DNA of 64,000 bases from an uncultured Bacteroidales bacterium (GTDB taxonomy: Bacteria > Bacteroidota > Bacteroidia > Bacteroidales > WCHB1-69). The stretch is from positions 1 to 64,000 of the forward strand of contig ONAB01000021.1 of the NCBI GenBank assembly GCA_900315705.1. The letters run 5' to 3'. Position 1 is the first letter of the stretch. The number at the start of each line of letters is the position of its first letter. Under the pieces are notes generated by a model. That model saw only the letters and a program-made list of their open reading frames with translations. It was not told the DNA's origin and ran no database searches. The position numbers were made by a program, and so were the translations under genes. Shown here one piece after another: positions 1 to 64,000 of the stretch.

Positions 1-507
1 GAGCGCCGACATTATGTCGGGGCGGCCCTCAGCCGCCATCATCGCCATAAAGTGGCGCTGGTGCTGCTCCTGGTCCTTGCGGAACACGTAGTCCACGAAT
101 CCGCCCTTGCTGTTCGGGTCGCCCGTGAACACGCCCTGGCCGTACAGAGCCTGAGCCGCCGCGCCCGCGTGCATATCCGTGCTGTCGAAACGCGCCTGGA
201 ACTGCTCCAGCGTCAGCGGGCGGATCGGCTGCCCGCCGTTCAGCACCGTGTCTATGCGCGTGCTGTCGCCCGACGCCTTGATCTCCTTGTCCGTCAAGGA
301 GCGCTCCAGTATCCACCCGCGGGTGTTGGTCAGCATCCACAGGCCCGGGTCCTCCGGAGCCCAGCGGAACACGATGCTGTCGCCGTAGCACCGGTACAGC
401 AGCACCACGTTGTTGTTCTGGCGGATCTTGAGGGTGTCCTGGGCACGAAGGCTTTGAACCCCAACACCTAACATTATCAATATAACGAAACCTATAATCT
501 TTTTCAT
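1..507 (-). CDS. Secreted protein, 3'-truncated by window edge
   Basis: The frame opens with ATG at 507 and stays open for 169 codons to the left edge, so the C-terminus is missing. Residues 1-22 look like a signal peptide (MKK, hydrophobic core, cleavage near SLRA-Q). The mature start has a short beta-rich stretch with RWAPEDPGLW and a Trp-Ile-Leu-Glu-Arg segment, a pattern common at the start of Bacteroidota secreted proteins with fibronectin-III-like domains; I cannot assign a family with certainty. It starts 43 bases after the stop of the 3205-residue secreted protein on the same strand, so the two are probably co-transcribed and may act together at the cell surface. Confidence 0.75.
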   Translation of the reverse strand, partial: MKKIIGFVILIMLGVGVQSLRAQDTLKIRQNNNVVLLYRCYGDSIVFRWAPEDPGLWMLTNTRGWILERSLTDKEIKASGDSTRIDTVLNGGQPIRPLTLEQFQARFDSTDMHAGAAAQALYGQGVFTGDPNSKGGFVDYVFRKDQEQHQRHFMAMMAAEGRPDIMSAL

Positions 508-550
508 AATTGCGCTGTTTTGTGGTTTCCAATCTGTTTTTTGTCTTGTA

Positions 551-3500
551 CTAATCTTTGATATATTGCTCCACATCATTTGGATTCGGGAATGGAAGTT
601 TCTGGGTGGAATTGTTCGTGTTCGTCCAACTAGCATCAAGTTTATAACCATTGAGCTTCCAGGAACCATCTGTGACTTTGTTATATATGAATGAATTGAT
701 ATTAATCACATCTCCTGAACCTAATAAATTATCCTTGATTTGTCTGGCAACAGAAGACCTCCTGTCAAGACCTGAAAGATACGCGATTTTTACATACAGG
801 GTGTTATTGGAGGACAAATTGTTCATATTGGTGTACCAATTGGGCACTGTTCTACCGTTATTCGTGTTGAATTCCACGGTCATACCCTTTGTTTTTTCTG
901 TGGTAGTGGGTGCTTTCTTGTAATGGAACCACAACCAGGAGTAGTATTGCCAGCCAGATCTGGACACGTGCACAAGTTCAGGGTTGTTGCTCGCGTCATC
1001 CGGATCGAGTTTATCGCCAAGAGAGTACAGGTTACTCCAAGAAATGAAATAATGCGTCCACGGCAGGGACATATTGATGGTATAGGGGAAATTGTCATCG
1101 AATTGCAAGCACAAATGGGCATTTTCCGCCTTGTAAAGTTTCTTCAAAATGGCCGTCTTGTGGCTATATCCCAGGGAAAGTGGATAGGCTGCAATTTCGG
1201 TACACTTCTTGAAGAAGTCATAGAACATCCTAATGTCATCATACATTGCCGGAGTAGCCTTGTCGGTGATGGTCACCGTGGCAATTTTCGTCCTTTGTCC
1301 ATTATAATCCTCCCACTCAGACTCTTTGCTTTCAAACGACTTGATGGTGATAATCGGAACCTTGTTGTGTGTGGAAGTGACATTCAGCAAATCTGGCACT
1401 GCCCAATACTGTTGCTCAAAATATTGCCTATACATATCGGGGGTTGATATACTACGGCCAGGACCCGTACCACAAGGTTCAAAGAAATCAGGGTTAGTGG
1501 AGGGACGCCGTGTTACAGTATAGGAACGCAAATCCATATTTCTCCAACTTCTGCTATAATCCCGTATAATGCCACCCATAGTTCCGTCGAAGAATTCCTG
1601 GTTGTAGTCACAGGTGATGTCATCCCAACCAGAGAATTTATCCCAATAATCACCTACATAGTTCTTTTGATGAGGAATCGTCAAAATGGGTGCATTAGTG
1701 TATAAATTTGACAACTCTTTCATCATCGAGAACTGTGACATCAGGAACAGGTGTTTGGCCATTGCAGCGGTTCGATGCGACTTGTCGGTGGCAAGCTGGA
1801 AAGAGGCGATGGCTGGCAAGGTCACATTTTCATTGTAGCGAATAGGGTCATCCGGTTTTTGCGGAACAAAGAGATACGAATACCACCCAAACTGTTGTGC
1901 GGTGGAACTAGAAGTTATTATAGGAAAGACCGATGACACTGCGCTGCAAGTGGCTCCTGAAGGGTTAATGCCTGTGTTGTAACAAGACATTATGGTCGAG
2001 AACATTTCCTCGTATGTGTTGTAGTTGGGATCCGTCTTGAAACAGAGGTCGTAGATGGTGTCGCCAAGTTGATGTGCTATGGTATACTCCTCCAGAGAGG
2101 TTTTTTCATAGAGCATTGCTGTATCGGTACCCTGTTCGGTATAATCCTCCTTCAGTTTCTCATACATATAGTCCTCCACGTTGGTAGTTCCCGGGACCGT
2201 TGCGGTGGCCACCACAACCGAGATTGGCTCCATAACAGGAGCAGCGTAAATATGTTGAGTGATTATCACGGGTTCAGCAAGTTCAATGACTGGAGCTGGT
2301 GCTTCTATTATCGGGACTTCAATTGAACCGGTAATCTGTTCACGAGAAGAAACGGGCGTCATCACAGGGGTGTACTCCACCACATAATTGGTATTATCCG
2401 TGAGAATAGAAGCGGGTCTAAGGGGACGGGGACGCTCTAAGGAGGTCTTGACCACCTTGTTCCCTCTCTGAATGCCAGAAGTCAGGGTGGAGCCCTTAAT
2501 CAAATTACGAGCATCCCTCTTTTGTTGTTCGATTGCTTCCTGTTCTTCGGGAGTTTGGGAGAGAGAAGCATTCTGAACCAGTTGCCCACGGCTCTGCAGC
2601 GTCATCTGTGCTGAGGAACTTGTGGTAGTGCCGGAATTGGAGTTTGCGGTAGCACTCCTGAGTTTCGCCACTCTGGTAATCTTCGCCTCTGATCTTGAGG
2701 ATACGGTTTCCAAAACACTTTTGTTCAGGACGTTGGTTGCCATCACACCAGAATTAGCATTGAAGTTATTGGTCAATAATATGGAACCTTGGGAGTTTAA
2801 TTCAACTGTCGCAACATCCCTGTTAAACGTATTACTAGTCGAAGGCTTCGCTACTTGAACGGGTTTAAGTACTAAATCTTTTGAAGGATGATCTATCAGC
2901 GTAGTGCCGAAACCAGGATCTGTGTACGGGGCATTCCCTCCAGGCACACCACCAGTACTACCGACATCAGTCCTTCCTACATCACCGAATCCTAAATCAA
3001 ATTTATCGCCGAAGCGACCCACATCAGGGCGCATCTCAGCACGATCCACTTCACGCTGTATCCTCTCGTTCAACGACTCCAACCGGGAATTGGTGAAGGA
3101 GGTGAAATTACCAACATTGAGCCTACTATCTGAAGAACCGGTGGTCATACTGGCCCGATGGGATTCATACACCTTGTCCCAATTCTGGCTGGTGAGTACG
3201 TAGTCGGTGCGGGTGGACACCTGCTGCGATGCCATCAGATTGTCAATGGCTTTCTGGTACCCCTCCTTGTTTACCAACAACATCCTTAACATATAGGGTT
3301 GGCCCTTTTCGATATAGGAGGGATCCACCAAAACTTTGATGTATGGAAGTCCTGAATTAGAATAATAATAGTAGTTGTCTATACGCACTGGTTCGGAATT
3401 CAATCCGCCATATCCTTTGAAGAGCCAAAACTGCATCTCTTTGCCTTTGGATTCCAGAACTCCCGGGTCGAAAAGTTCGGGACGTCCTTTGCTCAAATAG

Positions 3501-6500
3501 ATATAGAGTTCATAGTTCAAACCGGAGGAAGGTTTAAATTCATCTTTGGGGACCGATGGGTCGCCGTTGTAGGGCCAAGTATATACCACTTGGTTGTAAA
3601 GACCATTGGGCAACGAATCGATGTTGAAATAAATAACTGTATCCCGACGGAAAACGTGGATGGCACTGTCCTCGTCATTGGTATATCTGGGATTGTACCA
3701 ACCCCATTTTCCAATTTCCGGAAAATCATTTTCGGGCAAGAAATTATTGCGCTCGTCATACACCGTGTCTCTCAAATCTTCTCTTTTCGTGTCAAACGCT
3801 GTTCTGTACTCGAAAGCGCGGGCGGTAAAAGTCCATCTTTGCAAAGACTTCTCTTCAAAGCCACCTTCATTGTCCTGAAAGGTCATCGTATTCACGTCAT
3901 TGGCATACGATTCTATTTTGTAGGTGTTTCTATTTGCCGTAGTCCAGCTGACACCATTATTCTTGGAAGTTTCGTGCTTGCATCTGTTTTTCTCTATCAC
4001 GAAAATAAACTTGCGGGCATCCTGGTCTTTGCCGTCGGGAGTGGTGCTCACCAATGTGACTGCTTGGTTCCAAGGCATATTGGAGACGATGACACCGCCC
4101 GCAATAGGAGTCGCGGCATTGCCTTCTTTCAGTGCTGTTTCTTTATCCTTAAAGCCAGGACTTACGCTCTCAAAGAAGTTGACATTGGCCAACGGGTCGC
4201 CGGCTCCCGGCACGCAGACATCACCCACGCGGAAATCGACACTCGTGTTGATGGAGACCATCCCGTCGAGCAGGGAGGCCTTGAGACGCAACAAACCAAA
4301 CGCCCAAGAGGGACGAGGACCGCCGCCCTTGAGCAGGGCGCCGATACCCAGACTGCACAACTCCAGTTTGCCCTTCCAGAAACCGAGGTTGATGCTCAGA
4401 CCGGCCGAGCCCTTCAGCATTGCATACAACTGGCCCATCGCGTAGAAGTCGTTCTTGCCGATATGGTCGTAACCCTCGCACGACTGTCCCTTGGTATCCA
4501 ACAGGGCAACATCGAAACCGAAAGCAGCCATCACATCGATGTAGAGGAAGAGTTCGTACTTGACTCGGGACTTGTAGGTCATACCCATCGCGAAACCGCC
4601 GGCATCCTTGAATGTGGGCGTTTCGTCATACATACGCTTCAGTTCATCGCTTTGCCGGTTCACTGCCGAGAGGGCACTGGTGTTAACCTGTTTGCCCGAG
4701 GCGGAACCTCCGAAGAAGAAATCCTGAACCTCAGGATCCAAGGGTGGAATCTGGTAATCAAAACTGTTACCCGTTATGAAATAGAAGGTGAAATCTGTCC
4801 TGGTTTCAAACACCACGAGATTGGCCCACATACTGAACTCCACCCGTTCTTTTTCATTCGGCTTTCCGATGCAGAAATACCAGTCCACATCATCCTTATT
4901 CTTACCCATTGAATTGCCCTCCCTATAAGCCTTCACTTCAAACTCAATGGGCAATGTTATCTTAATACCAGCATCAATGGTGGAAGCCGCCGCCGTGTCG
5001 GTTTTGGCCTTGTAGGTGGTGGAGTCAAATACAACCACATTCGTTAAATCATCGAATGTACAGGCAACATCCTTCATAATATTTTCGCCCATACAATTCA
5101 GCTTATCCTTTACTCCGTCAAGAGACTGCGTGACTCCCGAATTCTTCAGCAAATTGGTCAAGTCGATTCCACCCTTGACACAGAGGCCGAACTTGAAGTA
5201 GTGGTAGTCACTCGTCTTTTCGTAACCCATCAGGGCCCGGGCTCTGATCATTGTGTTCTTGTTTTTCTCCTCAGCGGCCGCTGTCTCTGGAGCACCCGAC
5301 ACGTCGGTGAGAATGTAGGTGGACACATCTATCAAAAAGCCGCTGAACTTGCCCTTCGACACGCGCAGCGTGAGGATACCGTCGGCATTCATCAGCTTAT
5401 CGTTGGCAAGGGCAAGGCTAAGACCCGCCTTGGCCACCCAGCTGTCCTTCTCAGGTTTGAACTCGCATTCGGAGAGACTGCGGGAGACCATCTTGGAGGC
5501 CAATGTGCCGGCGTCTTCGCCTGTAATCAAGTCGTGGGCCTTGGCATCTGCCAGTCCAGCGCCCGGCTTCACGGTCATATTGTAGGCGAAACCGCCGCCG
5601 AAGCCCGTGAATTTGATGGGCGGCACCGGTATCTCAAATCCCTGGGCCGCGCCCTGGAACATCCACCACTTGTAACCAGACGAATCTTTGCCTATCGTGC
5701 CAAAGGCTGCGGCCATCGCAATCTCAAGTTTATCCATTATGGTGACATCCAACGTGCCGAACATACCCTCGCCGTAGTCCGGGTCGGGGTTCTCATTGCC
5801 AATCCATATCAACTTGCCCTTCAGTTTGAACACCGAGAAGCAGTTGGTTTCGATGCTTACGGAATCCACTAAACCACCGCTTTCCTCCTTGACAATATCC
5901 CAGGTTTTATAGTTTAACGTGCCCCACACACCGAAGCCGCAAGTGGCATCCAGTGAGAAGGCATCGGATTTGGCACTGTCGGTTGCCTGCTGAGGTCCTG
6001 TCTTGAAACCTACACTTATGGCTGTTCGGAAGCCAAGTGTCACCTTCGTGCTCGATAAGTTGTTATGCAAACCCGAGATACTTTTCACCGAGAAGGTAAA
6101 ACCGCCAATGGAACCTGTATAGACATCATTGCTGGCGTTGCTGGTGAGGTAGTGCTGCGGCGAGGCTTTCGCCCAGTCGCCCATATAGAACCAGAGGTTG
6201 CTGTCGCCGATACGTTTTGCATTGGTATCCTTGGCGACCTGGTAGTTGCGCAAGGTGAAGTTTTCAAATTTCACCATCGCGAAACTTACGGGAATCTCGA
6301 GTTTTTTGAAATCGATGTTGATTTTGCCGTTAAGTTTCAGGTCGATTGCCGTTTTCGGATGGGCGCTGTCCACGACTGTCGGCTCATATTTGTGAACCAA
6401 TCTGAAGAAGGATTGCTGGACGGTGAGTTTGGCCACCCAGAGGTCGAAGCCGAGGGTGTCCTTTTTGCGGGTGGACAAGCCGAAGGTGAGGCTGTCGGTG

Positions 6501-9500
6501 GCGATGGTGCAGTTGTAGCCGATACGGCCGGTCATCAGCGGTATCTGGGCGGTACCCACGATGTAGCCCTTGTTGAACTTGCCCTTGAGCACCTTTATCC
6601 CGATGGTGTCGATGGAGAAGGCCCAGCTGCCGGCATCCTTGGTGGAGGCGTCCACAATGTTCACACCCTGGATGTCTGTGGTGAATCCCTCCGCATCAAT
6701 GATGGTATTGGCGATGCGGAAGCCAAGACACTGCTTGGTGAAGGCCACCTCGGAAGAGTCTCTAATCTCGCCGTTGGGCCCGTATGAGTACTTGTACATC
6801 GGCTTGACATTGGTGTCGCCGGCCCCGAACACCGTGCCGATTTTATCGGACATCACAAAGCCAAGGTCCTCCATAAAGAAACCCTGCCAAGCCGTGCCCT
6901 CGCCGGCACTGGACCGGTAATTCTTGGGGAACTTGGTGGGATTTTCCTTGATGGAGTGGTCGTACCAAAGGTTGCGGCCCGGCACAAAGGCCATATCCGG
7001 GAAGTCTTCCAATGCAAACGGGTCGATGGAGATACGCGCCATCCAGTTTTGCCAAGAACGGATGGTAACAAACGCACCCGCCTTGACCGGGGTACCCTCC
7101 ACAGGAACACCCGTCATAGGGTTGAGGGCCAACACACCCGAATTTTTATCAGCCAGTGCTGACGAGGAGGTGAGGTCAAATTCGAACTCCAGGTTCAACT
7201 TCTCGTACCCGGCCTGCTCGTGCTTCGTGGCCGATCTGAACGAGATGACGGTTCCGTCCTCCATATTTCCCAACGTGGTGGCTCTCTTGATGGTCATATG
7301 ATAACCGTCGCTGAGTTCCATATCGATATCCTTGGCCAGATAAAGATCTATGCCCCGGTCAAATCCCGGGAAGAAACTGTTGGGTTGCATACAGATGTTG
7401 GTGGCCACCATCGGGATATAAATGTTTTCCTTCTGGCTGTAGAAGACTGCGAAAAGGTTCATCAACGCCGTTTTGGGCGACAGGTACATATTGTTAATAG
7501 ACAAAATGACGTTACAGCCGTCTTCGGGGAGGTAGAATTCATCCGACTTAATCTTCAGTGGCAGATAGAAGGCCGGACTTGCGCTGGCGTCACCCGCGCC
7601 AAGCAAACCACCGATGGTGGTATAGGAGGGCTTTCTGAAATATTCGATATACTTTTGTACATCCTTATCAGTACCATATTTCGCATACATATTGTTGATT
7701 TCTTTTTCCGTCTTAGTGCCGATAGTGCTGGAGAAATCCATCGGCAACAGTATATTGGAATCGGCGGCGATGGTCGTGGCACAGCCGGTGAAGACCTCGT
7801 GATCCTTGTTGAAGAGGATGGAGTCAAGCTTCACCTTGATACGAGTGTTCAAAGCGAAGGGGCTCCAAACGATGTAGCCCTCACCATAATAGCTCTTCCG
7901 CGCGAACGTCTTCTTGGTCTTCTTGTCTTTGATGGAGTCTGTTTTCTCGTACACCTCCTGGAAGACCACCTTGAAACCGTTCATATTCAACTCCATACCC
8001 TTGACATCATTGATATTCTTGGGTCGGAGTGTGTCTTTTTTGTTGATGCTGGCATAGGTTGCCGAGTAACATTCACTTGAGGGGTCAATGGCGGCGGTAA
8101 TCTCCTCCGTCTTCCCAATCTTGAAGGCCGCGGCCCAGGAGCGTCCCTTGTTGGGGATAATGTAGGGGTCGGAAGAGACCTGCCTGATGCGCGTCTCCAC
8201 TATGGCCACATACTGCCCGCCCACCTTGAGGGAGTCCTTGAAGAGAGTGTCCGAAAGTTGGGTTGCCGTCAGGTCTTTGTAGAAGAGCATTGTGTCTTTC
8301 ACCATTGAGGGGAGAAATCCTTTTTTCAATTTTGCAATACGCAGATTGTAGGTGACCGAATCGCAGTCAAGCACATTGTCGGCCTCCGTCCACCTGAATT
8401 CGAAGGCGCTGTTGAGGAACACCTCTTCGATTTCGGTCTCCCCCGGCTTAAAATCGCCGGTACGTTTGCTCATATCCACCGGGTAGGTAAGCTGCGCCAA
8501 CTTCACAGTCTCGAGCAGGGTGCTGTCGTAGCCCCATTGGAACACTTCGTTGGAGTAGAAAAACTCCATACCCTCCATAATGGTGACCTTGGAATACTTG
8601 TTTGTGGTGGTGGCGCCATTCTTGATGATGGTCTCGGTATAGTTGGTGGTTCTTCTATATTTGTAATGGCTTGCAGCCTCGAGCACGAGGAAATACTTTC
8701 TGCCGTAGTCAAGCACCGTGTCCCACTTTTCGGGCATATCGATATAGTCGACGTTGGTCACGGCAAAACCTTTGGTTTTCTCTATCCTGTAGCTCTTCAG
8801 CGGCGGACGGGCGGCGGAAAGGGAGACGTCACCGCCGATATACTCATACAAGTTCACCCTGTACTCCACCTTCGTCAGGGAGTCGCCGCGCATCGGCAGC
8901 CACGACACGGCGAACTTGTCCTTGTCGTTGAGCCGGTAATACAATCCATCGATGAGGGAGAGGGCGTTCTCGGGGCGGTTGGTGTTCTCGGAGGGGAACT
9001 TGCCCACCAGGACGTCGGCGGCGTCATCGTCCACCACCGGCATTATGAGATAGGGGTCGCGCAAGGAAGCCAGCACTTCGGCCTTGTTGTCGCTCACCGT
9101 TGAATCAAGTGTACGGACGGTAGAATTTCCCGGGGGCAGTATTCTGGGCACTGGTCCTAAGCGAGGTTGTCCCCAGGTGAAGACGATTATCTGGCTCTTG
9201 CCTTCATTTCCAAGTTTGAAAAGGAGATTCTGGTTCTTGGGCACGGCCTGTACAATCGCGGCATAGGTGTGTCCCAATTGGAACCTGTTGACATTCAAAT
9301 CTTTCAGCGTGTCAATAATGCAGGTGGTGCGGGAGCCCGTGTTGAGCGTATAGAGGGTACGACTATGTTCAATGGCTTCGTAGGCGGTCTGTGTCGGATC
9401 CACCTCCACCAACTTGAAGTTATAGTTGACGTTGGAGTTGGTAATGCAGTTGGAAATCACGCCCGTCCAGCTGAAGACCACCTGACGAGAGGGGGTGAGC

Positions 9501-10168
9501 ACTGTGTAGTTGCTGCCAGAGCGGCTGTCAGAGCTGCTGGAAGCGTCAAAGTTGGAGTTGGCGTCCGCCTGGTTGGCCGTCGGGTTGATGACATTGATGT
9601 TGCCGCCACTCTGCCCGATGATGGGGGAGGTGAACTCCGGCGCGGAGCCGGAGTAGCAGATGGTGAAGTAGCAGCACCCTTCGGGGCCGGCCTCCACCGG
9701 AGCAGCCACCGTGCCCGCGTGATCCCAATAATAGGTCTGCATACAGATCTGGTAGTTGCCTTCCGGCAGCATCAGGGCGTCCTGCCAGCTGATGCCGCTC
9801 ATCTGGATGTCACGCCCGTTGATATGGGACATCAGCATCCGGAAGTCCTGCATCGTGATGACGCGCGTCTCGTTGGCACCCAACGTCAGCGGTTGCGGCG
9901 GCGCCATATTGTTGGGCGACTGCAGGAAGAAGTTGCTGCCCGCAGCCGAGAAATCGCAACTCACCTTGAAACTTATATACACTTGACGCGACTCTGAACC
10001 CGTATTGGTCATTATGACGTTGAAATACTGGGTGGGGTCCTCCACATAGCTCATTCCCGACGATGGGAACAGCTGCACCTTCGGGGTGATGGTGGTCGTG
10101 ACCTGTGCCTGTGCCACAGCGACAAGCATACAGACAAGTATGACGAAAAATCTGACAACCTTTTTCAT
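551..10168 (-). CDS. Giant secreted beta-rich protein (3205 aa)
   Basis: ATG start with a clear signal peptide (MKKVVRFFVILVCMLVAVAQA, about 21 residues). Residues 25-180 form a Cys-containing beta domain. Fibronectin-III-like modules are suggested by repeated F-x-W motifs near residue 233 (VFSWTGVI), 420 (FAVSWLPMRG) and 591 (FEFRWTEADN). Residues about 720-2050 are a long beta-rich stretch with many Gly/aromatic alternations. Residues about 2450-2560 are Ser/Asn/Thr-rich and low in complexity, followed by a ~600-residue C-terminal region. I see no transmembrane helix and no convincing type IX sorting domain at the C-terminus, so the mode of surface attachment is unclear. It is a single unbroken frame of 9.6 kb. 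The function is unknown; a structural or adhesin-like envelope role is only an inference. It has a ~300-base leader downstream of a -7-like element. Confidence 0.85.
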   Translation of the reverse strand: MKKVVRFFVILVCMLVAVAQAQVTTTITPKVQLFPSSGMSYVEDPTQYFNVIMTNTGSESRQVYISFKVSCDFSAAGSNFFLQSPNNMAPPQPLTLGANETRVITMQDFRMLMSHINGRDIQMSGISWQDALMLPEGNYQICMQTYYWDHAGTVAAPVEAGPEGCCYFTICYSGSAPEFTSPIIGQSGGNINVINPTANQADANSNFDASSSSDSRSGSNYTVLTPSRQVVFSWTGVISNCITNSNVNYNFKLVEVDPTQTAYEAIEHSRTLYTLNTGSRTTCIIDTLKDLNVNRFQLGHTYAAIVQAVPKNQNLLFKLGNEGKSQIIVFTWGQPRLGPVPRILPPGNSTVRTLDSTVSDNKAEVLASLRDPYLIMPVVDDDAADVLVGKFPSENTNRPENALSLIDGLYYRLNDKDKFAVSWLPMRGDSLTKVEYRVNLYEYIGGDVSLSAARPPLKSYRIEKTKGFAVTNVDYIDMPEKWDTVLDYGRKYFLVLEAASHYKYRRTTNYTETIIKNGATTTNKYSKVTIMEGMEFFYSNEVFQWGYDSTLLETVKLAQLTYPVDMSKRTGDFKPGETEIEEVFLNSAFEFRWTEADNVLDCDSVTYNLRIAKLKKGFLPSMVKDTMLFYKDLTATQLSDTLFKDSLKVGGQYVAIVETRIRQVSSDPYIIPNKGRSWAAAFKIGKTEEITAAIDPSSECYSATYASINKKDTLRPKNINDVKGMELNMNGFKVVFQEVYEKTDSIKDKKTKKTFARKSYYGEGYIVWSPFALNTRIKVKLDSILFNKDHEVFTGCATTIAADSNILLPMDFSSTIGTKTEKEINNMYAKYGTDKDVQKYIEYFRKPSYTTIGGLLGAGDASASPAFYLPLKIKSDEFYLPEDGCNVILSINNMYLSPKTALMNLFAVFYSQKENIYIPMVATNICMQPNSFFPGFDRGIDLYLAKDIDMELSDGYHMTIKRATTLGNMEDGTVISFRSATKHEQAGYEKLNLEFEFDLTSSSALADKNSGVLALNPMTGVPVEGTPVKAGAFVTIRSWQNWMARISIDPFALEDFPDMAFVPGRNLWYDHSIKENPTKFPKNYRSSAGEGTAWQGFFMEDLGFVMSDKIGTVFGAGDTNVKPMYKYSYGPNGEIRDSSEVAFTKQCLGFRIANTIIDAEGFTTDIQGVNIVDASTKDAGSWAFSIDTIGIKVLKGKFNKGYIVGTAQIPLMTGRIGYNCTIATDSLTFGLSTRKKDTLGFDLWVAKLTVQQSFFRLVHKYEPTVVDSAHPKTAIDLKLNGKINIDFKKLEIPVSFAMVKFENFTLRNYQVAKDTNAKRIGDSNLWFYMGDWAKASPQHYLTSNASNDVYTGSIGGFTFSVKSISGLHNNLSSTKVTLGFRTAISVGFKTGPQQATDSAKSDAFSLDATCGFGVWGTLNYKTWDIVKEESGGLVDSVSIETNCFSVFKLKGKLIWIGNENPDPDYGEGMFGTLDVTIMDKLEIAMAAAFGTIGKDSSGYKWWMFQGAAQGFEIPVPPIKFTGFGGGFAYNMTVKPGAGLADAKAHDLITGEDAGTLASKMVSRSLSECEFKPEKDSWVAKAGLSLALANDKLMNADGILTLRVSKGKFSGFLIDVSTYILTDVSGAPETAAAEEKNKNTMIRARALMGYEKTSDYHYFKFGLCVKGGIDLTNLLKNSGVTQSLDGVKDKLNCMGENIMKDVACTFDDLTNVVVFDSTTYKAKTDTAAASTIDAGIKITLPIEFEVKAYREGNSMGKNKDDVDWYFCIGKPNEKERVEFSMWANLVVFETRTDFTFYFITGNSFDYQIPPLDPEVQDFFFGGSASGKQVNTSALSAVNRQSDELKRMYDETPTFKDAGGFAMGMTYKSRVKYELFLYIDVMAAFGFDVALLDTKGQSCEGYDHIGKNDFYAMGQLYAMLKGSAGLSINLGFWKGKLELCSLGIGALLKGGGPRPSWAFGLLRLKASLLDGMVSINTSVDFRVGDVCVPGAGDPLANVNFFESVSPGFKDKETALKEGNAATPIAGGVIVSNMPWNQAVTLVSTTPDGKDQDARKFIFVIEKNRCKHETSKNNGVSWTTANRNTYKIESYANDVNTMTFQDNEGGFEEKSLQRWTFTARAFEYRTAFDTKREDLRDTVYDERNNFLPENDFPEIGKWGWYNPRYTNDEDSAIHVFRRDTVIYFNIDSLPNGLYNQVVYTWPYNGDPSVPKDEFKPSSGLNYELYIYLSKGRPELFDPGVLESKGKEMQFWLFKGYGGLNSEPVRIDNYYYYSNSGLPYIKVLVDPSYIEKGQPYMLRMLLVNKEGYQKAIDNLMASQQVSTRTDYVLTSQNWDKVYESHRASMTTGSSDSRLNVGNFTSFTNSRLESLNERIQREVDRAEMRPDVGRFGDKFDLGFGDVGRTDVGSTGGVPGGNAPYTDPGFGTTLIDHPSKDLVLKPVQVAKPSTSNTFNRDVATVELNSQGSILLTNNFNANSGVMATNVLNKSVLETVSSRSEAKITRVAKLRSATANSNSGTTTSSSAQMTLQSRGQLVQNASLSQTPEEQEAIEQQKRDARNLIKGSTLTSGIQRGNKVVKTSLERPRPLRPASILTDNTNYVVEYTPVMTPVSSREQITGSIEVPIIEAPAPVIELAEPVIITQHIYAAPVMEPISVVVATATVPGTTNVEDYMYEKLKEDYTEQGTDTAMLYEKTSLEEYTIAHQLGDTIYDLCFKTDPNYNTYEEMFSTIMSCYNTGINPSGATCSAVSSVFPIITSSSTAQQFGWYSYLFVPQKPDDPIRYNENVTLPAIASFQLATDKSHRTAAMAKHLFLMSQFSMMKELSNLYTNAPILTIPHQKNYVGDYWDKFSGWDDITCDYNQEFFDGTMGGIIRDYSRSWRNMDLRSYTVTRRPSTNPDFFEPCGTGPGRSISTPDMYRQYFEQQYWAVPDLLNVTSTHNKVPIITIKSFESKESEWEDYNGQRTKIATVTITDKATPAMYDDIRMFYDFFKKCTEIAAYPLSLGYSHKTAILKKLYKAENAHLCLQFDDNFPYTINMSLPWTHYFISWSNLYSLGDKLDPDDASNNPELVHVSRSGWQYYSWLWFHYKKAPTTTEKTKGMTVEFNTNNGRTVPNWYTNMNNLSSNNTLYVKIAYLSGLDRRSSVARQIKDNLLGSGDVININSFIYNKVTDGSWKLNGYKLDASWTNTNNSTQKLPFPNPNDVEQYIKD

Positions 10169-10464
10169 AGTATTGGGATTTTACTGTTATTTATTCTTGC
10201 ATTTTTCACTCATCTTGTGCAACTTATTGTCAATCCGTCTGCTTTTTTCCAATCTTTTACTTTTTCTTGATGAGCAACTTCTTGATAAACAAATAACCTT
10301 GAAAATCCCGACAGTCTATGCAGCCTGTCCGGATTGTGAAACAAAAAGCAAACTCTCGGATTAAAAAGTAAAATTTATTCTATACGCTATCCCTCAAAAG
10401 TTAAACAATAAGTAAACTGTCTGTGTACAACGCCTTATGCCCTACCAACTATAATTACACTCTG

Positions 10465-10472
10465 CAAAAATA
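10465..10472 (-). promoter_or_regulatory. -7-like promoter element TATTTTTG
   Basis: On the minus strand this reads TATTTTTG, matching the Bacteroidota TAnnTTTG element. A TTTG lies 16 bases upstream (10489-10492), which is closer than the usual -33 spacing. It would drive the 3205-residue protein gene with a leader of about 290 bases. Confidence 0.4.
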
Positions 10473-10570
10473 TAAAAAACTTTAGCTGCAAAATGGACCC
10501 TTATCCCCAGTGAAAAAAGACACTGTTGATTATCAATATCTTGGCAAATAAAATTGAGTAATAATACTTA

Positions 10571-10633
10571 TATTGGCTATTGGCTGTTGGCTAAAGACTT
10601 AAGACTTAAGACTAAAGACTTAAGACTATAGAC
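10571..10633. repeat. Heptamer-periodic repeat (9 units)
   Basis: Nine back-to-back 7-mers keep one phase: TATTGGC, TATTGGC, TGTTGGC, TAAAGAC, TTAAGAC, TTAAGAC, TAAAGAC, TTAAGAC, TATAGAC. The sequence drifts from a TTGGC-type to an AAGAC-type unit without losing the 7-bp register. Confidence 0.8.
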
Positions 10634-10668
10634 CTTAAAGTTCATAGCGAAAGGCAAATAGTTAACGG

Positions 10669-11919
10669 CTAAAGCAGCACTTCCGGTCTTTCGGCCCACT
10701 TGTAGATCTGGTCGCCGATGCGCACCTGCGACTTGACGGGGATGGAGCAGACCACGCCCTTGCCAGCGGTGGTGGCAGGCTGGTAGTCCACGCGAATCTC
10801 CTCCACGGTGTCTTCATACACGCCCGTGGTGGCACCAATGATGAGGATTTGGTCGCCCACCGACAGTTCCTCCTCCTCCACCGTGACCTCCGCCACGGAG
10901 AGCTTGCGGAAGAAGTTGGTGATTTTGCCGATGCGCTGACGGTAATGGGTGGCCTGCGAACCGTAGCGGTCGGCCCACTCGCCGGCGGTGTGCCCAAGAT
11001 AGTAGCCACCCCAGAAGTCGCGGTTATAGACCGTGCGCAGCCGTTCGGTCCACTGCTCGGCCTTCTCTTTGCTGTACGTGCCCTCTTCTATGGCGGTCAC
11101 CGCCTCGTGGTAGCACTGCGTCACCACCTTCACATACTCGGGTGCGCGGCCACGACCCTCAATCTTGAGGATGGAGACCCCCGTCTTCACAATCAGGTCA
11201 AGATAGCCGATGGTGCAGAGGTCCTTGGGAGATAAGATATAGGGATTCTCGATTTTCAGTTCGAAGTCCTTGTCAACATCCTGCACCGTGAAAGCGCGGC
11301 GGCAGGGCTGATAACAAGCCCCGCGATTGGCAGGCGAGTTGTAGTTGTCAAGGCTCAGGTAGCACTGTCCCGACACGGCCATACAGAGCGCGCCGTGCAC
11401 AAAGATCTCCACCTTGACGAGTTCGCCCTTGGGTCCGCGGATGTCCTGCTCGCGGATGGCCGTGCAGATGTCGCGGATGTGCGACAGCTTGCACTCGCGG
11501 CCCAGCACCACCACGTCGGCAAATTGCGCGTAGTAGCGCACCGCCTCCACGTTAGTGACGTTGCATTGCGTGGAGAGGTGTATCTCCACCCCAATTTTAC
11601 GGGCATACTGGATGACTGCCATATCGGAGGCGATGATGGCCGTGACGCCACACGCCTTGGCCGTGTCAAGCAGCTGGTGCATCTTCTCTATCTCATCGTT
11701 GTAGATGATGGTGTTCACCGTCAGATAGCTGTTGACGTTATGCTCGCGGCAGAGTTCCGTCACCTTCGGAAGGTCCTCCACAGTGAAGTTCACCGCGGCA
11801 CGGGAGCGCATATTGAGCACGCCCACCCCGAAGTACACAGAACCGGCACCCGCCTGGATGGCGGCCATCAACGACTCGTACGAGCCGGCAGGGGACATTA
11901 TTTCGATAGGGGAAGACAA
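10669..11919 (-). CDS. U32 family peptidase / tRNA hydroxylation protein TrhP-like
   Basis: 416 residues with the U32 N-terminal signature (IEIMSPAGSYESL, then AGAGSVYFGVG) and the conserved core IFVHGALCMAVSGQCYLS with Cys-rich NRGACYQPCRR, typical of the YegQ/TrhP and RlhA group. E. coli members act with an iron-sulfur centre in prephenate-dependent hydroxylation of tRNA U34 or of 23S rRNA; classical peptidase activity is not demonstrated for most of the family. The frame opens with TTG at 11919; the first ATG (11898) would cut off the first beta strand (IEIM), so TTG is preferred. It begins 9 bases after the pseudouridine synthase stop and is in the same frame, so the two form an operon of RNA-modification genes. 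Which RNA is the substrate cannot be decided from sequence. Confidence 0.88.
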   Translation of the reverse strand: MSSPIEIMSPAGSYESLMAAIQAGAGSVYFGVGVLNMRSRAAVNFTVEDLPKVTELCREHNVNSYLTVNTIIYNDEIEKMHQLLDTAKACGVTAIIASDMAVIQYARKIGVEIHLSTQCNVTNVEAVRYYAQFADVVVLGRECKLSHIRDICTAIREQDIRGPKGELVKVEIFVHGALCMAVSGQCYLSLDNYNSPANRGACYQPCRRAFTVQDVDKDFELKIENPYILSPKDLCTIGYLDLIVKTGVSILKIEGRGRAPEYVKVVTQCYHEAVTAIEEGTYSKEKAEQWTERLRTVYNRDFWGGYYLGHTAGEWADRYGSQATHYRQRIGKITNFFRKLSVAEVTVEEEELSVGDQILIIGATTGVYEDTVEEIRVDYQPATTAGKGVVCSIPVKSQVRIGDQIYKWAERPEVLL

Positions 11920-11928
11920 GGGGTGATA

Positions 11929-13077
11929 TTATTCCTGGTTTTCGGTTTTTTGCGGGTTTTTGGATAGCATTTTCAGGAAGGCAACCTCCTTTTTGGTGAG
12001 GAAGCGCCATTGGCCGCGCGGCAGGTCCTTCTTGGTGAGGCCGGCAAAGACCACACGGTCGAGTTTGACCACCTCATAGCCCAGAAACTCGAACATACGG
12101 CGCACGATGCGGTTCTTGCCGGAGTGGATGGTGATGCCCACGTGCTGGCGCGAATCGTCCACATACTCCACCTCATCGGGAATGATGACGCCGTCGTTGA
12201 GCTCAAGGCCATTGCGAAGGGCAGCCATATCGATGTTGGCGAAGTTCTTGTCGAGTTCCACGTAATAGGTCTTCTCAATCTGGGAAGAGGGATGGGTGAG
12301 TTTCTTGGTCAGGTCGCCGTCGTTGGTGAAGAGCAGCAAACCGGTGGTGTCGCGGTCGAGGCGGCCTACGGGATAGATGCGTTCTTCGCAGGCGTCGCGC
12401 ACCAGCTGCATCACGTTGGCGCGGTCGCGCTCGTCGTCGGTAGTGGTGATGTAGTCTTTGGGCTTGTTGAGCAGCACATAGACAGGTTTTTCGCGCTGCA
12501 GCACCTTGTCGCCGTAGCGCACCTCATCGGTGGGCATCACCTTGTGGCCCATCTCGGTCACCACCTCGCCGTTGACGGTGATGGCACCGGAGGCGATGAG
12601 CACGTCGGCATCGCGGCGCGAGCAGATGCCGGCATTGGCAATGTATTTGTTAAGGCGGACAGGACCGTGCTGTTCTTCAAACTCCAAGGAGAGAATTCTT
12701 TGCTTTTGCGGACTGTAACGACCCTCTTTTCGGCGGCGGTTGACGATTTCGGTCAGAATCTCCGACTCGGCCGTCACGTCGCGGCGACGGGGTTTCTTGT
12801 CATCCTCAAAACGGCGTTTGCCGCCCTTGAAGTCTTTCTTGCCCTTACGGTCGTCATACGACCTCTTCTTATCACCCTTGAAGGAGCGTTTGGGGCGGAA
12901 ACCATCCTCTTCATCGTCATCAAAACGGCGTTTCGGACGACTGGATTTGTCGAAAGAGCGCTTGGATTTGGTAAAATTACGGTTGTCGTCATCACGACGG
13001 GAAGGACGGCGGTCTCTCGGTTTTCTCTCCGAGTAAGAGTCGTCGTCAAAATTGTCTTTGTTGAATTTTCTTTCCAT
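11929..13077 (-). CDS. rRNA pseudouridine synthase (RsuA/RluB family) with charged N-terminal extension
   Basis: 382 residues. The first ~125 residues are a low-complexity tail rich in Arg, Lys, Asp and Phe (repeats such as RKSYDD, KRRFEDD), likely disordered and RNA-binding. An S4 domain follows (VRLNKYIANAGICSRRDADV), then the catalytic domain with the family motif GRLDRDTTGLLLFTNDGDL, whose Asp is the nucleophile. The closest known group is RluB/RluE/RluF/RsuA, which isomerise single uridines in rRNA; the exact target is not predictable here. Similar charged tails occur in other Bacteroidota members. The ATG at 13077 lies 36 bases downstream of a -7 element, and the U32 gene follows at 9 bases. 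Confidence 0.92.
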   Translation of the reverse strand: MERKFNKDNFDDDSYSERKPRDRRPSRRDDDNRNFTKSKRSFDKSSRPKRRFDDDEEDGFRPKRSFKGDKKRSYDDRKGKKDFKGGKRRFEDDKKPRRRDVTAESEILTEIVNRRRKEGRYSPQKQRILSLEFEEQHGPVRLNKYIANAGICSRRDADVLIASGAITVNGEVVTEMGHKVMPTDEVRYGDKVLQREKPVYVLLNKPKDYITTTDDERDRANVMQLVRDACEERIYPVGRLDRDTTGLLLFTNDGDLTKKLTHPSSQIEKTYYVELDKNFANIDMAALRNGLELNDGVIIPDEVEYVDDSRQHVGITIHSGKNRIVRRMFEFLGYEVVKLDRVVFAGLTKKDLPRGQWRFLTKKEVAFLKMLSKNPQKTENQE

Positions 13078-13112
13078 TGAAGGAGTTATTGCGATGTTTT
13101 ATAAAACGGCTG

Positions 13113-13120
13113 CAAAAATA
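13113..13120 (-). promoter_or_regulatory. -7 promoter element TATTTTTG
   Basis: The minus strand reads TATTTTTGCAGCC in the 51-base gap after dxs, 35 bases before the ATG of the pseudouridine synthase. It fits TAnnTTTG and defines the start of the pseudouridine synthase-U32 operon. I see no good -33 TTTG. Confidence 0.6.
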
Positions 13121-13128
13121 CAAAATAA

Positions 13129-15021
13129 TCAATCATATATCCCCCGAATCTTCCCCATCACACTCTCCACGTCAAATCCCACTTCGCGGTAGATGTTCGG
13201 GATATCGCCCTGGGCGATAAAGCGGTCGGGAATGGCGATATGGTGCAGTTGGTTTTGCAACCCATTGTCTTCCAGAAACTCGGCCACGGCGGAGAAGAGT
13301 CCGCCCTTTTCGGTGCCATCCTCCACGGTGAGCCACACGGGATATTGCGCAGCCAGGGAGCGCAGCAACTCCTCGTCAAGGGGCTTGAGGAAGCGCACAT
13401 CCACGTGTCCGGGGCGGATGTTTTCAGCCTGCAGACTGTCGAGGGCTTTAGCCACGTTGTTGCCAAGGGGTCCGAGCGAGAGCACCAGCACGCGCTCGCC
13501 CTCACGCAGCACACGGCCCTTGCCGATGGGCAGGTCCTGGGGCTCGTTGCGCCAGTCCACCAGCACGCCCCTGCCGCGGGGATAGCGCACCACGAAGGGC
13601 AGGCCACCCTGCTGGGCGTTGTGGTAGGCGGTCATCATCATATTGCGCAGTTCGTGCTCATTGAGCGGGGAGGCGATGATCAAGTTGGGCACGGCACGCA
13701 GGAAGGCCAGGTCGTAGGCCCCCTGGTGGGTGGCGCCGTCCTCCCCTACCAAACCGGCCCTGTCGATGCAGAAGATGACCGGCAGTTTCTGCAGGGCCAC
13801 GTCGTGAATCACTTGGTCGTAGCCACGCTGCAGGAACGAGGAGTAGATGTTGCAGAAAGGAATGTAACCCTCTGCGGCCAAACCTGCCGCAAAGGTCACA
13901 GCGTGCTGCTCGGCGATGCCCACGTCGAAGACACGCTCGGGGAACACCTCGTCCATTATGGTCAGCGAACAACCCGTGGCCATCGCCGGGGTGATGCCCA
14001 CCACCTTCTCGTCCTCACGGGCTATCTCAAGGATGGTGTGGCCGAACACATCCTGATACTTCGGCGGCATACCCTCCGTGTCGGGCTGGATAATCTGGCC
14101 CGTGTCGGGATTGAACTTGCCGGGCGCGTGGTAGGCCGTTTGGTGCTGCTCGGCCATCTCCAGACCCTTGCCCTTCACCGTGAGCACGTGGAAGAGCTTG
14201 AGACCGGGTAACTTCTTCAGACCACGCAAGGTCTTCACCAACGAGATCACATCGTGCCCGTCGGCGGGACCGAAATAGCGGTAGCCCAGTCCCTGAAACA
14301 GGTTGCTGCCGCCCAAGAGGTAGCCCTTCATCCCGTTGCCTAACTTGCTGAAGAAATTGGTGATCTTGTTGGATTTATTCGTCTTGAATGTGAATAGGTT
14401 CCACATCCTGTTCTTGAACCGGTTGTAGGCCGGGGAGGTGGTAATGGAGAGCAGATACTTGCTCATCGCCCCGGTACTCTGGTCGATAGATATCTTGTTG
14501 TCGTTGAGTATCAACAACATATTAACATCGCGATAGGAGGCTTGGTTCATTGCCTCGAAGGCCATACCGCCGCCGATGGCGCCGTCGCCGATGACCGCGA
14601 TGTGATTGCGCTTGTCGTTGCCCTCCATCTTGGCGGCCATCGCCATACCGAGCACAGCGGAGATGGAGGTGGAGGAGTGCCCTGTGCCAAAGGCGTCGTA
14701 CTCGCTCTCCTCGCGGCGCGGGAAGCCGCTGATACCACCGTAGCAACGGTTGGTGGCAAACTCCTCCTTGCGCCCCGTCAGTATCTTGTGCGCGTAGGCC
14801 TGGTGACCCACGTCCCACACCAAGCGGTCGTCGGGAGTGTTGAACACATAATGCAGGGCCACGGTAAGCTCCACCACACCCAAACTCGACCCGAGATGGC
14901 CGGGATGTTTAGCCGTCTGCTCAATGATGAACTGGCGCAACTCATCGCACAGCTGCGGCAACTTGTCGAGCGGCAACTTGCGCAAATCTTCGGGGGTTTT
15001 GATGGTGTCAAGGTATCGCAT
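13129..15021 (-). CDS. dxs: 1-deoxy-D-xylulose-5-phosphate synthase
   Basis: 630 residues when started at ATG 15021, which lies two bases after the stop of the glycosyltransferase gene; the frame remains open 20 codons further upstream, but that would overlap the neighbour's end. DXS condenses pyruvate and glyceraldehyde 3-phosphate with thiamine diphosphate, the first step of the MEP isoprenoid pathway in the cytoplasm. The ThDP motif is GDG (145-147) with NDN (173-175). The catalytic-domain motif DVGIAEQHAVTFAAGLA and the transketolase C-terminal domain are present. Length is normal for the family. It is the last gene of the greA-HIT-tktN-lptF/G-GT4-dxs run; the isoprenoid product could feed undecaprenyl carrier needed by envelope glycosyl transfer nearby. 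Confidence 0.97.
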   Translation of the reverse strand: MRYLDTIKTPEDLRKLPLDKLPQLCDELRQFIIEQTAKHPGHLGSSLGVVELTVALHYVFNTPDDRLVWDVGHQAYAHKILTGRKEEFATNRCYGGISGFPRREESEYDAFGTGHSSTSISAVLGMAMAAKMEGNDKRNHIAVIGDGAIGGGMAFEAMNQASYRDVNMLLILNDNKISIDQSTGAMSKYLLSITTSPAYNRFKNRMWNLFTFKTNKSNKITNFFSKLGNGMKGYLLGGSNLFQGLGYRYFGPADGHDVISLVKTLRGLKKLPGLKLFHVLTVKGKGLEMAEQHQTAYHAPGKFNPDTGQIIQPDTEGMPPKYQDVFGHTILEIAREDEKVVGITPAMATGCSLTIMDEVFPERVFDVGIAEQHAVTFAAGLAAEGYIPFCNIYSSFLQRGYDQVIHDVALQKLPVIFCIDRAGLVGEDGATHQGAYDLAFLRAVPNLIIASPLNEHELRNMMMTAYHNAQQGGLPFVVRYPRGRGVLVDWRNEPQDLPIGKGRVLREGERVLVLSLGPLGNNVAKALDSLQAENIRPGHVDVRFLKPLDEELLRSLAAQYPVWLTVEDGTEKGGLFSAVAEFLEDNGLQNQLHHIAIPDRFIAQGDIPNIYREVGFDVESVMGKIRGIYD

Positions 15022-15023
15022 AG

Positions 15024-16232
15024 CTATACAGTCATTATTTTTTGATAAAAATCCACCATCTTTTGGGTGATAATGCCGCAATCGTGCTTCACAGAGATGA
15101 GGTCGCGGGCATTTTCGCCGATGATGGTGCAGATATCAGGCGTGACGATACATTTGTCGATAACGGCAAGGAATTCCTCCGGCGTGTTGGCGATGAAAAG
15201 GTGCTTGCCGTTTTCCACAGCGAGACCTTCCGCCCCCACGCTGGTGGTGATGACCACCTTGCCCAATGCCATCGCCTCCACAATCTTGACGCGGATGCCG
15301 CTGCCGGAGAGCAAGGGCACCACCATCAGGTCGTGTTCCAGCATAAACTCGTTGGCCGAAGGCACCGCGCCCACCACGTTGACATTCGCATCGTGGCGCT
15401 GGCTGATACTTTCGGGAATGCTGCGCCCTGCCAAGGTGAAAGTCAGGGTGGGATGTTTCTCGTGAATGGTCGGCCACACCTCGTCCAAAAACCACTCGAT
15501 GCCCTCCACGTTGGGCGACCAGTTCATACTGCCGATATGGAACAGCGTGGGCTCGTCGGAGGGAATGTAGTCGTCCTCTACCTCATAGTCGTCCATATTG
15601 ATGCCGAAAGGAATCACTGTGCCCGGCACCGTGGGGGCCAGGGTCTTGAAGTATGTGAAATCCGGTTCCGAGATGGTCATATAGCCGTCCACCTGGTTGA
15701 GGATGGTCTCTTCCACGCGGCGAAGCTGCCGTGCGTTGGTGCTGTAGATGAACTTGCGGAAAGGATTGCGCTCGTTGTCCGACAACCGCTCCCATATCTG
15801 GTGCTCGATGTTGTGCATCCGCATCACAATCTTCGCCTTGGAGTGCTTGCGCACCACAGGAATGTAGGGCGACATATAGATGGACTCGATATGGACGATG
15901 TCGAAATGCTCGGATTCGAGCACTTGCGCCAGTTTGGCGGCCATTTCTTTGGAATAGAAACGGTTGATTTGATAGGATTGGCGGCGGAAGGTACATTTCA
16001 GCGCCTCTCTCACGTCAGGTGTCGTGTCGATAAATTGCGACTCAAAGCGGGTTTGTCGAAGGTATTCCACCGGGAAGGCCTCCATTTTGACGGGATGTTT
16101 GGGCGTTTCCACAGCAAGCACCTTCACATCCTGGCCGCCATTGAGCAGGCCCTGGGTGATATTGTGCATCGCGATGCAGCCGCCATCCACTTGCGGCAAG
16201 GGCGGTTTATGACACAGTTGGAGTATCTTCAT
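15024..16232 (-). CDS. Group 4 glycosyltransferase (GT-B fold)
   Basis: 402 residues from ATG 16232 (MKILQLCHKPPLP); the first 26 bases overlap the end of the permease gene. The N-terminal domain shows the donor-site glycine stretch VDGGCIAMHNI, and residues about 25-190 resemble glycosyltransferase-4 N-terminal domains. The C-terminal half has the GT1-type nucleotide-sugar site: SGSGIRVKIVEAMALGKVVI, containing the E-x7-type Glu that contacts the donor. It likely transfers a sugar from an activated donor to a lipid- or protein-linked acceptor at the inner face of the membrane; donor and acceptor cannot be told. Its place next to an LptF/G-type permease suggests a role in LPS or another surface glycan. 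Confidence 0.9.
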   Translation of the reverse strand: MKILQLCHKPPLPQVDGGCIAMHNITQGLLNGGQDVKVLAVETPKHPVKMEAFPVEYLRQTRFESQFIDTTPDVREALKCTFRRQSYQINRFYSKEMAAKLAQVLESEHFDIVHIESIYMSPYIPVVRKHSKAKIVMRMHNIEHQIWERLSDNERNPFRKFIYSTNARQLRRVEETILNQVDGYMTISEPDFTYFKTLAPTVPGTVIPFGINMDDYEVEDDYIPSDEPTLFHIGSMNWSPNVEGIEWFLDEVWPTIHEKHPTLTFTLAGRSIPESISQRHDANVNVVGAVPSANEFMLEHDLMVVPLLSGSGIRVKIVEAMALGKVVITTSVGAEGLAVENGKHLFIANTPEEFLAVIDKCIVTPDICTIIGENARDLISVKHDCGIITQKMVDFYQKIMTV

Positions 16233-17673
16233 TGCGTTTTCGGGCAAAAGGTTTGAATTTTTTGAATCTGTCAAGGAATTTGGAATAAGTATCCGGGGAG
16301 AGCACCGCCGAATCTGTGGTGGCGTGGTAGGTCAGGAAAACACAGATGGGCAACAGCAGGAACGAGGAGAAGAACATCCCGAACCAGACGGGCCAGACAC
16401 TGCTTTTCGCAATCTTCTCGCCCGTGATGGAAAGGGCAAAGTAGAGTGTGAAGAACACCACCGTGATCACCAGAGGCACCCCGATGCCGCCCTTCCGGAT
16501 GATGGAACCCAACGGGGCACCGATGAAGAAGAACAACACACAGGCCAGTGCCAGGGAGAACTTGCGGAAAAACTCAATCTGGTAGCCCCACATATAGCGG
16601 GTGCGGAACTCCTGGTCCTGGTACGAGAAGCGCACCGAATAGACAAAGGAGCGGGAGGCGTTGTTGGCGTAGGTGAAAATCCGGTAAGCCTGGTCCTCCG
16701 GCATCTGCCTCAGGTCACACTTGACCGATCGCTTCAAGGTGTCGAAATAGTGGCCATCGTTTTTCACAAAAAGGTTAAAATAGTAGAGGTTTGCGAAAAA
16801 GACATCGGAGGCGGCGTGCGCCAGCTCCGTGATTTCCGATTTCATCGTGTCGATACGTTCATTCAATTGCTGAATACTCATTGCCGTGGAGTGGCCTTCA
16901 TAGAAACTTTCATCCACTTGGCTGATGGAGAAGTCGGACATATCGAAACGCTTGTACTGCCTGTCAAAGGTGGAGCGGGTGAGCGGATAGCGGCTCGGAG
17001 CACCACCCCGGGCGCTGGTATTCTCGTCCCAGGTAGAACCATCGTGCAGCGTGAACACCAGATACTTCTTGTCAGGAGTGACGCGCATCGTACCAGTCTT
17101 GGCATAGGTGACAGAGGTGTTGCCCATCCGTCGCGAGTGGTCGTAAATCATCACGTCCTTCACGGTCTCGCCATCGGGCATCTTCTTGCCCACCCGGATC
17201 GAATAGTTGTCGAATCCGCCATAGAAAACCCCCTCTTCGATGTTGAGGGCGGGCTTCTGCTCTTGGATGTCAAACAGCAGCATCCGCAACTTGACGGTGG
17301 CCTTGGGGATGATGTCATTGGAAAACTCGAAGGCGATGATGGCAATCAGAACCGAGAGGAAAAAAAGAGGCTGCATCATCTTCCGTACGGAGATGCCAGC
17401 CGACTTGAGCGCCACAATCTCGTAGCGCTCACCCATATTGCCAAACGTCATCAGCGACGCCAACAGCACCGCCAGTGGAAATGCCATTGAGGTCAGCGTG
17501 ATGGAGGCATAAAACATCAGCTTTAGAAGCACAGAGATTTCAAGCCCTTTGCCTACCAGTTCATCCACCCATTTCCATAAAAACTGCATCAGCAGCACAA
17601 ACAGGGCTACGAAAAAGGTCAGGACAAAGGGCCCGAGGAAGTTTTTACAAAGGTACCTGTTGATGATTTTCAC
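16207..17673 (-). CDS. LptF/LptG (YjgP/YjgQ) family permease
   Basis: 488 residues. Three N-terminal membrane helices (starting near residue 13, 52 and 100), a ~220-residue periplasmic beta-jellyroll region, and three C-terminal helices (about 370-450) match the LptF/LptG pattern. The motif LLASLMTFGNMGERYEIVAL near the second helix is the coupling segment that meets the LptB ATPase. With LptB2 and the partner subunit, this protein extracts LPS from the inner membrane and passes it to the periplasmic bridge. The size is larger than E. coli LptF/G (about 360 residues) because of an enlarged periplasmic part, as in other Bacteroidota. Only one of the two permease genes is in the window. It overlaps the glycosyltransferase gene by 26 bases. 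Confidence 0.9.
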   Translation of the reverse strand: MKIINRYLCKNFLGPFVLTFFVALFVLLMQFLWKWVDELVGKGLEISVLLKLMFYASITLTSMAFPLAVLLASLMTFGNMGERYEIVALKSAGISVRKMMQPLFFLSVLIAIIAFEFSNDIIPKATVKLRMLLFDIQEQKPALNIEEGVFYGGFDNYSIRVGKKMPDGETVKDVMIYDHSRRMGNTSVTYAKTGTMRVTPDKKYLVFTLHDGSTWDENTSARGGAPSRYPLTRSTFDRQYKRFDMSDFSISQVDESFYEGHSTAMSIQQLNERIDTMKSEITELAHAASDVFFANLYYFNLFVKNDGHYFDTLKRSVKCDLRQMPEDQAYRIFTYANNASRSFVYSVRFSYQDQEFRTRYMWGYQIEFFRKFSLALACVLFFFIGAPLGSIIRKGGIGVPLVITVVFFTLYFALSITGEKIAKSSVWPVWFGMFFSSFLLLPICVFLTYHATTDSAVLSPDTYSKFLDRFKKFKPFARKRNEDTPTVS

Positions 17674-17685
17674 GGTGAGGTACCA

Positions 17686-18528
17686 TTAGTAATCGCCGAG
17701 GGTGACGGGCAGTTGGGCGAGAGCCGCCGCGGCCTGTTCGTCGTTGGGCGCGCTGCCGTGCCACTTGTGCGTACCCATCATAAAGTCCACGCCCATACCC
17801 ATTTCGGTCTTCATCAAGATGGCGACCGGCTTGCCGTTCTTGGCAATGGTCTTGGCGAGGGTGAGGGTTTGCGTGCACTTTTTGACATCGTTGCCGTCCA
17901 TTTCAAGCACCATCCAGCCGAAGGCCTCGAATTTGGCGCGCAATTTGCCCAAACTGAGGACGGAGTCGGTGGGGCCGTCAATCTGCTTGCCGTTGTAGTC
18001 CACGGTCAGGATGAGGTTGTCCACCTTCTTGGCGCCGGCAAACATCAGGGCTTCCCAAATCTGGCCCTCTTGCAACTCACCGTCGCCGGTAAGCACATAG
18101 ACAAGATGGGGGTCCTGGTTGGCCTTCTTGGCCAGGGCAGCGCCGATAGCCACGGAGACGCCCTGTCCGAGGGAACCGGAAGCCACGCGGATGCCGGGAA
18201 GGCCCTCCACGGGCGTGGGATGCCCTTGCAGGCGGGTGTGCAGCTTGCGGAAGGTGCCCAGTTCCTCCACGGGGAAATAGCCCCTGCGGGCCATCACACT
18301 GTACAAAACAGGGGAAATGTGCCCGTTAGACAGGAAGAACATATCCTCGCCAGTGCCCTCACGGGTGAACTTGGCCGGGTCAATGTCCATAATCTGGAAA
18401 AAGAGGGTGGTCAAAAAGTCGGCGCAGCCAAGCGAACCGCCGGGGTGTCCCGACTTGGCCCCGTGCACCATACGGATAATGTCGCGGCGCACCTGGGCGG
18501 CAATGTTTTGTAACTCTTTTGTATCCAT
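17686..18528 (-). CDS. Transketolase, N-terminal subunit
   Basis: 280 residues, covering only the ThDP-pyrophosphate domain: substrate-site SGHPGGSLGCADFL at about 26-39, ThDP motif GDGELQEGQIWEA beginning at residue 148, and DYNGKQIDGPTDS near 178. Split transketolases of this kind work with a separate C-terminal subunit that carries the pyrimidine-binding and C-terminal domains; together they move two-carbon units in the non-oxidative pentose phosphate pathway. Here the usual neighbour, the C-terminal subunit, is not in the operon: the next gene is the LptF/G-type permease 12 bases downstream. The protein ends in a normal position for the N half, so this is not a truncation. Confidence 0.93.
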   Translation of the reverse strand: MDTKELQNIAAQVRRDIIRMVHGAKSGHPGGSLGCADFLTTLFFQIMDIDPAKFTREGTGEDMFFLSNGHISPVLYSVMARRGYFPVEELGTFRKLHTRLQGHPTPVEGLPGIRVASGSLGQGVSVAIGAALAKKANQDPHLVYVLTGDGELQEGQIWEALMFAGAKKVDNLILTVDYNGKQIDGPTDSVLSLGKLRAKFEAFGWMVLEMDGNDVKKCTQTLTLAKTIAKNGKPVAILMKTEMGMGVDFMMGTHKWHGSAPNDEQAAAALAQLPVTLGDY

Positions 18529-18549
18529 AATATACAGGTTTTAAAATGA

Positions 18550-18951
18550 TTACAGCTCTATAGCCGCCGCGATGGAACTGGCGATGGAACGGAACTCCTC
18601 GTCGGTGAGTTTCACCCGCTCCGCCTTGAAGTTGAGATCGCCGACCCCATTAATGGGCACCAGATGAATGTGGTTGTGCGGCACATCAATGCCGATCACC
18701 GCCACGCCAACCCGGTTGCAGGGGATGGCCTTCTTGATGCCGATGGCCACCTTTTTGGCAAAGACCATCATCTGGCCCAGCAACTCGTCGGGCAGGTCGA
18801 AGATATAGTCGTTCTGGAGCTTGGTGATCACCAGCACGTGCCCCTTGGCAATGGGGGAAATGTCCAGAAACGCGAAGAATTTCTCGTCTTCGGCCACCTT
18901 ATAGCAAGGTATCTCTCCTTTTACAATTTTGGTAAAAATAGTGTCTTCCAT
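18550..18951 (-). CDS. HIT family nucleotide hydrolase (Hint-like)
   Basis: 133 residues from ATG 18951 (MEDTIFTKIVKGEIPCYKV). The frame is open upstream but only into the greA end; MEDTIF is the conserved family start. The histidine triad HNHIHL is at residues 92-97. HIT proteins hydrolyse AMP-N or dinucleotide substrates such as adenosine phosphoramidates; the physiological substrate in this group is not established. The length and the D-I-F-C-K-I-type start fit the Hint branch. It lies 13 bases after greA and 21 bases before the transketolase subunit, in one run of leftward genes; greA next to a HIT gene is common in Bacteroidota. Confidence 0.95.
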   Translation of the reverse strand: MEDTIFTKIVKGEIPCYKVAEDEKFFAFLDISPIAKGHVLVITKLQNDYIFDLPDELLGQMMVFAKKVAIGIKKAIPCNRVGVAVIGIDVPHNHIHLVPINGVGDLNFKAERVKLTDEEFRSIASSIAAAIEL

Positions 18952-18964
18952 TGTTGTCAAGGTT

Positions 18965-19438
18965 TTAGCGTGAAACATCAAGGATTTCAAACTCCAGGAC
19001 ACCGGCAGGGGCATTCACGGTCACCACATCGCCTTTCGACTTGCCGATAAGGGCTTTGGCGATAGGGCTGGACACAGAGATCTTGCCGGCGCGCACGTCC
19101 AGTTCGGACTCCTGCACGATGGTATAAGTCATCACGGCATTGTTCTTGGTGTTGCGAATCTTCACGATGGAATAGATGAGCACCTTGGAAACATCAATCT
19201 TCGACTCGTCGAGCACGCGGGCGTGGGCGATGAGGTTGCGCAGGTTGGCGATTTTCATCTCCAAAAGACCCTGGGCCTCCTTCGCGGCATCGTACTCGGC
19301 ATTCTCCGACAAATCACCCTTGTCGCGGGCGTCGGCAATAGCCTGTGTCACTCTCGGACGCTCAACCGACTCCAATTGATGCAATTGCTCCTTCAGGTCA
19401 TCCAGACCTTTCTGTGAATAATACTTAACGTCTTCCAT
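18965..19438 (-). CDS. greA: Transcription elongation factor GreA
   Basis: 157 residues from ATG 19438 (MEDVKYYSQKGLDDLKEQL). The N-terminal coiled coil carries the basic/acidic tip with DARDKGDLSENAEYDAAKEA, the GreA signature whose two acidic residues coordinate the Mg used for cleavage of backtracked RNA. The C-terminal FKBP-like domain ends in VSSPIAKALIGKSKGDVVTV, also typical. GreA binds RNA polymerase and rescues stalled complexes. It is the first gene of the cluster that continues with HIT, tktN, the permease, GT4 and dxs. A strong hairpin terminator lies directly upstream, so greA should have its own start, but I see no good TAnnTTTG element in the short gap. Confidence 0.97.
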   Translation of the reverse strand: MEDVKYYSQKGLDDLKEQLHQLESVERPRVTQAIADARDKGDLSENAEYDAAKEAQGLLEMKIANLRNLIAHARVLDESKIDVSKVLIYSIVKIRNTKNNAVMTYTIVQESELDVRAGKISVSSPIAKALIGKSKGDVVTVNAPAGVLEFEILDVSR

Positions 19439-19461
19439 TTTTGTGTTTTTAATACATAAAA

Positions 19462-19490
19462 TAGAAGAGACTTGTTTCAAGTCTCTTCTA
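19462..19490 (-). terminator. Intrinsic terminator after the PorV/PorQ gene
   Basis: A perfect 13-bp inverted repeat (19462-19474 with 19478-19490, 3-base loop; core AGAAGAGACTTG) lies 27 bases after the stop of the PorV/PorQ-family gene. On the minus strand it is followed by a T-rich tail (TTTTATGTATT). It should close the TonB receptor operon and separate it from greA. Confidence 0.85.
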
Positions 19491-19516
19491 CTATAACAAT
19501 TAGGATTTATGTTCTA

Positions 19517-20701
19517 TTACAAAGAAACCTTGATTCCGATGAGGTGGTTGCCTCTCCATTTGTTGGTGAAACGGTAAGCGTAATCGATATAGATGTTCTG
19601 GCCGATATTCGTCTTGGACAAGGGGATTGCCACCGTGGCACCCACAGACGGTCCAAGGAAGAAAGAATCGGAGTTAAACAGCACGGCGGCGAGTTCTTGT
19701 TCACCGTTTTCGTTGGTCTCCTTCTTGGAAGTGACGTTCTCAAGGGAGTAACCGGCACGGATCATAAAGTATCTCATAAAGCCGTATTCCATACCGACAG
19801 CGAAGATATCTCTGGAATAGGAGTTAGCGGTGAAAGAGGCGGCCAGCGTCAGTCTGTGCTGGGCTTCATCACGGGTCAGGCCTTCAGCGGCACGGTCCTC
19901 CTTGGACATATTGGCATATTCGCCGCCGAACCACAAGAAGTCGTACGACACGCCGATAGCCAACAGGGAGGGCATCTCGAACTCGGCGGAACGGACATTG
20001 AGAGTCTGTTCCACACCCGTGTTGTTGATGCGACCACGGAAGGACATACCATCACCCTTATAAGACATCGGGAGACCGATGTTCTTCAAGGTGACGCCAA
20101 TCTTGAAGTTCTCGAACTTACCGGCAACGTATTGCACACCAGCGTCGATGGCAAAACCCGTCGCGTGAAGGTCGGCAATGCTCTCGTTGATAATCTTCAA
20201 AGAGACACCGCCCTTGATGAAGTGGTTGAACGACTTGGCGTAATGGATACCAATGGTGGTAAGAGAGGGCTTGAAGTTACCCAGACCGCCTTCAGGCTGA
20301 GCCACAGTGGTGACCTGCACCTGACCAAAACCCATAGAGGAGAAGGAAATACCAAGGGTACCGAAATCCTTGGCTTTGCCAATATGCTGGGCGAAGCCAA
20401 TGGCATTGATGTTAATACCACAATTGGAGCCCACCAGATATTGGGTGCGGTTGAAAGCGAAGTCCGTTCTCTTCACAAAGGACAAACCAGCCACATTGGA
20501 ATAGACGGATTCGAGACCTCTAACTTCTGCAATACCGGCGTTGGCCATACCGTTGGTGCGAGCCCACGGGTCAATCAGCAAATGGGAAGCACCGGCCTGA
20601 CCAGAACGGTCGCGGTTACCTGCCAGTACGCTATAAGACGTACCGACAGATATAAGAGCGACTAAAACGCAAATTATTAATGATTTATATGTATTTTTCA
20701 T
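19517..20701 (-). CDS. PorV/PorQ family outer membrane beta-barrel protein
   Basis: 394 residues with a signal peptide (residues 1 to about 28, VLAGN). The mature start, ASHLLIDPWARTNGMANAGIAEV, is the PorV/PorQ (UPF0164-like) signature: a short Ala/Gly-rich segment before 14 or so amphipathic beta strands. It ends in an aromatic/hydrophobic strand (HLIGIKVSL). In P. gingivalis PorV shuttles cargo released from the type IX translocon to the attachment complex, and PorQ works with PorZ; this copy may serve the secreted protein encoded just upstream. It starts 29 bases after that gene, so the two are co-transcribed with the TonB-dependent receptor. It could also be a paralogue with a dedicated substrate rather than the general PorV. 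Confidence 0.88.
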   Translation of the reverse strand: MKNTYKSLIICVLVALISVGTSYSVLAGNRDRSGQAGASHLLIDPWARTNGMANAGIAEVRGLESVYSNVAGLSFVKRTDFAFNRTQYLVGSNCGININAIGFAQHIGKAKDFGTLGISFSSMGFGQVQVTTVAQPEGGLGNFKPSLTTIGIHYAKSFNHFIKGGVSLKIINESIADLHATGFAIDAGVQYVAGKFENFKIGVTLKNIGLPMSYKGDGMSFRGRINNTGVEQTLNVRSAEFEMPSLLAIGVSYDFLWFGGEYANMSKEDRAAEGLTRDEAQHRLTLAASFTANSYSRDIFAVGMEYGFMRYFMIRAGYSLENVTSKKETNENGEQELAAVLFNSDSFFLGPSVGATVAIPLSKTNIGQNIYIDYAYRFTNKWRGNHLIGIKVSL

Positions 20702-20730
20702 ATTCTTCGTTTTTTAGAGTATTAATAATT

Positions 20731-23700
20731 TTAGAAGCCATTCAAGTCGGTGGGACGCATTGCACAGAAGAATTTGAGGGTTCTTTCGCCGATGCCGTCT
20801 GCCTTAACGTGGATGATGTACACTCCACCGGAAATGGGGATGTTGGCGTGGTTCTTCAGATCCCATTGGACATAAGAAGTAGCCGCATCACCCTTCGTGA
20901 GAGTTCTGATAAGAGTACCGTTGACGGTATAAATGGATATCGTACACTTAGCCGGAAGGTTGACGATACGCACATAGTTCTCAAGAGCGGTCTGCTCATA
21001 CTGGGAGAAACCGTAGTACGGGTTAGGAACGATGTTAATCTCATCCAACACCGTCTGAATCTCTTCCTGAGTTTCGATATTCTTGGGCACCAGGTTCTTG
21101 GTAGTGAACTGGTACAAAGGATAACCACTGTTGAGAGCAGCGTTCGGTGAATAAGAAGGATCGTCATACCAACGGGAAGAGTATCTCAAGTAAGGACGTG
21201 TGACACGAATCTTGAGCGTAGCCGTGCTGGCGAGCCAGTCATTTTCGCGGGTAACCACCGGCATCGGGATGCTGGTCCACATCACGTTGTTGAACAACTG
21301 CATCTTGTTACGCATTCTGTTGTTATCGCCAACATTAGTGTTGCTGGTGAAGGAGTTGAACTTAGCTTTCAGCCAAGCACCTTCGTCGTAAGGACCGCAC
21401 TCATAGAAAGCATATCCAGTGCCTTCAATAGTACCACCTTGTCCTTGCCAGACCGTACCGCCATCGTTGAAATTACGCTTACGGGAAGGAGACTGATAAG
21501 GCATACTACAGGTATTACCGGAGCTGCCGACCACATAGACATAGTGGCGTCCGCCGTTGAGCGGCTCACCGAACGTGACACTGTAAGCATCGCGATAACC
21601 ATTGTAAACACTTTGGCTCATAGCAATGGGCTTGCCAGTCTCTTCATCGAGAATGTATTCGCCCGTCTCCATATTCTTGTAGAAGGCATACACATTCGTC
21701 GGGTTGAAGATCATATCGTTACCGTTGTTGAAGGTATCGAGGGAGTTTTCGGCGAACATAATGTTCAAACGCTCACCCGTCTCCACGTTGATGGCATAGC
21801 CGGGGAACCAGCCAAAGCCCGTCTCCTGACCAGCCACAGGGTTGGTCTCAGGATTGCCGTCCTTGTCCACAGAAGGACATTTCTTCGGCTCAAGGTGGAC
21901 ATTACGATAAGTGGTTCCGTGGAAATCCTGATTCACAAGATAGTTGTCTTCCTCCGGTGCAGAACCTGCCTCCAAGACGATGGCGCGGGTCCACTTGCTC
22001 TTGTCGGGAGTGAGCACCACATCCACAGAATAGAGGTTGGTCATTGTCTGGTTGTAACCGGCACGGCGAGGCACAGAACCAAAGTCCCAGAAATTAAAGC
22101 CTGCCGGAGTCGGGAACTCACCAGCCGGGAAATAAGTTTCATCCGGAAAATCGTACTTGGCTTGCGGGCCGCCGTCATACGGAGATGACAGCACGTAAGG
22201 AGACCACGTGCCACCAATCACATTCTCGAATTGCTGGTTAGGATCCTTGAAGGCGCGGCTCGTCTCGTCTTTGTTCAAGACTCCTACACCTACAATCATA
22301 CACATATCTTCGGTACGCCACTTCATATACTCATCTTCCGCACCATCCTGACCATCCGAACCACCGTGATAAGCCCAGTCGTACCACTTACCCGTGGAGT
22401 ATTGACCGGAGTGAATCCAGTTAGCGGGATAATCACCTTCAATATCCACCACACCGCCGAGCCAGTTGCCAACTCCGTCATATTCGATGCTGGAACCGAC
22501 AAAGTCAACCTGACCATACATATGAAGGTTGGAGAAGCTATAACCGTGGGTGCTGGACGCCACATAGTCATCCAAATCTTTCTGGTGAATCTGGAATTGG
22601 GCATTCTTCAAGGAAACAGAAATACCGAGTTCCGGGAAGATTTGCTCGTTGGTCATACTGATCGGAAGGGCTGCCGTGGTGGTACGGGCAGGAATGACAT
22701 TACCGTTAGAGTCGGTAGTGACAATGCCGTTCTCCATCAACTCTTCATCGCTGACCTCGTCAGAGATGACCAGTTGCCACATCGTGCTTTCGTTCACATC
22801 CTGGCTCACATCGTTCGGTAAGAACTTGATGTAGTAGTCATAGGGTTTCACCTTCAACGGGTCAACCACTTGAATGTTCAGCGGACCGTAGTTGTTCTTG
22901 TATTGAATATTATTGTAAACATTGTTGGCGAGAATCAAATCGCGGGACTCATCCGTCATATCGAGGAAGAGACCACCGTTGCCCTGGCCTTCCAGACGGG
23001 TAATCATCGGCTGGTCACCATAGTTGGCAGTTTGGATTTGGTTGATAGACTTGTGAGGAGTACCGGTATAGACCTTGATGTTACGACGGCCTGCCAGATA
23101 CGGGGTCATTTGACCATCCAGGAAGTCAGTCTCCATCTTGAACTCTTTGTAACAGTTGTAACCGTAAGCCAACACGAGGAAATAGTATTGCTTGTGGTTG
23201 ACCAGTTTCTTGTTGGTACCCGTGGCAAACTTGTCTTCCGTCACGCGGAAAGAGTGGAAAATACCGGTATTGCTACCGTTCACCATCTCCGTAGCCACAG
23301 AGGAAGCGAGAGCCTCGTTGTAAATCCAGTTCACCAGCTGACCGGCTTCGTTCTCCACGTCGCACTGGCCGATGAGGATAGCCTTGCTGGCATCGTTCAG
23401 GTCGGTGACACTCACAGAGGGGCTGGCCAATTGGTAAATCTGATAACCTTCGAAATGATACTTACGCTGTTCGGTGGAGAGCGTATCCATCACCGTGACC
23501 GGAGAAATGGTCTGGTAATGCGTGATAATAGTGTCAATGGTGCCATCGGCGTGAGTGCTGTAGCTGACAACAGAGTCATTGGTGGCCACATACGTTGTGG
23601 TAGTAAGGGTTCTCGTGATCTGAGGATCCAACTCCTCGTAGGATTCGTGGTAGTTGTTGCTGTTCTTGTCTTCGTTGGAGATATAGAGAATCAACTCATT

Positions 23701-25488
23701 TTCAAGTTCGCGAATCGTGATATCCGGAGCGTCGGGACCGTCAAGGGTCTTGAAGCAGTTCTCAAACAGAGCCTGGCACTTGTCGTCGGCCAGTTTCAGC
23801 AATTCCACAGAAGCGGCAGCACCGCCTTGGGAAGCTCTTGCCCAAGGAATACCCACGGTGATGTAGTTAACGGAACCGGGTTTGAGGGTGAATGGACCAG
23901 CGGACTGCATAAAACGACGGTCTTGGGGAGCGTTACCCACATTCATTTCCGTCCAACCATCTGCACCATACTGGGAGGGAACAGGGTCAACACCCTGGGT
24001 ACCCCAGTTACAAACGTCAGAGAGGGCCGGGAACATAAAGTCGCAGTCTGGGCCATTACCACCATTGGAAGTGTGGGCGTTACCGCCATATTTCATCTTG
24101 GTGTTATCTTTCCAGATACCTTGCAGCATATTGTAATATTGCCAGTCTTCGCTCGGGTCACCCGTCACGGAGTTGTCATTGTTGTGATAGACGAATCTTC
24201 TCATACCGAAACGCTCGTTATCCGTGATGCCATCACCGAAGTTGACACCATTGATAGCCATCTGGTCTGCAGCAAACTCACTGCGGAGGAAGCGTTCGCA
24301 ATATCCGGGGAAGGAGGCGCTGTCGGCGTAGAATTTGGGGTTATCACGACCATCGGCATCCATATACGGACCTTGGAAGAAGTCAACACCCACGGCAGGC
24401 GGTTGGTCGCCGTAAGCCTCGATTTGACCGGTACCATCGACGTTGGAACCATTGTAGCAGTAGCCCAAACCACGGGCCACATCGCAACCCACATAGTCAT
24501 CCTTTGCATAACCCAGGTCGGGGTCAACCCACTGGGAGAAGAAAGTGTTGGTAAGGGTATAGGTGGAACGGTTGATAATCTCGTAGGAGTAGAACGTCAT
24601 ATTGTTGAGTTCGTCATTGGTGGAGAAACCGAAGGCTTGGCCACGGATTTCAAGACCGATGGGGTCACCGCCAGACTCGGAGTGAGGACCAGCATTATCA
24701 TTGAAAATCCAGAAGCAGGTCTCATCGCCCTTCAGCACGTGGTCGGCATAAATCATACCGTTGGAGTTATGCCAGTCGGTACCGTAGTACATCACATCCT
24801 CAGGAGTTCTGGGGAGGGTGTGTGCGGCGGCGGCAGCAATGTTGTCTTCAGTCCACGGACAGAGGTCGTTGTTGATATCGTAGTAGGGATAGTCACCAGC
24901 GGCGGGGTCATAGACACCGTTCTCATTAACATCCTTGAAGGGGGCGAGGTAGTAGGAGTAGCCCTCGTCGCCGTGTGCCGGCCAGTTGGCGATGCTGGCG
25001 GGCATCACATAACCGGAAGTGTTGTAGCTGGAGATGTGGTTGTCAACCTCAGCACGGGTAATCTTGAAGAACTTGTCGAACTTGATACACATCGTCTGGG
25101 TCGTACCAGCACCTTGGATTTTCAAAGGACCAGTCCAGTAGTCGTCACCGACTTGTCTGAAACGGACGGCAGCCAACTTAAGCTGGCCGGCAGCGTCCTG
25201 ACCACCGATCCACAGACCGGCGCTGAACATAGAGGTCTTGCCAGAGCCCTTCGGCACCTCGTATTCGGCAACTTCCTTGAACCACATCGTACCACCCGTC
25301 TCGAGGTATGCACGCACATTGTTCACGGAAAGTTCGTTAGAGCTGCTTGCAGGAAGACACGTGGCAGACTCGTCCTTCGCTGTAGAAGACTTACGAACGA
25401 CATCCTTCATTTTCTCAGCGTGCACTGTTCCTACGAACAAACACGCCATCAGGAGTGTCAAGCAGAAAATTTTGTTATTGTTTCTCAT
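20731..25488 (-). CDS. Large secreted protein with type IX sorting-like C-terminus (1585 aa)
   Basis: Signal peptide in residues 1-24 (cleavage near VHA-E). The N-terminal part contains ETGGTMWFKEVAEYEVPKG and FSAGLWIGGQD, a pattern found in large Bacteroidota secreted proteins. Long beta-rich stretches follow with many Tyr/Asn/Asp residues. The last ~95 residues (from about 1490) resemble a type IX sorting domain: INIVPNPYYGFSQYEQ, then VRIVNLPAKCTISIYTVNG, WDLKN and SGGVYIIHVKADGIGER. This variant is longer than the standard type A domain and ends MRPTDLNGF. No enzyme motif is visible. It is 26 bases from the receptor gene upstream and 29 bases from the PorV/PorQ gene downstream, suggesting a receptor-secreted protein-barrel unit at the outer membrane. 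Confidence 0.85.
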   Translation of the reverse strand: MRNNNKIFCLTLLMACLFVGTVHAEKMKDVVRKSSTAKDESATCLPASSSNELSVNNVRAYLETGGTMWFKEVAEYEVPKGSGKTSMFSAGLWIGGQDAAGQLKLAAVRFRQVGDDYWTGPLKIQGAGTTQTMCIKFDKFFKITRAEVDNHISSYNTSGYVMPASIANWPAHGDEGYSYYLAPFKDVNENGVYDPAAGDYPYYDINNDLCPWTEDNIAAAAAHTLPRTPEDVMYYGTDWHNSNGMIYADHVLKGDETCFWIFNDNAGPHSESGGDPIGLEIRGQAFGFSTNDELNNMTFYSYEIINRSTYTLTNTFFSQWVDPDLGYAKDDYVGCDVARGLGYCYNGSNVDGTGQIEAYGDQPPAVGVDFFQGPYMDADGRDNPKFYADSASFPGYCERFLRSEFAADQMAINGVNFGDGITDNERFGMRRFVYHNNDNSVTGDPSEDWQYYNMLQGIWKDNTKMKYGGNAHTSNGGNGPDCDFMFPALSDVCNWGTQGVDPVPSQYGADGWTEMNVGNAPQDRRFMQSAGPFTLKPGSVNYITVGIPWARASQGGAAASVELLKLADDKCQALFENCFKTLDGPDAPDITIRELENELILYISNEDKNSNNYHESYEELDPQITRTLTTTTYVATNDSVVSYSTHADGTIDTIITHYQTISPVTVMDTLSTEQRKYHFEGYQIYQLASPSVSVTDLNDASKAILIGQCDVENEAGQLVNWIYNEALASSVATEMVNGSNTGIFHSFRVTEDKFATGTNKKLVNHKQYYFLVLAYGYNCYKEFKMETDFLDGQMTPYLAGRRNIKVYTGTPHKSINQIQTANYGDQPMITRLEGQGNGGLFLDMTDESRDLILANNVYNNIQYKNNYGPLNIQVVDPLKVKPYDYYIKFLPNDVSQDVNESTMWQLVISDEVSDEELMENGIVTTDSNGNVIPARTTTAALPISMTNEQIFPELGISVSLKNAQFQIHQKDLDDYVASSTHGYSFSNLHMYGQVDFVGSSIEYDGVGNWLGGVVDIEGDYPANWIHSGQYSTGKWYDWAYHGGSDGQDGAEDEYMKWRTEDMCMIVGVGVLNKDETSRAFKDPNQQFENVIGGTWSPYVLSSPYDGGPQAKYDFPDETYFPAGEFPTPAGFNFWDFGSVPRRAGYNQTMTNLYSVDVVLTPDKSKWTRAIVLEAGSAPEEDNYLVNQDFHGTTYRNVHLEPKKCPSVDKDGNPETNPVAGQETGFGWFPGYAINVETGERLNIMFAENSLDTFNNGNDMIFNPTNVYAFYKNMETGEYILDEETGKPIAMSQSVYNGYRDAYSVTFGEPLNGGRHYVYVVGSSGNTCSMPYQSPSRKRNFNDGGTVWQGQGGTIEGTGYAFYECGPYDEGAWLKAKFNSFTSNTNVGDNNRMRNKMQLFNNVMWTSIPMPVVTRENDWLASTATLKIRVTRPYLRYSSRWYDDPSYSPNAALNSGYPLYQFTTKNLVPKNIETQEEIQTVLDEINIVPNPYYGFSQYEQTALENYVRIVNLPAKCTISIYTVNGTLIRTLTKGDAATSYVQWDLKNHANIPISGGVYIIHVKADGIGERTLKFFCAMRPTDLNGF

Positions 25489-25514
25489 ATTTCTATCTTT
25501 TTTATTTCAAACCA

Positions 25515-28500
25515 TTAAAAACCGAATTGGATACCTAAGCTGGCGCGAATCGGACGGCTGTAGTTGTACGGGTTCTGGACTCTCATCTGATAGTAGTTGA
25601 TGTAGCCAGGAACATACACTTGGGAGTTGATGGCCTGTTGATATTCAACAGCGGAGAGGTAACCATCGTCGTCAGGATTGCCCGTGTAGTCATACACAGA
25701 AATCACGTTCTTGAAGTTGAAGAGGTTCTGGATGTCCACATAAACGGTCAGATAACCCGGCTTTGCGGATTTGGCCTTGCCGTTCTTGTCCTTGGCATTC
25801 TTGTTCAAGTTGAACACGAAGGTCTTGTCGATACGAAGGTCGCACTGGAACTGCCAAGGTTTGTTGGAACCGTTGATAGAACCGGACAGCTGGGAAGCGG
25901 TACCCGCCACGATAGTGGAGAACGGGGTGCTGGAACGGGTGTAAGGAGTACCGGAACCGGCAGAGAACAGGAGGGAAACGCCAGTGTTGGCTAACCACTT
26001 GATCTCCTTGGTGGTCGGCTTGCCGTCTTCTCCGATGATTTCTTTGGTGGTCTTCGGTCCGTTGTAATCGGCACCACCGTCGAAACGATAGTCCAAATTG
26101 ATACCGATACGGTGTCTTTGGTCGAAGGAGAGGTTGGTCAGCGTTCTCAAGTTGGGCTGGCCAGCGGCAAGAATGCTCAATTGGGAAGTATTACCGGAAC
26201 CCGTACCCTTTGCATACTGCAACGTGTAGTTGGCGGAGAGGGTGAGGTTCTTGGTTCTGTTCATTCTATAGGAGAAGGTCACACCTTGCACCGTACCGAA
26301 GTCGATGTTCTGGTAAGAATAATAGGTGTTCGGATATGCGCCGGAGAAGCGGTAAGCCTGAATTTGGTTACGTTTCTCAGAATAGTAGGCGCTGATACTG
26401 ATGGCGGACTTGGCACCGATCTTCTGACGGAAACCGATTTCATAGTCGATAGACTGCTGCGGTTTCATATTCGGGTTGTTGATAATGTCGTTGGCCGAAT
26501 TGCGCTTGGAGATGAAGAGGTAGTCCACCGGAGAAATCTGAAGGTTGGTAGGACGGGAGGTGATGATGTTGTAGTGAGCGTAGAACAGGGAGTTGTCGTT
26601 CACCGGGAAGGAGAAGGAGATACGAGGCATCACAGACCATTGGGCCTTGTAGTCGGTGAAAGCACCAGACTCAACCTTGGTGATACCGCTGATCAGTTCA
26701 TTGTTCTCGTTGTACAACGGGTTTTTCAGAATCGGGCCGTTCACATAGAGGGAGAGGTCGGATTCAGGGTCGGAAACCTCCTTACCGGAAGCGTCGTACC
26801 AAACGTCGCCGCTACGGTAACCCACGATGGAAGAGCTGTTGAACTCACCACCCTGGATGTCAGCCTCGCTGAGGTAGGTGTCGGTACCGGAATAGTACAC
26901 CACCCAGTCGTCTTGGGCATTGCCGACGAATTGGATGCCGTTGTTGATGTTGCGGAGATCCTTGACCGTATAAGCCTCACGGAACAGATACGGGTCTTTC
27001 AACACCTGCTGGTTGGCGTCGAAACGGTCAACACGCAAACCGATGTTGAAGAGCAAGTTGTTGATGGCGAACTTGTCTTGGATATAGAAAGCCATATAGA
27101 TGGGCTCGTAAGCACCGATGTTGTAGGTCTTCTGACCCTTGCTGTTCACGGCGTTGAAGAAGTCCTCGATGGTGGTTTTCTTGTGGGTCTTGGCGCCCGT
27201 GTAGTCATAACCATAGTAGCTGACCAGCGGGTTGGAACCGGAAGAGGTACCTAACAAGAGGTCTTCGGGAGTGAACATACTGACATCGTAGATGCTCGGA
27301 TTGTAGCTGTCGATGTCAACCCAGTCGTCACCATTGGGGTCGAGACCCAACTTGGTACGGAGGTTACGGTCGAAGGTGGTTTGGTCAACAAGGCTGATCA
27401 AACGGTTGTAGTCCACCGTGAAAACCTCGCCATTGTCGGTAAGGATGGGGTGATCCTTGTCCAACTCGGAGATATGGGAGTTGGCCTGGTTACGCATAAG
27501 GGTCCACAGGGTGATAGGAGCGATGCCGTATCCTCTGTAGGTCAGTTTCTCAAAGTCGTAACCGAACTTGATTTCGTGCTTGCCAAGGTTCATAGAGATG
27601 CTGGCCTTGACACCGATCTGCTCGGTCTGGTTTTTGCTGTAGCTGCCATAGACGGAACCCGGGGAGCTGTACATAGAATAGACAGATTCAGGAACGTCGC
27701 CGTTGCGCAGACCACCCAGTCTCTGATACATATTCAGGTCGAAGGGGACGGAGAAACCGTAGTAGTTATAGAGGTCTTCCAACGGGAAAGCTTCCAGCAG
27801 GTTGAGGTTGTATTGGGACAGAATCGGGTTGGAGTTGAAGTCCGGGTTGATTCTGAAGGTGATGACAGAGTCATACCAACCTTGGAACACATTGACTTGG
27901 TCGAAATGCCAAGGAATGGAGTCAATCACAATATCATAATCTCTTTCCAGAGAATAGCTCTTCACTTTCTGGGTATTGAACTGGCCCACATAGCCATATT
28001 CAAACAGACGGTCTTTGTGTTGAGGAGCATAGGAAGAACCGTTCACGCGGGTGTAGTTGACGTTGATGTCATACATCACGTTCTTGAGGACGTTCTTACC
28101 GGTGGTATCGGTCCAGACGGGATGGTGCAAACGGGCGTTCAAACGCATCGTTCCCTGAGTGGCAATGGGGTTGTTCTCCACATTGAAAAGAGCGTAGGTG
28201 GTGCTCCAGGATCTTTGTTTGATATACTCGTAAGAACCGCCGATGGAGAGTCTCACATTGTGCTTCTTACCCATTTGGAAGTCGAATTTCAGCTGACCGA
28301 GGTAATCCCAGCTGCCGGCGTTCTTTCTCACGCGGCGTTTGTGGAAGGATTCGCTGGTCAGGTAGCTGCTGTTCTGATAGAAAGCGGTGTATTGCTCGTC
28401 GTCATAACGAAGCGGGTTTGCGATAAGGGCGTCGATGACATCCTGGTTGGCTTCCCAAGTGCCGCCACGGGCGGGAGCAGCGTCGTGGTCGTAAGAGACC

Positions 28501-29324
28501 TCACCGCTGAAGAGAAAACCGACACGGGTAGGATCGTTGGGCTCCTTGCCTTTCACCACCGGACCTGACAGGGAGACGGCGGCGAGGAAGTTGTTATAAC
28601 CATCAATAGAACCTCTTAACTCAACAGAGCCGTGGAAGTCCTTCGGGGCCGATTTGGTGGTAATGACCGTAAAGGAGGTACCGTCACCATACTCGGCGGG
28701 GATACCGCCCTGGATGAGCTGAGCCTCCTCGATGGATGCCATAGAGACACCGCCGCTACCACGAACACGCACACCATCGACGATGGTTTGCTGACCGTCG
28801 GTACGGTTACCACGGACGGAACCCATACCACCGTTACCGTCGCTCTGCACACCTTCCAAGTTGGCCAAGGCGGAAGAGACCGAACGACCCGGCGTGGTCT
28901 TCAGGTTTTCACTACTAATACGAGTGGTGGAGCTGGTGTTATCGGGGTCGAACACAGGCGGCTCCCAAGTAATCACAACCTCACCAATCTCGTTGGAACA
29001 GTCAATCTCGAAATTCACGAAAACAGTCTTACCTGCGGCAACCTGCACATTCGTGAGTTTCGTTGACTTTTGGCACGTCATCTGCGCCTCGGCTACCATA
29101 TCGTAGGTGCCGGGTTCGACGCCGAACAGTTGATACTCACCCTTGTCATTCGCCATAGTCATATTCACAGTCTTGCCCTCCTTCTGGAGAAGCACTCTAC
29201 TATAACCTTGTGGCTCACCAAGTTGGTTGACCACCGTACCCTGGAGAGTAGAGTTCTGCTGTGAAAAAGCTACGCTTGTGAAAAGAATGATCACTCCGAG
29301 TGTTAAGAGTAATTTTTTAATCAT
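25515..29324 (-). CDS. TonB-dependent receptor with N-terminal carboxypeptidase-regulatory domain
   Basis: 1269 residues. A signal peptide (1-21) is followed by a CarboxypepD-regulatory-like beta sandwich at about 24-105 (LQGTVVNQLGEPQGYSRVLL), a linker, a plug domain at about 130-240 (ALANLEGVQSDGNGG, TDGQQTIVDGVRVRG, IPAEYGDGTSFTVITTKSA) and a long 22-strand-type barrel ending in SLGIQFGF, with the terminal Phe needed for barrel assembly. TonB-dependent receptors import ligands across the outer membrane; no SusD partner is adjacent, so this is not a typical polysaccharide locus. The next two genes encode a sorting-domain protein and a PorV/PorQ barrel. A near-consensus TATTTTAG on the minus strand at 29374-29381 could be its -7 element. 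Confidence 0.93.
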   Translation of the reverse strand: MIKKLLLTLGVIILFTSVAFSQQNSTLQGTVVNQLGEPQGYSRVLLQKEGKTVNMTMANDKGEYQLFGVEPGTYDMVAEAQMTCQKSTKLTNVQVAAGKTVFVNFEIDCSNEIGEVVITWEPPVFDPDNTSSTTRISSENLKTTPGRSVSSALANLEGVQSDGNGGMGSVRGNRTDGQQTIVDGVRVRGSGGVSMASIEEAQLIQGGIPAEYGDGTSFTVITTKSAPKDFHGSVELRGSIDGYNNFLAAVSLSGPVVKGKEPNDPTRVGFLFSGEVSYDHDAAPARGGTWEANQDVIDALIANPLRYDDEQYTAFYQNSSYLTSESFHKRRVRKNAGSWDYLGQLKFDFQMGKKHNVRLSIGGSYEYIKQRSWSTTYALFNVENNPIATQGTMRLNARLHHPVWTDTTGKNVLKNVMYDINVNYTRVNGSSYAPQHKDRLFEYGYVGQFNTQKVKSYSLERDYDIVIDSIPWHFDQVNVFQGWYDSVITFRINPDFNSNPILSQYNLNLLEAFPLEDLYNYYGFSVPFDLNMYQRLGGLRNGDVPESVYSMYSSPGSVYGSYSKNQTEQIGVKASISMNLGKHEIKFGYDFEKLTYRGYGIAPITLWTLMRNQANSHISELDKDHPILTDNGEVFTVDYNRLISLVDQTTFDRNLRTKLGLDPNGDDWVDIDSYNPSIYDVSMFTPEDLLLGTSSGSNPLVSYYGYDYTGAKTHKKTTIEDFFNAVNSKGQKTYNIGAYEPIYMAFYIQDKFAINNLLFNIGLRVDRFDANQQVLKDPYLFREAYTVKDLRNINNGIQFVGNAQDDWVVYYSGTDTYLSEADIQGGEFNSSSIVGYRSGDVWYDASGKEVSDPESDLSLYVNGPILKNPLYNENNELISGITKVESGAFTDYKAQWSVMPRISFSFPVNDNSLFYAHYNIITSRPTNLQISPVDYLFISKRNSANDIINNPNMKPQQSIDYEIGFRQKIGAKSAISISAYYSEKRNQIQAYRFSGAYPNTYYSYQNIDFGTVQGVTFSYRMNRTKNLTLSANYTLQYAKGTGSGNTSQLSILAAGQPNLRTLTNLSFDQRHRIGINLDYRFDGGADYNGPKTTKEIIGEDGKPTTKEIKWLANTGVSLLFSAGSGTPYTRSSTPFSTIVAGTASQLSGSINGSNKPWQFQCDLRIDKTFVFNLNKNAKDKNGKAKSAKPGYLTVYVDIQNLFNFKNVISVYDYTGNPDDDGYLSAVEYQQAINSQVYVPGYINYYQMRVQNPYNYSRPIRASLGIQFGF

Positions 29325-29465
29325 AGCCAGTAATTTATATTAAACATTAGAATTATGCAAAATTTTAAGGGTGCTAAAATATAAAAAATATCAATTGTTT
29401 GTCTTTCCTATCTCCGCATAATTTTCCACATTCCTCTTTTAAAGACTTAATTGATTATGATTCAA

Positions 29466-29870
29466 TTAATTAAATTTTCTTTTCAAGATTTCTGAATAGA
29501 TTATACCTTTATACAGTTCTTCTTCGTCAAAATGAAGTTCAGGTTTCATTTTGTTCTCATTATCAGTTGTTTGCAAATTTATTTGTGGGGAAGAATCCTT
29601 TATTTCGGTAAAAGGCACCGCCTCCTCCGTATCACGCTCATACGTAAAATAATCCGGCTCATTTGGAGAATTCGCCTCTGTTTCCCGCATATTCTGCACA
29701 TTCATCCTAGGGGGCTCCCAAGTCTCCTCTTCCGTTTCAAACTCCTCCTCAAATGGGGGTGGCGTCGGTATCGCTTTCCCCGTCACGTCACCCTTCTTCA
29801 ATAATCCTTCTATCAACTTCGGACCCAACCACAACGCCAACAACAACAGTAGTGTTAATAACGATTCCAT
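29466..29870 (-). CDS. Small membrane-anchored protein of unknown function (134 aa)
   Basis: One N-terminal hydrophobic helix (residues 3-17, LLTLLLLLALWLGP) is followed by a short basic segment, then a long acidic, Pro/Glu/Thr-rich linker (about 35-110) and a short C-terminal motif HFDEEELYKGIIYSEILKRKFN. A Leu-x-x-(A/G)-x-I-Y-S-E-I-L-x-(R/P)-K tail is, from memory, a recurring feature of short Bacteroidota proteins and may be a protein-binding peptide. The composition (AT-rich, strongly acidic) differs from neighbours. It lies 61 bases after the YihY/BrkB gene on the same strand. Function unknown; an inner-membrane tether with a cytosolic docking tail is only a guess. Confidence 0.7.
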   Translation of the reverse strand: MESLLTLLLLLALWLGPKLIEGLLKKGDVTGKAIPTPPPFEEEFETEEETWEPPRMNVQNMRETEANSPNEPDYFTYERDTEEAVPFTEIKDSSPQINLQTTDNENKMKPELHFDEEELYKGIIYSEILKRKFN

Positions 29871-29931
29871 AAGAACATATTTTATTTATTGTATATATAA
29901 TATTGTAGTATAATTCTTTATTATCTGTTCT

Positions 29932-30918
29932 TTACGCATCATCTTCACTGATAGGCACCCTTTCCACCCCCTCTCCCTTGGCCTTGGCAATGCTCACATT
30001 CAAGTCATAACCCAACAAAAACGCCAAGGAACTCCAGTTTAGCCACAGCAAAATGGCAAAAATGGCTCCTAATGAACCATAAATGAGGTTATAATTGGAA
30101 AAATGGGAGAAATAGAAATTCAAAGCCCAGAGTATCACCACCAGCAGGAAGGTGCATACGGAGGAGCCCGCCGAGAAGAAGCGGAAGTTCTGCTTGTTGA
30201 CCGGCGCCGTGTAATAGAGCATACTCACCACAAAGTAGAGGGCGGCGAAAATCAATATCCACTTGACACCGTGCACCAGGAAGAAATAGACCCGCACCGG
30301 CGCCCCGATGGTGTCGTGCACTTTGTTCATCACCACAGAGGCGATGATCATCAGGGCCACCACCACCAACACGGTCACGAAAACCATAAACATAATCTGC
30401 AAGCTGAGCAGCAACTGCTTGATTATGTTGCGTTTCTGGTCGTTGAAGTAGGAGGTGTCGAGAGCCGCCAACAAGCCGTTGCAACAAATGACGCCAAAAT
30501 AGAGCCCGAAGAAGAGCATCAGCAACGAGAGCGTACCATTCTGCACGGTCACCACCCCGGTGATGACATCCTCCACGGCGGGCCAGGCATAGACGGGGAT
30601 CACCGACTGCAACAGCGATATCAGCGTTTGCTGCACCCCCTCGCCCAAAAAGGCGATGACCGAAAAGAGCGCGATGATGATCGGCACCAACGCAATGAAG
30701 ATGCGGTAGGTCAGGGCCGCCGCCCGCTGGAAAATGACCCCCTTCCCCAACGACTGGAAGAAGTAGTCCATCACATCATACAACGGCAGATGCTGGAAAC
30801 CGGGCAGCGTCCAAGTCTTCGATTTCCTGACAACCTTGCCGATCACGGGAACCCTTTCCAGGTCCTCGCTCCAGATTCTCAGGCGCTTGCGCAGTTTTTG
30901 TATATCCAGCAACATCAT
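29932..30918 (-). CDS. YihY/virulence factor BrkB family membrane protein
   Basis: 328 residues with six or so hydrophobic segments (about 72-92, 110-130, 140-165, 175-205, 218-240, 250-275) and the family signature ALTYRIFIALVPIIIALFSV followed by an NLIYGSLGAIFAILLWLNWSSLAFLLG block near the C-terminus. The family sits in the inner membrane; proposed roles such as transport or envelope integrity are not firmly established, and the old RNase BN link is wrong. Two ATGs in tandem (30918 and 30915) are possible starts. It begins 21 bases after nadC and probably shares its transcript. Confidence 0.9.
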   Translation of the reverse strand: MMLLDIQKLRKRLRIWSEDLERVPVIGKVVRKSKTWTLPGFQHLPLYDVMDYFFQSLGKGVIFQRAAALTYRIFIALVPIIIALFSVIAFLGEGVQQTLISLLQSVIPVYAWPAVEDVITGVVTVQNGTLSLLMLFFGLYFGVICCNGLLAALDTSYFNDQKRNIIKQLLLSLQIMFMVFVTVLVVVALMIIASVVMNKVHDTIGAPVRVYFFLVHGVKWILIFAALYFVVSMLYYTAPVNKQNFRFFSAGSSVCTFLLVVILWALNFYFSHFSNYNLIYGSLGAIFAILLWLNWSSLAFLLGYDLNVSIAKAKGEGVERVPISEDDA

Positions 30919-30939
30919 ACCGGCGTCGGTTTTTCAAAC

Positions 30940-31788
30940 TTATTTGGAAAATTTAAGACTCAAATCGAGACTGCTGATATGGTGGGTGAACGCCCCCACA
31001 GAGATGAAGTCCACGCCGGTGAGGGCATAGTCGCGGAGCGTCTCCTTGACAATGCCTCCGGAGGCTTCGGTCTCGTAGCGGTGATCGACGAGCTTCACGC
31101 CATCCACGATTTGCGCGGGGGTGAAGTTGTCGAACATAATGCGATGCACGCCGCCGTGGGCGAGCACGCGGCGCACGTCGTCCAGCGAACGGGTCTCAAT
31201 CTCGATCTTGAGGTCCAGGCCTTTGCTTTTCTGATAGGCATTGGCCGCATCAATGGCCTTCTCAATGCCGCCGGCAAAGTCTATATGATTGTCTTTCAAC
31301 ATCATCATATCATACAGTCCGAAGCGGTGGTTGGTAGCACCCCCAACTTTCACGGCATATTTCTCGAAGATGCGCATATTAGGCGTCGTCTTGCGGGTGT
31401 CGAGCAGCGTGACGCCGGTGTCCTTCACCAGCTCCACATACTCGTGCGTCATCGTGGCGATGCCGCTCATCCGCTGCATAAAGTTGAGCACATTGCGCTC
31501 GGCGGTGAGCATACTGGCGGCAGGACCGTGCAGTTTGAACACGATGTCGCCCTTATGGATGGCGTCGCCGTCCTGCATAAAGCACTCCATCTGGATGGTG
31601 TCGTCCACCTGGCGGAGCACCTCGCGGGCCACGTCCACGCCACAGAGGATGCCATCCTCCTTGACAAGCAGTTTCATATCGCCCATCTCGCCGGCGGGAA
31701 TACAGGAGAGAGAGGAGTGGTCGCCGTTGCCGATATCCTCTTGCAACGACATCTGGATAAGTTTGCGGACTTGTTCGTCGATGATCAT
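30940..31788 (-). CDS. nadC: Nicotinate-nucleotide diphosphorylase (carboxylating)
   Basis: 282 residues. NadC converts quinolinate and PRPP to nicotinate mononucleotide, the entry of de novo NAD synthesis. Seen in the sequence: the N-terminal EDIGNGDHSS motif, ERNVLNFMQRMSGIAT, the PRPP/quinolinate site DTRKTTPNMR-x-F-x-K-x-A-V-x-x-GG, the LKDNHI block, and the C-terminal EASGGI loop. Length is normal. Its ATG overlaps the lipoprotein stop (ATGA), so translation is probably coupled. The later step enzyme NadD is encoded separately near 50.2 kb; nadA and nadB are not in the window. Confidence 0.96.
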   Translation of the reverse strand: MIIDEQVRKLIQMSLQEDIGNGDHSSLSCIPAGEMGDMKLLVKEDGILCGVDVAREVLRQVDDTIQMECFMQDGDAIHKGDIVFKLHGPAASMLTAERNVLNFMQRMSGIATMTHEYVELVKDTGVTLLDTRKTTPNMRIFEKYAVKVGGATNHRFGLYDMMMLKDNHIDFAGGIEKAIDAANAYQKSKGLDLKIEIETRSLDDVRRVLAHGGVHRIMFDNFTPAQIVDGVKLVDHRYETEASGGIVKETLRDYALTGVDFISVGAFTHHISSLDLSLKFSK

Positions 31789-32276
31789 TTTTTCACAATT
31801 ATTTCAGGGGTTTCGATAATGTTGCTCTCGTGCAAGGCACGGTCCACCAGCTGGCAGCGCAGCTTGATGGTGTCGTAGGGGGAGTAATAGTTATTAATAA
31901 ACGTTAAAATGGAGATTTCTCCTTCAATGGACTCGGGAACCTCATCGCTGAGATAGGGCAGGCGGGCGTGTAGGGGGGTGGGCAACTCCACCTCCACCCA
32001 CTGGCCGTGCTGTTTTTCCAGAAAATCGATGAAGAAGTTGTAATAATAGGTGGAATCCGGGGAGAAGGCACCGGTGGTATCGCGGCTGTTGAGCCCGATA
32101 TCGCCGTCACCGTCCTGGTAGGCGACAACCAGCTTGGCTTGGTTGTCGTGACCGCTGCCGTCGTCCACCTTTTCCAGGCGCACGAAGTCGATATGCGGCA
32201 CCTCCGAGTAGCGATTGGGGTGCACACATCCGACCGCGAGCACGGCACTAAGCCATATCATCCACCATCTCCTCAT
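31785..32276 (-). CDS. Lipoprotein of unknown function
   Basis: 163 residues with a lipoprotein signal (MRRWWMIWLSAVLAVGC, lipobox AVGC, Cys at 17). The mature part is beta-rich with YQDGDGDIGLNSRDTTGAF, a calcium-binding-like Asp-rich loop also seen in other Bacteroidota lipoproteins, and a C-terminal VDRALHESNIIETPEIIV. It overlaps nadC by four bases, an arrangement that suggests co-expression rather than shared function. Family not recognised with certainty; the DGDGDIG loop suggests a surface or periplasmic fold stabilised by metal. Confidence 0.8.
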   Translation of the reverse strand: MRRWWMIWLSAVLAVGCVHPNRYSEVPHIDFVRLEKVDDGSGHDNQAKLVVAYQDGDGDIGLNSRDTTGAFSPDSTYYYNFFIDFLEKQHGQWVEVELPTPLHARLPYLSDEVPESIEGEISILTFINNYYSPYDTIKLRCQLVDRALHESNIIETPEIIVKK

Positions 32277-32308
32277 TTTTCAGATTTATTAAAAAAAGCA
32301 AAACGTCT

Positions 32309-33799
32309 TTACTCTACGCGCACGCCGTTGACAAACTCAATGGACTTTTGGATGAGCTCGTGCATATAGGTGTCGTTCTCCACGAAGGGCACGAAGGTGC
32401 GGTAGGCCTTGACAAACTCCTCGATGAAGGGTGACGACTTGAGCGGACGGCGGAACTCGAGAGCCTGGGCGGCGTTGAAGAGCTCGATGCCGAGGATTTT
32501 CTCCACGTTGTTGACCACCAGATAGCACTTGGTGGCGGCGTTGGCACCCATACTCACGTGGTCCTCCTGGCCTTGCGACGACTCGATGGAGTCGGTGGAG
32601 CAGGGCATCGTGAAGGCCTTGTTCTGGTTCACGATGGAGGCGGCGGCATACTGCGGGATCATAAAGCCGGAGTTGAGGCCCGGGTTCTTGACGAGGAAGG
32701 AGGGCAGCTCGCGCTTGCCGGAGATGAGCTGGTAGATGCGGCGCTCGGAGATGTTGCCCAACTCGGCCATCGCAATGGAGAGGAAGTCGAGCACCAGGGC
32801 CAGCGGCTGACCGTGGAAGTTGCCGGCCGAAACCACGATGTCCTCGTCGGGGAATACGGTCGGGTTGTCGGTCACGGAGTTGATTTCGGTCTCCACCACG
32901 TCGAGCACGTGCTGGATGGAGTCCTTGGTGGCGCCGTGCACCTGCGGGATGCAGCGGAAGGAGTAGGGATCCTGGACGTGCTCCTTGTGGCGCTGGATCA
33001 GTTCAGAGCCCTGGAGCAGTTCCTGGAAATGGGCAGCGGTGATGAGCTGTCCGGCGTGCGGGCGCACCAGATGCACGTTGAGATTGAAGGGCTCGATGCG
33101 GCCGTCGAAGGCATCCAGGGAGACCGCGCCGATGATGTCGGCCAACCAGGAGAGTTTCTGCGACTTGATGAGGAGCCAGACGGCGTAGGAGCTCATAAAC
33201 TGGGTGCCGTTGAGCAGGGCAAGGCCCTCTTTGGACTGCAGGGTGATGGGTTCCCAGCCGAACTTCTCGTTGATGACAGATGCCGGGTATTTCTTGCCTC
33301 TGTAATAGACCTCGCCCATATTGATGAGGGGCAGGGAGAGGTGGGCCAGCGGCGCCAGGTCGCCCGATGCGCCGAGCGAGCCCTGCTGATAGACCACGGG
33401 ATAGACGCCCTTGTTGTAGAAATCGACCAGACGCTGCACGGTGGCCAGCTGCACGCCGGAGTGGCCGTACGACAGGGACTGGATCTTCATCAGGAGCATC
33501 AGTTGGACAATCTCCTGGGGCACCTCGGCGCCCACACCGCAAGCGTGCGACACCACAAGGTTGCGCTGCAGGGTGGAGAGGTCCTCCTTGGAAATGGAGC
33601 GGTTGCAGAGAGAGCCGAAGCCGGTGGTCACCCCATAGATGGGCTCCTTCTCGGTGTCGGTTTTCTTGTCCAGATAGGCGCGGCACTTCTGCACGGCGTC
33701 AATGGCTTCTTGTGAGAGTTCGATTTTCTGACGGCGGGCCACAATCTTGGCCACCTTCTCAATGCTGAGAAACTTTGTGGAGATCTGATGCTTTTTCAT
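32309..33799 (-). CDS. hutH: Histidine ammonia-lyase
   Basis: 496 residues from ATG 33799 (MKKHQISTKFLSIEKV); nine codons of open frame upstream are ignored because this start fits the family and the promoter. The enzyme deaminates L-histidine to urocanate using the self-formed MIO group, made from Ala-Ser-Gly at 144-146 (QGSLGASGDLAPLAHLSLPL). Active-site features: YGVTTGFGSL near 55, SHACGVG near 84, NSVTDNP, and QEDHVSMG, whose Glu is typical of histidine rather than Phe/Tyr lyases (those have Asn-Gln-Asp). Other hut genes are absent, so histidine breakdown is encoded elsewhere or this acts alone. The lipoprotein-nadC genes follow 32 bases downstream on the same strand. Confidence 0.93.
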   Translation of the reverse strand: MKKHQISTKFLSIEKVAKIVARRQKIELSQEAIDAVQKCRAYLDKKTDTEKEPIYGVTTGFGSLCNRSISKEDLSTLQRNLVVSHACGVGAEVPQEIVQLMLLMKIQSLSYGHSGVQLATVQRLVDFYNKGVYPVVYQQGSLGASGDLAPLAHLSLPLINMGEVYYRGKKYPASVINEKFGWEPITLQSKEGLALLNGTQFMSSYAVWLLIKSQKLSWLADIIGAVSLDAFDGRIEPFNLNVHLVRPHAGQLITAAHFQELLQGSELIQRHKEHVQDPYSFRCIPQVHGATKDSIQHVLDVVETEINSVTDNPTVFPDEDIVVSAGNFHGQPLALVLDFLSIAMAELGNISERRIYQLISGKRELPSFLVKNPGLNSGFMIPQYAAASIVNQNKAFTMPCSTDSIESSQGQEDHVSMGANAATKCYLVVNNVEKILGIELFNAAQALEFRRPLKSSPFIEEFVKAYRTFVPFVENDTYMHELIQKSIEFVNGVRVE

Positions 33800-33870
33800 A
33801 TTGCAGTTTATTATTTGTGACAACATTAACAGAACACACCCTTCGGAAAAGGGCGTATTTTTAGCGGTGG

Positions 33871-33878
33871 CAAAGATA
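33871..33878 (-). promoter_or_regulatory. -7 promoter element TATCTTTG for hutH
   Basis: The minus strand reads TATCTTTGCC, a good TAnnTTTG match, 71 bases upstream of the hutH ATG and in the divergent hutH-lgt spacer. No clear -33 TTTG is seen. Confidence 0.55.
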
Positions 33879-33950
33879 GTATAAAATTTCGGATTATGGT
33901 GCCCGTAAATAATATAGTTTTTTCCCGTTGCGGCATCCCGATATTTTTGT

Positions 33951-33958
33951 TACTTTTG
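33951..33958 (+). promoter_or_regulatory. -7 promoter element TACTTTTG for lgt
   Basis: TACTTTTG fits TAnnTTTG; a GTTG at 33927-33930 lies 20 bases upstream, in the place of the -33 element. The lgt ATG follows 33 bases downstream. Confidence 0.65.
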
Positions 33959-33991
33959 CAGTTTCTTTTTAAAAAACGTAAAATACTCACA

Positions 33992-34894
33992 ATGTTTTTG
34001 AACGCACTTTGTACTATTACTTGGAAAGTGAACCCCGTGGCCTTTCATCTGGGCTCCGTGGAGGTGCGCTGGTACGGCATCCTGTTGGCCACCGGCTTCC
34101 TGCTGGCCTACTTGACTTTGCAGAAGATATTCGTCACCGAAAAGGCCTCCCAGAAGGAGCTGGACCGCATCTCGATATGGACAATTGTCTGGACCTTCAT
34201 CGGCTTGCGGTTAGGGCATTTTCTCTTTTACGAGCCGCAGCAGTTCACCACGCTGAAGGGGATAATGGAGATTGTGCTTCCCATCCGCGACGGGCAATTT
34301 GTCGGCTATCAGGGGCTGGCGAGCCACGGCGGTGTGCTGGGCATCCTGGGGTTTATCATCTATTACACTTGGAAATACAAGGTCAACTTCTTCTGGATTT
34401 GGGATCGCTTGGGCATTGCCGTGCCCATTGCGGCGGCCTTTGTGCGCATCGGCAACCTGATGAACCACGAGATTGTGGGCAGCATCACCGATGTGCCCTG
34501 GGCGTTCAACTTCACCTACGGCGGCTTCGGCGTGGCGGGCACCTTGCGCCACCCAGCTCAGATTTACGAGTCGGTGGTCTATTTGCTGGTGTTCATCTGC
34601 CTGGCTGTCTATTATTTCAAGTTCGCCAAGGGCAAGGTGGCTGCGGGCCGCACCTCCGGCATCACCCTGTTCGTCATCTTCACCGCCCGCTTCATCATCG
34701 AGTTTTTCAAGGAGGTGCAGGTGCCCAGCGAGATGGAACACGCCCTCAACAACGGGCAGATTCTCAGCATCCCCATCGCCCTGCTCGGTCTCGCACTGCT
34801 CATCTACTCTTTCGTGCGCACCAGCTACCCCGAATTCCCCTACAAGGAAGAATCTGACCCCGCCGTTAAACAAAAGGAGGAAAAAACTGTCTAA
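33992..34894 (+). CDS. lgt: Prolipoprotein diacylglyceryl transferase
   Basis: 300 residues from ATG 33992 (MFLNALCTITWKVNPVAFHL); the open frame further upstream contains the promoter and is not translated. Lgt moves diacylglycerol from phosphatidylglycerol to the lipobox Cys of prolipoproteins, the first step of lipoprotein maturation, in the inner membrane. Seven hydrophobic segments are visible. Signature residues: GLASHGGVLGI (His 112, counterpart of E. coli His103) and VRIGNLMNHEIVG at 151-163, the form of the G-R-I-G-N-x-x-N-x-E motif, with Val in place of the first Gly. LRHPAQIYES follows as in other members. The next two genes downstream on this strand include a lipoprotein that would be its substrate. 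Confidence 0.95.
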   Translation: MFLNALCTITWKVNPVAFHLGSVEVRWYGILLATGFLLAYLTLQKIFVTEKASQKELDRISIWTIVWTFIGLRLGHFLFYEPQQFTTLKGIMEIVLPIRDGQFVGYQGLASHGGVLGILGFIIYYTWKYKVNFFWIWDRLGIAVPIAAAFVRIGNLMNHEIVGSITDVPWAFNFTYGGFGVAGTLRHPAQIYESVVYLLVFICLAVYYFKFAKGKVAAGRTSGITLFVIFTARFIIEFFKEVQVPSEMEHALNNGQILSIPIALLGLALLIYSFVRTSYPEFPYKEESDPAVKQKEEKTV

Positions 34895-34940
34895 CGCCCT
34901 CTTGATTTGAATTTATTATTAACCCTAATTTTTTAAAACA

Positions 34941-35384
34941 ATGAAAAAGCTGTTTCCCTTATTCCTGATTCTCGCCCTCGCTTTCACCGGTTGCGAAGGC
35001 GGTGGTTCCCAATTTGCCGGCAAATACAACGGCACCTTCACCATCATCAAGAACAACACCACCAAACAAGGTTCGGTGCGCATCACCAACAACCCGGTTT
35101 CCACTAATGGTATTCTGCTCTATGCTGTGCTCCCGCTCGAATACACGATGACCAACACCTACGAGGCCTCCAGCGAGAATGTGGATTACATCACCCAAGT
35201 GCTCTCCTCTATGGTGGGTGAGAACAATTTCATTGACAGCGCTTCCGAAAAGGTCAAAAACATCAAAGTGAAGACCACCTTCACTGGCAACGAACTTTAT
35301 ATGTATGTGGCCTACGAGGTGCAACTCCTCAGTGGACTGATGAACACCGAAATCCGCATCATAGAATTCACGGGCAGTAAATAA
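34941..35384 (+). CDS. Small lipoprotein of unknown function
   Basis: 147 residues with a lipoprotein signal peptide (MKKLFPLFLILALAFTGC, Cys at 18) followed by a Gly-rich linker (EGGGSQFAGKYNGTF). The rest alternates polar and hydrophobic residues in strands, suggesting a lipocalin-like or beta-barrel small domain (YNGTFTIIKNN, VKTTFTGNELYMYVAYEVQL, TEIRIIEFTG). I do not recognise a named family. It is 46 bases downstream of lgt and is closed by a hairpin terminator. Confidence 0.8.
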   Translation: MKKLFPLFLILALAFTGCEGGGSQFAGKYNGTFTIIKNNTTKQGSVRITNNPVSTNGILLYAVLPLEYTMTNTYEASSENVDYITQVLSSMVGENNFIDSASEKVKNIKVKTTFTGNELYMYVAYEVQLLSGLMNTEIRIIEFTGSK

Positions 35385-35445
35385 TCCTTCACAGGCGCAC
35401 GACTCAACCTACGCAAACGCGTTTGTCGGCACCTGATTTCACATC

Positions 35446-35473
35446 GCCCCTCCCCAAAAAGAGGGGCTTTTTT
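35446..35473 (+). terminator. Intrinsic terminator after lipoprotein gene
   Basis: A 7-bp stem (GCCCCTC / GAGGGGC) with an 8-base loop is followed by six T residues, 61 bases after the lipoprotein stop. It separates lgt-lipoprotein from the next gene. A 12-base palindrome CAAACGCGTTTG lies just before it at 35414-35425. Confidence 0.9.
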
Positions 35474-35490
35474 CCTAATATCCATATTTG

Positions 35491-36990
35491 ATGAAAAACC
35501 GTTTGTTCCTGCTATCCCTGTTGTTGTGCGGCCTCGTATTCGCGAAGGCCCAGGACAGTGCTGTGACCAACGGTTTCGTCACCTTCCACTACCCTTCCGG
35601 CGCCAAGTCGAGCGAGGGCACCCTGGTGAACGGCCAGCCCGACGGCTGGTGGCGCGCCTACGACGAAGAGGGCAACCTCCTCTCCGAAGGCAACCGAAAA
35701 AACTTTTTGCTTGACAGCCTCTGGACCTTCTACCAGAAGGGCAAGCGGTATATGACGCTGAACTACAAGGCTGGCAAAAAGGAGGGCGAGCAAATCCAGT
35801 ACAGCGACAAGGACTACACCGTCACCCTGTGGCGGGCCGACACCATCGTCGGGGCGGTGCGCACCCTCGACAACAGCGGCTGGCTGAAGCGCACTGTGCC
35901 GTATGTCAACGGCAAGCCACACGGTATGGCCAAGGAATTTGACCAAAGCGGACTTGTCGTCGCCGTCACCCAATACTACCACGGCATCCGCAACCGCACC
36001 GAACGCATCAACCGCACCGACCAGTTCGGCCACAAGCAGGGCAGCTGGAAATACTTCTGGGACAACGGCAACCTCCGGATGGAAGGCTCCTACCTCAACG
36101 ACAAGAAACACGGCTTTTTCAAATACTACAACGAGAACGGCGACTTCCTGTATGTGGAGAAATACACCCACGACCAGCTGGAAGAGGATGCCAAGGAGAC
36201 CAAGCAGCTCGACAAGCGCGTGGCCTACCATCCTAACGGTCAGCCCTCCATCATCGCCACCTATCATCACGACACGCCCGACGGCATCCGCCGCGAGTTT
36301 GACACCACCGGCAAAATCATCAAGGGCTACCTCTTCGAGGAGGGATGGCTCCGCTATGAGGGCATCACCGATATGAACGGCCTGCGCCAAGGGCTCTGGA
36401 AAGAGTACTACCCCACCGGCGAGCTCCGCTCCCAAGGCAAGTACAAGAACTCCAAACCCATCGGCCAATGGAAGTTCTTCTTCCCCGACAAAACCGTGGA
36501 AATCGTCGGCGACTACAACCAAAAGGGGCAGAAACACGGCGAGTGGGTCTGGTTTTACCCCTCCGGCGACACGATGACGGTCTCCTATTACGAAGACGGC
36601 GACCTCGACGGTCCCTACGTAGAGTACGACGAAGAGGGCCAGCCCGTGACCCGTGGCGAGTACGTGGCCGGCTACGAGGAGGGCGTCTGGTACTATCGCA
36701 ACGGCACCTCCGTGGAAACCGGACGCTATGACGGCGGCAAACGCACCGGCCTCTGGACCACCACCTACTCCGACAACCAGGTGGCCGCCAAAATCAACTA
36801 CGACCAGGATGTGCGCGACGGCAAATACACCGCCTTCTGGGAAAACGGAAACATCAAAACCACTGGCAAATACACCAACGGACTTCAGGACGGCACCTGG
36901 ATCCAATACACTGAAGAAGGAGTCCAATTCCTCACCACCCTGTTCAAGGACGGCAAGGAAATCAAATGGAACAATTACACCATAAAATAA
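35491..36990 (+). CDS. Secreted MORN/YwqK-like repeat protein
   Basis: 499 residues from ATG 35491; the TTG three bases earlier is not needed. Signal peptide about 1-20 (LVFAKAQ). The mature protein is almost wholly made of ~22-residue repeats with the pattern Y-x-N/D-G-x-x-x-G-x-W-x-x-Y, e.g. FHYPSGAKSSEGTLVNGQPDGWWRAY split over two units, GNLRMEGSYLNDKKHGFFKYY, TGELRSQGKYKNSKPIGQWKFF and GNIKTTGKYTNGLQDGTWIQY, each less than a full beta-hairpin apart. These match the MORN_2 / YwqK antitoxin-like repeat class. Such repeats form elongated beta-hairpin solenoids; their role in Bacteroidota is not known. The toxin-antitoxin name of the class does not apply to an exported protein. It ends 15 bases before the lytic transglycosylase gene, so the two are co-transcribed. 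Confidence 0.85.
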   Translation: MKNRLFLLSLLLCGLVFAKAQDSAVTNGFVTFHYPSGAKSSEGTLVNGQPDGWWRAYDEEGNLLSEGNRKNFLLDSLWTFYQKGKRYMTLNYKAGKKEGEQIQYSDKDYTVTLWRADTIVGAVRTLDNSGWLKRTVPYVNGKPHGMAKEFDQSGLVVAVTQYYHGIRNRTERINRTDQFGHKQGSWKYFWDNGNLRMEGSYLNDKKHGFFKYYNENGDFLYVEKYTHDQLEEDAKETKQLDKRVAYHPNGQPSIIATYHHDTPDGIRREFDTTGKIIKGYLFEEGWLRYEGITDMNGLRQGLWKEYYPTGELRSQGKYKNSKPIGQWKFFFPDKTVEIVGDYNQKGQKHGEWVWFYPSGDTMTVSYYEDGDLDGPYVEYDEEGQPVTRGEYVAGYEEGVWYYRNGTSVETGRYDGGKRTGLWTTTYSDNQVAAKINYDQDVRDGKYTAFWENGNIKTTGKYTNGLQDGTWIQYTEEGVQFLTTLFKDGKEIKWNNYTIK

Positions 36991-37005
36991 ATAAAACAAG
37001 CGTAA

Positions 37006-38586
37006 ATGATTCGAAAAGTCTGGCCTATATTCATATTCATCCTGTTCACCTGTTCACTGACGGCGCAAATCACTCCGCCCGACACCAATGCCGCCAAAGA
37101 CAACCCCTCGCAGAACGACCTGGCGGTCTTCACCAACACCGAGATCCAGAAGATGGACTCGATGCTCAACATCTGGTACGTGAAGAGCGGGCTCGACACC
37201 AAGCACTCTGTGCTCTCCAAACTCAAGGATGACACCACGGCCTACGACAACAACGACACGCTCATTTTCCGCCGGCTCTCCCAAATTGTGACGGCCGTGC
37301 CTTTGGCCTACAACGAGCGCGTGAAGCGCTTCATTGAACTCTACTCCGTGCAGCGGCAGCGCTCCTCGTCGGTGATTCTCGCGCTGGCGCAATACTATTA
37401 TCCCTGGATGAAGGCCATCTTCGACAAATACGGTGTGCCCGAGGAGTTGGTCTATATCACCATCATCGAGTCGGCGCTTAACCCCTTGGCGGTGTCGCGG
37501 GCCGGCGCCACCGGCATCTGGCAGTTTATGTACGGCACTGGCAAGCTCTACGGCCTGGAGGTCAACACCTTCATCGACGACCGGCGCGACCCCTACAAGG
37601 CCACCGATGCTGCCGCCCGCCACTTCCGCGACCTCTACAATATCTTCAACGACTGGGGGTTGGCCATCTCGGCCTACAACTGCGGCGCAGGCAACGTGCG
37701 CAAGGCCATCCAGCGCTCCGGCGGCAAGACCGACTTCTGGGGCGTCTGCCCTTACCTGCCCAAAGAGACGCAGAACTACTTTCCCGCCTTCATCGGCGCC
37801 TATTATATGATGACCTATCATAACCTCTACGGCATCACCCCCTCCACCCTCCACATCCCCACCAACGTGGACACCGTGATGGTGGACAAGGAGATTCATC
37901 TCCAGCAGGTGTCGGAGGTGCTCGGCATTGATATGGACGAGCTCCACATCCTCAACCCGCAATACAAAAGGGACATCATACCCGCCTACAACGAGCCCTA
38001 TCCGCTGCGACTGCAAGCACCTGATGTCCTGCGTTTTATAGCGATGAAGGACTCCATTGAGAAATACCGTTACGACGACTTCTTCAACCCCACCAAGAAC
38101 CTCGCCACCGCCACTGCCGCCAACGGGGAGGTCATTGTGCAAACCACGCCCAACAAATACCACACCGTGCGCAAGGGGGAGACCTTGTCGAAGATCGCCT
38201 CCAAATACGGCACCACGGTCAGCAAGCTGAAGTCGTTGAACCATTTGCGCAGCAGCAGTTTGCGAGTCGGGCAGCGGCTATTAGTGAGGAAAGGCACCAC
38301 CATCACCAAACCCGCCCCGGTGGTGGCCAAGGACACGTTGACCACGCCCAAGGATACGCTGGCCATTGCCCCGGCTGACTCCACGACTGTGAAGATTGAT
38401 ACAGTGCAGCCCGTACAGCCGCCCAAGCCGGCGCCGTCGGTCATCACCTATACTGTGAAGAAAGGGGACACGCTATCCTCCATTGCCCGCAAATACGGCA
38501 CCACCGCCGCGGCGTTGGCCAAGTACAACCATCTGCGCAACGAAAACGCCATCCAAATCGGGCAAAAGTTGAAAATTCCGAGATGA
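37006..38586 (+). CDS. Membrane-bound lytic transglycosylase (MltD-like) with two LysM domains
   Basis: 526 residues. A signal peptide (1-20) precedes an SLT domain at about 125-260: catalytic Glu155 in IIESALNPLAVSRAGATGIW, followed by GLEVN, the DPYKATDAAARHFRDLY helix and LAISAYNCGAGNV. Two LysM modules follow, at about 384-427 (YHTVRKGETLSKIASKYG) and 481-525 (YTVKKGDTLSSIARKYG), separated by a Pro/Thr/Asp-rich linker. The enzyme cleaves the MurNAc-GlcNAc bond to form 1,6-anhydro ends; LysM domains hold it on peptidoglycan. There is no lipobox Cys, so unlike E. coli MltD it may be soluble or retained only through LysM. It follows the MORN-like gene by 15 bases. Confidence 0.94.
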   Translation: MIRKVWPIFIFILFTCSLTAQITPPDTNAAKDNPSQNDLAVFTNTEIQKMDSMLNIWYVKSGLDTKHSVLSKLKDDTTAYDNNDTLIFRRLSQIVTAVPLAYNERVKRFIELYSVQRQRSSSVILALAQYYYPWMKAIFDKYGVPEELVYITIIESALNPLAVSRAGATGIWQFMYGTGKLYGLEVNTFIDDRRDPYKATDAAARHFRDLYNIFNDWGLAISAYNCGAGNVRKAIQRSGGKTDFWGVCPYLPKETQNYFPAFIGAYYMMTYHNLYGITPSTLHIPTNVDTVMVDKEIHLQQVSEVLGIDMDELHILNPQYKRDIIPAYNEPYPLRLQAPDVLRFIAMKDSIEKYRYDDFFNPTKNLATATAANGEVIVQTTPNKYHTVRKGETLSKIASKYGTTVSKLKSLNHLRSSSLRVGQRLLVRKGTTITKPAPVVAKDTLTTPKDTLAIAPADSTTVKIDTVQPVQPPKPAPSVITYTVKKGDTLSSIARKYGTTAAALAKYNHLRNENAIQIGQKLKIPR

Positions 38587-38589
38587 AAA

Positions 38590-39603
38590 TTATCTGTTCA
38601 ACGCCTCCTCCACCTGACGGTACAGGTCGTCGAAATCGCCGTTGTTTTGGAACACATAGTCAGCCATCTCCATACAGCGCCCCACATTCTGGTGGTTGGG
38701 GTCGGTGGATGACATCTCCCGTTGTTCGTTTTCTATGAACGTCTCGAAGGATACGTGGTCGGTCTCGGAATTGCGGTTCACAATGCGTTCGTAGCGGATT
38801 TTGGGGTCGGCATCGACAGCAAAGAGCAAGAAATGTTCGTTTTTGCGGAGGGACTCCACCTCACCAGGGGTGCGCACGCTCTCGATGACGGCGTTGGAGC
38901 CGTCGGCCTCGGCCTGGCGGTAGAGCTCGTCGGTGATGAAGGAGGGCGAGTGCTTGGCGCGCAGGTCGTTGGCCACCTCCACGAACGTGTCGCGGTTGAG
39001 TTCCATTCCCCGGCGCTTGGCCTCTTCCGTGAGGTAGCCGCGCACCGAATAGTGCTTGAAACCGTAATGCTGGATGAGATAATCCACGATGGTGCCCTTG
39101 CCCGCACCCAACGTGCCCGTTATGCCGATAATTTTCATAGAATTGTCTGTTTTTGAAAGGTTTGTGTCCATATTTCCCGTTGTCATCTTGGTGACATAAA
39201 AGGTGAAATTCCGGTTTATTTTGTGGATTTGTGTCTTCAATACCAGAAAATAGACCAGCACGAAGAGCAATGATACGAGCACGCTCACCAGTTCATTGTG
39301 TGAAAGCAGGTAGCAGCCGATGAAGGCGGCCAGCAGGACAACAAAGGGTATAGCGTAAGCGATGAGCACAGCCTTGGCGCCCGCGTTGCCGCGCAACACA
39401 AGGTTGACCCGCTCGCCCACCCTGAACGAGTGGTTGCCCTCCACATTAGCGGTGACTATTTCCTGTCGGTGGTCGGAAGGAATGCAGATGCTTTTGGCGT
39501 GGCAGCCGGCGCACGCCGAGCTGACGATGATCTCCACATCCACGGTGTTGCCATTCACCGCCCGTACAATACCTTCTTTACAAATGGTAGATTGCTCGCT
39601 CAT
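38590..39603 (-). CDS. Fusion: RseC/MucC-like membrane protein + P-loop nucleotide kinase-like ATPase
   Basis: 337 residues in one open frame from ATG 39603. Residues 1-140 are RseC-like: GIVRAVNGNTVDVEII, the Cys cluster ACAGCHAKSIC, VGERVNLVL and two membrane helices (about 75-95 and 103-120). Residues 156-337 are a P-loop kinase-like protein: IIGITGTLGAGKGTIVDYL (Walker A), SVRGYLTEEAKRRG, NAVIESVRTPGEVESL, VDADPKIRYERI. The linker contains two Met codons (ATG 39171 and 39138), so the kinase could also be made separately. RseC proteins modulate redox or sigma-E systems; the kinase resembles dephospho-CoA/nucleotide kinase-type AAA proteins. The ATG sits 22 bases after a -7 element, which rules out longer starts. 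Its stop lies 3 bases from the convergent transglycosylase stop. Confidence 0.82.
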   Translation of the reverse strand: MSEQSTICKEGIVRAVNGNTVDVEIIVSSACAGCHAKSICIPSDHRQEIVTANVEGNHSFRVGERVNLVLRGNAGAKAVLIAYAIPFVVLLAAFIGCYLLSHNELVSVLVSLLFVLVYFLVLKTQIHKINRNFTFYVTKMTTGNMDTNLSKTDNSMKIIGITGTLGAGKGTIVDYLIQHYGFKHYSVRGYLTEEAKRRGMELNRDTFVEVANDLRAKHSPSFITDELYRQAEADGSNAVIESVRTPGEVESLRKNEHFLLFAVDADPKIRYERIVNRNSETDHVSFETFIENEQREMSSTDPNHQNVGRCMEMADYVFQNNGDFDDLYRQVEEALNR

Positions 39604-39624
39604 ATTCTGACGATTTCTAGGTTG

Positions 39625-39632
39625 CAAAAATA
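39625..39632 (-). promoter_or_regulatory. -7 promoter element TATTTTTG for the RseC-kinase gene
   Basis: The minus strand reads CTATTTTTGCAACC; the ATG at 39603 follows 21 bases downstream. The position selects this start over an upstream in-frame TTG or ATG. Confidence 0.6.
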
Positions 39633-39935
39633 GTAAAAAAAAACGACGGTACAATGATAACCCTATCTCCAACTTTACCGCTATTATTTGCAGCATAATG
39701 GAAATTTTATTCTATTCTATAATTATAAATTTAACAATTAAAATATATTTCTTTTGAAATAATAAACGAACAGTGTTGATTATCAATGCGATTTAAATAT
39801 TATATTTTTATCAATTTTTAAATTAAAATTTATTTATATTTGCATTATAAAAATAACCGTTAGAAAAAATGTTATGATTATCATCAATGAAGCATATTAT
39901 TCACCCCTATTCTTCCTTACACATAGAATTTTCCA
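39633..39935. other. AT-rich spacer without genes
   Basis: About 300 bases of very AT-rich sequence, unlike the GC-richer genes on both sides. It holds the 14-mer TGTTGATTATCAAT (39774-39787) and a TATATTTG at 39835-39842 that fits TAnnTTTG and could drive rightward transcription toward the transposase. No coding frame is supported. Confidence 0.6.
39835..39842 (+). promoter_or_regulatory. Possible -7 element TATATTTG upstream of transposase
   Basis: TATATTTG fits TAnnTTTG, but it lies about 410 bases before the transposase ATG and has no clear -33 element, so the link is uncertain. A transcript from here would contain the palindromic repeats as leader. Confidence 0.3.
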
Positions 39936-40224
39936 TTTTGTGTTGTCCCTGCGGGACATAGGGAAAACCCGCGGGGGCGATGTTCTACCGAGCTACCGCC
40001 CCTAACGGGGCTGCACGGAAGGGACACACCACACACACACCGCAAACACCACGTCCCGCAGGGACGAAAGCCCGGTAAAAACGACGCAACCGCAACCCCA
40101 ACGTCCCGACAGGGACGAAAGCCCGGTAGAAAAGATGCAACCGCAACCCCAACGTCCCGACAGGGACGAAAGCCCGGTAGAACGACGCAATCACAACCGC
40201 AATCACAACGTCCCGCAGGGACGG
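39936..40224 (+). repeat. REP-like palindrome block upstream of transposase
   Basis: The block opens with a ~105-base segment (palindrome GTCCCTGCGGGAC at 39945-39957, then CCCGCGGGGGCG and GCCCCTAACGGGGC). It is followed by three ~30-base units at 40051, 40101 and 40152 and a partial unit at 40208. Each unit has a GTCCC/GGGAC stem followed by GAAAGCCCGGTAGAA. Units recur every ~50 bases with spacers that are nearly alike (rich in CGCAACCCCA). Confidence 0.85.
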
Positions 40225-40252
40225 CACAAAAAATAATTAAAACAACAAAACA

Positions 40253-40726
40253 ATGGAATCTTTAAGAAACAACACCTTCACTCAAATCCACCTTCAGGTG
40301 GTCTTCGCTGTGCAGAACAGAGATGCTCTTATCTCTGCTTCTTGGAAAAACCGATTGTACAATTATCTGGTCGCCATCATCCAAAACAACAAACACAAGG
40401 TTCTTGCTATCGGAGGAACGGCCGACCACGTCCACATTCTCTTTGGTATGCGTGCCTCGCAATCCCTTTCAAATTTGATGAAAGATGTCAAAGGATGCTC
40501 GTCCAAATGGATTAATGAAAACAAATTGTCGAATGGATGGTTCTCCTGGCAGGAAGGATACGGGGCATTTTCTTATGCTAAAAGCGATCTCCCCGCCGTC
40601 ATCCAATACATTAATAATCAAGAAGAGCACCATAAAAATCAAAATATGATTGATGAATACAAGAATCTTTTGGAAGAAAACGAGGTTAATTACGATGAAG
40701 AGAAGATATTCAAAAAGGTTGAATGA
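40253..40726 (+). mobile_element. IS200/IS605-type single-tyrosine (HUH) transposase, REP-associated
   Basis: 157 residues. It has the start FTQIHLQVVFAVQNRDALIS, the His-hydrophobic-His motif in GGTADHVHILFG, and the catalytic-Tyr helix in PAVIQYINNQEEHHK. All three are hallmarks of Y1 transposases, which cut and rejoin single-stranded DNA next to hairpins. The gene appears complete and undamaged. It sits between two direct copies of a palindromic repeat block (39936-40224 and 40729-40921), the arrangement of REP-associated tyrosine transposases (RAYTs) rather than of a simple insertion sequence; no TnpB is present. A role in spreading or maintaining the surrounding palindromes is inferred, not shown. 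Confidence 0.9.
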
Positions 40727-40728
40727 TC

Positions 40729-40921
40729 TTTTGTCCCTGCGGGACAAGGAGAAAACCCGCGGGGGCGATGTTCTACCAAGCTACCGCCCCTAACGGGGCT
40801 GCACGAAAGGGACACACCACACACGCACGGCAACACCCCACGTCCCGATAGGGACGAAAGCCCGGTAGAAAAGAAGCAACCGCAACCCCAACGTCCCGAT
40901 AGGGACGAAAGCCCAGTAGAA
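40729..40921 (+). repeat. REP-like palindrome block downstream of transposase
   Basis: A near copy, in the same orientation, of the block upstream of the transposase: GTCCCTGCGGGAC, CCCGCGGGGGCG and GCCCCTAACGGGGC, then two ~30-base units at 40840 and 40891 with the GTCCC/GGGAC stem (loop GATA here) and GAAAGCCC-GTAGAA tail. Confidence 0.85.
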
Positions 40922-40938
40922 CAACACGACCACCACCG

Positions 40939-40988
40939 TAAATCGCAAATCGCAAATCGTAAACCGTAAATCGCAAATCGTAAATCGC
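40939..40988. repeat. Heptamer repeat AAATCGY (7 units)
   Basis: Seven tandem 7-mers (AAATCGC, AAATCGC, AAATCGT, AAACCGT, AAATCGC, AAATCGT, AAATCGC) run up to the stop of radA. The last unit overlaps its final bases. Confidence 0.85.
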
Positions 40989-40991
40989 CTC

Positions 40992-42365
40992 CTACTTCCC
41001 GAACAACTGCCGCATCACCTCCTCGACCTTGACCACCGGGATGACCTTGATTTTGTAATCGGAAAGGTTGACCCCCTTGAGGTTGTATTTGGAGACGAAC
41101 ATACGGGTGAAGCCCAACTTGTCGGCCTCGGCGATGCGCTGCACGATGCGCGTCACGGGACGCACCTCGCCGCTGAGGCCCATCTCGCCCGCAAAGCAGG
41201 TCTTGGCATCGATGGGGATGTCGATGGCCGACGAGAGGATGGCTGCCACGATGGCCAGGTTGATGGCGGGGTCCTCCACGCGCACGCCCCCCGCGATGTT
41301 GAGGAACACATCCTTGGCGCCGAGCTTGAACCGGCATCGCTTCTCCAACACCGCCAATAGCATATTCATACGCCGGATATCGTAACCCGTGGCCGAACGC
41401 TGCGGCACCCCATACACCGCCGTACTGACCAACGCCTGTGTTTCAATCATCATCGGGCGGTTGCCCTCCAGAATGGAGGCCACGGCGTTGCCGCTGTAAC
41501 TCTCTTCGTGCTGCGACAGCAGAATCTCCGAAGGATTCAAAATCTCGCGGAGGCCCTCCTGCGTCATCTCGAAGATGCCCATCTCGGAGGTGGAACCGAA
41601 ACGGTTCTTGATGCAGCGCACAATACGATAGCCGTAATGCTGGTCGCCCTCAAACTGGAGCACTGTATCCACGATATGCTCCAAAATCTTGGGGCCGGCG
41701 AGCGTGCCCTCCTTGGTGATGTGACCGATGAGAAACACCGGAATGCCCGTGGTCTTGGCAAGATGCTGGAACTCGGCGGCGCACTCCTTGAGCTGGGAAA
41801 TGGAACCCGCGGCGGAGTCCAGCAGACTGCTCTGCATCGTCTGGATGGAGTCCACAATGAGGATGTCGGGGGCCAGCGCCTCCGTATGCTTGAATATCTC
41901 CTGGGTGCTGGTCTCGGTGAGCACGTAGCAGTCGGGAGCCTTCCGGTCGGAGAGGCGGGCTGCGCGCATCTTGAGCTGCGCCTCGCTCTCCTCGCCCGAC
42001 ACATATAAGATCTTGCGCCCCTGGATGTTGAGGGCCATTTGGAGCAACAGTGTGGATTTGCCGATGCCGGGCTCGCCGCCCAGCAGCACGATGCTGCCGG
42101 CCACGATGCCGCCGCCCAGCACACGGTCGAACTCGCCGAAGGTGGAGGGCACGCGGGGCAGCTGCTGCAACGAGACCTCATCGATGGGCTTGGGGGTGTT
42201 CTTGACTGTCACGGCACGCGAGCGCCCCTTGGCGGGCGTCTCCTCACGCACGATGACCTCCTCCTCAAAGGTGTTCCACTCGCCGCACGAGGGACAGCGG
42301 CCAATCCACTGCGCCGACTGTGCGCCGCAGTTTTTGCAGAAATATTGGGTTTTGTTCTTCGCCAT
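40992..42365 (-). CDS. radA: DNA repair protein RadA
   Basis: 457 residues. The N-terminal C4 zinc finger has Cys 10, 13, 24 and 27. The RecA-like ATPase carries Walker A GGEPGIGKST at 96-105, a Walker B near ILIVDSIQTMQ, and the RadA-specific KNRFGST motif near 250. The C-terminal Lon-protease-like domain (GGVRVEDPAINLAIVAAILSS, ETC.) lacks a protease Ser-Lys pair, as usual. RadA acts with RecA in branch migration and processing of recombination intermediates. Length is typical. A TAGGTTTG -7 element precedes the ATG; the gene is divergent from the GT39-type gene. Confidence 0.96.
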   Translation of the reverse strand: MAKNKTQYFCKNCGAQSAQWIGRCPSCGEWNTFEEEVIVREETPAKGRSRAVTVKNTPKPIDEVSLQQLPRVPSTFGEFDRVLGGGIVAGSIVLLGGEPGIGKSTLLLQMALNIQGRKILYVSGEESEAQLKMRAARLSDRKAPDCYVLTETSTQEIFKHTEALAPDILIVDSIQTMQSSLLDSAAGSISQLKECAAEFQHLAKTTGIPVFLIGHITKEGTLAGPKILEHIVDTVLQFEGDQHYGYRIVRCIKNRFGSTSEMGIFEMTQEGLREILNPSEILLSQHEESYSGNAVASILEGNRPMMIETQALVSTAVYGVPQRSATGYDIRRMNMLLAVLEKRCRFKLGAKDVFLNIAGGVRVEDPAINLAIVAAILSSAIDIPIDAKTCFAGEMGLSGEVRPVTRIVQRIAEADKLGFTRMFVSKYNLKGVNLSDYKIKVIPVVKVEEVMRQLFGK

Positions 42366-42387
42366 TTTGTTCTTTTCTTAAAGGGTG

Positions 42388-42395
42388 CAAACCTA
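42388..42395 (-). promoter_or_regulatory. -7 promoter element TAGGTTTG for radA
   Basis: The minus strand reads TAGGTTTGCACCC, fitting TAnnTTTG, 22 bases before the radA ATG at 42365. Confidence 0.6.
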
Positions 42396-42439
42396 CACAT
42401 TTTTTCCAAATCCTCCCACACGCAAGCCATAAAAATCAC

Positions 42440-42447
42440 TATTTTTG
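42440..42447 (+). promoter_or_regulatory. -7 promoter element TATTTTTG at the GT39-type start
   Basis: TATTTTTG lies only 5 bases before the GTG start at 42453, so the transcription start should coincide with the start codon and leave essentially no leader. Confidence 0.55.
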
Positions 42448-42452
42448 CCGCC

Positions 42453-44093
42453 GTGAAGAAACAAGAACGCATCTTTCTCTGTATCTTGGCCCTATGGTTC
42501 TGCGCCGACCTGCTAACGGCCCTATTCGCCGAAATCCACGCCGACGAGGCCTACTATGCTCTCTACGGGGCTTTCCTCGACTGGGGCTACTACGACCATC
42601 CGCCGATGGTGGCTCTGCTCACCCACTGCAGCAGTCTCCTCTTCGGCGGCAACCTCAGCGTGCGCTTCTGCACCACCCTACTGCACGCCGGCACGCTCTG
42701 GCTGATCTGGAAGACGCTGGATGAGGAGGCGCGAAGCGGTCCGCCCGCCGCTTTGGAGTTCGGCATCATCGCCGCCTCGATGACAATGCTGGTCATCTAT
42801 GGCTTCATCACCACCCCCGACGCCCCGCTGCTCTTCTTCACGGCGCTGTTCTTCTTCCTCTACAAGCATTACCTCACCCGACCCGGATGGCCATTAGCCT
42901 TGGCCATTGGCGTCACCGTGGCCGCGATGCTATACAGCAAGTATATGGCCCTGCTGGTGGTGGCCTTCGTGCTGCTCTCCAACCTGCGCCTGCTGCGCGA
43001 CATCCGCGTGTGGTGCGCCGCCGCCCTCGCCCTGCTGCTCTTCACACCCCATCTGCTCTGGCAAGTGCAGCACGACTTCCCGAGTTTCAGCTACCACCTC
43101 ATCGCGCGCAACAGTCAGTTCAAGTGGACATTCCCCTTGGAATATATCCCCAACCAGCTGCTGGTGTTCAATCCCGTGGCACTCGCCCTGGCCCTCTGGC
43201 TTTGCTGGAAACAGCGCAAAAGCACTGACCTGCTCGAAAGGGCTGGCATCTTCACCATCGCTGGTTTCCTGCTCTTCTTCTGGGTGATGACCCTCAAGGG
43301 GCACGCCGAGCCCCACTGGACGGTGGCGGCCTCCGTGCCAATGCTGCCCCTGCTCTTCCACACGCTGCGCAAAGAGGAGTGGCGCAAATGGACCTATCGC
43401 CTGTTCCTGCCCATAGCGATATTGCTTCTTGTCGCCCGCATCATTCTTTGTCTCAACATCTTGCCCGAAAAGACCGGCTTCAGCGGAAAACAGGCCCGTA
43501 TGGAGGCCATTCACCAGCTCGCCGGGCATACGCCTGTGGTCTTCGTGGGCTCATTCCAGAGCCCCGCCCTCTACCGCTTCTTCACGGGAGAGGAGACCAC
43601 CGCGCTCAGCACCCTCTATGGCCGCCGCACCCAATACGACATCCTGCAGCTTGACCAAGACCTGCAGGGGAAACCCTGTGTCATTATGGGCAAAATCTCC
43701 ACCGGACTCGACACGGTAATTCACGGCACACCCGTCCGTTACCGGCGCACCGACCATTTCCAGGGCACCAACCGTATTGTGGTTGAGCTCAACCAGTGTG
43801 ATTTCCTGGACGGCGACTCCGTCAGGGTGCACTACACCCTCAACAATCCCTATCCCGTGAACTTCGACCTGGCAAGCACCGAATTTCCCGTTTCCATAAA
43901 GGTTGTTTACAAGACCAAAGAGGGTTATAAAAAATACGAATGCCCCATCACGGAAAGGCCTTCCCTCTACCCCAACGGCTGGCTCAAGGGCACCGCCTCG
44001 TTCCCGCTGCTGCACAACACCCCGATGGTGTTCACCCTGTACAACGGCGTTTGCGAAACCGTCAACAGCAAACCGCATATATTAGCACCGTGA
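42453..44093 (+). CDS. GT39-type (ArnT/PMT-like) membrane glycosyltransferase
   Basis: 546 residues from GTG 42453 (VKKQERIFLCILALWFCADL); the frame is open upstream through antisense radA, but no Met start precedes the membrane domain sensibly. The first periplasmic loop has IHADEAYYALYGAFLDWGYYDHPPM, in which Asp-Glu is the catalytic/metal motif of the family. Ten or so membrane helices follow to about residue 350. A soluble C-terminal region (about 375-546) is beta-rich and unassigned. Such enzymes move a sugar from a polyprenyl-phosphate donor to lipid A, protein or glycan in the periplasm. The stop overlaps the ATG of the GtrA gene (TGATG), so the two are coupled, consistent with a polyprenyl-linked sugar pathway. 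Confidence 0.87.
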   Translation: MKKQERIFLCILALWFCADLLTALFAEIHADEAYYALYGAFLDWGYYDHPPMVALLTHCSSLLFGGNLSVRFCTTLLHAGTLWLIWKTLDEEARSGPPAALEFGIIAASMTMLVIYGFITTPDAPLLFFTALFFFLYKHYLTRPGWPLALAIGVTVAAMLYSKYMALLVVAFVLLSNLRLLRDIRVWCAAALALLLFTPHLLWQVQHDFPSFSYHLIARNSQFKWTFPLEYIPNQLLVFNPVALALALWLCWKQRKSTDLLERAGIFTIAGFLLFFWVMTLKGHAEPHWTVAASVPMLPLLFHTLRKEEWRKWTYRLFLPIAILLLVARIILCLNILPEKTGFSGKQARMEAIHQLAGHTPVVFVGSFQSPALYRFFTGEETTALSTLYGRRTQYDILQLDQDLQGKPCVIMGKISTGLDTVIHGTPVRYRRTDHFQGTNRIVVELNQCDFLDGDSVRVHYTLNNPYPVNFDLASTEFPVSIKVVYKTKEGYKKYECPITERPSLYPNGWLKGTASFPLLHNTPMVFTLYNGVCETVNSKPHILAP

Positions 44094-44479
44094 TGGACTG
44101 GACTCTGATATGGAAATTCGTGAAGTTCTGCGTGGTAGGCTTCTCCGGAATGGTGGTCGATTTCGGGGTGACCTGGTTGTGCAAGGAGAAGTTGCATTGG
44201 AACAAATACCTCTCCAACTCCCTCGGCTTTGTGCTGGCCGCCTCCAACAACTACCTTTGGAACCGCATCTGGACCTTCCAAAGCACCAGCAACCATATTC
44301 CCGTGGAGTATGGCAAATTCTTCCTCATATCACTTATAGGATTAGGTATCAACAACTTGGTTATATACCTGCTACACGATAAGTTGCACTGGAATTTCTA
44401 TCTATCGAAACTCCTCGCCATCGGGGTGGTCACCCTTTGGAACTTCGTGATGAACTACCTGTTCACGTTTAAGGGATAG
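44093..44479 (+). CDS. GtrA family membrane protein
   Basis: 128 residues from ATG 44093, overlapping the stop of the GT39-type gene by one base. Four hydrophobic helices (about 7-25, 37-55, 72-93, 99-123) and the family segment FVKFCVVGFSGMVVDFGVTW with ASNNYLWNRIWTF are present. GtrA proteins are thought to flip polyprenyl-phosphate-linked sugars across the inner membrane or to support that step. Together with the GT39-type enzyme it would supply and use a lipid-linked sugar at the periplasmic face. The gene ends 3 bases from the convergent beta-helix gene. Confidence 0.92.
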   Translation: MDWTLIWKFVKFCVVGFSGMVVDFGVTWLCKEKLHWNKYLSNSLGFVLAASNNYLWNRIWTFQSTSNHIPVEYGKFFLISLIGLGINNLVIYLLHDKLHWNFYLSKLLAIGVVTLWNFVMNYLFTFKG

Positions 44480-44481
44480 TT

Positions 44482-46230
44482 TTAATCTTTTACCACCACC
44501 TTGAACGTGCGGGAACGGCCGTTTTGGGAGGCTTTCAGCAAATAGATGCCGCTGTGCCAAGACGAGGTGTTCACCACCATCTGCGCCTCCTCGCACCTTC
44601 CGGCATAGACCTGCTGCCCTGTGAGGGTGAAAACCTCCACCTGCACAGCCTCTTCACTGTCGTTGTGCAGCACTATTCGACCAGATGTCGCGGGGTTGGG
44701 CGAAACCGAAACGGGTAAAAACTCGTAATCCTCCACGGCCGGAAAAAACATCACGTGGATCACCCAGTCTTTGGAGCGACCATCCACAGTGGTCAGCGTG
44801 TAGGTGACAGGTCCGTTCATAAAATTCTGTCCTTCAGAAGGATCAGGAGTGCAAGTAACCCACATCGGAAGTGTGATGGTGGGTACAATGTCTGACCAAT
44901 CTGGAAAAACACAACCAAAAGCATAACAGAGCGTGTCACCACCGTTTGGCGAAAACCAAAACTCCGCTTCTGTGGTTAGCTCACCCGTATAAAACTCGTC
45001 GTACCAAATAGAGAAGGCTAAAATATCGGGTTCTATCTCCAAGACGGGCAGGTAATTCACAAGCCCATACTGGGGATTGTCGGTGTAATGGGTGATGACG
45101 CTTTCAGCGTAGGTGCTGTCGTTGCTACCCCAGAAGTTGCCCACGGCCTCGATGTTGCTGGTGGCGTTGTTGTAGAGGTTGTACTCCACCCCGCCGTTGG
45201 CATTGTCGAACAGGCAGTTATTGCCGGGGTCGGCGGCAGTGCCCATATCAATGCTGTGCTTGTTGATGGCGGTAACTCCCCAGAGGTTGCCGGTGATGAG
45301 GTTACGGCGCAACTTGGCTTTGCAGGTGGTGTCGGTACCGTAGATACTGATGCCGCTGCCTCCGTTCATCGGGTTGGTTTCCAGATTATTGTCCTTGAAG
45401 GTATTATCCTCTATGAGGGCCTCAATTCCAGGGCCCTGCTGGGTATAGCCGTACCGGTTGTGGATCACCGTGTTGCCCCGGATGGCGGCTTGGGTATGGC
45501 CCACTCCCAGCAGGTTGGCGATGGCGATGCCGCCCGACATCGCGGCACTCCCTTCAATGTGGTTGTCCTCTATGACAATGGTGTCGCCCAGCGCCCCCGG
45601 CCCGAGGTTGATTTGGGGCTGGTTGATATTGTTCAGCACGTTGTGATAAAAGGTGTTGTGCCTGATTTTGGGAGCCCCTGTCACATTGGCCGCAGAGCTG
45701 ATGACCGCTTTCCGGTTCTCATAAAAATTGCAGTACTCGATGACAGGGCTGGCGTTGGAGTATTTGATGCACTGTTCCTTGAAATAGCGGAACACGCACC
45801 GTTCAAATGTCACCTCACTTTGCATCACCTGGATGTCGTTGCCGTATTCGAACAAAATATCCGAAAAATGGCTGTTTGCGGCGCTGTCGAGGCGGATTTC
45901 GTAAAATTCACTGCCGCAGTTTGAGGTGTTGCACGTAATGAGCAGCGTGTCGGTGCGGGGAGCGCATAGCACGCAGCCGTGCACCGTAAGGGTAATCGGG
46001 TTATAGCAAAGGATTTCCCGGGTGTTGGCATCCAGCAGCAGCGTGTCGCCCGCCGAAATGGTAATGTCCTGCAACAGCGTATAGTGCCCCGCCGAAGGGG
46101 AGGTTACCGTGGCCGGAGAAAGAGTGGTGAAATCCTGGAAGGTGAAGGACTGGCCCATACCCGGTGTCACAACCTGGGCGTGCACAAGCGTGACGGACAC
46201 TATCAACAAAAGGGTAATTATATGTTTCAT
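44482..46230 (-). CDS. Secreted parallel beta-helix protein with type IX sorting domain
   Basis: 582 residues from ATG 46230 (MKHIITLLLIV), signal peptide about 1-18 (VHA-Q). Residues about 90-390 contain right-handed beta-helix repeats with Asn/Gly-rich turns (IRHNTFYHNVLNN, IEDNHIEGSAAM, IRGNTVIHNRYGY, IEDNTFKDNNL, LRRNLITGNLWGV). A small beta sandwich follows (PTITLPMWVTCTPDPSEGQ). The last ~75 residues are a type A sorting domain: VSVSPNPATSGRI, VFTLTGQQVY, SGIYLLKA and a Lys-rich end. Such proteins pass the outer membrane through the type IX system and are often attached to A-LPS; carbohydrate binding or lyase activity is possible for the helix, but no catalytic residues can be named. 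It begins 11 bases after the esterase gene. Confidence 0.9.
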   Translation of the reverse strand: MKHIITLLLIVSVTLVHAQVVTPGMGQSFTFQDFTTLSPATVTSPSAGHYTLLQDITISAGDTLLLDANTREILCYNPITLTVHGCVLCAPRTDTLLITCNTSNCGSEFYEIRLDSAANSHFSDILFEYGNDIQVMQSEVTFERCVFRYFKEQCIKYSNASPVIEYCNFYENRKAVISSAANVTGAPKIRHNTFYHNVLNNINQPQINLGPGALGDTIVIEDNHIEGSAAMSGGIAIANLLGVGHTQAAIRGNTVIHNRYGYTQQGPGIEALIEDNTFKDNNLETNPMNGGSGISIYGTDTTCKAKLRRNLITGNLWGVTAINKHSIDMGTAADPGNNCLFDNANGGVEYNLYNNATSNIEAVGNFWGSNDSTYAESVITHYTDNPQYGLVNYLPVLEIEPDILAFSIWYDEFYTGELTTEAEFWFSPNGGDTLCYAFGCVFPDWSDIVPTITLPMWVTCTPDPSEGQNFMNGPVTYTLTTVDGRSKDWVIHVMFFPAVEDYEFLPVSVSPNPATSGRIVLHNDSEEAVQVEVFTLTGQQVYAGRCEEAQMVVNTSSWHSGIYLLKASQNGRSRTFKVVVKD

Positions 46231-46241
46231 AGTACTGTTTT

Positions 46242-47195
46242 TTAAAGAAGGCGGCAAAGAAAATCAATGGCGATTTTCAAGCAGGCATCGAGTTTTTCGG
46301 GAATCAGACGGTATTTGGAACCGAAATAGAAGGCGTGCGACTCGCCCTCAAAGGGGTGCAGTTCGTAGTGTTTCATTCCAAGGGAATCCATCCGCTGGGC
46401 TATGCTGTAGGAGCCGTAGAGTTTTGGGGAGACTATGGCATAAATACCGGAGGTGCCCGAGGTGTAGGGCACGGTTTTGTCGGCGGTGCCGTGGATCATA
46501 CAGATGGGGGTAGTCTCGTCGGCATCAATAACCTCCAAATCGGAGACGCCACCCCACTGAGCCACGACCCCCGCCACGCAGCTGGTGTGTCCGCGGCTGA
46601 TGTCAAGACCAGAGTCGTCGAGCATCCCGAGGTCGCCGCCGAGGTACGCCTCTTCGGGGCGCTCGTCGTTTTTCATAAACACAGTGTACAGGGAGGCAAT
46701 GCTGCCGGCGGAGTTGCCCAGCAGGAAGATGGCGTTGGTGTCGATGCCATAGTGGTCGCTTTTAGCTTTGAAGAAGCGGATAGCGGCGCTGACATCCTGG
46801 GTGGCCATATAGGCTCCGCGCATCATATTGGTGGGCGAGATGCTGAGCGTGGGCACCAGCCGGTAGTCGATGGAGGCCACCACAAAGCCGTGGTGGGCCA
46901 GCGTGTCGGCTATGGCCACCATATCGGCATAGTCGCGCGACCCCGCCACAAAGGCGCCCCCGAACACGGTGATGACCAACGGGCGGCGGGCCATCGTGTC
47001 GTGATAGGGCTCGTACAGGTCGGCCCGCAACTCCTTCATCTCCCCGGCGATGTTCTCGGCCCGGTTGAAGAGTATGCCGTGTATCACCGAGACCTCGTCA
47101 AAGACCCGGGTGGCGAAACGTTGTGCCTGCGCGGAAGGCCCGCCGGCAAACAACAGGCACCCTAAAACCGCAAAATAAAATCTCCATCTGGACAT
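46242..47195 (-). CDS. Secreted alpha/beta-hydrolase (carboxylesterase-like)
   Basis: 317 residues from ATG 47195 (MSRWRFYFAVLGCLLF); the promoter at 47259-47266 excludes the longer open frame. Signal peptide about 1-24 (SAQAQ). Catalytic features: oxyanion-hole stretch VFGGAFVAGS, nucleophile Ser162 in GNSAGS, Asp in HGTADKTVPY and His in GESHAFYF. The form GGAF instead of HGGGF and the NSAG nucleophile elbow fit feruloyl/acetyl-esterase-like hydrolases. Substrate unknown; position before a beta-helix sorting-domain protein suggests a joint role in breaking down an extracellular carbohydrate or ester, which is an inference. Confidence 0.88.
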   Translation of the reverse strand: MSRWRFYFAVLGCLLFAGGPSAQAQRFATRVFDEVSVIHGILFNRAENIAGEMKELRADLYEPYHDTMARRPLVITVFGGAFVAGSRDYADMVAIADTLAHHGFVVASIDYRLVPTLSISPTNMMRGAYMATQDVSAAIRFFKAKSDHYGIDTNAIFLLGNSAGSIASLYTVFMKNDERPEEAYLGGDLGMLDDSGLDISRGHTSCVAGVVAQWGGVSDLEVIDADETTPICMIHGTADKTVPYTSGTSGIYAIVSPKLYGSYSIAQRMDSLGMKHYELHPFEGESHAFYFGSKYRLIPEKLDACLKIAIDFLCRLL

Positions 47196-47258
47196 AGTAT
47201 ATGTTTTTAGCGTTACCATCAAATTCTCTTCCCATCGTATCCAAAAACGATGACGCGG

Positions 47259-47266
47259 CAAAGGTA
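47259..47266 (-). promoter_or_regulatory. -7 promoter element TACCTTTG for the esterase operon
   Basis: The minus strand reads TACCTTTGCCGCG, 63 bases before the esterase ATG. It lies in the tail of the truncated gene, showing that this tail is no longer essential coding sequence. Confidence 0.55.
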
Positions 47267-47385
47267 CGTAATTTTTGGGTTATGGCGTGCGAGGTGCGAT
47301 TTACGATTTGCGATTGTATCATAGACCGGAGACCGAAGACTTTTTTCGTAAGTCGCAAATCGCACGTCGTACATCGTACATTCCC

Positions 47386-47415
47386 ACGTCCCGCAGGGAC
47401 GGAAGCCCGGTAGAA
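47386..47415 (+). repeat. REP-like unit (solitary copy)
   Basis: A single copy of the ~30-base unit found around the transposase: GTCCCGCAGGGAC stem followed by GGAAGCCCGGTAGAA. It marks the 3' border of the truncated gene. Confidence 0.85.
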
Positions 47416-47661
47416 GAATCTTGCATTCATAGTGTCCATTAGGATTTCGACGGGAATTTAATGCCGGCAAGTTAGCAAAAGGCACCACGCGGTCATAAAC
47501 CAGTCCTGTTGTTGCATCAGCCATACTAATATTTACAAAAAGGTTGTCAAATAACCTTGTGAAAGACGGACCTGTTTGAGAAAATGCCGTAGAACAACTA
47601 ATGATTATTAGAAAAGGCAACAAACTCTTTTTCAAAAGCAACAAAATATTATTAACAAACA

Positions 47662-48166
47662 TCAAAATTCATATGAATAACCGACTTCCAGTATTCCTTC
47701 AGGGCCGAATCCCAGTTCAATGTTGGCAGCGTTTGTCTTCCCCACGCGCATCCCAAGAAGTGTCAACTGGGCTGTCGGTCCCACGAAAAATCGGTCAGTA
47801 ATACCGTCGTCACCACGCCAGATTGTCCGGGTGAACTCATTGATCTCTTTCGCCTCGATTCCAAAAGTGGCGCCCAATCCAACTCCCAAGTAAAACAGCC
47901 CCCACACTATGCTTGCGGGTAATGTTGTAGAAATAATGGAGATTGAAAGCGCCGATTTTATAGGATTGGTTGGGAGAATCAGGAGCTGTTCTGTAATGAA
48001 AGAAATCTGGCTCATAAACAGGCCCCATAAGGGAGGCTGGTCTCCAAAAATTTTCTCCAACAGGTAATATTCCGACAGAAAAGCCAATTTCATTATGCTT
48101 GAAACTCTCATTGGAATTCAAATCTGTTTTCTGCCCTCTCGCCATTCCAACACACAGCAGCGGCAA
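47662..48166 (-). pseudogene. Frameshifted outer membrane beta-barrel protein gene
   Basis: Two overlapping frames each hold half a small barrel. The 5' frame (48166 to about 47900) reads the end of a signal peptide (PLLCVGMARGQ) and strands such as HNEIGFSVGILPVG and YKIGAFNLHYFYNITRKHSVGAVL. The 3' frame (about 47900 to 47662) continues with WGLFYLGVGLGATFGIE, VGPTAQLTLLGMRVG and ends in the barrel-type terminus LEVGYSYEF. A one-step frame change near 47890-47910 would join them. The signal peptide also lacks its Met-Lys start (the only start is TTG after a stop), so the 5' end is missing as well. A sequencing error could explain the frameshift but not the missing start. Confidence 0.7.
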
Positions 48167-48176
48167 AACTAATCTG

Positions 48177-48311
48177 AATTATCCCCTTGAATCTTGTAAA
48201 TATCCTGTCTGCGTATTTCTGCGAGTTCGGCGGGCTTATAATTGTCCCGCAGACCACGCAGATTAACGCAGATTATCACACCGTTTTTTTGCAAGACTTA
48301 AAGGGATAATT
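48177..48311. repeat. 135-bp MITE-like element with inverted ends
   Basis: The two ends, 48177-48196 and 48292-48311, are 20-base inverted repeats with 18 matches (AATTATCCC-TT-AA/GA-TCTTG type). The interior holds CTGCG- and CAGATTAACGCAGATT-type repeats and no gene. It lies directly at the damaged 5' end of the barrel pseudogene. Confidence 0.6.
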
Positions 48312-48371
48312 CCGAAACTAATAAGAGTAAAAGTCTTTTTTTCATAACTTTTTTATTTTAGGGGAACAATG

Positions 48372-49571
48372 TTATCTTATAATAAAAAATTCTGTGTATG
48401 GCGGCGTTTCGTCAAACCAGTCGTCAGGGTCTGCAGGCTCCTTTTGCATAAAAAACGCATTGGGAAAGTTTGCGCGTCGCAACAATAAAATCCGACTCAT
48501 CAAAAAAGTGCCATCTTGGGAGTAAACTTCCAGTTGGCCTTGACATTCTGGACAAAAAAGGTCATTATCAGATGGATACTGAGTTATCCTATATTTGTAA
48601 AAACCAGGTGACAACGGCCATACCCGCACAAGGTCATATAATTCACTATAAAATGTTATAAAACCATTCTCAAATGGAAAATAATTCACCATCATTGACA
48701 TATCTGTAACTGGGCAACTTGGATTGGGATACACATAAAAAGTGCTGTCTTGAAAATCGATGTATTCCCATATCAGATGATCAGGGTTGTAATCATCTAA
48801 AAAGGCGTTTGTATAAGGAAGAGGTATCGCCACAAGCCGGTGCTTCAGGCTGTTTTCATCCCAATAAAGAGTGTCGGGATAGTTTTCAAATAAACGCCAA
48901 TACTTGGTTTCTCTCAAACTAGCGACAAAAAGACCGCTCCGCACAGAATCGAGGATATGACTAAGCCACATTGTGTTCGCTATCTTGATTTTGTCCCCCA
49001 CATTGACATTCTGTTGTGTCTTCATTGCCGGGATGTCCGGTGTAATACCAGCGGAGTTGCTGACCCTCACGGCATCGGAATGTCCCGAAGAGGCAAGGTT
49101 CACGATTTTGGCGTGCACGCTCTGCCCGTGCGATGTGGCCCGCAATATGTGGAGGCCGCGACACGACAGGGAGATCTCTACCGTATGTGTGCCTCGCTCC
49201 AATGCCACAGCGCTCGACGCCTTCAGCCTTCCCACTTCATCAAACAGTTGAAGCACCACTTCCCCGTCGCGGGCGGTGGTCAGCGTCACATCGGCCTTCC
49301 CCTCGCTCGGGTTCGGATAGACTGCCGACAGGGAGAAGCCCCTCACTTCAAAATCCTCCACGCCCGTCAGGTCGCAGTTGTGCAGCAGGGAATCGCTCAT
49401 CGTAAAAGTAGTACCCTGTGTCTGGTTGGTCACGGTGATGGGGAATATGTCATAATAGGGGGCGCCTAACAAGGTCGGGCGGATAAGCAGCGTGAAGCAG
49501 CTGTCCGCCTGCCCAAAGGCGACAACCTGCAGTACCAGCAAAGCCAACAGAGGCAATAATCTTTGTTTCAC
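48372..49571 (-). CDS. Secreted protein with internal type IX sorting-like module
   Basis: 399 residues from GTG 49571 (signal peptide about 1-20, VAFGQ). A sorting-domain-like module lies unusually early, at about 80-165: FSLSAVYPNPSEGKADVTL, VVLQLFDEVGRLKAS, CRGLHILRATSHGQS. It is followed by NVGDKIKIANTMWLSHILDSV and a ~200-residue C-terminal region, AT-richer than the first half, with aromatic residues and a second YPNPSCPVTDM. The C-terminal half has no recognised family. Sorting domains normally end the protein, so either the module has another role here or the gene is a fusion. Start and promoter (49617-49624) agree. Confidence 0.7.
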   Translation of the reverse strand: MKQRLLPLLALLVLQVVAFGQADSCFTLLIRPTLLGAPYYDIFPITVTNQTQGTTFTMSDSLLHNCDLTGVEDFEVRGFSLSAVYPNPSEGKADVTLTTARDGEVVLQLFDEVGRLKASSAVALERGTHTVEISLSCRGLHILRATSHGQSVHAKIVNLASSGHSDAVRVSNSAGITPDIPAMKTQQNVNVGDKIKIANTMWLSHILDSVRSGLFVASLRETKYWRLFENYPDTLYWDENSLKHRLVAIPLPYTNAFLDDYNPDHLIWEYIDFQDSTFYVYPNPSCPVTDMSMMVNYFPFENGFITFYSELYDLVRVWPLSPGFYKYRITQYPSDNDLFCPECQGQLEVYSQDGTFLMSRILLLRRANFPNAFFMQKEPADPDDWFDETPPYTEFFIIR

Positions 49572-49616
49572 AATCTTAATAGCAGCTTTAAATTAAACAA
49601 TACAGGTTTCCGACGA

Positions 49617-49624
49617 CAAAAATA
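49617..49624 (-). promoter_or_regulatory. -7 promoter element TATTTTTG
   Basis: The minus strand reads TATTTTTGTCG, 45 bases before the GTG start of the secreted protein gene at 49571. Confidence 0.55.
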
Positions 49625-49675
49625 CAAATAATTTCCAATGTTTTAAGCAGCACGGCGAAAATATTAGGTTAGTGG

Positions 49676-49749
49676 TAGAGCTGCCACATTGTAGAGCCGC
49701 CACAATGTGACGGCTCTACGACGATGATCCCACAATGTGGCGGCTCTAC
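49676..49749. repeat. Cluster of 19-base inverted repeats
   Basis: The motif GTAGAGCCGCCACAATGTG (49691-49709) overlaps an inverted copy (49701-49719) and pairs with another inverted copy at 49731-49749; a partial copy begins at 49676. The cluster can fold into alternative hairpins. Confidence 0.75.
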
Positions 49750-49792
49750 CTCGGCGGATATCCTCACAAACCTCGCACCTTGCAAATCCCCC

Positions 49793-49863
49793 GCGTCCCG
49801 CCAGGGACGGAAGCCCGGTAGAACGATGCGGCACTCCACGCACCGAAACGTCCCGCAGGGACG
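49793..49863 (+). repeat. REP-like units (one full, one partial)
   Basis: A full copy (GTCCC/GGGAC stem, then GGAAGCCCGGTAGAA) is followed ~25 bases later by a stem-only copy GTCCCGCAGGGAC. The ~50-base spacing matches that around the transposase. Confidence 0.85.
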
Positions 49864-50147
49864 ACACATTTTCTGTTATCCCTGATGGGACACGGACGTG
49901 ACAGGATGCAGTCAGTAGCATCTCTCCGAGATGCCGGGTGGCGGGTAGGCGCCCCATCACCACACTGCGTATGGTGTTAATTGCACTCCGTGCGTGCCGC
50001 CTCTCCGAGGCTGTATAAGTCTACGATCATACCTCGCACGTCGCATCCTAGACTTAAGACTTTAGACTGAAGACTTAATTTCTTAGTTTCTTAATTTCTT
50101 AATTACTATAGACCATAGACCGTAAATCAGGTAAAACGTTTTTTTCG

Positions 50148-50155
50148 TATTTTTG
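50148..50155 (+). promoter_or_regulatory. -7 promoter element TATTTTTG for nadD
   Basis: TATTTTTGCCC fits TAnnTTTG and lies 24 bases before the nadD ATG at 50180, which rules out the upstream in-frame start. Confidence 0.6.
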
Positions 50156-50179
50156 CCCGTTTTTTCAACCATCGGGAAA

Positions 50180-50758
50180 ATGATCAAAACAGGACTCTAT
50201 TTCGGATCCTTCAACCCCATTCACATTGGGCATCTGATTATTGCGGAATATATGCTGGAACATTCCGACCTGGACGAACTGTGGTTCGTGGTGTCGCCCC
50301 GCAACCCCCTGAAGAAAAAAGAATCCCTGCTCGACGATCGCCAACGGCTCTATATGGTGAACCTGGCTATCGGCGACGACGAGCGCTTCCAAGCCTCCGA
50401 CATCGAATTCCACCTCCCGCAACCCTCCTACACCTGCCACACCCTGGTGCAGCTCAAAGAGAAACACCCGATGTGCGAGTTCTCGCTCATTATGGGGGAG
50501 GACAACCTGCAGACCTTCGACCGCTGGCTCAACTACGAGTGGATCCTGGAGAACTTCCACCTCTACGTCTATCCCCGTCCCGGCTTCGACGCGGCGGAGA
50601 GACGATCGCACCCCCACGTCACCTTCGTGGACGCCCCCCGCATAGAGCTCTCCTCCACCTTGATCCGCAACAGCATCAAAGAGGGCAAACAGGTACGGTA
50701 TATGGTGCCGGAAGAGGTGGGAAAATATGTGGAGGAGATGGGATACTATAAGAATTAA
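50180..50758 (+). CDS. nadD: Nicotinate-nucleotide adenylyltransferase
   Basis: 192 residues from ATG 50180 (MIKTGLYFGSFNPIHIGHL). NadD adenylates nicotinate mononucleotide to deamido-NAD. The nucleotidyltransferase motif GSFNPIHIGH is at 9-18, the ligand-binding PRNPLKKKESLLDDRQRLYMV follows, and the C-terminal ELSSTLIRNSIKEGK gives the I-S-S-T-x-I-R motif. Length is normal. The stop is followed at once by a run of AAGAATG/AAGAATT heptamers. It stands as a single-gene unit on the plus strand. Confidence 0.96.
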   Translation: MIKTGLYFGSFNPIHIGHLIIAEYMLEHSDLDELWFVVSPRNPLKKKESLLDDRQRLYMVNLAIGDDERFQASDIEFHLPQPSYTCHTLVQLKEKHPMCEFSLIMGEDNLQTFDRWLNYEWILENFHLYVYPRPGFDAAERRSHPHVTFVDAPRIELSSTLIRNSIKEGKQVRYMVPEEVGKYVEEMGYYKN

Positions 50759-50806
50759 GAATGAAGAATGAAGAATGAAGAATTAAGAATTAAGAATGGA
50801 GAATTA
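50750..50806. repeat. Heptamer repeat AAGAATK (8 units)
   Basis: Eight in-phase 7-mers (AAGAATT, AAGAATG x3, AAGAATT x2, AAGAATG, GAGAATT) begin within the last codons of nadD and extend 48 bases beyond its stop. Confidence 0.85.
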
Positions 50807-50820
50807 ACCTATATACGTTG

Positions 50821-50885
50821 AACGGCCCCGTAGGGGCAAGAGCTAGGTAAATCCCCACAAGGCGAAGCCGCTGTGGGGGGGGATT
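50821..50885. repeat. Two short palindromes before the RlmD-type gene
   Basis: GGCCCCGTAGGGGC (50824-50837) and a stem formed by TCCCCACA and TGTGGGG around AAGGCGAAGCCGC (about 50852-50880) lie between the heptamer run and the RlmD-type gene. They resemble the other palindromes but lack the GCCCGGTAGAA tail. Confidence 0.6.
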
Positions 50886-50903
50886 ACCGAAAGAACAGAG
50901 ATT

Positions 50904-52319
50904 ATGGCATTCAAACGATACAACATAGAAAACCTGGAAATTCTCTCCGCGGGAGCGGAGGGCAAGGCCGTGGCCAAACAGGACGGCCTCACCATCTTCG
51001 TGCCCTACGCCGTGCCCGGCGATTTCGTGGACGTGGAGATTTACAAACGCAAACACGGCTATGCCGAGGCCAACCTGCTGGCCATCCGCACCCCCTCCCC
51101 CGACCGGGTGACACCCCCCTGCGGGCACTTCGGCGTGTGCGGCGGCTGCAAATGGCAAATGCTCGACTACAAAAAACAACTGGAATTCAAGCAGAAACAG
51201 GTGGAGGACAACTTCCGTCACCTCGGCAAGTTCGAGTTCCCGGAACTGCAGCCCATCATCGGGTCCGAGAAAATATATTACTACCGCAACAAACTCGAAT
51301 ACACCTTCTCCACAATGCGCTGGCTCTCCTACGAGGATCTGCGCCGCTACGAGGACGGCGAGTTCTTCGAGCAACGCTGCCTGGGCTTCCACATCCCCGG
51401 TATGTTCGACAAAATCCTCAACATCGAGCACTGCTGGCTGCAGGCGGCGCCCAGCAACGACATCCGCCTCTTCTGCCGCTCGTACGCGATGGAACACGAG
51501 CTGCCCTTCTACGACCCCCGCGAACGCACCGGACTGCTGCGCAACCTCATCATCCGCACCGCCTCCACCGGCGACCTGATGGTGGTGGTCATCTTCTCCG
51601 ACTTCAACCAGCAAGCCGCCGATATGATGCAGGCCCTCGCCGACCGCTTCCCTGAAATCACTTCCCTCGTCTATGTGGTCAACACCAAGATGAACGACGC
51701 CATCTTCGACCTGCCTTTCCACCTGTTCAAGGGACAGGACTACATTATGGAGGAGATGGAGGGACTGAAATTCAAGGTGGGGCCCAAGTCGTTCTACCAG
51801 ACCAACAGCGAGCAGGCCTACAACCTCTACAAGGTGGCGCGCGAGTTTGCCAACATACAGCCTGACGAGGTGGTCTATGACCTCTTCACGGGCACGGGCA
51901 CCATCGCCAACTTCGTGGCGCACCAGGCTAAACGGGTAGTGGGCATCGAGTACGTGGACACCGCCGTGGCCGACGCCCGCCTCAACTCCGAGATGAACCA
52001 CATCGACAACACCGAATTCGTGGTGGGCGATATGGCCAAGATCTTCACCGACCACTTCATCGCCAAGCACGGCCGCCCGGATGTCATCATCTCCGACCCC
52101 CCACGCGCCGGTATGCACCCCAACGTCATCGACCAGCTGCTCAAACTGGAGGTGCCCCGCATTGTGTACGTGAGCTGCAACCCCGCCACACAGGCCCGCG
52201 ACCTGACCCTGCTGGACGCAAAATACCGGGTGGAAAAGGTGCAACCCGTGGATATGTTCCCCCACACCCAACACGTGGAAAACGTGGTGCTGCTCACCCT
52301 GAAGCCCTCCCTCCCGTGA
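50904..52319 (+). CDS. 23S rRNA (uracil-5-)-methyltransferase, RlmD/RumA type
   Basis: 471 residues. An N-terminal TRAM-like domain (residues 5-60) is followed by the [4Fe-4S] Cys set at 73, 79, 82 and 177 (PPCGHFGVCGGC and EHCWLQ). The SAM-binding domain has VVYDLFTGTGTIA. The catalytic region has DPPRAGMHP and VYVSCNPATQARDL, with the nucleophilic Cys in SCN. These enzymes add a methyl group to uracil in rRNA (U1939 or U747 in E. coli) or tRNA; RlmD fits best because of the cluster, but the exact site is not certain in Bacteroidota. The ATG follows ACAGAGATT; palindromes upstream may be part of the leader. Confidence 0.92.
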   Translation: MAFKRYNIENLEILSAGAEGKAVAKQDGLTIFVPYAVPGDFVDVEIYKRKHGYAEANLLAIRTPSPDRVTPPCGHFGVCGGCKWQMLDYKKQLEFKQKQVEDNFRHLGKFEFPELQPIIGSEKIYYYRNKLEYTFSTMRWLSYEDLRRYEDGEFFEQRCLGFHIPGMFDKILNIEHCWLQAAPSNDIRLFCRSYAMEHELPFYDPRERTGLLRNLIIRTASTGDLMVVVIFSDFNQQAADMMQALADRFPEITSLVYVVNTKMNDAIFDLPFHLFKGQDYIMEEMEGLKFKVGPKSFYQTNSEQAYNLYKVAREFANIQPDEVVYDLFTGTGTIANFVAHQAKRVVGIEYVDTAVADARLNSEMNHIDNTEFVVGDMAKIFTDHFIAKHGRPDVIISDPPRAGMHPNVIDQLLKLEVPRIVYVSCNPATQARDLTLLDAKYRVEKVQPVDMFPHTQHVENVVLLTLKPSLP

Positions 52320-52417
52320 TGCGACCATCGTTCCGCAAAAAACAGTGTGCGTTTTTCAGGATATTCGATTGATGATCAATATAATAGTCAATAACAATTT
52401 TCTTAAATCTGTTTATT

Positions 52418-53443
52418 ATGGCTTACCATTTTAAAAATCTGGTTTTTGAAGGCGGCGGCGTGAAAGGCATCGCCTACGTGGGCGCACTGGAAGTGCTCGA
52501 CCGCGAAGGAATACTGCAAGATGTGGAACGCGTGGCCGGCACCTCCGCCGGCGCAATGATAGCCGTCTTAGTCGGTCTGCGCTACACCGCCGACGAAGTA
52601 AGAGAGATTCTGTGGAGTCTCAACTTCAAGAAGTTTATGGACAGCTCGTGGGGCATCATCCGCGACACCAACCGCCTGCTCAAGGATTACGGCTGGTATA
52701 AGGGCGACTTCTTCCGCAACCTGATCGCCAGTTTCCTGGAAAAGAAAACCGGCAATGGCGAAGCCACCTTCGCGGATATCGCCAAAACAAACCGGTTCAG
52801 GGACATCTACCTGGTGGGCGCCGACCTGACCACCGGCCTCTCCAAGATGTTCAGCGTGCACCACACCCCCGATTTCAAAGTGGCCGACGCCGCCCGCATC
52901 TCGATGTCCATACCCCTCTTCTTCGCCGCCGTGAAAGGAGGCGAAAACAACAAGCACATCTTCGTGGATGGCGGACTGCTTGACAACTATACCATCAAGA
53001 CATTCGACCAGGTGTCGTATGTGGCCGACCGCAACAACGCCCGCCGGACGGAGTACTACGAGACCATCAATAAGAAAACCCGGATGCAGAGAAGCATCTC
53101 GCGCAACGAGTACGTGTACAACAAGGAGACCTTGGGCTTCCGCCTGGATGCCAAGGAGGACATCTCGATGTTCCTCAACCACGGCACCGCCCCGTGCAAG
53201 GACATCAACAGCTTCTTCACCTATACCAAAGCACTGGTAACCACGCTCATAGACTTCCAAAACAACACCCACCTGCACAGCGACGACTGGCAGCGCACGG
53301 TCTATATCGACACCTTGGGCGTCGGAGCCGTGGATTTTGACATTTCTGACACGAAGAAAAAGAAACTGGTAGAGTCGGGCAAGCTCTACACCGAAGCCTA
53401 TCTGGAGTGGTATAACAACGACGAGGAGAAGGCCAACAAGTAA
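52418..53443 (+). CDS. Patatin-like phospholipase
   Basis: 341 residues. Oxyanion-hole motif FEGGGVKGIAYVGALEVL at residues 10-27, nucleophile Ser43 in GTSAG and catalytic Asp184 in VDGGLLDNY make a full Ser-Asp dyad. No signal peptide or membrane segment is present, so it is cytoplasmic or peripheral. Patatin-domain proteins release fatty acids from phospholipids; some serve in phage defence, but nothing next to it (no CD-NTase or other sensor) supports that here. The C-terminal ~110 residues (from about 225) are charged and unassigned. It converges with the YitT gene, 8 bases apart. Confidence 0.92.
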   Translation: MAYHFKNLVFEGGGVKGIAYVGALEVLDREGILQDVERVAGTSAGAMIAVLVGLRYTADEVREILWSLNFKKFMDSSWGIIRDTNRLLKDYGWYKGDFFRNLIASFLEKKTGNGEATFADIAKTNRFRDIYLVGADLTTGLSKMFSVHHTPDFKVADAARISMSIPLFFAAVKGGENNKHIFVDGGLLDNYTIKTFDQVSYVADRNNARRTEYYETINKKTRMQRSISRNEYVYNKETLGFRLDAKEDISMFLNHGTAPCKDINSFFTYTKALVTTLIDFQNNTHLHSDDWQRTVYIDTLGVGAVDFDISDTKKKKLVESGKLYTEAYLEWYNNDEEKANK

Positions 53444-53451
53444 GCCCTACC

Positions 53452-54402
53452 CTACTCTTCCGGCAGGGCCTTGAAGCCTAACCCCATAATTTCCGAACTC
53501 TCAATCACATTGACAAACGACGAGGGGTCGAGACGGCGCAGGTTGGACTTGAGTTTCACCAAGTCGGCGCGCTCGAGGGTGACATATATCATCTTGCGCT
53601 CGGCACCCTGATAGAGGCCGGTGCCGGCAAAGATGGTGCCCCCGCGCTTCAAGTCGTGCAGGATATACTCGCGCACCTCCTCCACCTTGTCGGTGACGAT
53701 GAAGGCCGTCTTGTACGACTTGATGCCATCCACGATGAGGTCGATGATCTTGCTCTCAATAGCGATGAGAATGATGGAGTATATCGGCAGGCGAATCTGC
53801 TTGAAGGCGATGAGCGTGGTGAGGGTGATGCAGGAATCGACCACCATCACCAGGGTGCCGAGGGATATCTTGGTATATTTATGCAGAATCATCGAGATGA
53901 TGTCGCTGCCGCCCGAGGTGGCGCCCGACTTGAAGATGAGGCCGATGGCCACGCCATAGATGACGCCGCCCACCACGGTGTTCAGGAAGTAGTCGGGGCG
54001 GAAGAAGAGCTCGCTGTGCGGAATCTGCACCAGGCCGTGGAGTCCTTCGCCGGCTTCCATAATGCCCTCGTGGATAACGGGATTATAGCCCCACAGCGTC
54101 TCAATCATCCAAGTGAAGAAGAATATAAGGATAGTGGACACCACGGTCTTCACGCCGAAGCGCGGACCGAGAATCCAGGTGCCGATGAGCAGGAGTGGAA
54201 TGTCCATACAGATGGCGTAATAACTGATCTTCCAGGGCCACACAGTATTCAGCACGTTGGAGAGGCCGTAGGTGCCGCCCGGAGCCAGCAGATAGGGGTT
54301 CACGAACATCACATCGCCCACGGCGAAGAGAAAGCTTCCGAGGATAAGGAGGAAATAAGCCCAGATTTCTTCCTTGCCAAATTTTTTAACTGTCTTATTC
54401 AT
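53452..54402 (-). CDS. YitT family membrane protein (DUF161 + DUF2179)
   Basis: 316 residues. Five or so membrane helices in residues 14-215, with the family segments FAVGDVMFVNPYLLAPGGTYGLSNVLN and GVIYGVAIGLIFKSGATSGGSDIISMIL, followed by a soluble DUF2179 domain (about 225-310: AFIVTDKVEEVREYIL, AGTGLYQGAERKMIYVTLER). Proteins of this type are widespread in Firmicutes and Bacteroidota; their substrate is unknown, and a transport role is inferred from topology. The gene has its own promoter (54432-54439). Confidence 0.93.
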   Translation of the reverse strand: MNKTVKKFGKEEIWAYFLLILGSFLFAVGDVMFVNPYLLAPGGTYGLSNVLNTVWPWKISYYAICMDIPLLLIGTWILGPRFGVKTVVSTILIFFFTWMIETLWGYNPVIHEGIMEAGEGLHGLVQIPHSELFFRPDYFLNTVVGGVIYGVAIGLIFKSGATSGGSDIISMILHKYTKISLGTLVMVVDSCITLTTLIAFKQIRLPIYSIILIAIESKIIDLIVDGIKSYKTAFIVTDKVEEVREYILHDLKRGGTIFAGTGLYQGAERKMIYVTLERADLVKLKSNLRRLDPSSFVNVIESSEIMGLGFKALPEE

Positions 54403-54431
54403 AGTTTATTATATTTTGCATTTTCCGGCGG

Positions 54432-54439
54432 CAAAGATA
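54432..54439 (-). promoter_or_regulatory. -7 promoter element TATCTTTG for the YitT gene
   Basis: The minus strand reads TATCTTTGCCGCC, 29 bases before the ATG at 54402. Confidence 0.6.
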
Positions 54440-54465
54440 GATAAAATTTGGATAGGCGTGCGGGG

Positions 54466-54640
54466 TGCGATGTCCGATTTGCGATGTGCGATTTACGATT
54501 TGCGAGACGTAAGACTGGAGACTTAAGACTTTTGATTGGTGATTGGCGACTAGTGACCATAATCTTAAACATCTGGCCTGAAGGCAGGCCTTTAGGTCTG
54601 CCGGGCTCGGTAGGAATGCGACGCACGGGAACCCCCGTAA
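54466..54640. repeat. Heptamer-periodic block plus first ~138-bp direct repeat
   Basis: Six GATTTRC-type 7-mers (54468-54509) lead into seven NNNNGAY 7-mers in a shifted register. From 54503 to 54640 the sequence matches 55631-55762 with few differences. This includes the palindrome GGCCTGAAGGCAGGCC. It lies on the 5' side of the PD-(D/E)XK-like gene. Confidence 0.85.
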
Positions 54641-54670
54641 ATCGCAAATCGCACCCCGTACATCAGGGGA

Positions 54671-54913
54671 TTCCGCGCAACGCTGGCGCGTTGAGCGGAA
54701 TGGTGCGCCGCAGGCGGGGAGAAAAAAGAGGAGATGGGCGGCGGCGAAACGTGGGTAACTTTGCGGAGACGCCTCCCGCCGCCGCCCATCTCCCCCTGTT
54801 CCCTCCGGCGGGCTTCACCATTCCGCTGCGAACGCAGTGAGCAAGCGGAACCCCCTGCCTGTTCCGGCGGGCCGCACCATTCCGCAAAATTTTGCAAGCA
54901 AAATTTTGCGGAA
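54671..54913. repeat. Multi-hairpin element bounded by TTCCGC/GCGGAA
   Basis: Four hairpins in 243 bases: 54671-54700, 54730-54793 (perfect 17-bp stem, 30-base loop), 54821-54850 and 54880-54913 (perfect 16-bp stem, 2-base loop). Hairpins 1, 3 and 4 each start with TTCCGC and end with GCGGAA. An outer pairing GCGGAATGGTG (54695-54705) with CACCATTCCGC (54817-54827) encloses hairpin 2. No gene is visible; the stretch 54403-55060 is otherwise empty. Confidence 0.75.
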
Positions 54914-55009
54914 CCCACAACCATAACTACGCAAGTCTCACATCGCAAATCCCAAATCACAAATTAAAATTTCATTAGCAAAACAATACGATTATTAAAA
55001 ATATTTTTG

Positions 55010-55017
55010 TATTTTTG
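55010..55017 (+). promoter_or_regulatory. -7 promoter element TATTTTTG for the nuclease-like gene
   Basis: TATTTTTGCGG fits TAnnTTTG, 43 bases before the ATG at 55061. So the gene has its own promoter downstream of the hairpin element. Confidence 0.6.
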
Positions 55018-55060
55018 CGGCGGAAAAATATCATTTGTTAAACCTTAATAAAAACAAACT

Positions 55061-55618
55061 ATGGATCAAATATCAACACAGACTCAAGAGCATCCCACCT
55101 GGGTGGAAATCAAGGAGATGATGCGGGAGAGCAGACTCCAAATGCAGATCCAAATGCAGGAAACCGACAAGAGAATCAAGGAGTTGACCGAGCAATTCAC
55201 CTCCACCACGGGGCACATTTCGGAGGGGCTGATAGCACCCGCTACAGTCAAAATCTTCCAAAAGGCGGGCTTCAACATCGACCGCTCCTACTGCAACCTC
55301 AAGAAGAAAAACAAACTCAACCAACTCGAGATGGAGGTGGATTGTTTGCTGCTCGACGACACCCTCGTCATCGCGGTGGAAATCAAGACCAACTGCCGGG
55401 TCAAGGATGTTGACAAGTTCCTGCGCAATATGGCGAAGTTCAAGCGGCTGTTTCCCGAGTACAAGGACAAGGAGGTGCTGGCGGCCGTGGCGGCGCTCCA
55501 CTTCGACCACGAGGCCGCGGAACACGCCCACGAGCAGGGCCTGCTCGTCATCCGCGTCTCCGAAAACGACGTCTTCTCCCTCGACCCACACTCCCGCGCC
55601 GAACTGACGCGGTTTTGA
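55061..55618 (+). CDS. PD-(D/E)XK-like protein (DUF3782 type) with N-terminal coiled coil
   Basis: 185 residues. Residues 1-50 form a Gln/Met/Glu-rich amphipathic helix, likely a coiled coil (MMRESRLQMQIQMQETDKRI). The C-terminal domain has the nuclease-fold core LEMEVDCLLLDDTLVIAVEIKT: Asp and E-x-K residues in the right spacing for a PD-(D/E)XK active site, then a helix with Arg/Lys and VLAAVAALHFDHEAAEHA. Proteins of this kind occur in many copies in some genomes; activity has rarely been shown. It has its own promoter and lies between two ~133-bp direct repeats, an arrangement that suggests insertion or duplication as a unit. Confidence 0.8.
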   Translation: MDQISTQTQEHPTWVEIKEMMRESRLQMQIQMQETDKRIKELTEQFTSTTGHISEGLIAPATVKIFQKAGFNIDRSYCNLKKKNKLNQLEMEVDCLLLDDTLVIAVEIKTNCRVKDVDKFLRNMAKFKRLFPEYKDKEVLAAVAALHFDHEAAEHAHEQGLLVIRVSENDVFSLDPHSRAELTRF

Positions 55619-55630
55619 TTGTGCGATGTA

Positions 55631-55762
55631 CGAGACGTAAGACTGGAGACGTAAGACTTTTGATTGGTGTTTGGCGACTGGTGACCATAATCTTAAACAT
55701 CTGGCCTGAAGGCAGGCCTTTAGGTCTGCCGGGCTCGGTAGTGACGCACGGGAACCCCGTAA
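55631..55762. repeat. Second copy of the ~133-bp direct repeat
   Basis: Matches 54503-54640 in the same orientation with few differences: the same NNNNGAY heptamers, the palindrome GGCCTGAAGGCAGGCC and the GGGCTCGGTA end. It begins 12 bases after the stop of the nuclease-like gene. Confidence 0.88.
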
Positions 55763-55787
55763 AAAAAGGCCCCCCTTCCGGGAGGCC
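55761..55787 (-). terminator. Intrinsic terminator of the FISUMP gene
   Basis: On the minus strand GGCCTCCC, loop GGAA, GGGGGGCC (one G-T pair) is followed by seven T residues, 24 bases after the stop of the giant gene. It fuses directly to the end of the second direct repeat. Confidence 0.9.
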
Positions 55788-55811
55788 CTTGGTATTCATA
55801 GAATTAATGTA

Positions 55812-58800
55812 TTATTGATTTTTAACACATCGCAACGATCTGCCATAGCTTTTAGAAGCATTTTGGGTCGTATATTTTTGAGTAGCACTTATATACAGGG
55901 TTATTGCATTACCATCAGGCATAATACCCCATAGTAATGTGTATGATCCAAAACCATAATATATAGCTGCATTTCCTGAAGGAGACAGTATTCCGGCATA
56001 TTGAGCTGCAAATTTACCAGATGATGTTAAGTTTTCTCCTGAATTGATCAAATAATTAAAATCTGATTGAGTAGGAATATGCCATCCGGTCGGGCAGATG
56101 CCTTGCATTCCCGACGAAGCCACTACACCATTCCGAATGGCAGGGAAGTTGTACAAATATCCGTATGTGGTCAGATTGGAAGAATTACCCTTCGGATAGT
56201 AACGATAAGCCACCGCATCGGATGGAGCACTAGTGGAATCCTTTAAAGTGCCTGCTTCATAGCGCATATTTTGTTTCATCCAACACTGTTCTCCAATTCG
56301 TACAGTATAATAATTAAAGCTGTTTTTTTGTACTGTGGTGGGACACATACTGACCAATTTTACTTTGATGGCAAAACCGGAATAGGAAACAGAACCATCA
56401 GATTCAAATTTCAATGTCAAAGCAGAGGATCCGTTGTTGGGATATATACCGGTTTGGGTACCTGAACCATTCAATGTTTTGACCAGATTTGTTTCGTCAT
56501 CATAATATATGCCACTGTAAACATACAACTTGTCATAACCACTTTCTGTATTGTAGATGACGGTGTCAATCATTACCTGATAGCTGCTGGACGGGGCGTT
56601 AATGGTTAGCGAGCCATTGCAATAGGTTGTGTAATTGCCGTTAGGACCACCATCATCATAAATCCACAATTCCTGACCAGTGCCCAGTGTGTAGCTTACA
56701 GAACCGCTGGAAGGAATGGTAGCCACGTGCGTATATGTTTCTTGGGTGCTGTAAGCGGTACCATTGGCTGTGGTGGCAAAGGCGCGAACATAATATCTGT
56801 CGCCGGGTGTCAAAGAGGAGACTAATGCCTCGAATGAAGAGGCGGTAGTATCAACCAGGATGTAGGAGCAGTTGTATCCGCCCACGGTCGGGTTTTCAAG
56901 GCCACTCCAACAGACACCTCTGGCTAAAATTACCTCACCGTCACCAGCGTAAGCATTGACCCTAATTTTAGCACTCAGAACTCCGGTAGAGAATATGTTG
57001 GCAATGGACACCATAGGCAGTTCACTGTGTTGATTCACCTGATCTTGCAATTCATTAATGGTTTCCTGCATTTGTTGGATAACACCTTCTGACTCATCAC
57101 GCATACAACGCACTGCCACCAAATTGCTCTTATTGTATGTCTGCTGACTGACAACGGGTGAACTGTGGTCCAATTTGAAACAGTAAACGTTGTCTATAGC
57201 GTAAGGAATTTGATTGTTGCCCCATCCGAGTTCAGGTGAGGAGCTCCAGAAATGAGCGCCATTGGGTGCAAGCATTGCTCCATCAGTGTATGTGCCGTCA
57301 TTGTTGAGGGTGTAGAAAAGCCATAAGTTGCCTTTAGCCGAGAATCCGGTAGCATTATTGGCGGCAATATTGTTGCCGATGGCGCAGGTAACGGTAGAGG
57401 TGTTCCAGCTACTTGTGTTATTGTCGGCCAATGCTTTGGCAACGTTATTGGAATTTTGGCCACAGTACATACCATTATTAGACACTGTGTTTGTCAGTCC
57501 ATCCCAGTCATTGCTGGAGGGCAGATGCCATCCGTCAGGGCAAAGACCTTGTACCCGTTGATTCCGACCTGCACCAGGCTGATTATCAACATTATAAACC
57601 TGGCTGGGCAAACCGTGGAAGGCTGCAGCCATATTGTAAATATAACCTGTGCTGCCGTCGGGTGCAAGGAACGTGGTGTAGGCGGGTGCATTGCCATCCC
57701 GATGATTGATACCAGGACCAATTACTGAATCGATGGCCGTGCCATCGGCATAATGCGTGGTTCTGAGATTCTCCTTAGCCCAGCACTGGTTGCCAATCTT
57801 TACCGTGTTATAGGCGTTGCCTTCGTAGTCATACATTTTGGAGGTTCCGCACACGAAGGTGAGGTTGCTGTTTTGCTGCTCTGACTGATGGGCTGCATTC
57901 AGTGCGTTCTGCAAGCTGTCGATGCGCTGGGTGAGCGGAGTCACCGCACTGTTGATCATCGCCTGGATGTCCTGCATCGTCGGGGAGGTGATGTTAACCG
58001 TCTGGTTGGTGCCTTGGTTGGCGGTGAAGGTACCCACGTTTTGGCCGTTCTGTTGAATGGTCAGGGTGCCGTCGTTCACCGTCGGGCTCGTGATGCTGAC
58101 CGTCTGGTTAGTGCCCTGGTTGGCGGTGAAGGTGCCCACGGTCTGGCCGTCCTGCTTGATGGTGAGCGTGCCATTGTTCACCGTAGGGATGGTAGGCGTG
58201 CCATTCAAGTCGCTGTAGTTGCCCGTGAAGGCCACCGTGGCCAAACTGTCGTGCAGGTTAATACTATTGTCGGCCTCATCCTGCGGGTCGCGCAAGCAAC
58301 GGACAGACTTGCCTGAAACGACTAATTCTGGTGAAAAAGAGCAAAAAGGTTCTGACCCATAACCTCCAAAATAAAAGGCGCTGTTGGTCATATAAAGATT
58401 GGCAGTATTATACGTTGAAGTCCAATAATAAAACGCCGAATTTTGTTCTTGATATACCAAATATGTCGCCCAGGTCCTTAAATTGATCCCTCCTGTAGGA
58501 ATTGCAGTGAAACCAGTAGCATTATTTGCAGAAGTATTGTTCACAGGAGAACACGGATTTAAAGTAGAATGTATTGTATCCCACCCAGTAGTGGAAGTTA
58601 TAGCTTTGGCAATATTGCTGGTGGAACCATTGCATTGGAACTCACTTTGACTTCCTACATAATTCTGCAATTGCATCCACTCCTGTCGGCTTGGCAGATG
58701 CCATCCATCAGGACAGATACCTTGTACTCCACTCGGATTCGCATTGGAAGACGCGGCACCGTGCATAGCAGCTGCCCAGTTATAGAACAAACCATACGTT

Positions 58801-61800
58801 TTCACATCAACTGTATCTGGAATGTAGTAATAATAGGGTAGAGTACTGCTGGTATCCATTATGCCAATCTGTTCGGCAACACCTTGTGTAATAGCAGAAC
58901 CATCTGAGTAATGTTTGGTTCTCAAGTTTTCCTTCAACCAGCATTGGTCACCAATCTTCACGGTATTATATGTGTTGCCGTCAATATCCATAACTTTGGA
59001 GGTGCCGCAGGTGAAGTTGGCGTTGGTCATATTGTACATCGCGTTCTGCATATCGGCCATCACATTCTGCAAGCTGTCGATCTGGCTCTGCAAACCGGTG
59101 ATGTCGGGCACCACGGGGCTCGTGATGTTGATAGTTTGGTCGGCACCCTGGTTGGCGGTGAAGGTGCCCAAAGTCTGGCCGTCCTGCTGGATGGTGAGCG
59201 TGGCGTCGTTCACCGTCGGGATATTAGGCGTGCCGTTCAAATCGCTGTAGTTGCCCGTGAAGGCCACCGTGGCCAAGCTGTCGTGCAGGTTAATACTATT
59301 GTCGGCCTCATCCTGCGGGTCGCGCAAGCAACGAACAGAAAAGCCGTTGGACTTGGAGTTGATGTGCCGGTACACGTTGGCGAAGTAGCCGTACAGGCCG
59401 CGGTTATAAGCGCTGTTGCTACTACCCGTGTAATTCGTGTACTGCGAGGAAGACCAGAAAAGGGTGACGAAGCCCGTATGGATGAACGTCGAGCCGTCAT
59501 AGTTGTCGCCTGCCGGAACGGCGGAAAAACCCGTGGCATTGTTTTCCGTCACGCTCTGGTCGCCCGGAAAACACACTCCACCATTATTGTCCCATCCCGA
59601 TTCTGAGGCCAGCGCTTTGGCAATGTTTGCCGCGTCTCCGCCGCAGATGTATTCGCTCTGGCTACCCACATAGTCTGTAAGTTGAGTCCATTCCGCATCG
59701 CTCGGTACGTGCCAGCCCGTGGGGCAGATTCCCTGTACGCCGCTCGGAATAGCATTGCTGGACGCAGACCCATTCATAACAGCAGGCCAATTGTATAAAT
59801 AACCGCGTTCTGCCAATGACAAATTGCAAGCTGTATAATCATAATAGTACGGGTTCACAGTGCTGGAATCTGTTCCGGCAGGAATCGCCGTACCATCCGC
59901 ATAGTGTGTGGTTCTCATATTCTCCTTCAGCCAGCATTGGTCACCAATCTGCACTGTGTTGTACTGGTTGCCGTCGTAGTCGGAAACCTTGGAGGTGCCG
60001 CAGGTGAAGTTGGCGTTGGCCATATTGTTTACCGCGTTCTGCATATCGGCCATCACATTCTGCAAGCTGTCGATCTGGCTCTGTTGGCTGCTGACTTGGT
60101 TCTGCAGACCGGTGATGTCGGGCACCACGGGGCTCGTGATGTTGACCGTCTGGTTGGTGCCCTGGTTGGCCGTGAAGGTGCCCACGATTTGGCCATCCTG
60201 CTGGATGGTGAGCGTGGCGTCGTTCACCGTCGGGAGGTCCTGAGCAGTGATGTAACCGGCATCATTCTGGAAGGCACCCACATTATTGGGAACCGTCGGA
60301 ATGGTGGGCGTGCCGTTCAGGTCGCTGTAGTTGCCCGTGAAGGCCACTGTGGCCAAGCTGTCGTGCAGGTTAATACTATTGTTGGCCTCATCCTGCGGGT
60401 CGCGCAAGCAACGGACAGACAAAAAATCTGTAGAATAAGTATATCTATTATAATAAGGAGAAGACTGTGAAGAAGCAATTGCAAAATTGTAACCGACATT
60501 ATCATTTTGAAAAATATCTCCATTTGTTCCCCAAAAACTAGCATAGATTCCTTCAAAAACATAATAAGGTTCGTAATAACCAGCAGGAATCACTGAGAAT
60601 CCTGTAGCATTATTGGTTTCGGGTTGATATCCCGGTGAGCAATTCTCTTGGGAAGCATTCCATCCAGTTTGTGCAGCCAAGGCCTTGGAAATGTATCCGC
60701 TATTGCTACAGTAATAATCACTTACACTGCTCGTGTATGTAACAAGCTGTCCCCATTCTGTATTATTCGGCATATGCCATCCTTCGGGACAGAGGTTATG
60801 GGCAAACAGTCCCTCATAACTGGGTGTCGGTGCCGCAGAATTGTTGTTGTAAGTGATGTGGGCTCCACCCACTGCTGCCGGCCAGTTGTAGTAAAGACCA
60901 TAGGTGCTCAAATCCACATTGTCGTTTTGGCGATACATTGGCGTATAACTGCTGGTGTCAGAATCATTATTAGCACGTGTGATAGCTGTACCATCATTAT
61001 AGTGCGTGGTTCTCAAGTTTTCCTTCATCCAGCACTGGTCACCAATCTTCACCGTGTTGTACTGGTTGCCATCGTAGTCTTTCACCTTGGATGTGCCACA
61101 CACGAAATTGGCGGCACCCAAAGCATACATATCATCCTGCATATCGGCCATCACATTCTGCAGGCTGTCGATTTGGTTCTGCAGACCAGTGATATCAGGA
61201 ACAACAGGGCTCGTGATGTTGACCGTCTGGTTGGTGCCCTGGTTGGCCGTGAAGGTGCCCAAGGTCTGGCCGTCCTGCTGAATGGTCAGCGTGGCGTCGT
61301 TCACCGTCGGAAGGTCTTGAGCAGTGATGTAACCAGCATCATTCTGGAAGGCACCCACATTAGTGGGAACCGTCGGGATGGTGGGCGTGCCGTTCAAATC
61401 GCTGTAGTTGCCCGTGAAGGCCACCGTGGCCAAGCTATCGTGCAGGTTAATGCTGGCCTCTTCAACAGGCACTTCGCGCATACAACGAACCGGCATAGTA
61501 ACTGCTTTCGCTAATGATTCAAATTGACTGCTTCCACTATTATATTTTAACAACCAAGCATAAGAAACAATATCATCATTCTCGGCGGACGAAGAGGTCC
61601 AGAAATATGTCCTCTGCGACTGGTATGCAGGACCGACTGTCCCTCCCATAGATAACCAATACCCCATTGGCAATGCACTAAAACCAGACACATTGTTGGT
61701 AGCTTGGTTGTATCCTGGCCCGCAGTTGTTGGCAGAACTAGTCCATCCTGTCGTGGAAGCTAAAGTGTGGGTATAGCAAGTGTTGCCGTGTGCCCCGCTC

Positions 61801-63722
61801 TGTCCATAGTTTTGGGAAGACATATAATCCATCAGGCTTTGGAAATTTTCACGAGTGGGAAGACTCCATCCGGAAGGACACGCCAACATAGCGGCATTCC
61901 AGTTGTAATAGTAGCCATATGTGGCGACATCCAACGTGGTATCCACGCAATAATAGGGATCTGTGTTGCTATATCCATTGCCTCTTGTTCCCGCAACTAC
62001 GTGCAAGTTGGTCTTGGTCCAGCACTGAGTGCCAATTTGCACGGTCTCGTACTGGTTGCCATCGGCATCCACCATCTTTGAGGTGCCGCACTGGAACGTG
62101 TTTGTCTCGATGACATTGACGGTATTCTGCAAATTGTTCATCACATTCTGCAGACTGTCGATCTGGTTCTGCAAACCGGCGATGTCGGGCTTGTTGAGAA
62201 TCTCGGCCAAACCGGAGGTGGCGTTCCAGTCGGCGTTCACCTGCGCGGTTGCACTGCCACCGGCTCCCACCGGAATCTGCCACTGCTGCACATCATTGCC
62301 CACCGTCACCGTGATGGTCATCACCGAGTTGTCGGCATTCATCGAGTAGCTGAATTGCGGGATCGGGGCGTCCGCACCGGGAAGACCTTGAGGACCCTGG
62401 AGACCTTGCAAGCCCTGAGGACCCTGCGCGCCGTTCTTCACCGTGAAGGTGCTGGTGGTGCCGTCGGTATAGTTGATAGTGTAGGTGTCGTTCAGACCGT
62501 TGGTCACCGGACCCGTGATGCTCTGGATGCCACGGCCGTCCTGACCATCCTGGCCATCCTGACCATTTTGGCCATTTTGACCGTCCTGGCCGTTGGTGCC
62601 GTTGACACCGTCAGCGCCGTTCTTCACCGTAAAGGTGCTGGTGGTGCCGTCGGTATAGTTGATAGTGTAGGTGTCATTCAGACCGCTACTCACCGGACCC
62701 GTGATGCTCAGGATACCACGGCCTTCCTGACCGTCCTGGCCATCCTGGCCGTTTTGGCCGTCCTGTCCGTTGGTGCCGTTCGTGCCATTGGCGCCCGGGG
62801 CTCCGTTGGTCACCGTGAAGGTGCTGGTGGTGCCGTCCGTGTAATGAATCGTATAAGTGTCCACCAATCCGCTCGTCACCGGACCCGTGATCTCCTGGAT
62901 GCCGCGGCCGGGAGTGCCGCTGCCGGCACCGCCCGTGGGCAGAGTCACCGTGTTGCCGCCCGAGATGGACAGCTGGTCGCCCTGGATGGTCAGCGTCTGG
63001 TTCGTGCCCTGGCCGTCCACGCCGTTGGTCACCGTGAACGTGCTGGTGGTGTTGTCGGTATAGTTGATAGTATAGGTGTCCACATTTCCGCTCGTGCCCG
63101 TCTGCGTGATGGAGACAATGCCCTTGCCGGCAGGACCTTCAGGACCTGTAGGACCCGTCGGACCGACAGGACCTTGAGGACCCGTGGCGCCCGTAGGACC
63201 TTGAATACCTTGGAGACCTTGCGGACCTTGCTCACCCTGGGGACCCTGCTCGCCCTGAAGACCCTGGATACCCTGAATACCCTGAGGACCCACAGGACCT
63301 TGCTGCCCGTTGTGCACCACGAAGGTGTGGGGACCGTTCGCGTCGGTGATCGTCACCACCGTGCTGTCACCTACCGTCACGGCCGCCACTGTGGGGGAGT
63401 AGCCGTCCAGACCGTTCGTGCCATCCTGACCGTTCTGGCCGTTCTGGCCATCCTGGCCATCTTGGCCATCAGCGCCTGCAGGACCGGCTGGGCCCGCAGG
63501 TCCGGCAGGACCCTGCTCACCGTTCAGTATCGTGAAGGTGTGGGGGCCGGTCGCATCCGTGATGGTTATCTGTGTGCCGTTGTTGACCGGCATCGTCGTC
63601 ACCGTGGGAGAAACACCATCCTGGCCGTCCTGGCCATTGGTGCCGTTGGTTCCGTTGGTGCCATTGGTACCGTTAAGTATAGTGAAGCTGTGCGGACCGT
63701 TCGCGTCCGTGATCGTCACCAC
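55812..63722 (-). CDS. Giant surface protein: collagen-like stalk, six FISUMP domains, FN3 and CUB-like modules (3' part)
   Basis: This frame gives 2636 residues and is the 3' part of a longer gene (see the segment to the right). Residues 1 to about 480 alternate Gly-X-Y collagen-like runs ([16 protein letters not shown]) with short DANGPHTF-type beta modules. Six FISUMP domains follow at about 541-750, 874-1105, 1240-1468, 1571-1806, 1956-2208 and 2460-2636. Each starts with a CGTSK-like segment, has IG-x-QCW-x-K and CP-x-GWH-x-P, and ends RC-(M/L)-R. Linkers carry QIDSLQNVM coiled coils and [11 protein letters not shown]-like beta units. An FN3-like module (about 2238-2345) and a CUB-like module (about 2345-2458) sit before the last FISUMP. 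The function is unknown; an adhesive, ligand-binding fibre is a reasonable inference. FISUMP domains are thought to be related to the C-type lectin/formylglycine-enzyme fold. Confidence 0.9.
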
Positions 63723-64000
63723 TGTGCCGTTGCCGTTGGGGGCCTGGGCGGACCCTGCTGGCCCTGGGCGCCGTTGTGAACCACGAAGTTCGTCGTCTGG
63801 CCGTTAGTGAAATGGATCGTGTAGGTGTCGTTCAATCCGCTCGTCGTCGGACCCGTGATGCTCTGGATGCCCACACCGTCCTGGCCGTTGGCACCGTTGG
63901 TGCCGTTGGTGCCGTTCAGGATTGTGAATGTATGGGGACCGTTAAAGTCAGTGATGGTTACCTGCGTGCCCGTGGCCGTGGTATTGGTGGTCACGACGGG
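63716..64000 (-). CDS. Upstream segment of the giant FISUMP gene, other frame, cut by window edge
   Basis: The frame is open from the right edge to a stop at 63716 and encodes further collagen-like/beta modules of the same type ([49 protein letters not shown]). It then runs into a non-matching tail (RPPTATAQW) where the other frame takes over with [18 protein letters not shown]. One inserted base or two deleted bases between about 63723 and 63755, near a run of five G on the plus strand, would join both. So this is the same gene, interrupted either truly or by a sequence error. The start and signal peptide are outside the window. Confidence 0.8.

Follow-up and report, generated by a model that had tools for sequence, protein, structure and literature searches.

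A subclass 1.2 Y1 transposase of Bacteroidota and the tagged palindromic units that flank it

Results

A Y1 transposase stands between two direct palindrome blocks

The window analyzed here, a 64,000-nucleotide stretch of DNA from an uncultured Bacteroidales bacterium, contains an open reading frame of 157 codons on the forward strand (positions 40253-40726) whose 157-residue product is a Y1 HUH transposase. Its translation displays the motifs DHVH, WQEGY, and YINNQEEHH and matches the Pfam family Y1_Tnp with an E-value of 1.4e-24. The fold assignment draws on this match and on a sequence search of solved structures, in which the closest chains are 2xm3, which we take to be the ISDra2 TnpA, and the IS608 TnpA (2a6m), with E-values of 0.003-0.04. 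The neighboring frames were read by eye from their translations as radA and an RseC-like/kinase ORF; the latter is one open frame (38590-39696, reverse strand) comprising an RseC-like and then a kinase-like protein, either as a fusion or with overlapping starts. Visual inspection of the ORFs that overlap 36-45 kb of the window revealed no tnpB-like gene.

Two palindrome blocks in the same orientation flank the gene, one upstream (~39943-40223) and one downstream (40731-40922), both on the forward strand and both made of repeat families D1 and D2. The 103-nt block heads (39943-40045 and 40731-40833) are 93% identical, and the 106-nt block tails begin at 40046, 40097, and 40836. The repeated unit is a GTCCC(N3-4)GGGAC hairpin followed by a GAAAGCCCGGTAGAA tail, and the blocks hold tagged units, in which the hairpin is joined to a GAAAGCCCGGTAGAA-like tail, as well as untagged hairpins. 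An earlier sequence-only reading of this locus had described an intact transposase with an HVH motif and a tyrosine helix, without TnpB, set between direct palindrome blocks, and that description holds.

The upstream block opens with an untagged outer hairpin, GTCCCTGCGGGAC (39945-39957), found by the repeat and hairpin scan. It continues with a reverse-strand tagged unit that has a GCCCC/GGGGC stem and a GTAG tag (39983-40012, tail scan), a forward unit with the variant tag GTAA (40051-40080, tail scan), and two forward units recovered by both pattern and tail scans, GTCCCGACAGGGAC-GAAAGCCCGGTAGAA (40102-40131) and a further copy (40153-40182). An untagged inner hairpin (40210-40222; folding z-score -3.94) lies directly upstream of the gene and is matched directly downstream by a second untagged hairpin in inverted arrangement (40733-40745, pair I5). 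The tagged unit closest to the gene on the downstream side, again with a GCCCC/GGGGC stem, occupies the reverse strand with its tag toward the gene (40771-40800, tail scan), and two forward units follow, at 40841-40870 and 40892-40921 (pattern and tail scans), the last reading CAGTAG and thus retaining GTAG. When six stretches of the blocks were folded as single-stranded DNA, z-scores ranged from -1.66 to -5.27; the unit at 40102-40131 and its neighbor fold as two hairpins (z -3.23).

Searching the window for the tail, with one mismatch allowed, found 11 places, nine with a hairpin and two (26524 and 42561) without, as judged by eye. Among these are dispersed tagged units on the forward strand, one far from the gene (47386-47415, tail scan) and one (49794-49823, pattern and tail scans) beside a unit of another family. 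The latter, identified by the C20-type pattern, is a reverse-strand unit with a TTAACACC tag (49973-50003) and belongs to the family flanking a paralogous transposase gene on contig C20. Short satellite-like runs of GTAAATC/GCAAATC occur beside the downstream block (40933-40990) and beside a dispersed unit (~47330-47385). Another palindrome, near GTAGAGCCGCCACATTGTGGCGGCTCTAC, recurs beside dispersed units, at ~49710-49760 in the window and at loci L007, L009, L013, and L015.

Sequence comparisons place the enzyme in class 1

The NCBIfam IS200 model NF033573 scores 63 bits on the transposase and passes its cut-off of 55, whereas REP_Tyr_transpos scores 26.1 bits against a cut-off of 80. The Y...NP motif of class 2 is absent from the protein, which reads Y...Q..HH in its place (YINNQEEHH). 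In a 36-row tree, eight class-2 rows, including TnpA_REP (4er8, presumably the E. coli protein) and one protein of the window's own genome, split from the subclass-1.2 and IS200 rows with a support of 100/99. IS200 forms a long branch and subclass 1.2 appears as one group in just 5% of bootstrap trees; IS200 may sit beside or inside subclass 1.2. By these sequence comparisons the transposase is a class 1 enzyme on the IS200 side, of subclass 1.2, and not a RAYT, since it lacks Y...NP, falls below the REP_Tyr_transpos cut-off, and is separated from class 2 at 100/99. The RAYT identity proposed by the sequence-only reading is therefore set aside.

The classification of Quentin et al. 2018 (PMC6006769) describes subclass 1.2 as low-copy enzymes of ~150 aa from Bacteroidetes with DH[IV]H, WQ, and Y...Q..HH, and in motifs, length, copy number, and host this description matches the window enzyme. 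Its sequence features, with a length of ~148 aa, are all seen in the 157-aa transposase. Low copy number with divergent paralogs is likewise what the window genome displays. Four such genes are present, the other three being 29-33% identical to the window gene, and no near-identical copy was found in the genome, where the gene is single and its best other match is 33% identical. One Y1 match beyond the four genes came from a Pfam search of the same genome, and the class-2 model returned further weak matches. Class-2-type Y1 proteins lie at C34:3012-3296 (L302), C28:8092-8526, and C16:61184-61774, the C28 and C16 matches being weak; both branches of the superfamily thus occur in this genome.

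Matches to the transposase were found in 77 of 101 genomes. The first test set comprised 110 loci from among the matches listed, after exclusion of own-genome repeats (3 of 113), and all have a Y...HH-type motif except L041, a split gene; at nine loci the loose motif pattern caught an earlier stretch than Y...Q..HH. A 108-row tree resolves clade A with the window enzyme, clade B with the three paralogs of the same genome, clade C, and a few sequences outside these. The lists used for counting hold 50, 34, and 19 loci for A, B, and C (103 of the 110); list A, drawn by locus number, includes two split genes absent from the tree and omits L080, which is clade A by the tree. WQ is present in 41 of 50 clade A enzymes (nine unparsed) and in one of 34 clade B enzymes, 29 of which have WxxEY (two unparsed).

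Hairpins near the gene carry a tag at a fixed distance

The density of hairpins with a stem of at least 6 is 6.7 per kb in the 300 nt nearest the gene, compared to 1.4-1.7 per kb beyond 1 kb. To compare the two sides of each gene, we asked whether its two 500-nt flanks have a common 14-mer, at loci with at least 300 nt on each side. Such sharing is seen at 33 of 45 clade A loci, 29 of 30 clade B loci, and 13 of 17 clade C loci, against 2/98, 2/153, and 0/84 control windows, respectively; over all clades it amounts to 75 of 92 testable subclass-1.2 loci versus 4 of 335 controls.

Measured from the hairpin center, among 674 hairpins within 600 nt of a gene, GTAG starts at 16 nt in 85 cases and at 17 nt in 29, with 0-8 at other offsets. 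Distant hairpins (2-5 kb away) have it at 16 nt in 3 and at 17 nt in 5 of 554. Counted by hairpin, GTAG lies at 16-17 nt in 114 of 674 near hairpins (39 of 110 loci) versus 8 of 554 distant ones. The tag differs between clades. In clade A, GTAG at 16 nt occurs 78 times against 2.2 per offset, and in clade B, TAAC at 17 nt occurs 40 times against 2.3 per other offset, with ACCC and CCCC next, giving the tag TAACCCC. Tag and motif thus co-vary between these clades, WQxGY with GTAG and WxxEY with TAACCCC. Clade C enzymes have WQ and palindromes on both sides of the gene, yet no common tag was found for them.

Since the GTAG rule had been derived on the first loci, we tested it on others. The best 80 of 562 loci on named genome contigs, found with a search pattern that favors clade A, comprised three known and 77 new loci; their titles name Flavobacterium, Dyadobacter, Algoriphagus, Mucilaginibacter, Chitinophagaceae, Saprospiraceae, Balneolaceae, and Ignavibacteria, and some assembled genomes carry titles that name other phyla. 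At the 77 new loci, GTAG starts at 16 nt in 109 and at 17 nt in 6 of 406 near hairpins, versus 2 and 3 of 237 hairpins 1.3-2.5 kb away. By hairpin this is 113 of 406 near versus 5 of 237 far, with at least one tagged hairpin at 51 of the 77 loci. Fisher p values for the rule are 1e-22 in the first set and 1e-19 in the new set; hairpins within a locus are non-independent in both. With this unit finder, loci with no tagged unit within 800 nt numbered 18 of 50 in clade A and 13 of 34 in clade B, and 26 of the 77 new loci had none within 600 nt.

The canonical REP arrangement places GTAG immediately 5' of the hairpin, whereas the main tag here lies 3', at offset 16. A scan for GTAG alone gave a small 5' peak at offset 8 (13 of 674) and a broader rise at offsets 31-36, which fits neighboring units.

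The nearest tagged unit mostly faces the gene. In the first set this holds for 41 of 42 upstream and 32 of 40 downstream units, and in the new set for 28 of 33 upstream (p 7e-5) and, more weakly, 26 of 38 downstream (p 0.03). The hairpins around the gene are inverted but stand in arrays, several units per side. Among the matches listed, dispersed clade B neighbors within 300 nt of each other are convergent in 28 of 38 cases, divergent in 6, and on the same strand in 4, and most convergent pairs are spaced 172-212 nt or 49-51 nt apart. Ten clade B elements were picked from the listed matches and fetched; nine read hairpin, spacer, tag, inner palindrome, tag, spacer, hairpin, and L156 does not. 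Nine of the ten measure 98 or 219-237 nt.

Stem compensation is modest and flank sharing follows enzyme identity

For stem analysis we gathered 54 distinct units of the window-enzyme type by their tails, of which 52 retain at least 5 of 6 pairs at the predicted center. The mean is 5.22 of 6 pairs, compared to 4.72 when arms are swapped between units and the center is chosen anew (highest of 200 trials, 4.87). For 40 units from ten loci fetched by protein alone, the corresponding values are 5.35 and 4.71 (highest 4.95). Swapped arms that keep another unit's center had given 3.48 versus 5.22, and 17 of the 26 loci came from a stem-based search; because the re-chosen center narrows this gap, we retain the claim of covariation in a weakened form. 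Stem positions 5 to 7 show two to four standard pair types. Compensation in the stem exists but is modest, and the G-C core scarcely varies.

The sharing of flank sequence between loci was compared with protein identity after removal of 66 locus pairs whose outer flanks align; the pairs counted are non-independent. Below 30% protein identity, 13 of 1015 locus pairs share an inner-flank 14-mer. In steps of ten from 30 to 80% identity, the counts are 83 of 2858, 46 of 928, 72 of 549, 78 of 198, and 88 of 106, rising to 49 of 50 pairs at 80-90% and 8 of 8 above 90%. A cruder filter on the outer flanks gives the same trend, and paralog pairs within one genome share a flank 14-mer in 8 of 72 cases. 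Flank sharing follows enzyme identity.

Units are dispersed through the genome and its relatives

The window's own genome (2.996 Mb in 47 contigs, 97.6% complete) contains GTCCCNNNNGGGACGAAAGCCC with up to three mismatches in 25 places, versus one for a control pattern. Five of these lie at the gene and 20 elsewhere; of the latter, ~17 are convincing units by eye and three are chance-like. A looser pattern, GGNNCNNAAGCYYGGTAG, occurs in 22 places including the gene, with no control match. The units therefore exceed chance, and the genome-wide count that the sequence-only reading had called for bears out dispersal away from the gene. Most dispersed units read GTCCCNNNNGGGACGGAAGCCCGGTAGAA. Open frames of at least 150 codons lie over 6 of 15 dispersed units, compared to 573 of 750 random positions in the same genome.

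Across the 101 genomes the loose unit pattern is present in 30, with two control matches in total. Within the genus, all 11 genomes for which a gene of this clade was listed, whether intact, split, or fragmentary, contain it, as do 17 of the 30 genomes without a listed one; units therefore outlast genes, or draft assemblies miss the genes. A strict phylum-wide form of the unit gives 128 matches, gene loci included, versus 8 for the control in the 24 genomes of the named loci. Dispersed copies are few and their spread uneven, with matches in 14 genomes, none in 10, and 46 of the 128 in one genome.

The paralogs have patterns of their own. In the window's genome the C35-type pattern occurs in 5 places (3 at its gene), the C6-type in 3 (all at its gene), and the C20-type in 10 (2 near its gene). 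When 61 genomes were searched, the C35 and C20 patterns gave no control matches; the C6 pattern gave 9 matches versus 9 in the control and is thus uninformative beyond gene loci. A sequence of ~25-45 nt beside several C35-type dispersed pairs is kept across sites and genomes (L149, L150, L152, L158), and may represent a favored target site or belong to a larger element. A search by the left flank for an empty site of a C35-type doublet found the sole relative covering the junction (L190) occupied, and no target site was read.

Searched against Rfam, neither the blocks nor the window gave a match at or above a family's cut-off. The Flavo-1 RNA (RF01705) was considered as a name for the units and rejected, as its consensus differs from the unit. 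Flavo-1 matches are present at L244 (3115-3174), L250 (3172-3275), and L239 (453-533), and in the two Flavobacterium loci L244 and L250 they lie 156 and ~230 nt from the transposase gene.

The gene is mostly inherited and has sometimes moved

The comparison of orthologous loci, also suggested by the sequence-only reading, drew on 29 fetched loci of relatives, with the sequence after radA read by eye in 15 of the same genus. At 12 of these 15, radA is followed by the RseC-like gene with no such transposase gene or block between them; at the remaining three, the RseC-like gene was not seen adjoining radA. Two of the 12 gene-less sites (L170 and L172) bear palindromes of another family directly after radA, where the window's element lies, and the site after radA is a recurrent landing site.

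At another site, eight relatives have a common upstream flank of the gene, which is split in two of the eight. Within-genome protein pairs of at least 90% identity are rare (1 of 72, in G050, at 94%). Second copies also occur in G018 (90.6% over ~1 kb) and G007 (81% over ~0.7 kb), neither of which is among the 72 pairs, and the G007 match ends near the outer hairpins. Where computable among relatives, dN/dS is 0.03-0.21, indicating purifying selection. From the absent sites, common flanks, rare second copies, and dN/dS, we conclude that the gene is mostly inherited and sometimes moved. Domestication, as considered in the sequence-only reading, is not demonstrated by low copy number and purifying selection, given an insertion absent in 12 of 15 relatives and second copies at 81-94% in a few genomes.

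Discussion

REP/RAYT repeat systems are known mainly from Proteobacteria. We read the units, their tag distance, orientation, and dispersal, the clade-specific pairing with the enzyme, and the absence of the insertion in relatives as a REPtron-like system in which a class 1 Y1 transposase would act on cognate tagged hairpins, convergent with RAYT/REP, and assign this reading a probability of roughly 0.7. Counting against it are the loci at which the unit finder saw no tagged unit, the clade C palindromes without a clear tag, units in same-genus genomes with no listed gene, the small number of dispersed copies, the C6 pattern seen in the window's genome only at its gene, the weaker downstream orientation in the new set, the modest stem covariation, and the flank 14-mers common to 8 of 72 paralog pairs.

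HUH/Y1 enzymes cut and rejoin single-stranded DNA. Under the REPtron-like reading, the subclass 1.2 nuclease-ligase would recognize its own family of units, each a short stem-loop with a tag 16-17 nt from the center, GTAG in the clade of the window enzyme and TAACCCC in the sister clade. By analogy with related enzymes, it may bind the hairpins on single-stranded DNA, presumably of the lagging strand, and would cut at or near the tag through its tyrosine, the tag serving either as guide or as the place of cleavage, at a set distance from the hairpin. Such cutting would occasionally copy or move cognate units in trans, very rarely the whole gene element, possibly with some benefit to the host. 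The mostly inverted order of the units nearest the gene, [hairpin-tag> gene <tag-hairpin], has its counterpart in the sister clade, where the same inverted pairs form short dispersed elements that lack a gene. In the IS200/IS605 family, a guide 5' of the palindrome selects the cleavage site, and GTAG plays this role in REPs (PMC8266576).

RAYT/TnpA_REP enzymes of class 2 and their REP, BIME, and REPIN elements resemble this system in that a Y1 gene of low copy number stands amid palindromes of its own, copies of which are dispersed and often paired, with one enzyme per repeat family; the inverted pairs that define REPINs are seen in the clade B units among the matches listed. Unlike REPs, which carry their tag at the 5' foot, the present units have it 16-17 nt 3' of the center, and the sister clade has a different tag. 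The enzyme, too, belongs to another branch. A true RAYT with divergent REPs would explain the REPtron-like layout, the dispersed palindromes, and the low copy number, yet it is highly improbable given the Y...Q..HH motif, the 26 bits against 80 for REP_Tyr_transpos, the separation of class 2 at 100/99, and the side and distance of the tag, which depart from the published REP rule. What survives of the sequence-only reading is a Bacteroidota Y1 family with its own palindromes, low in copy, with dispersed units that are not the enterobacterial REP. The GTAG- and CGTC-tagged REPs of Di Nocera et al. 2013 (PMC3733652) similarly join a palindrome to an unpaired end tag but differ in its spacing and side, and the abstract and one passage of that paper mention Bacteroidetes in connection with the CGTC type alone.

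An ordinary IS200/IS605-type insertion sequence with hairpin ends, whose decayed or internally deleted copies would be the dispersed units and which would have no lasting partnership with them, is rather unlikely. It would account for the class 1 placement and the IS200 score above cut-off, the inverted units around the gene, the window site without the gene in 12 of 15 relatives, and the second copies in G050, G018, and G007. In the sequence-only reading, grouping with a mobile, multi-copy IS200 was to count against a RAYT/REP-like system; the enzyme does group on the IS200 side but is present in one copy. Although the IS608 and ISDra2 TnpA proteins are its nearest solved structures by sequence, here we find arrays of several units per side and low copy number, with no tnpB seen and no multicopy insertion sequence with identical ends. 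More units than gene copies, the single within-genome pair in 72 at or above 90% identity (a count outside which the G018 and G007 copies fall), the common upstream flank in eight relatives (the gene split in two), and purifying selection also argue against it.

Palindromes can terminate or stabilize transcripts. Regulatory RNAs or terminators of the transposase or neighboring genes, rather than substrates of the enzyme, could thus explain the palindromes, in keeping with the scarcity of long open frames over the units (6 of 15 versus 573 of 750). We consider this improbable, as such elements would not call for a fixed tag distance, for units that mirror each other about the gene or lie far from any Y1 gene, or for flank sharing that tracks enzyme identity even where outer flanks fail to align, and no Rfam family scored above cut-off in the blocks or window.

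The REPtron-like reading bears on what has been published for these enzymes. The table in PMC6006769 enters "no" under REP for subclass 1.2, and its text, as far as it treats this subclass, gives it no known substrate and links REP systems with other classes; here the enzyme is flanked by and paired with tagged palindromes. That entry, a descriptive column rather than a sequence criterion, does not describe the loci seen here. The automatic REP search outlined in that paper looked for GTAG or GTGG 0-2 nt 5' of a hairpin, a position other than that of the tag in these units. A limited literature search, mostly of titles and abstract openings, found no published report of REPs for subclass 1.2, and passages on the repeats of P. 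gingivalis (PMC5771137) gave no lead.

The system likely works like RAYT/REP but has its origin in another branch of the superfamily. With less confidence, we lean toward a broader view in which Bacteroidota and near relatives have a second, independently evolved REP-type system built on class 1 Y1 transposases, with a fixed 16-17 nt ruler and with stems and tags that diverge with the enzyme, so that one genome could run several pairs together. The tag rule predicts exact oligonucleotides, and the WQxGY/GTAG and WxxEY/TAACCCC pairs make recognition directly testable. A tagged-hairpin partner for class 1 would give subclass 1.2 enzymes a substrate, would show REP-like partnerships to have evolved more than once, and would explain many of the intergenic palindromes in Bacteroidota genomes.
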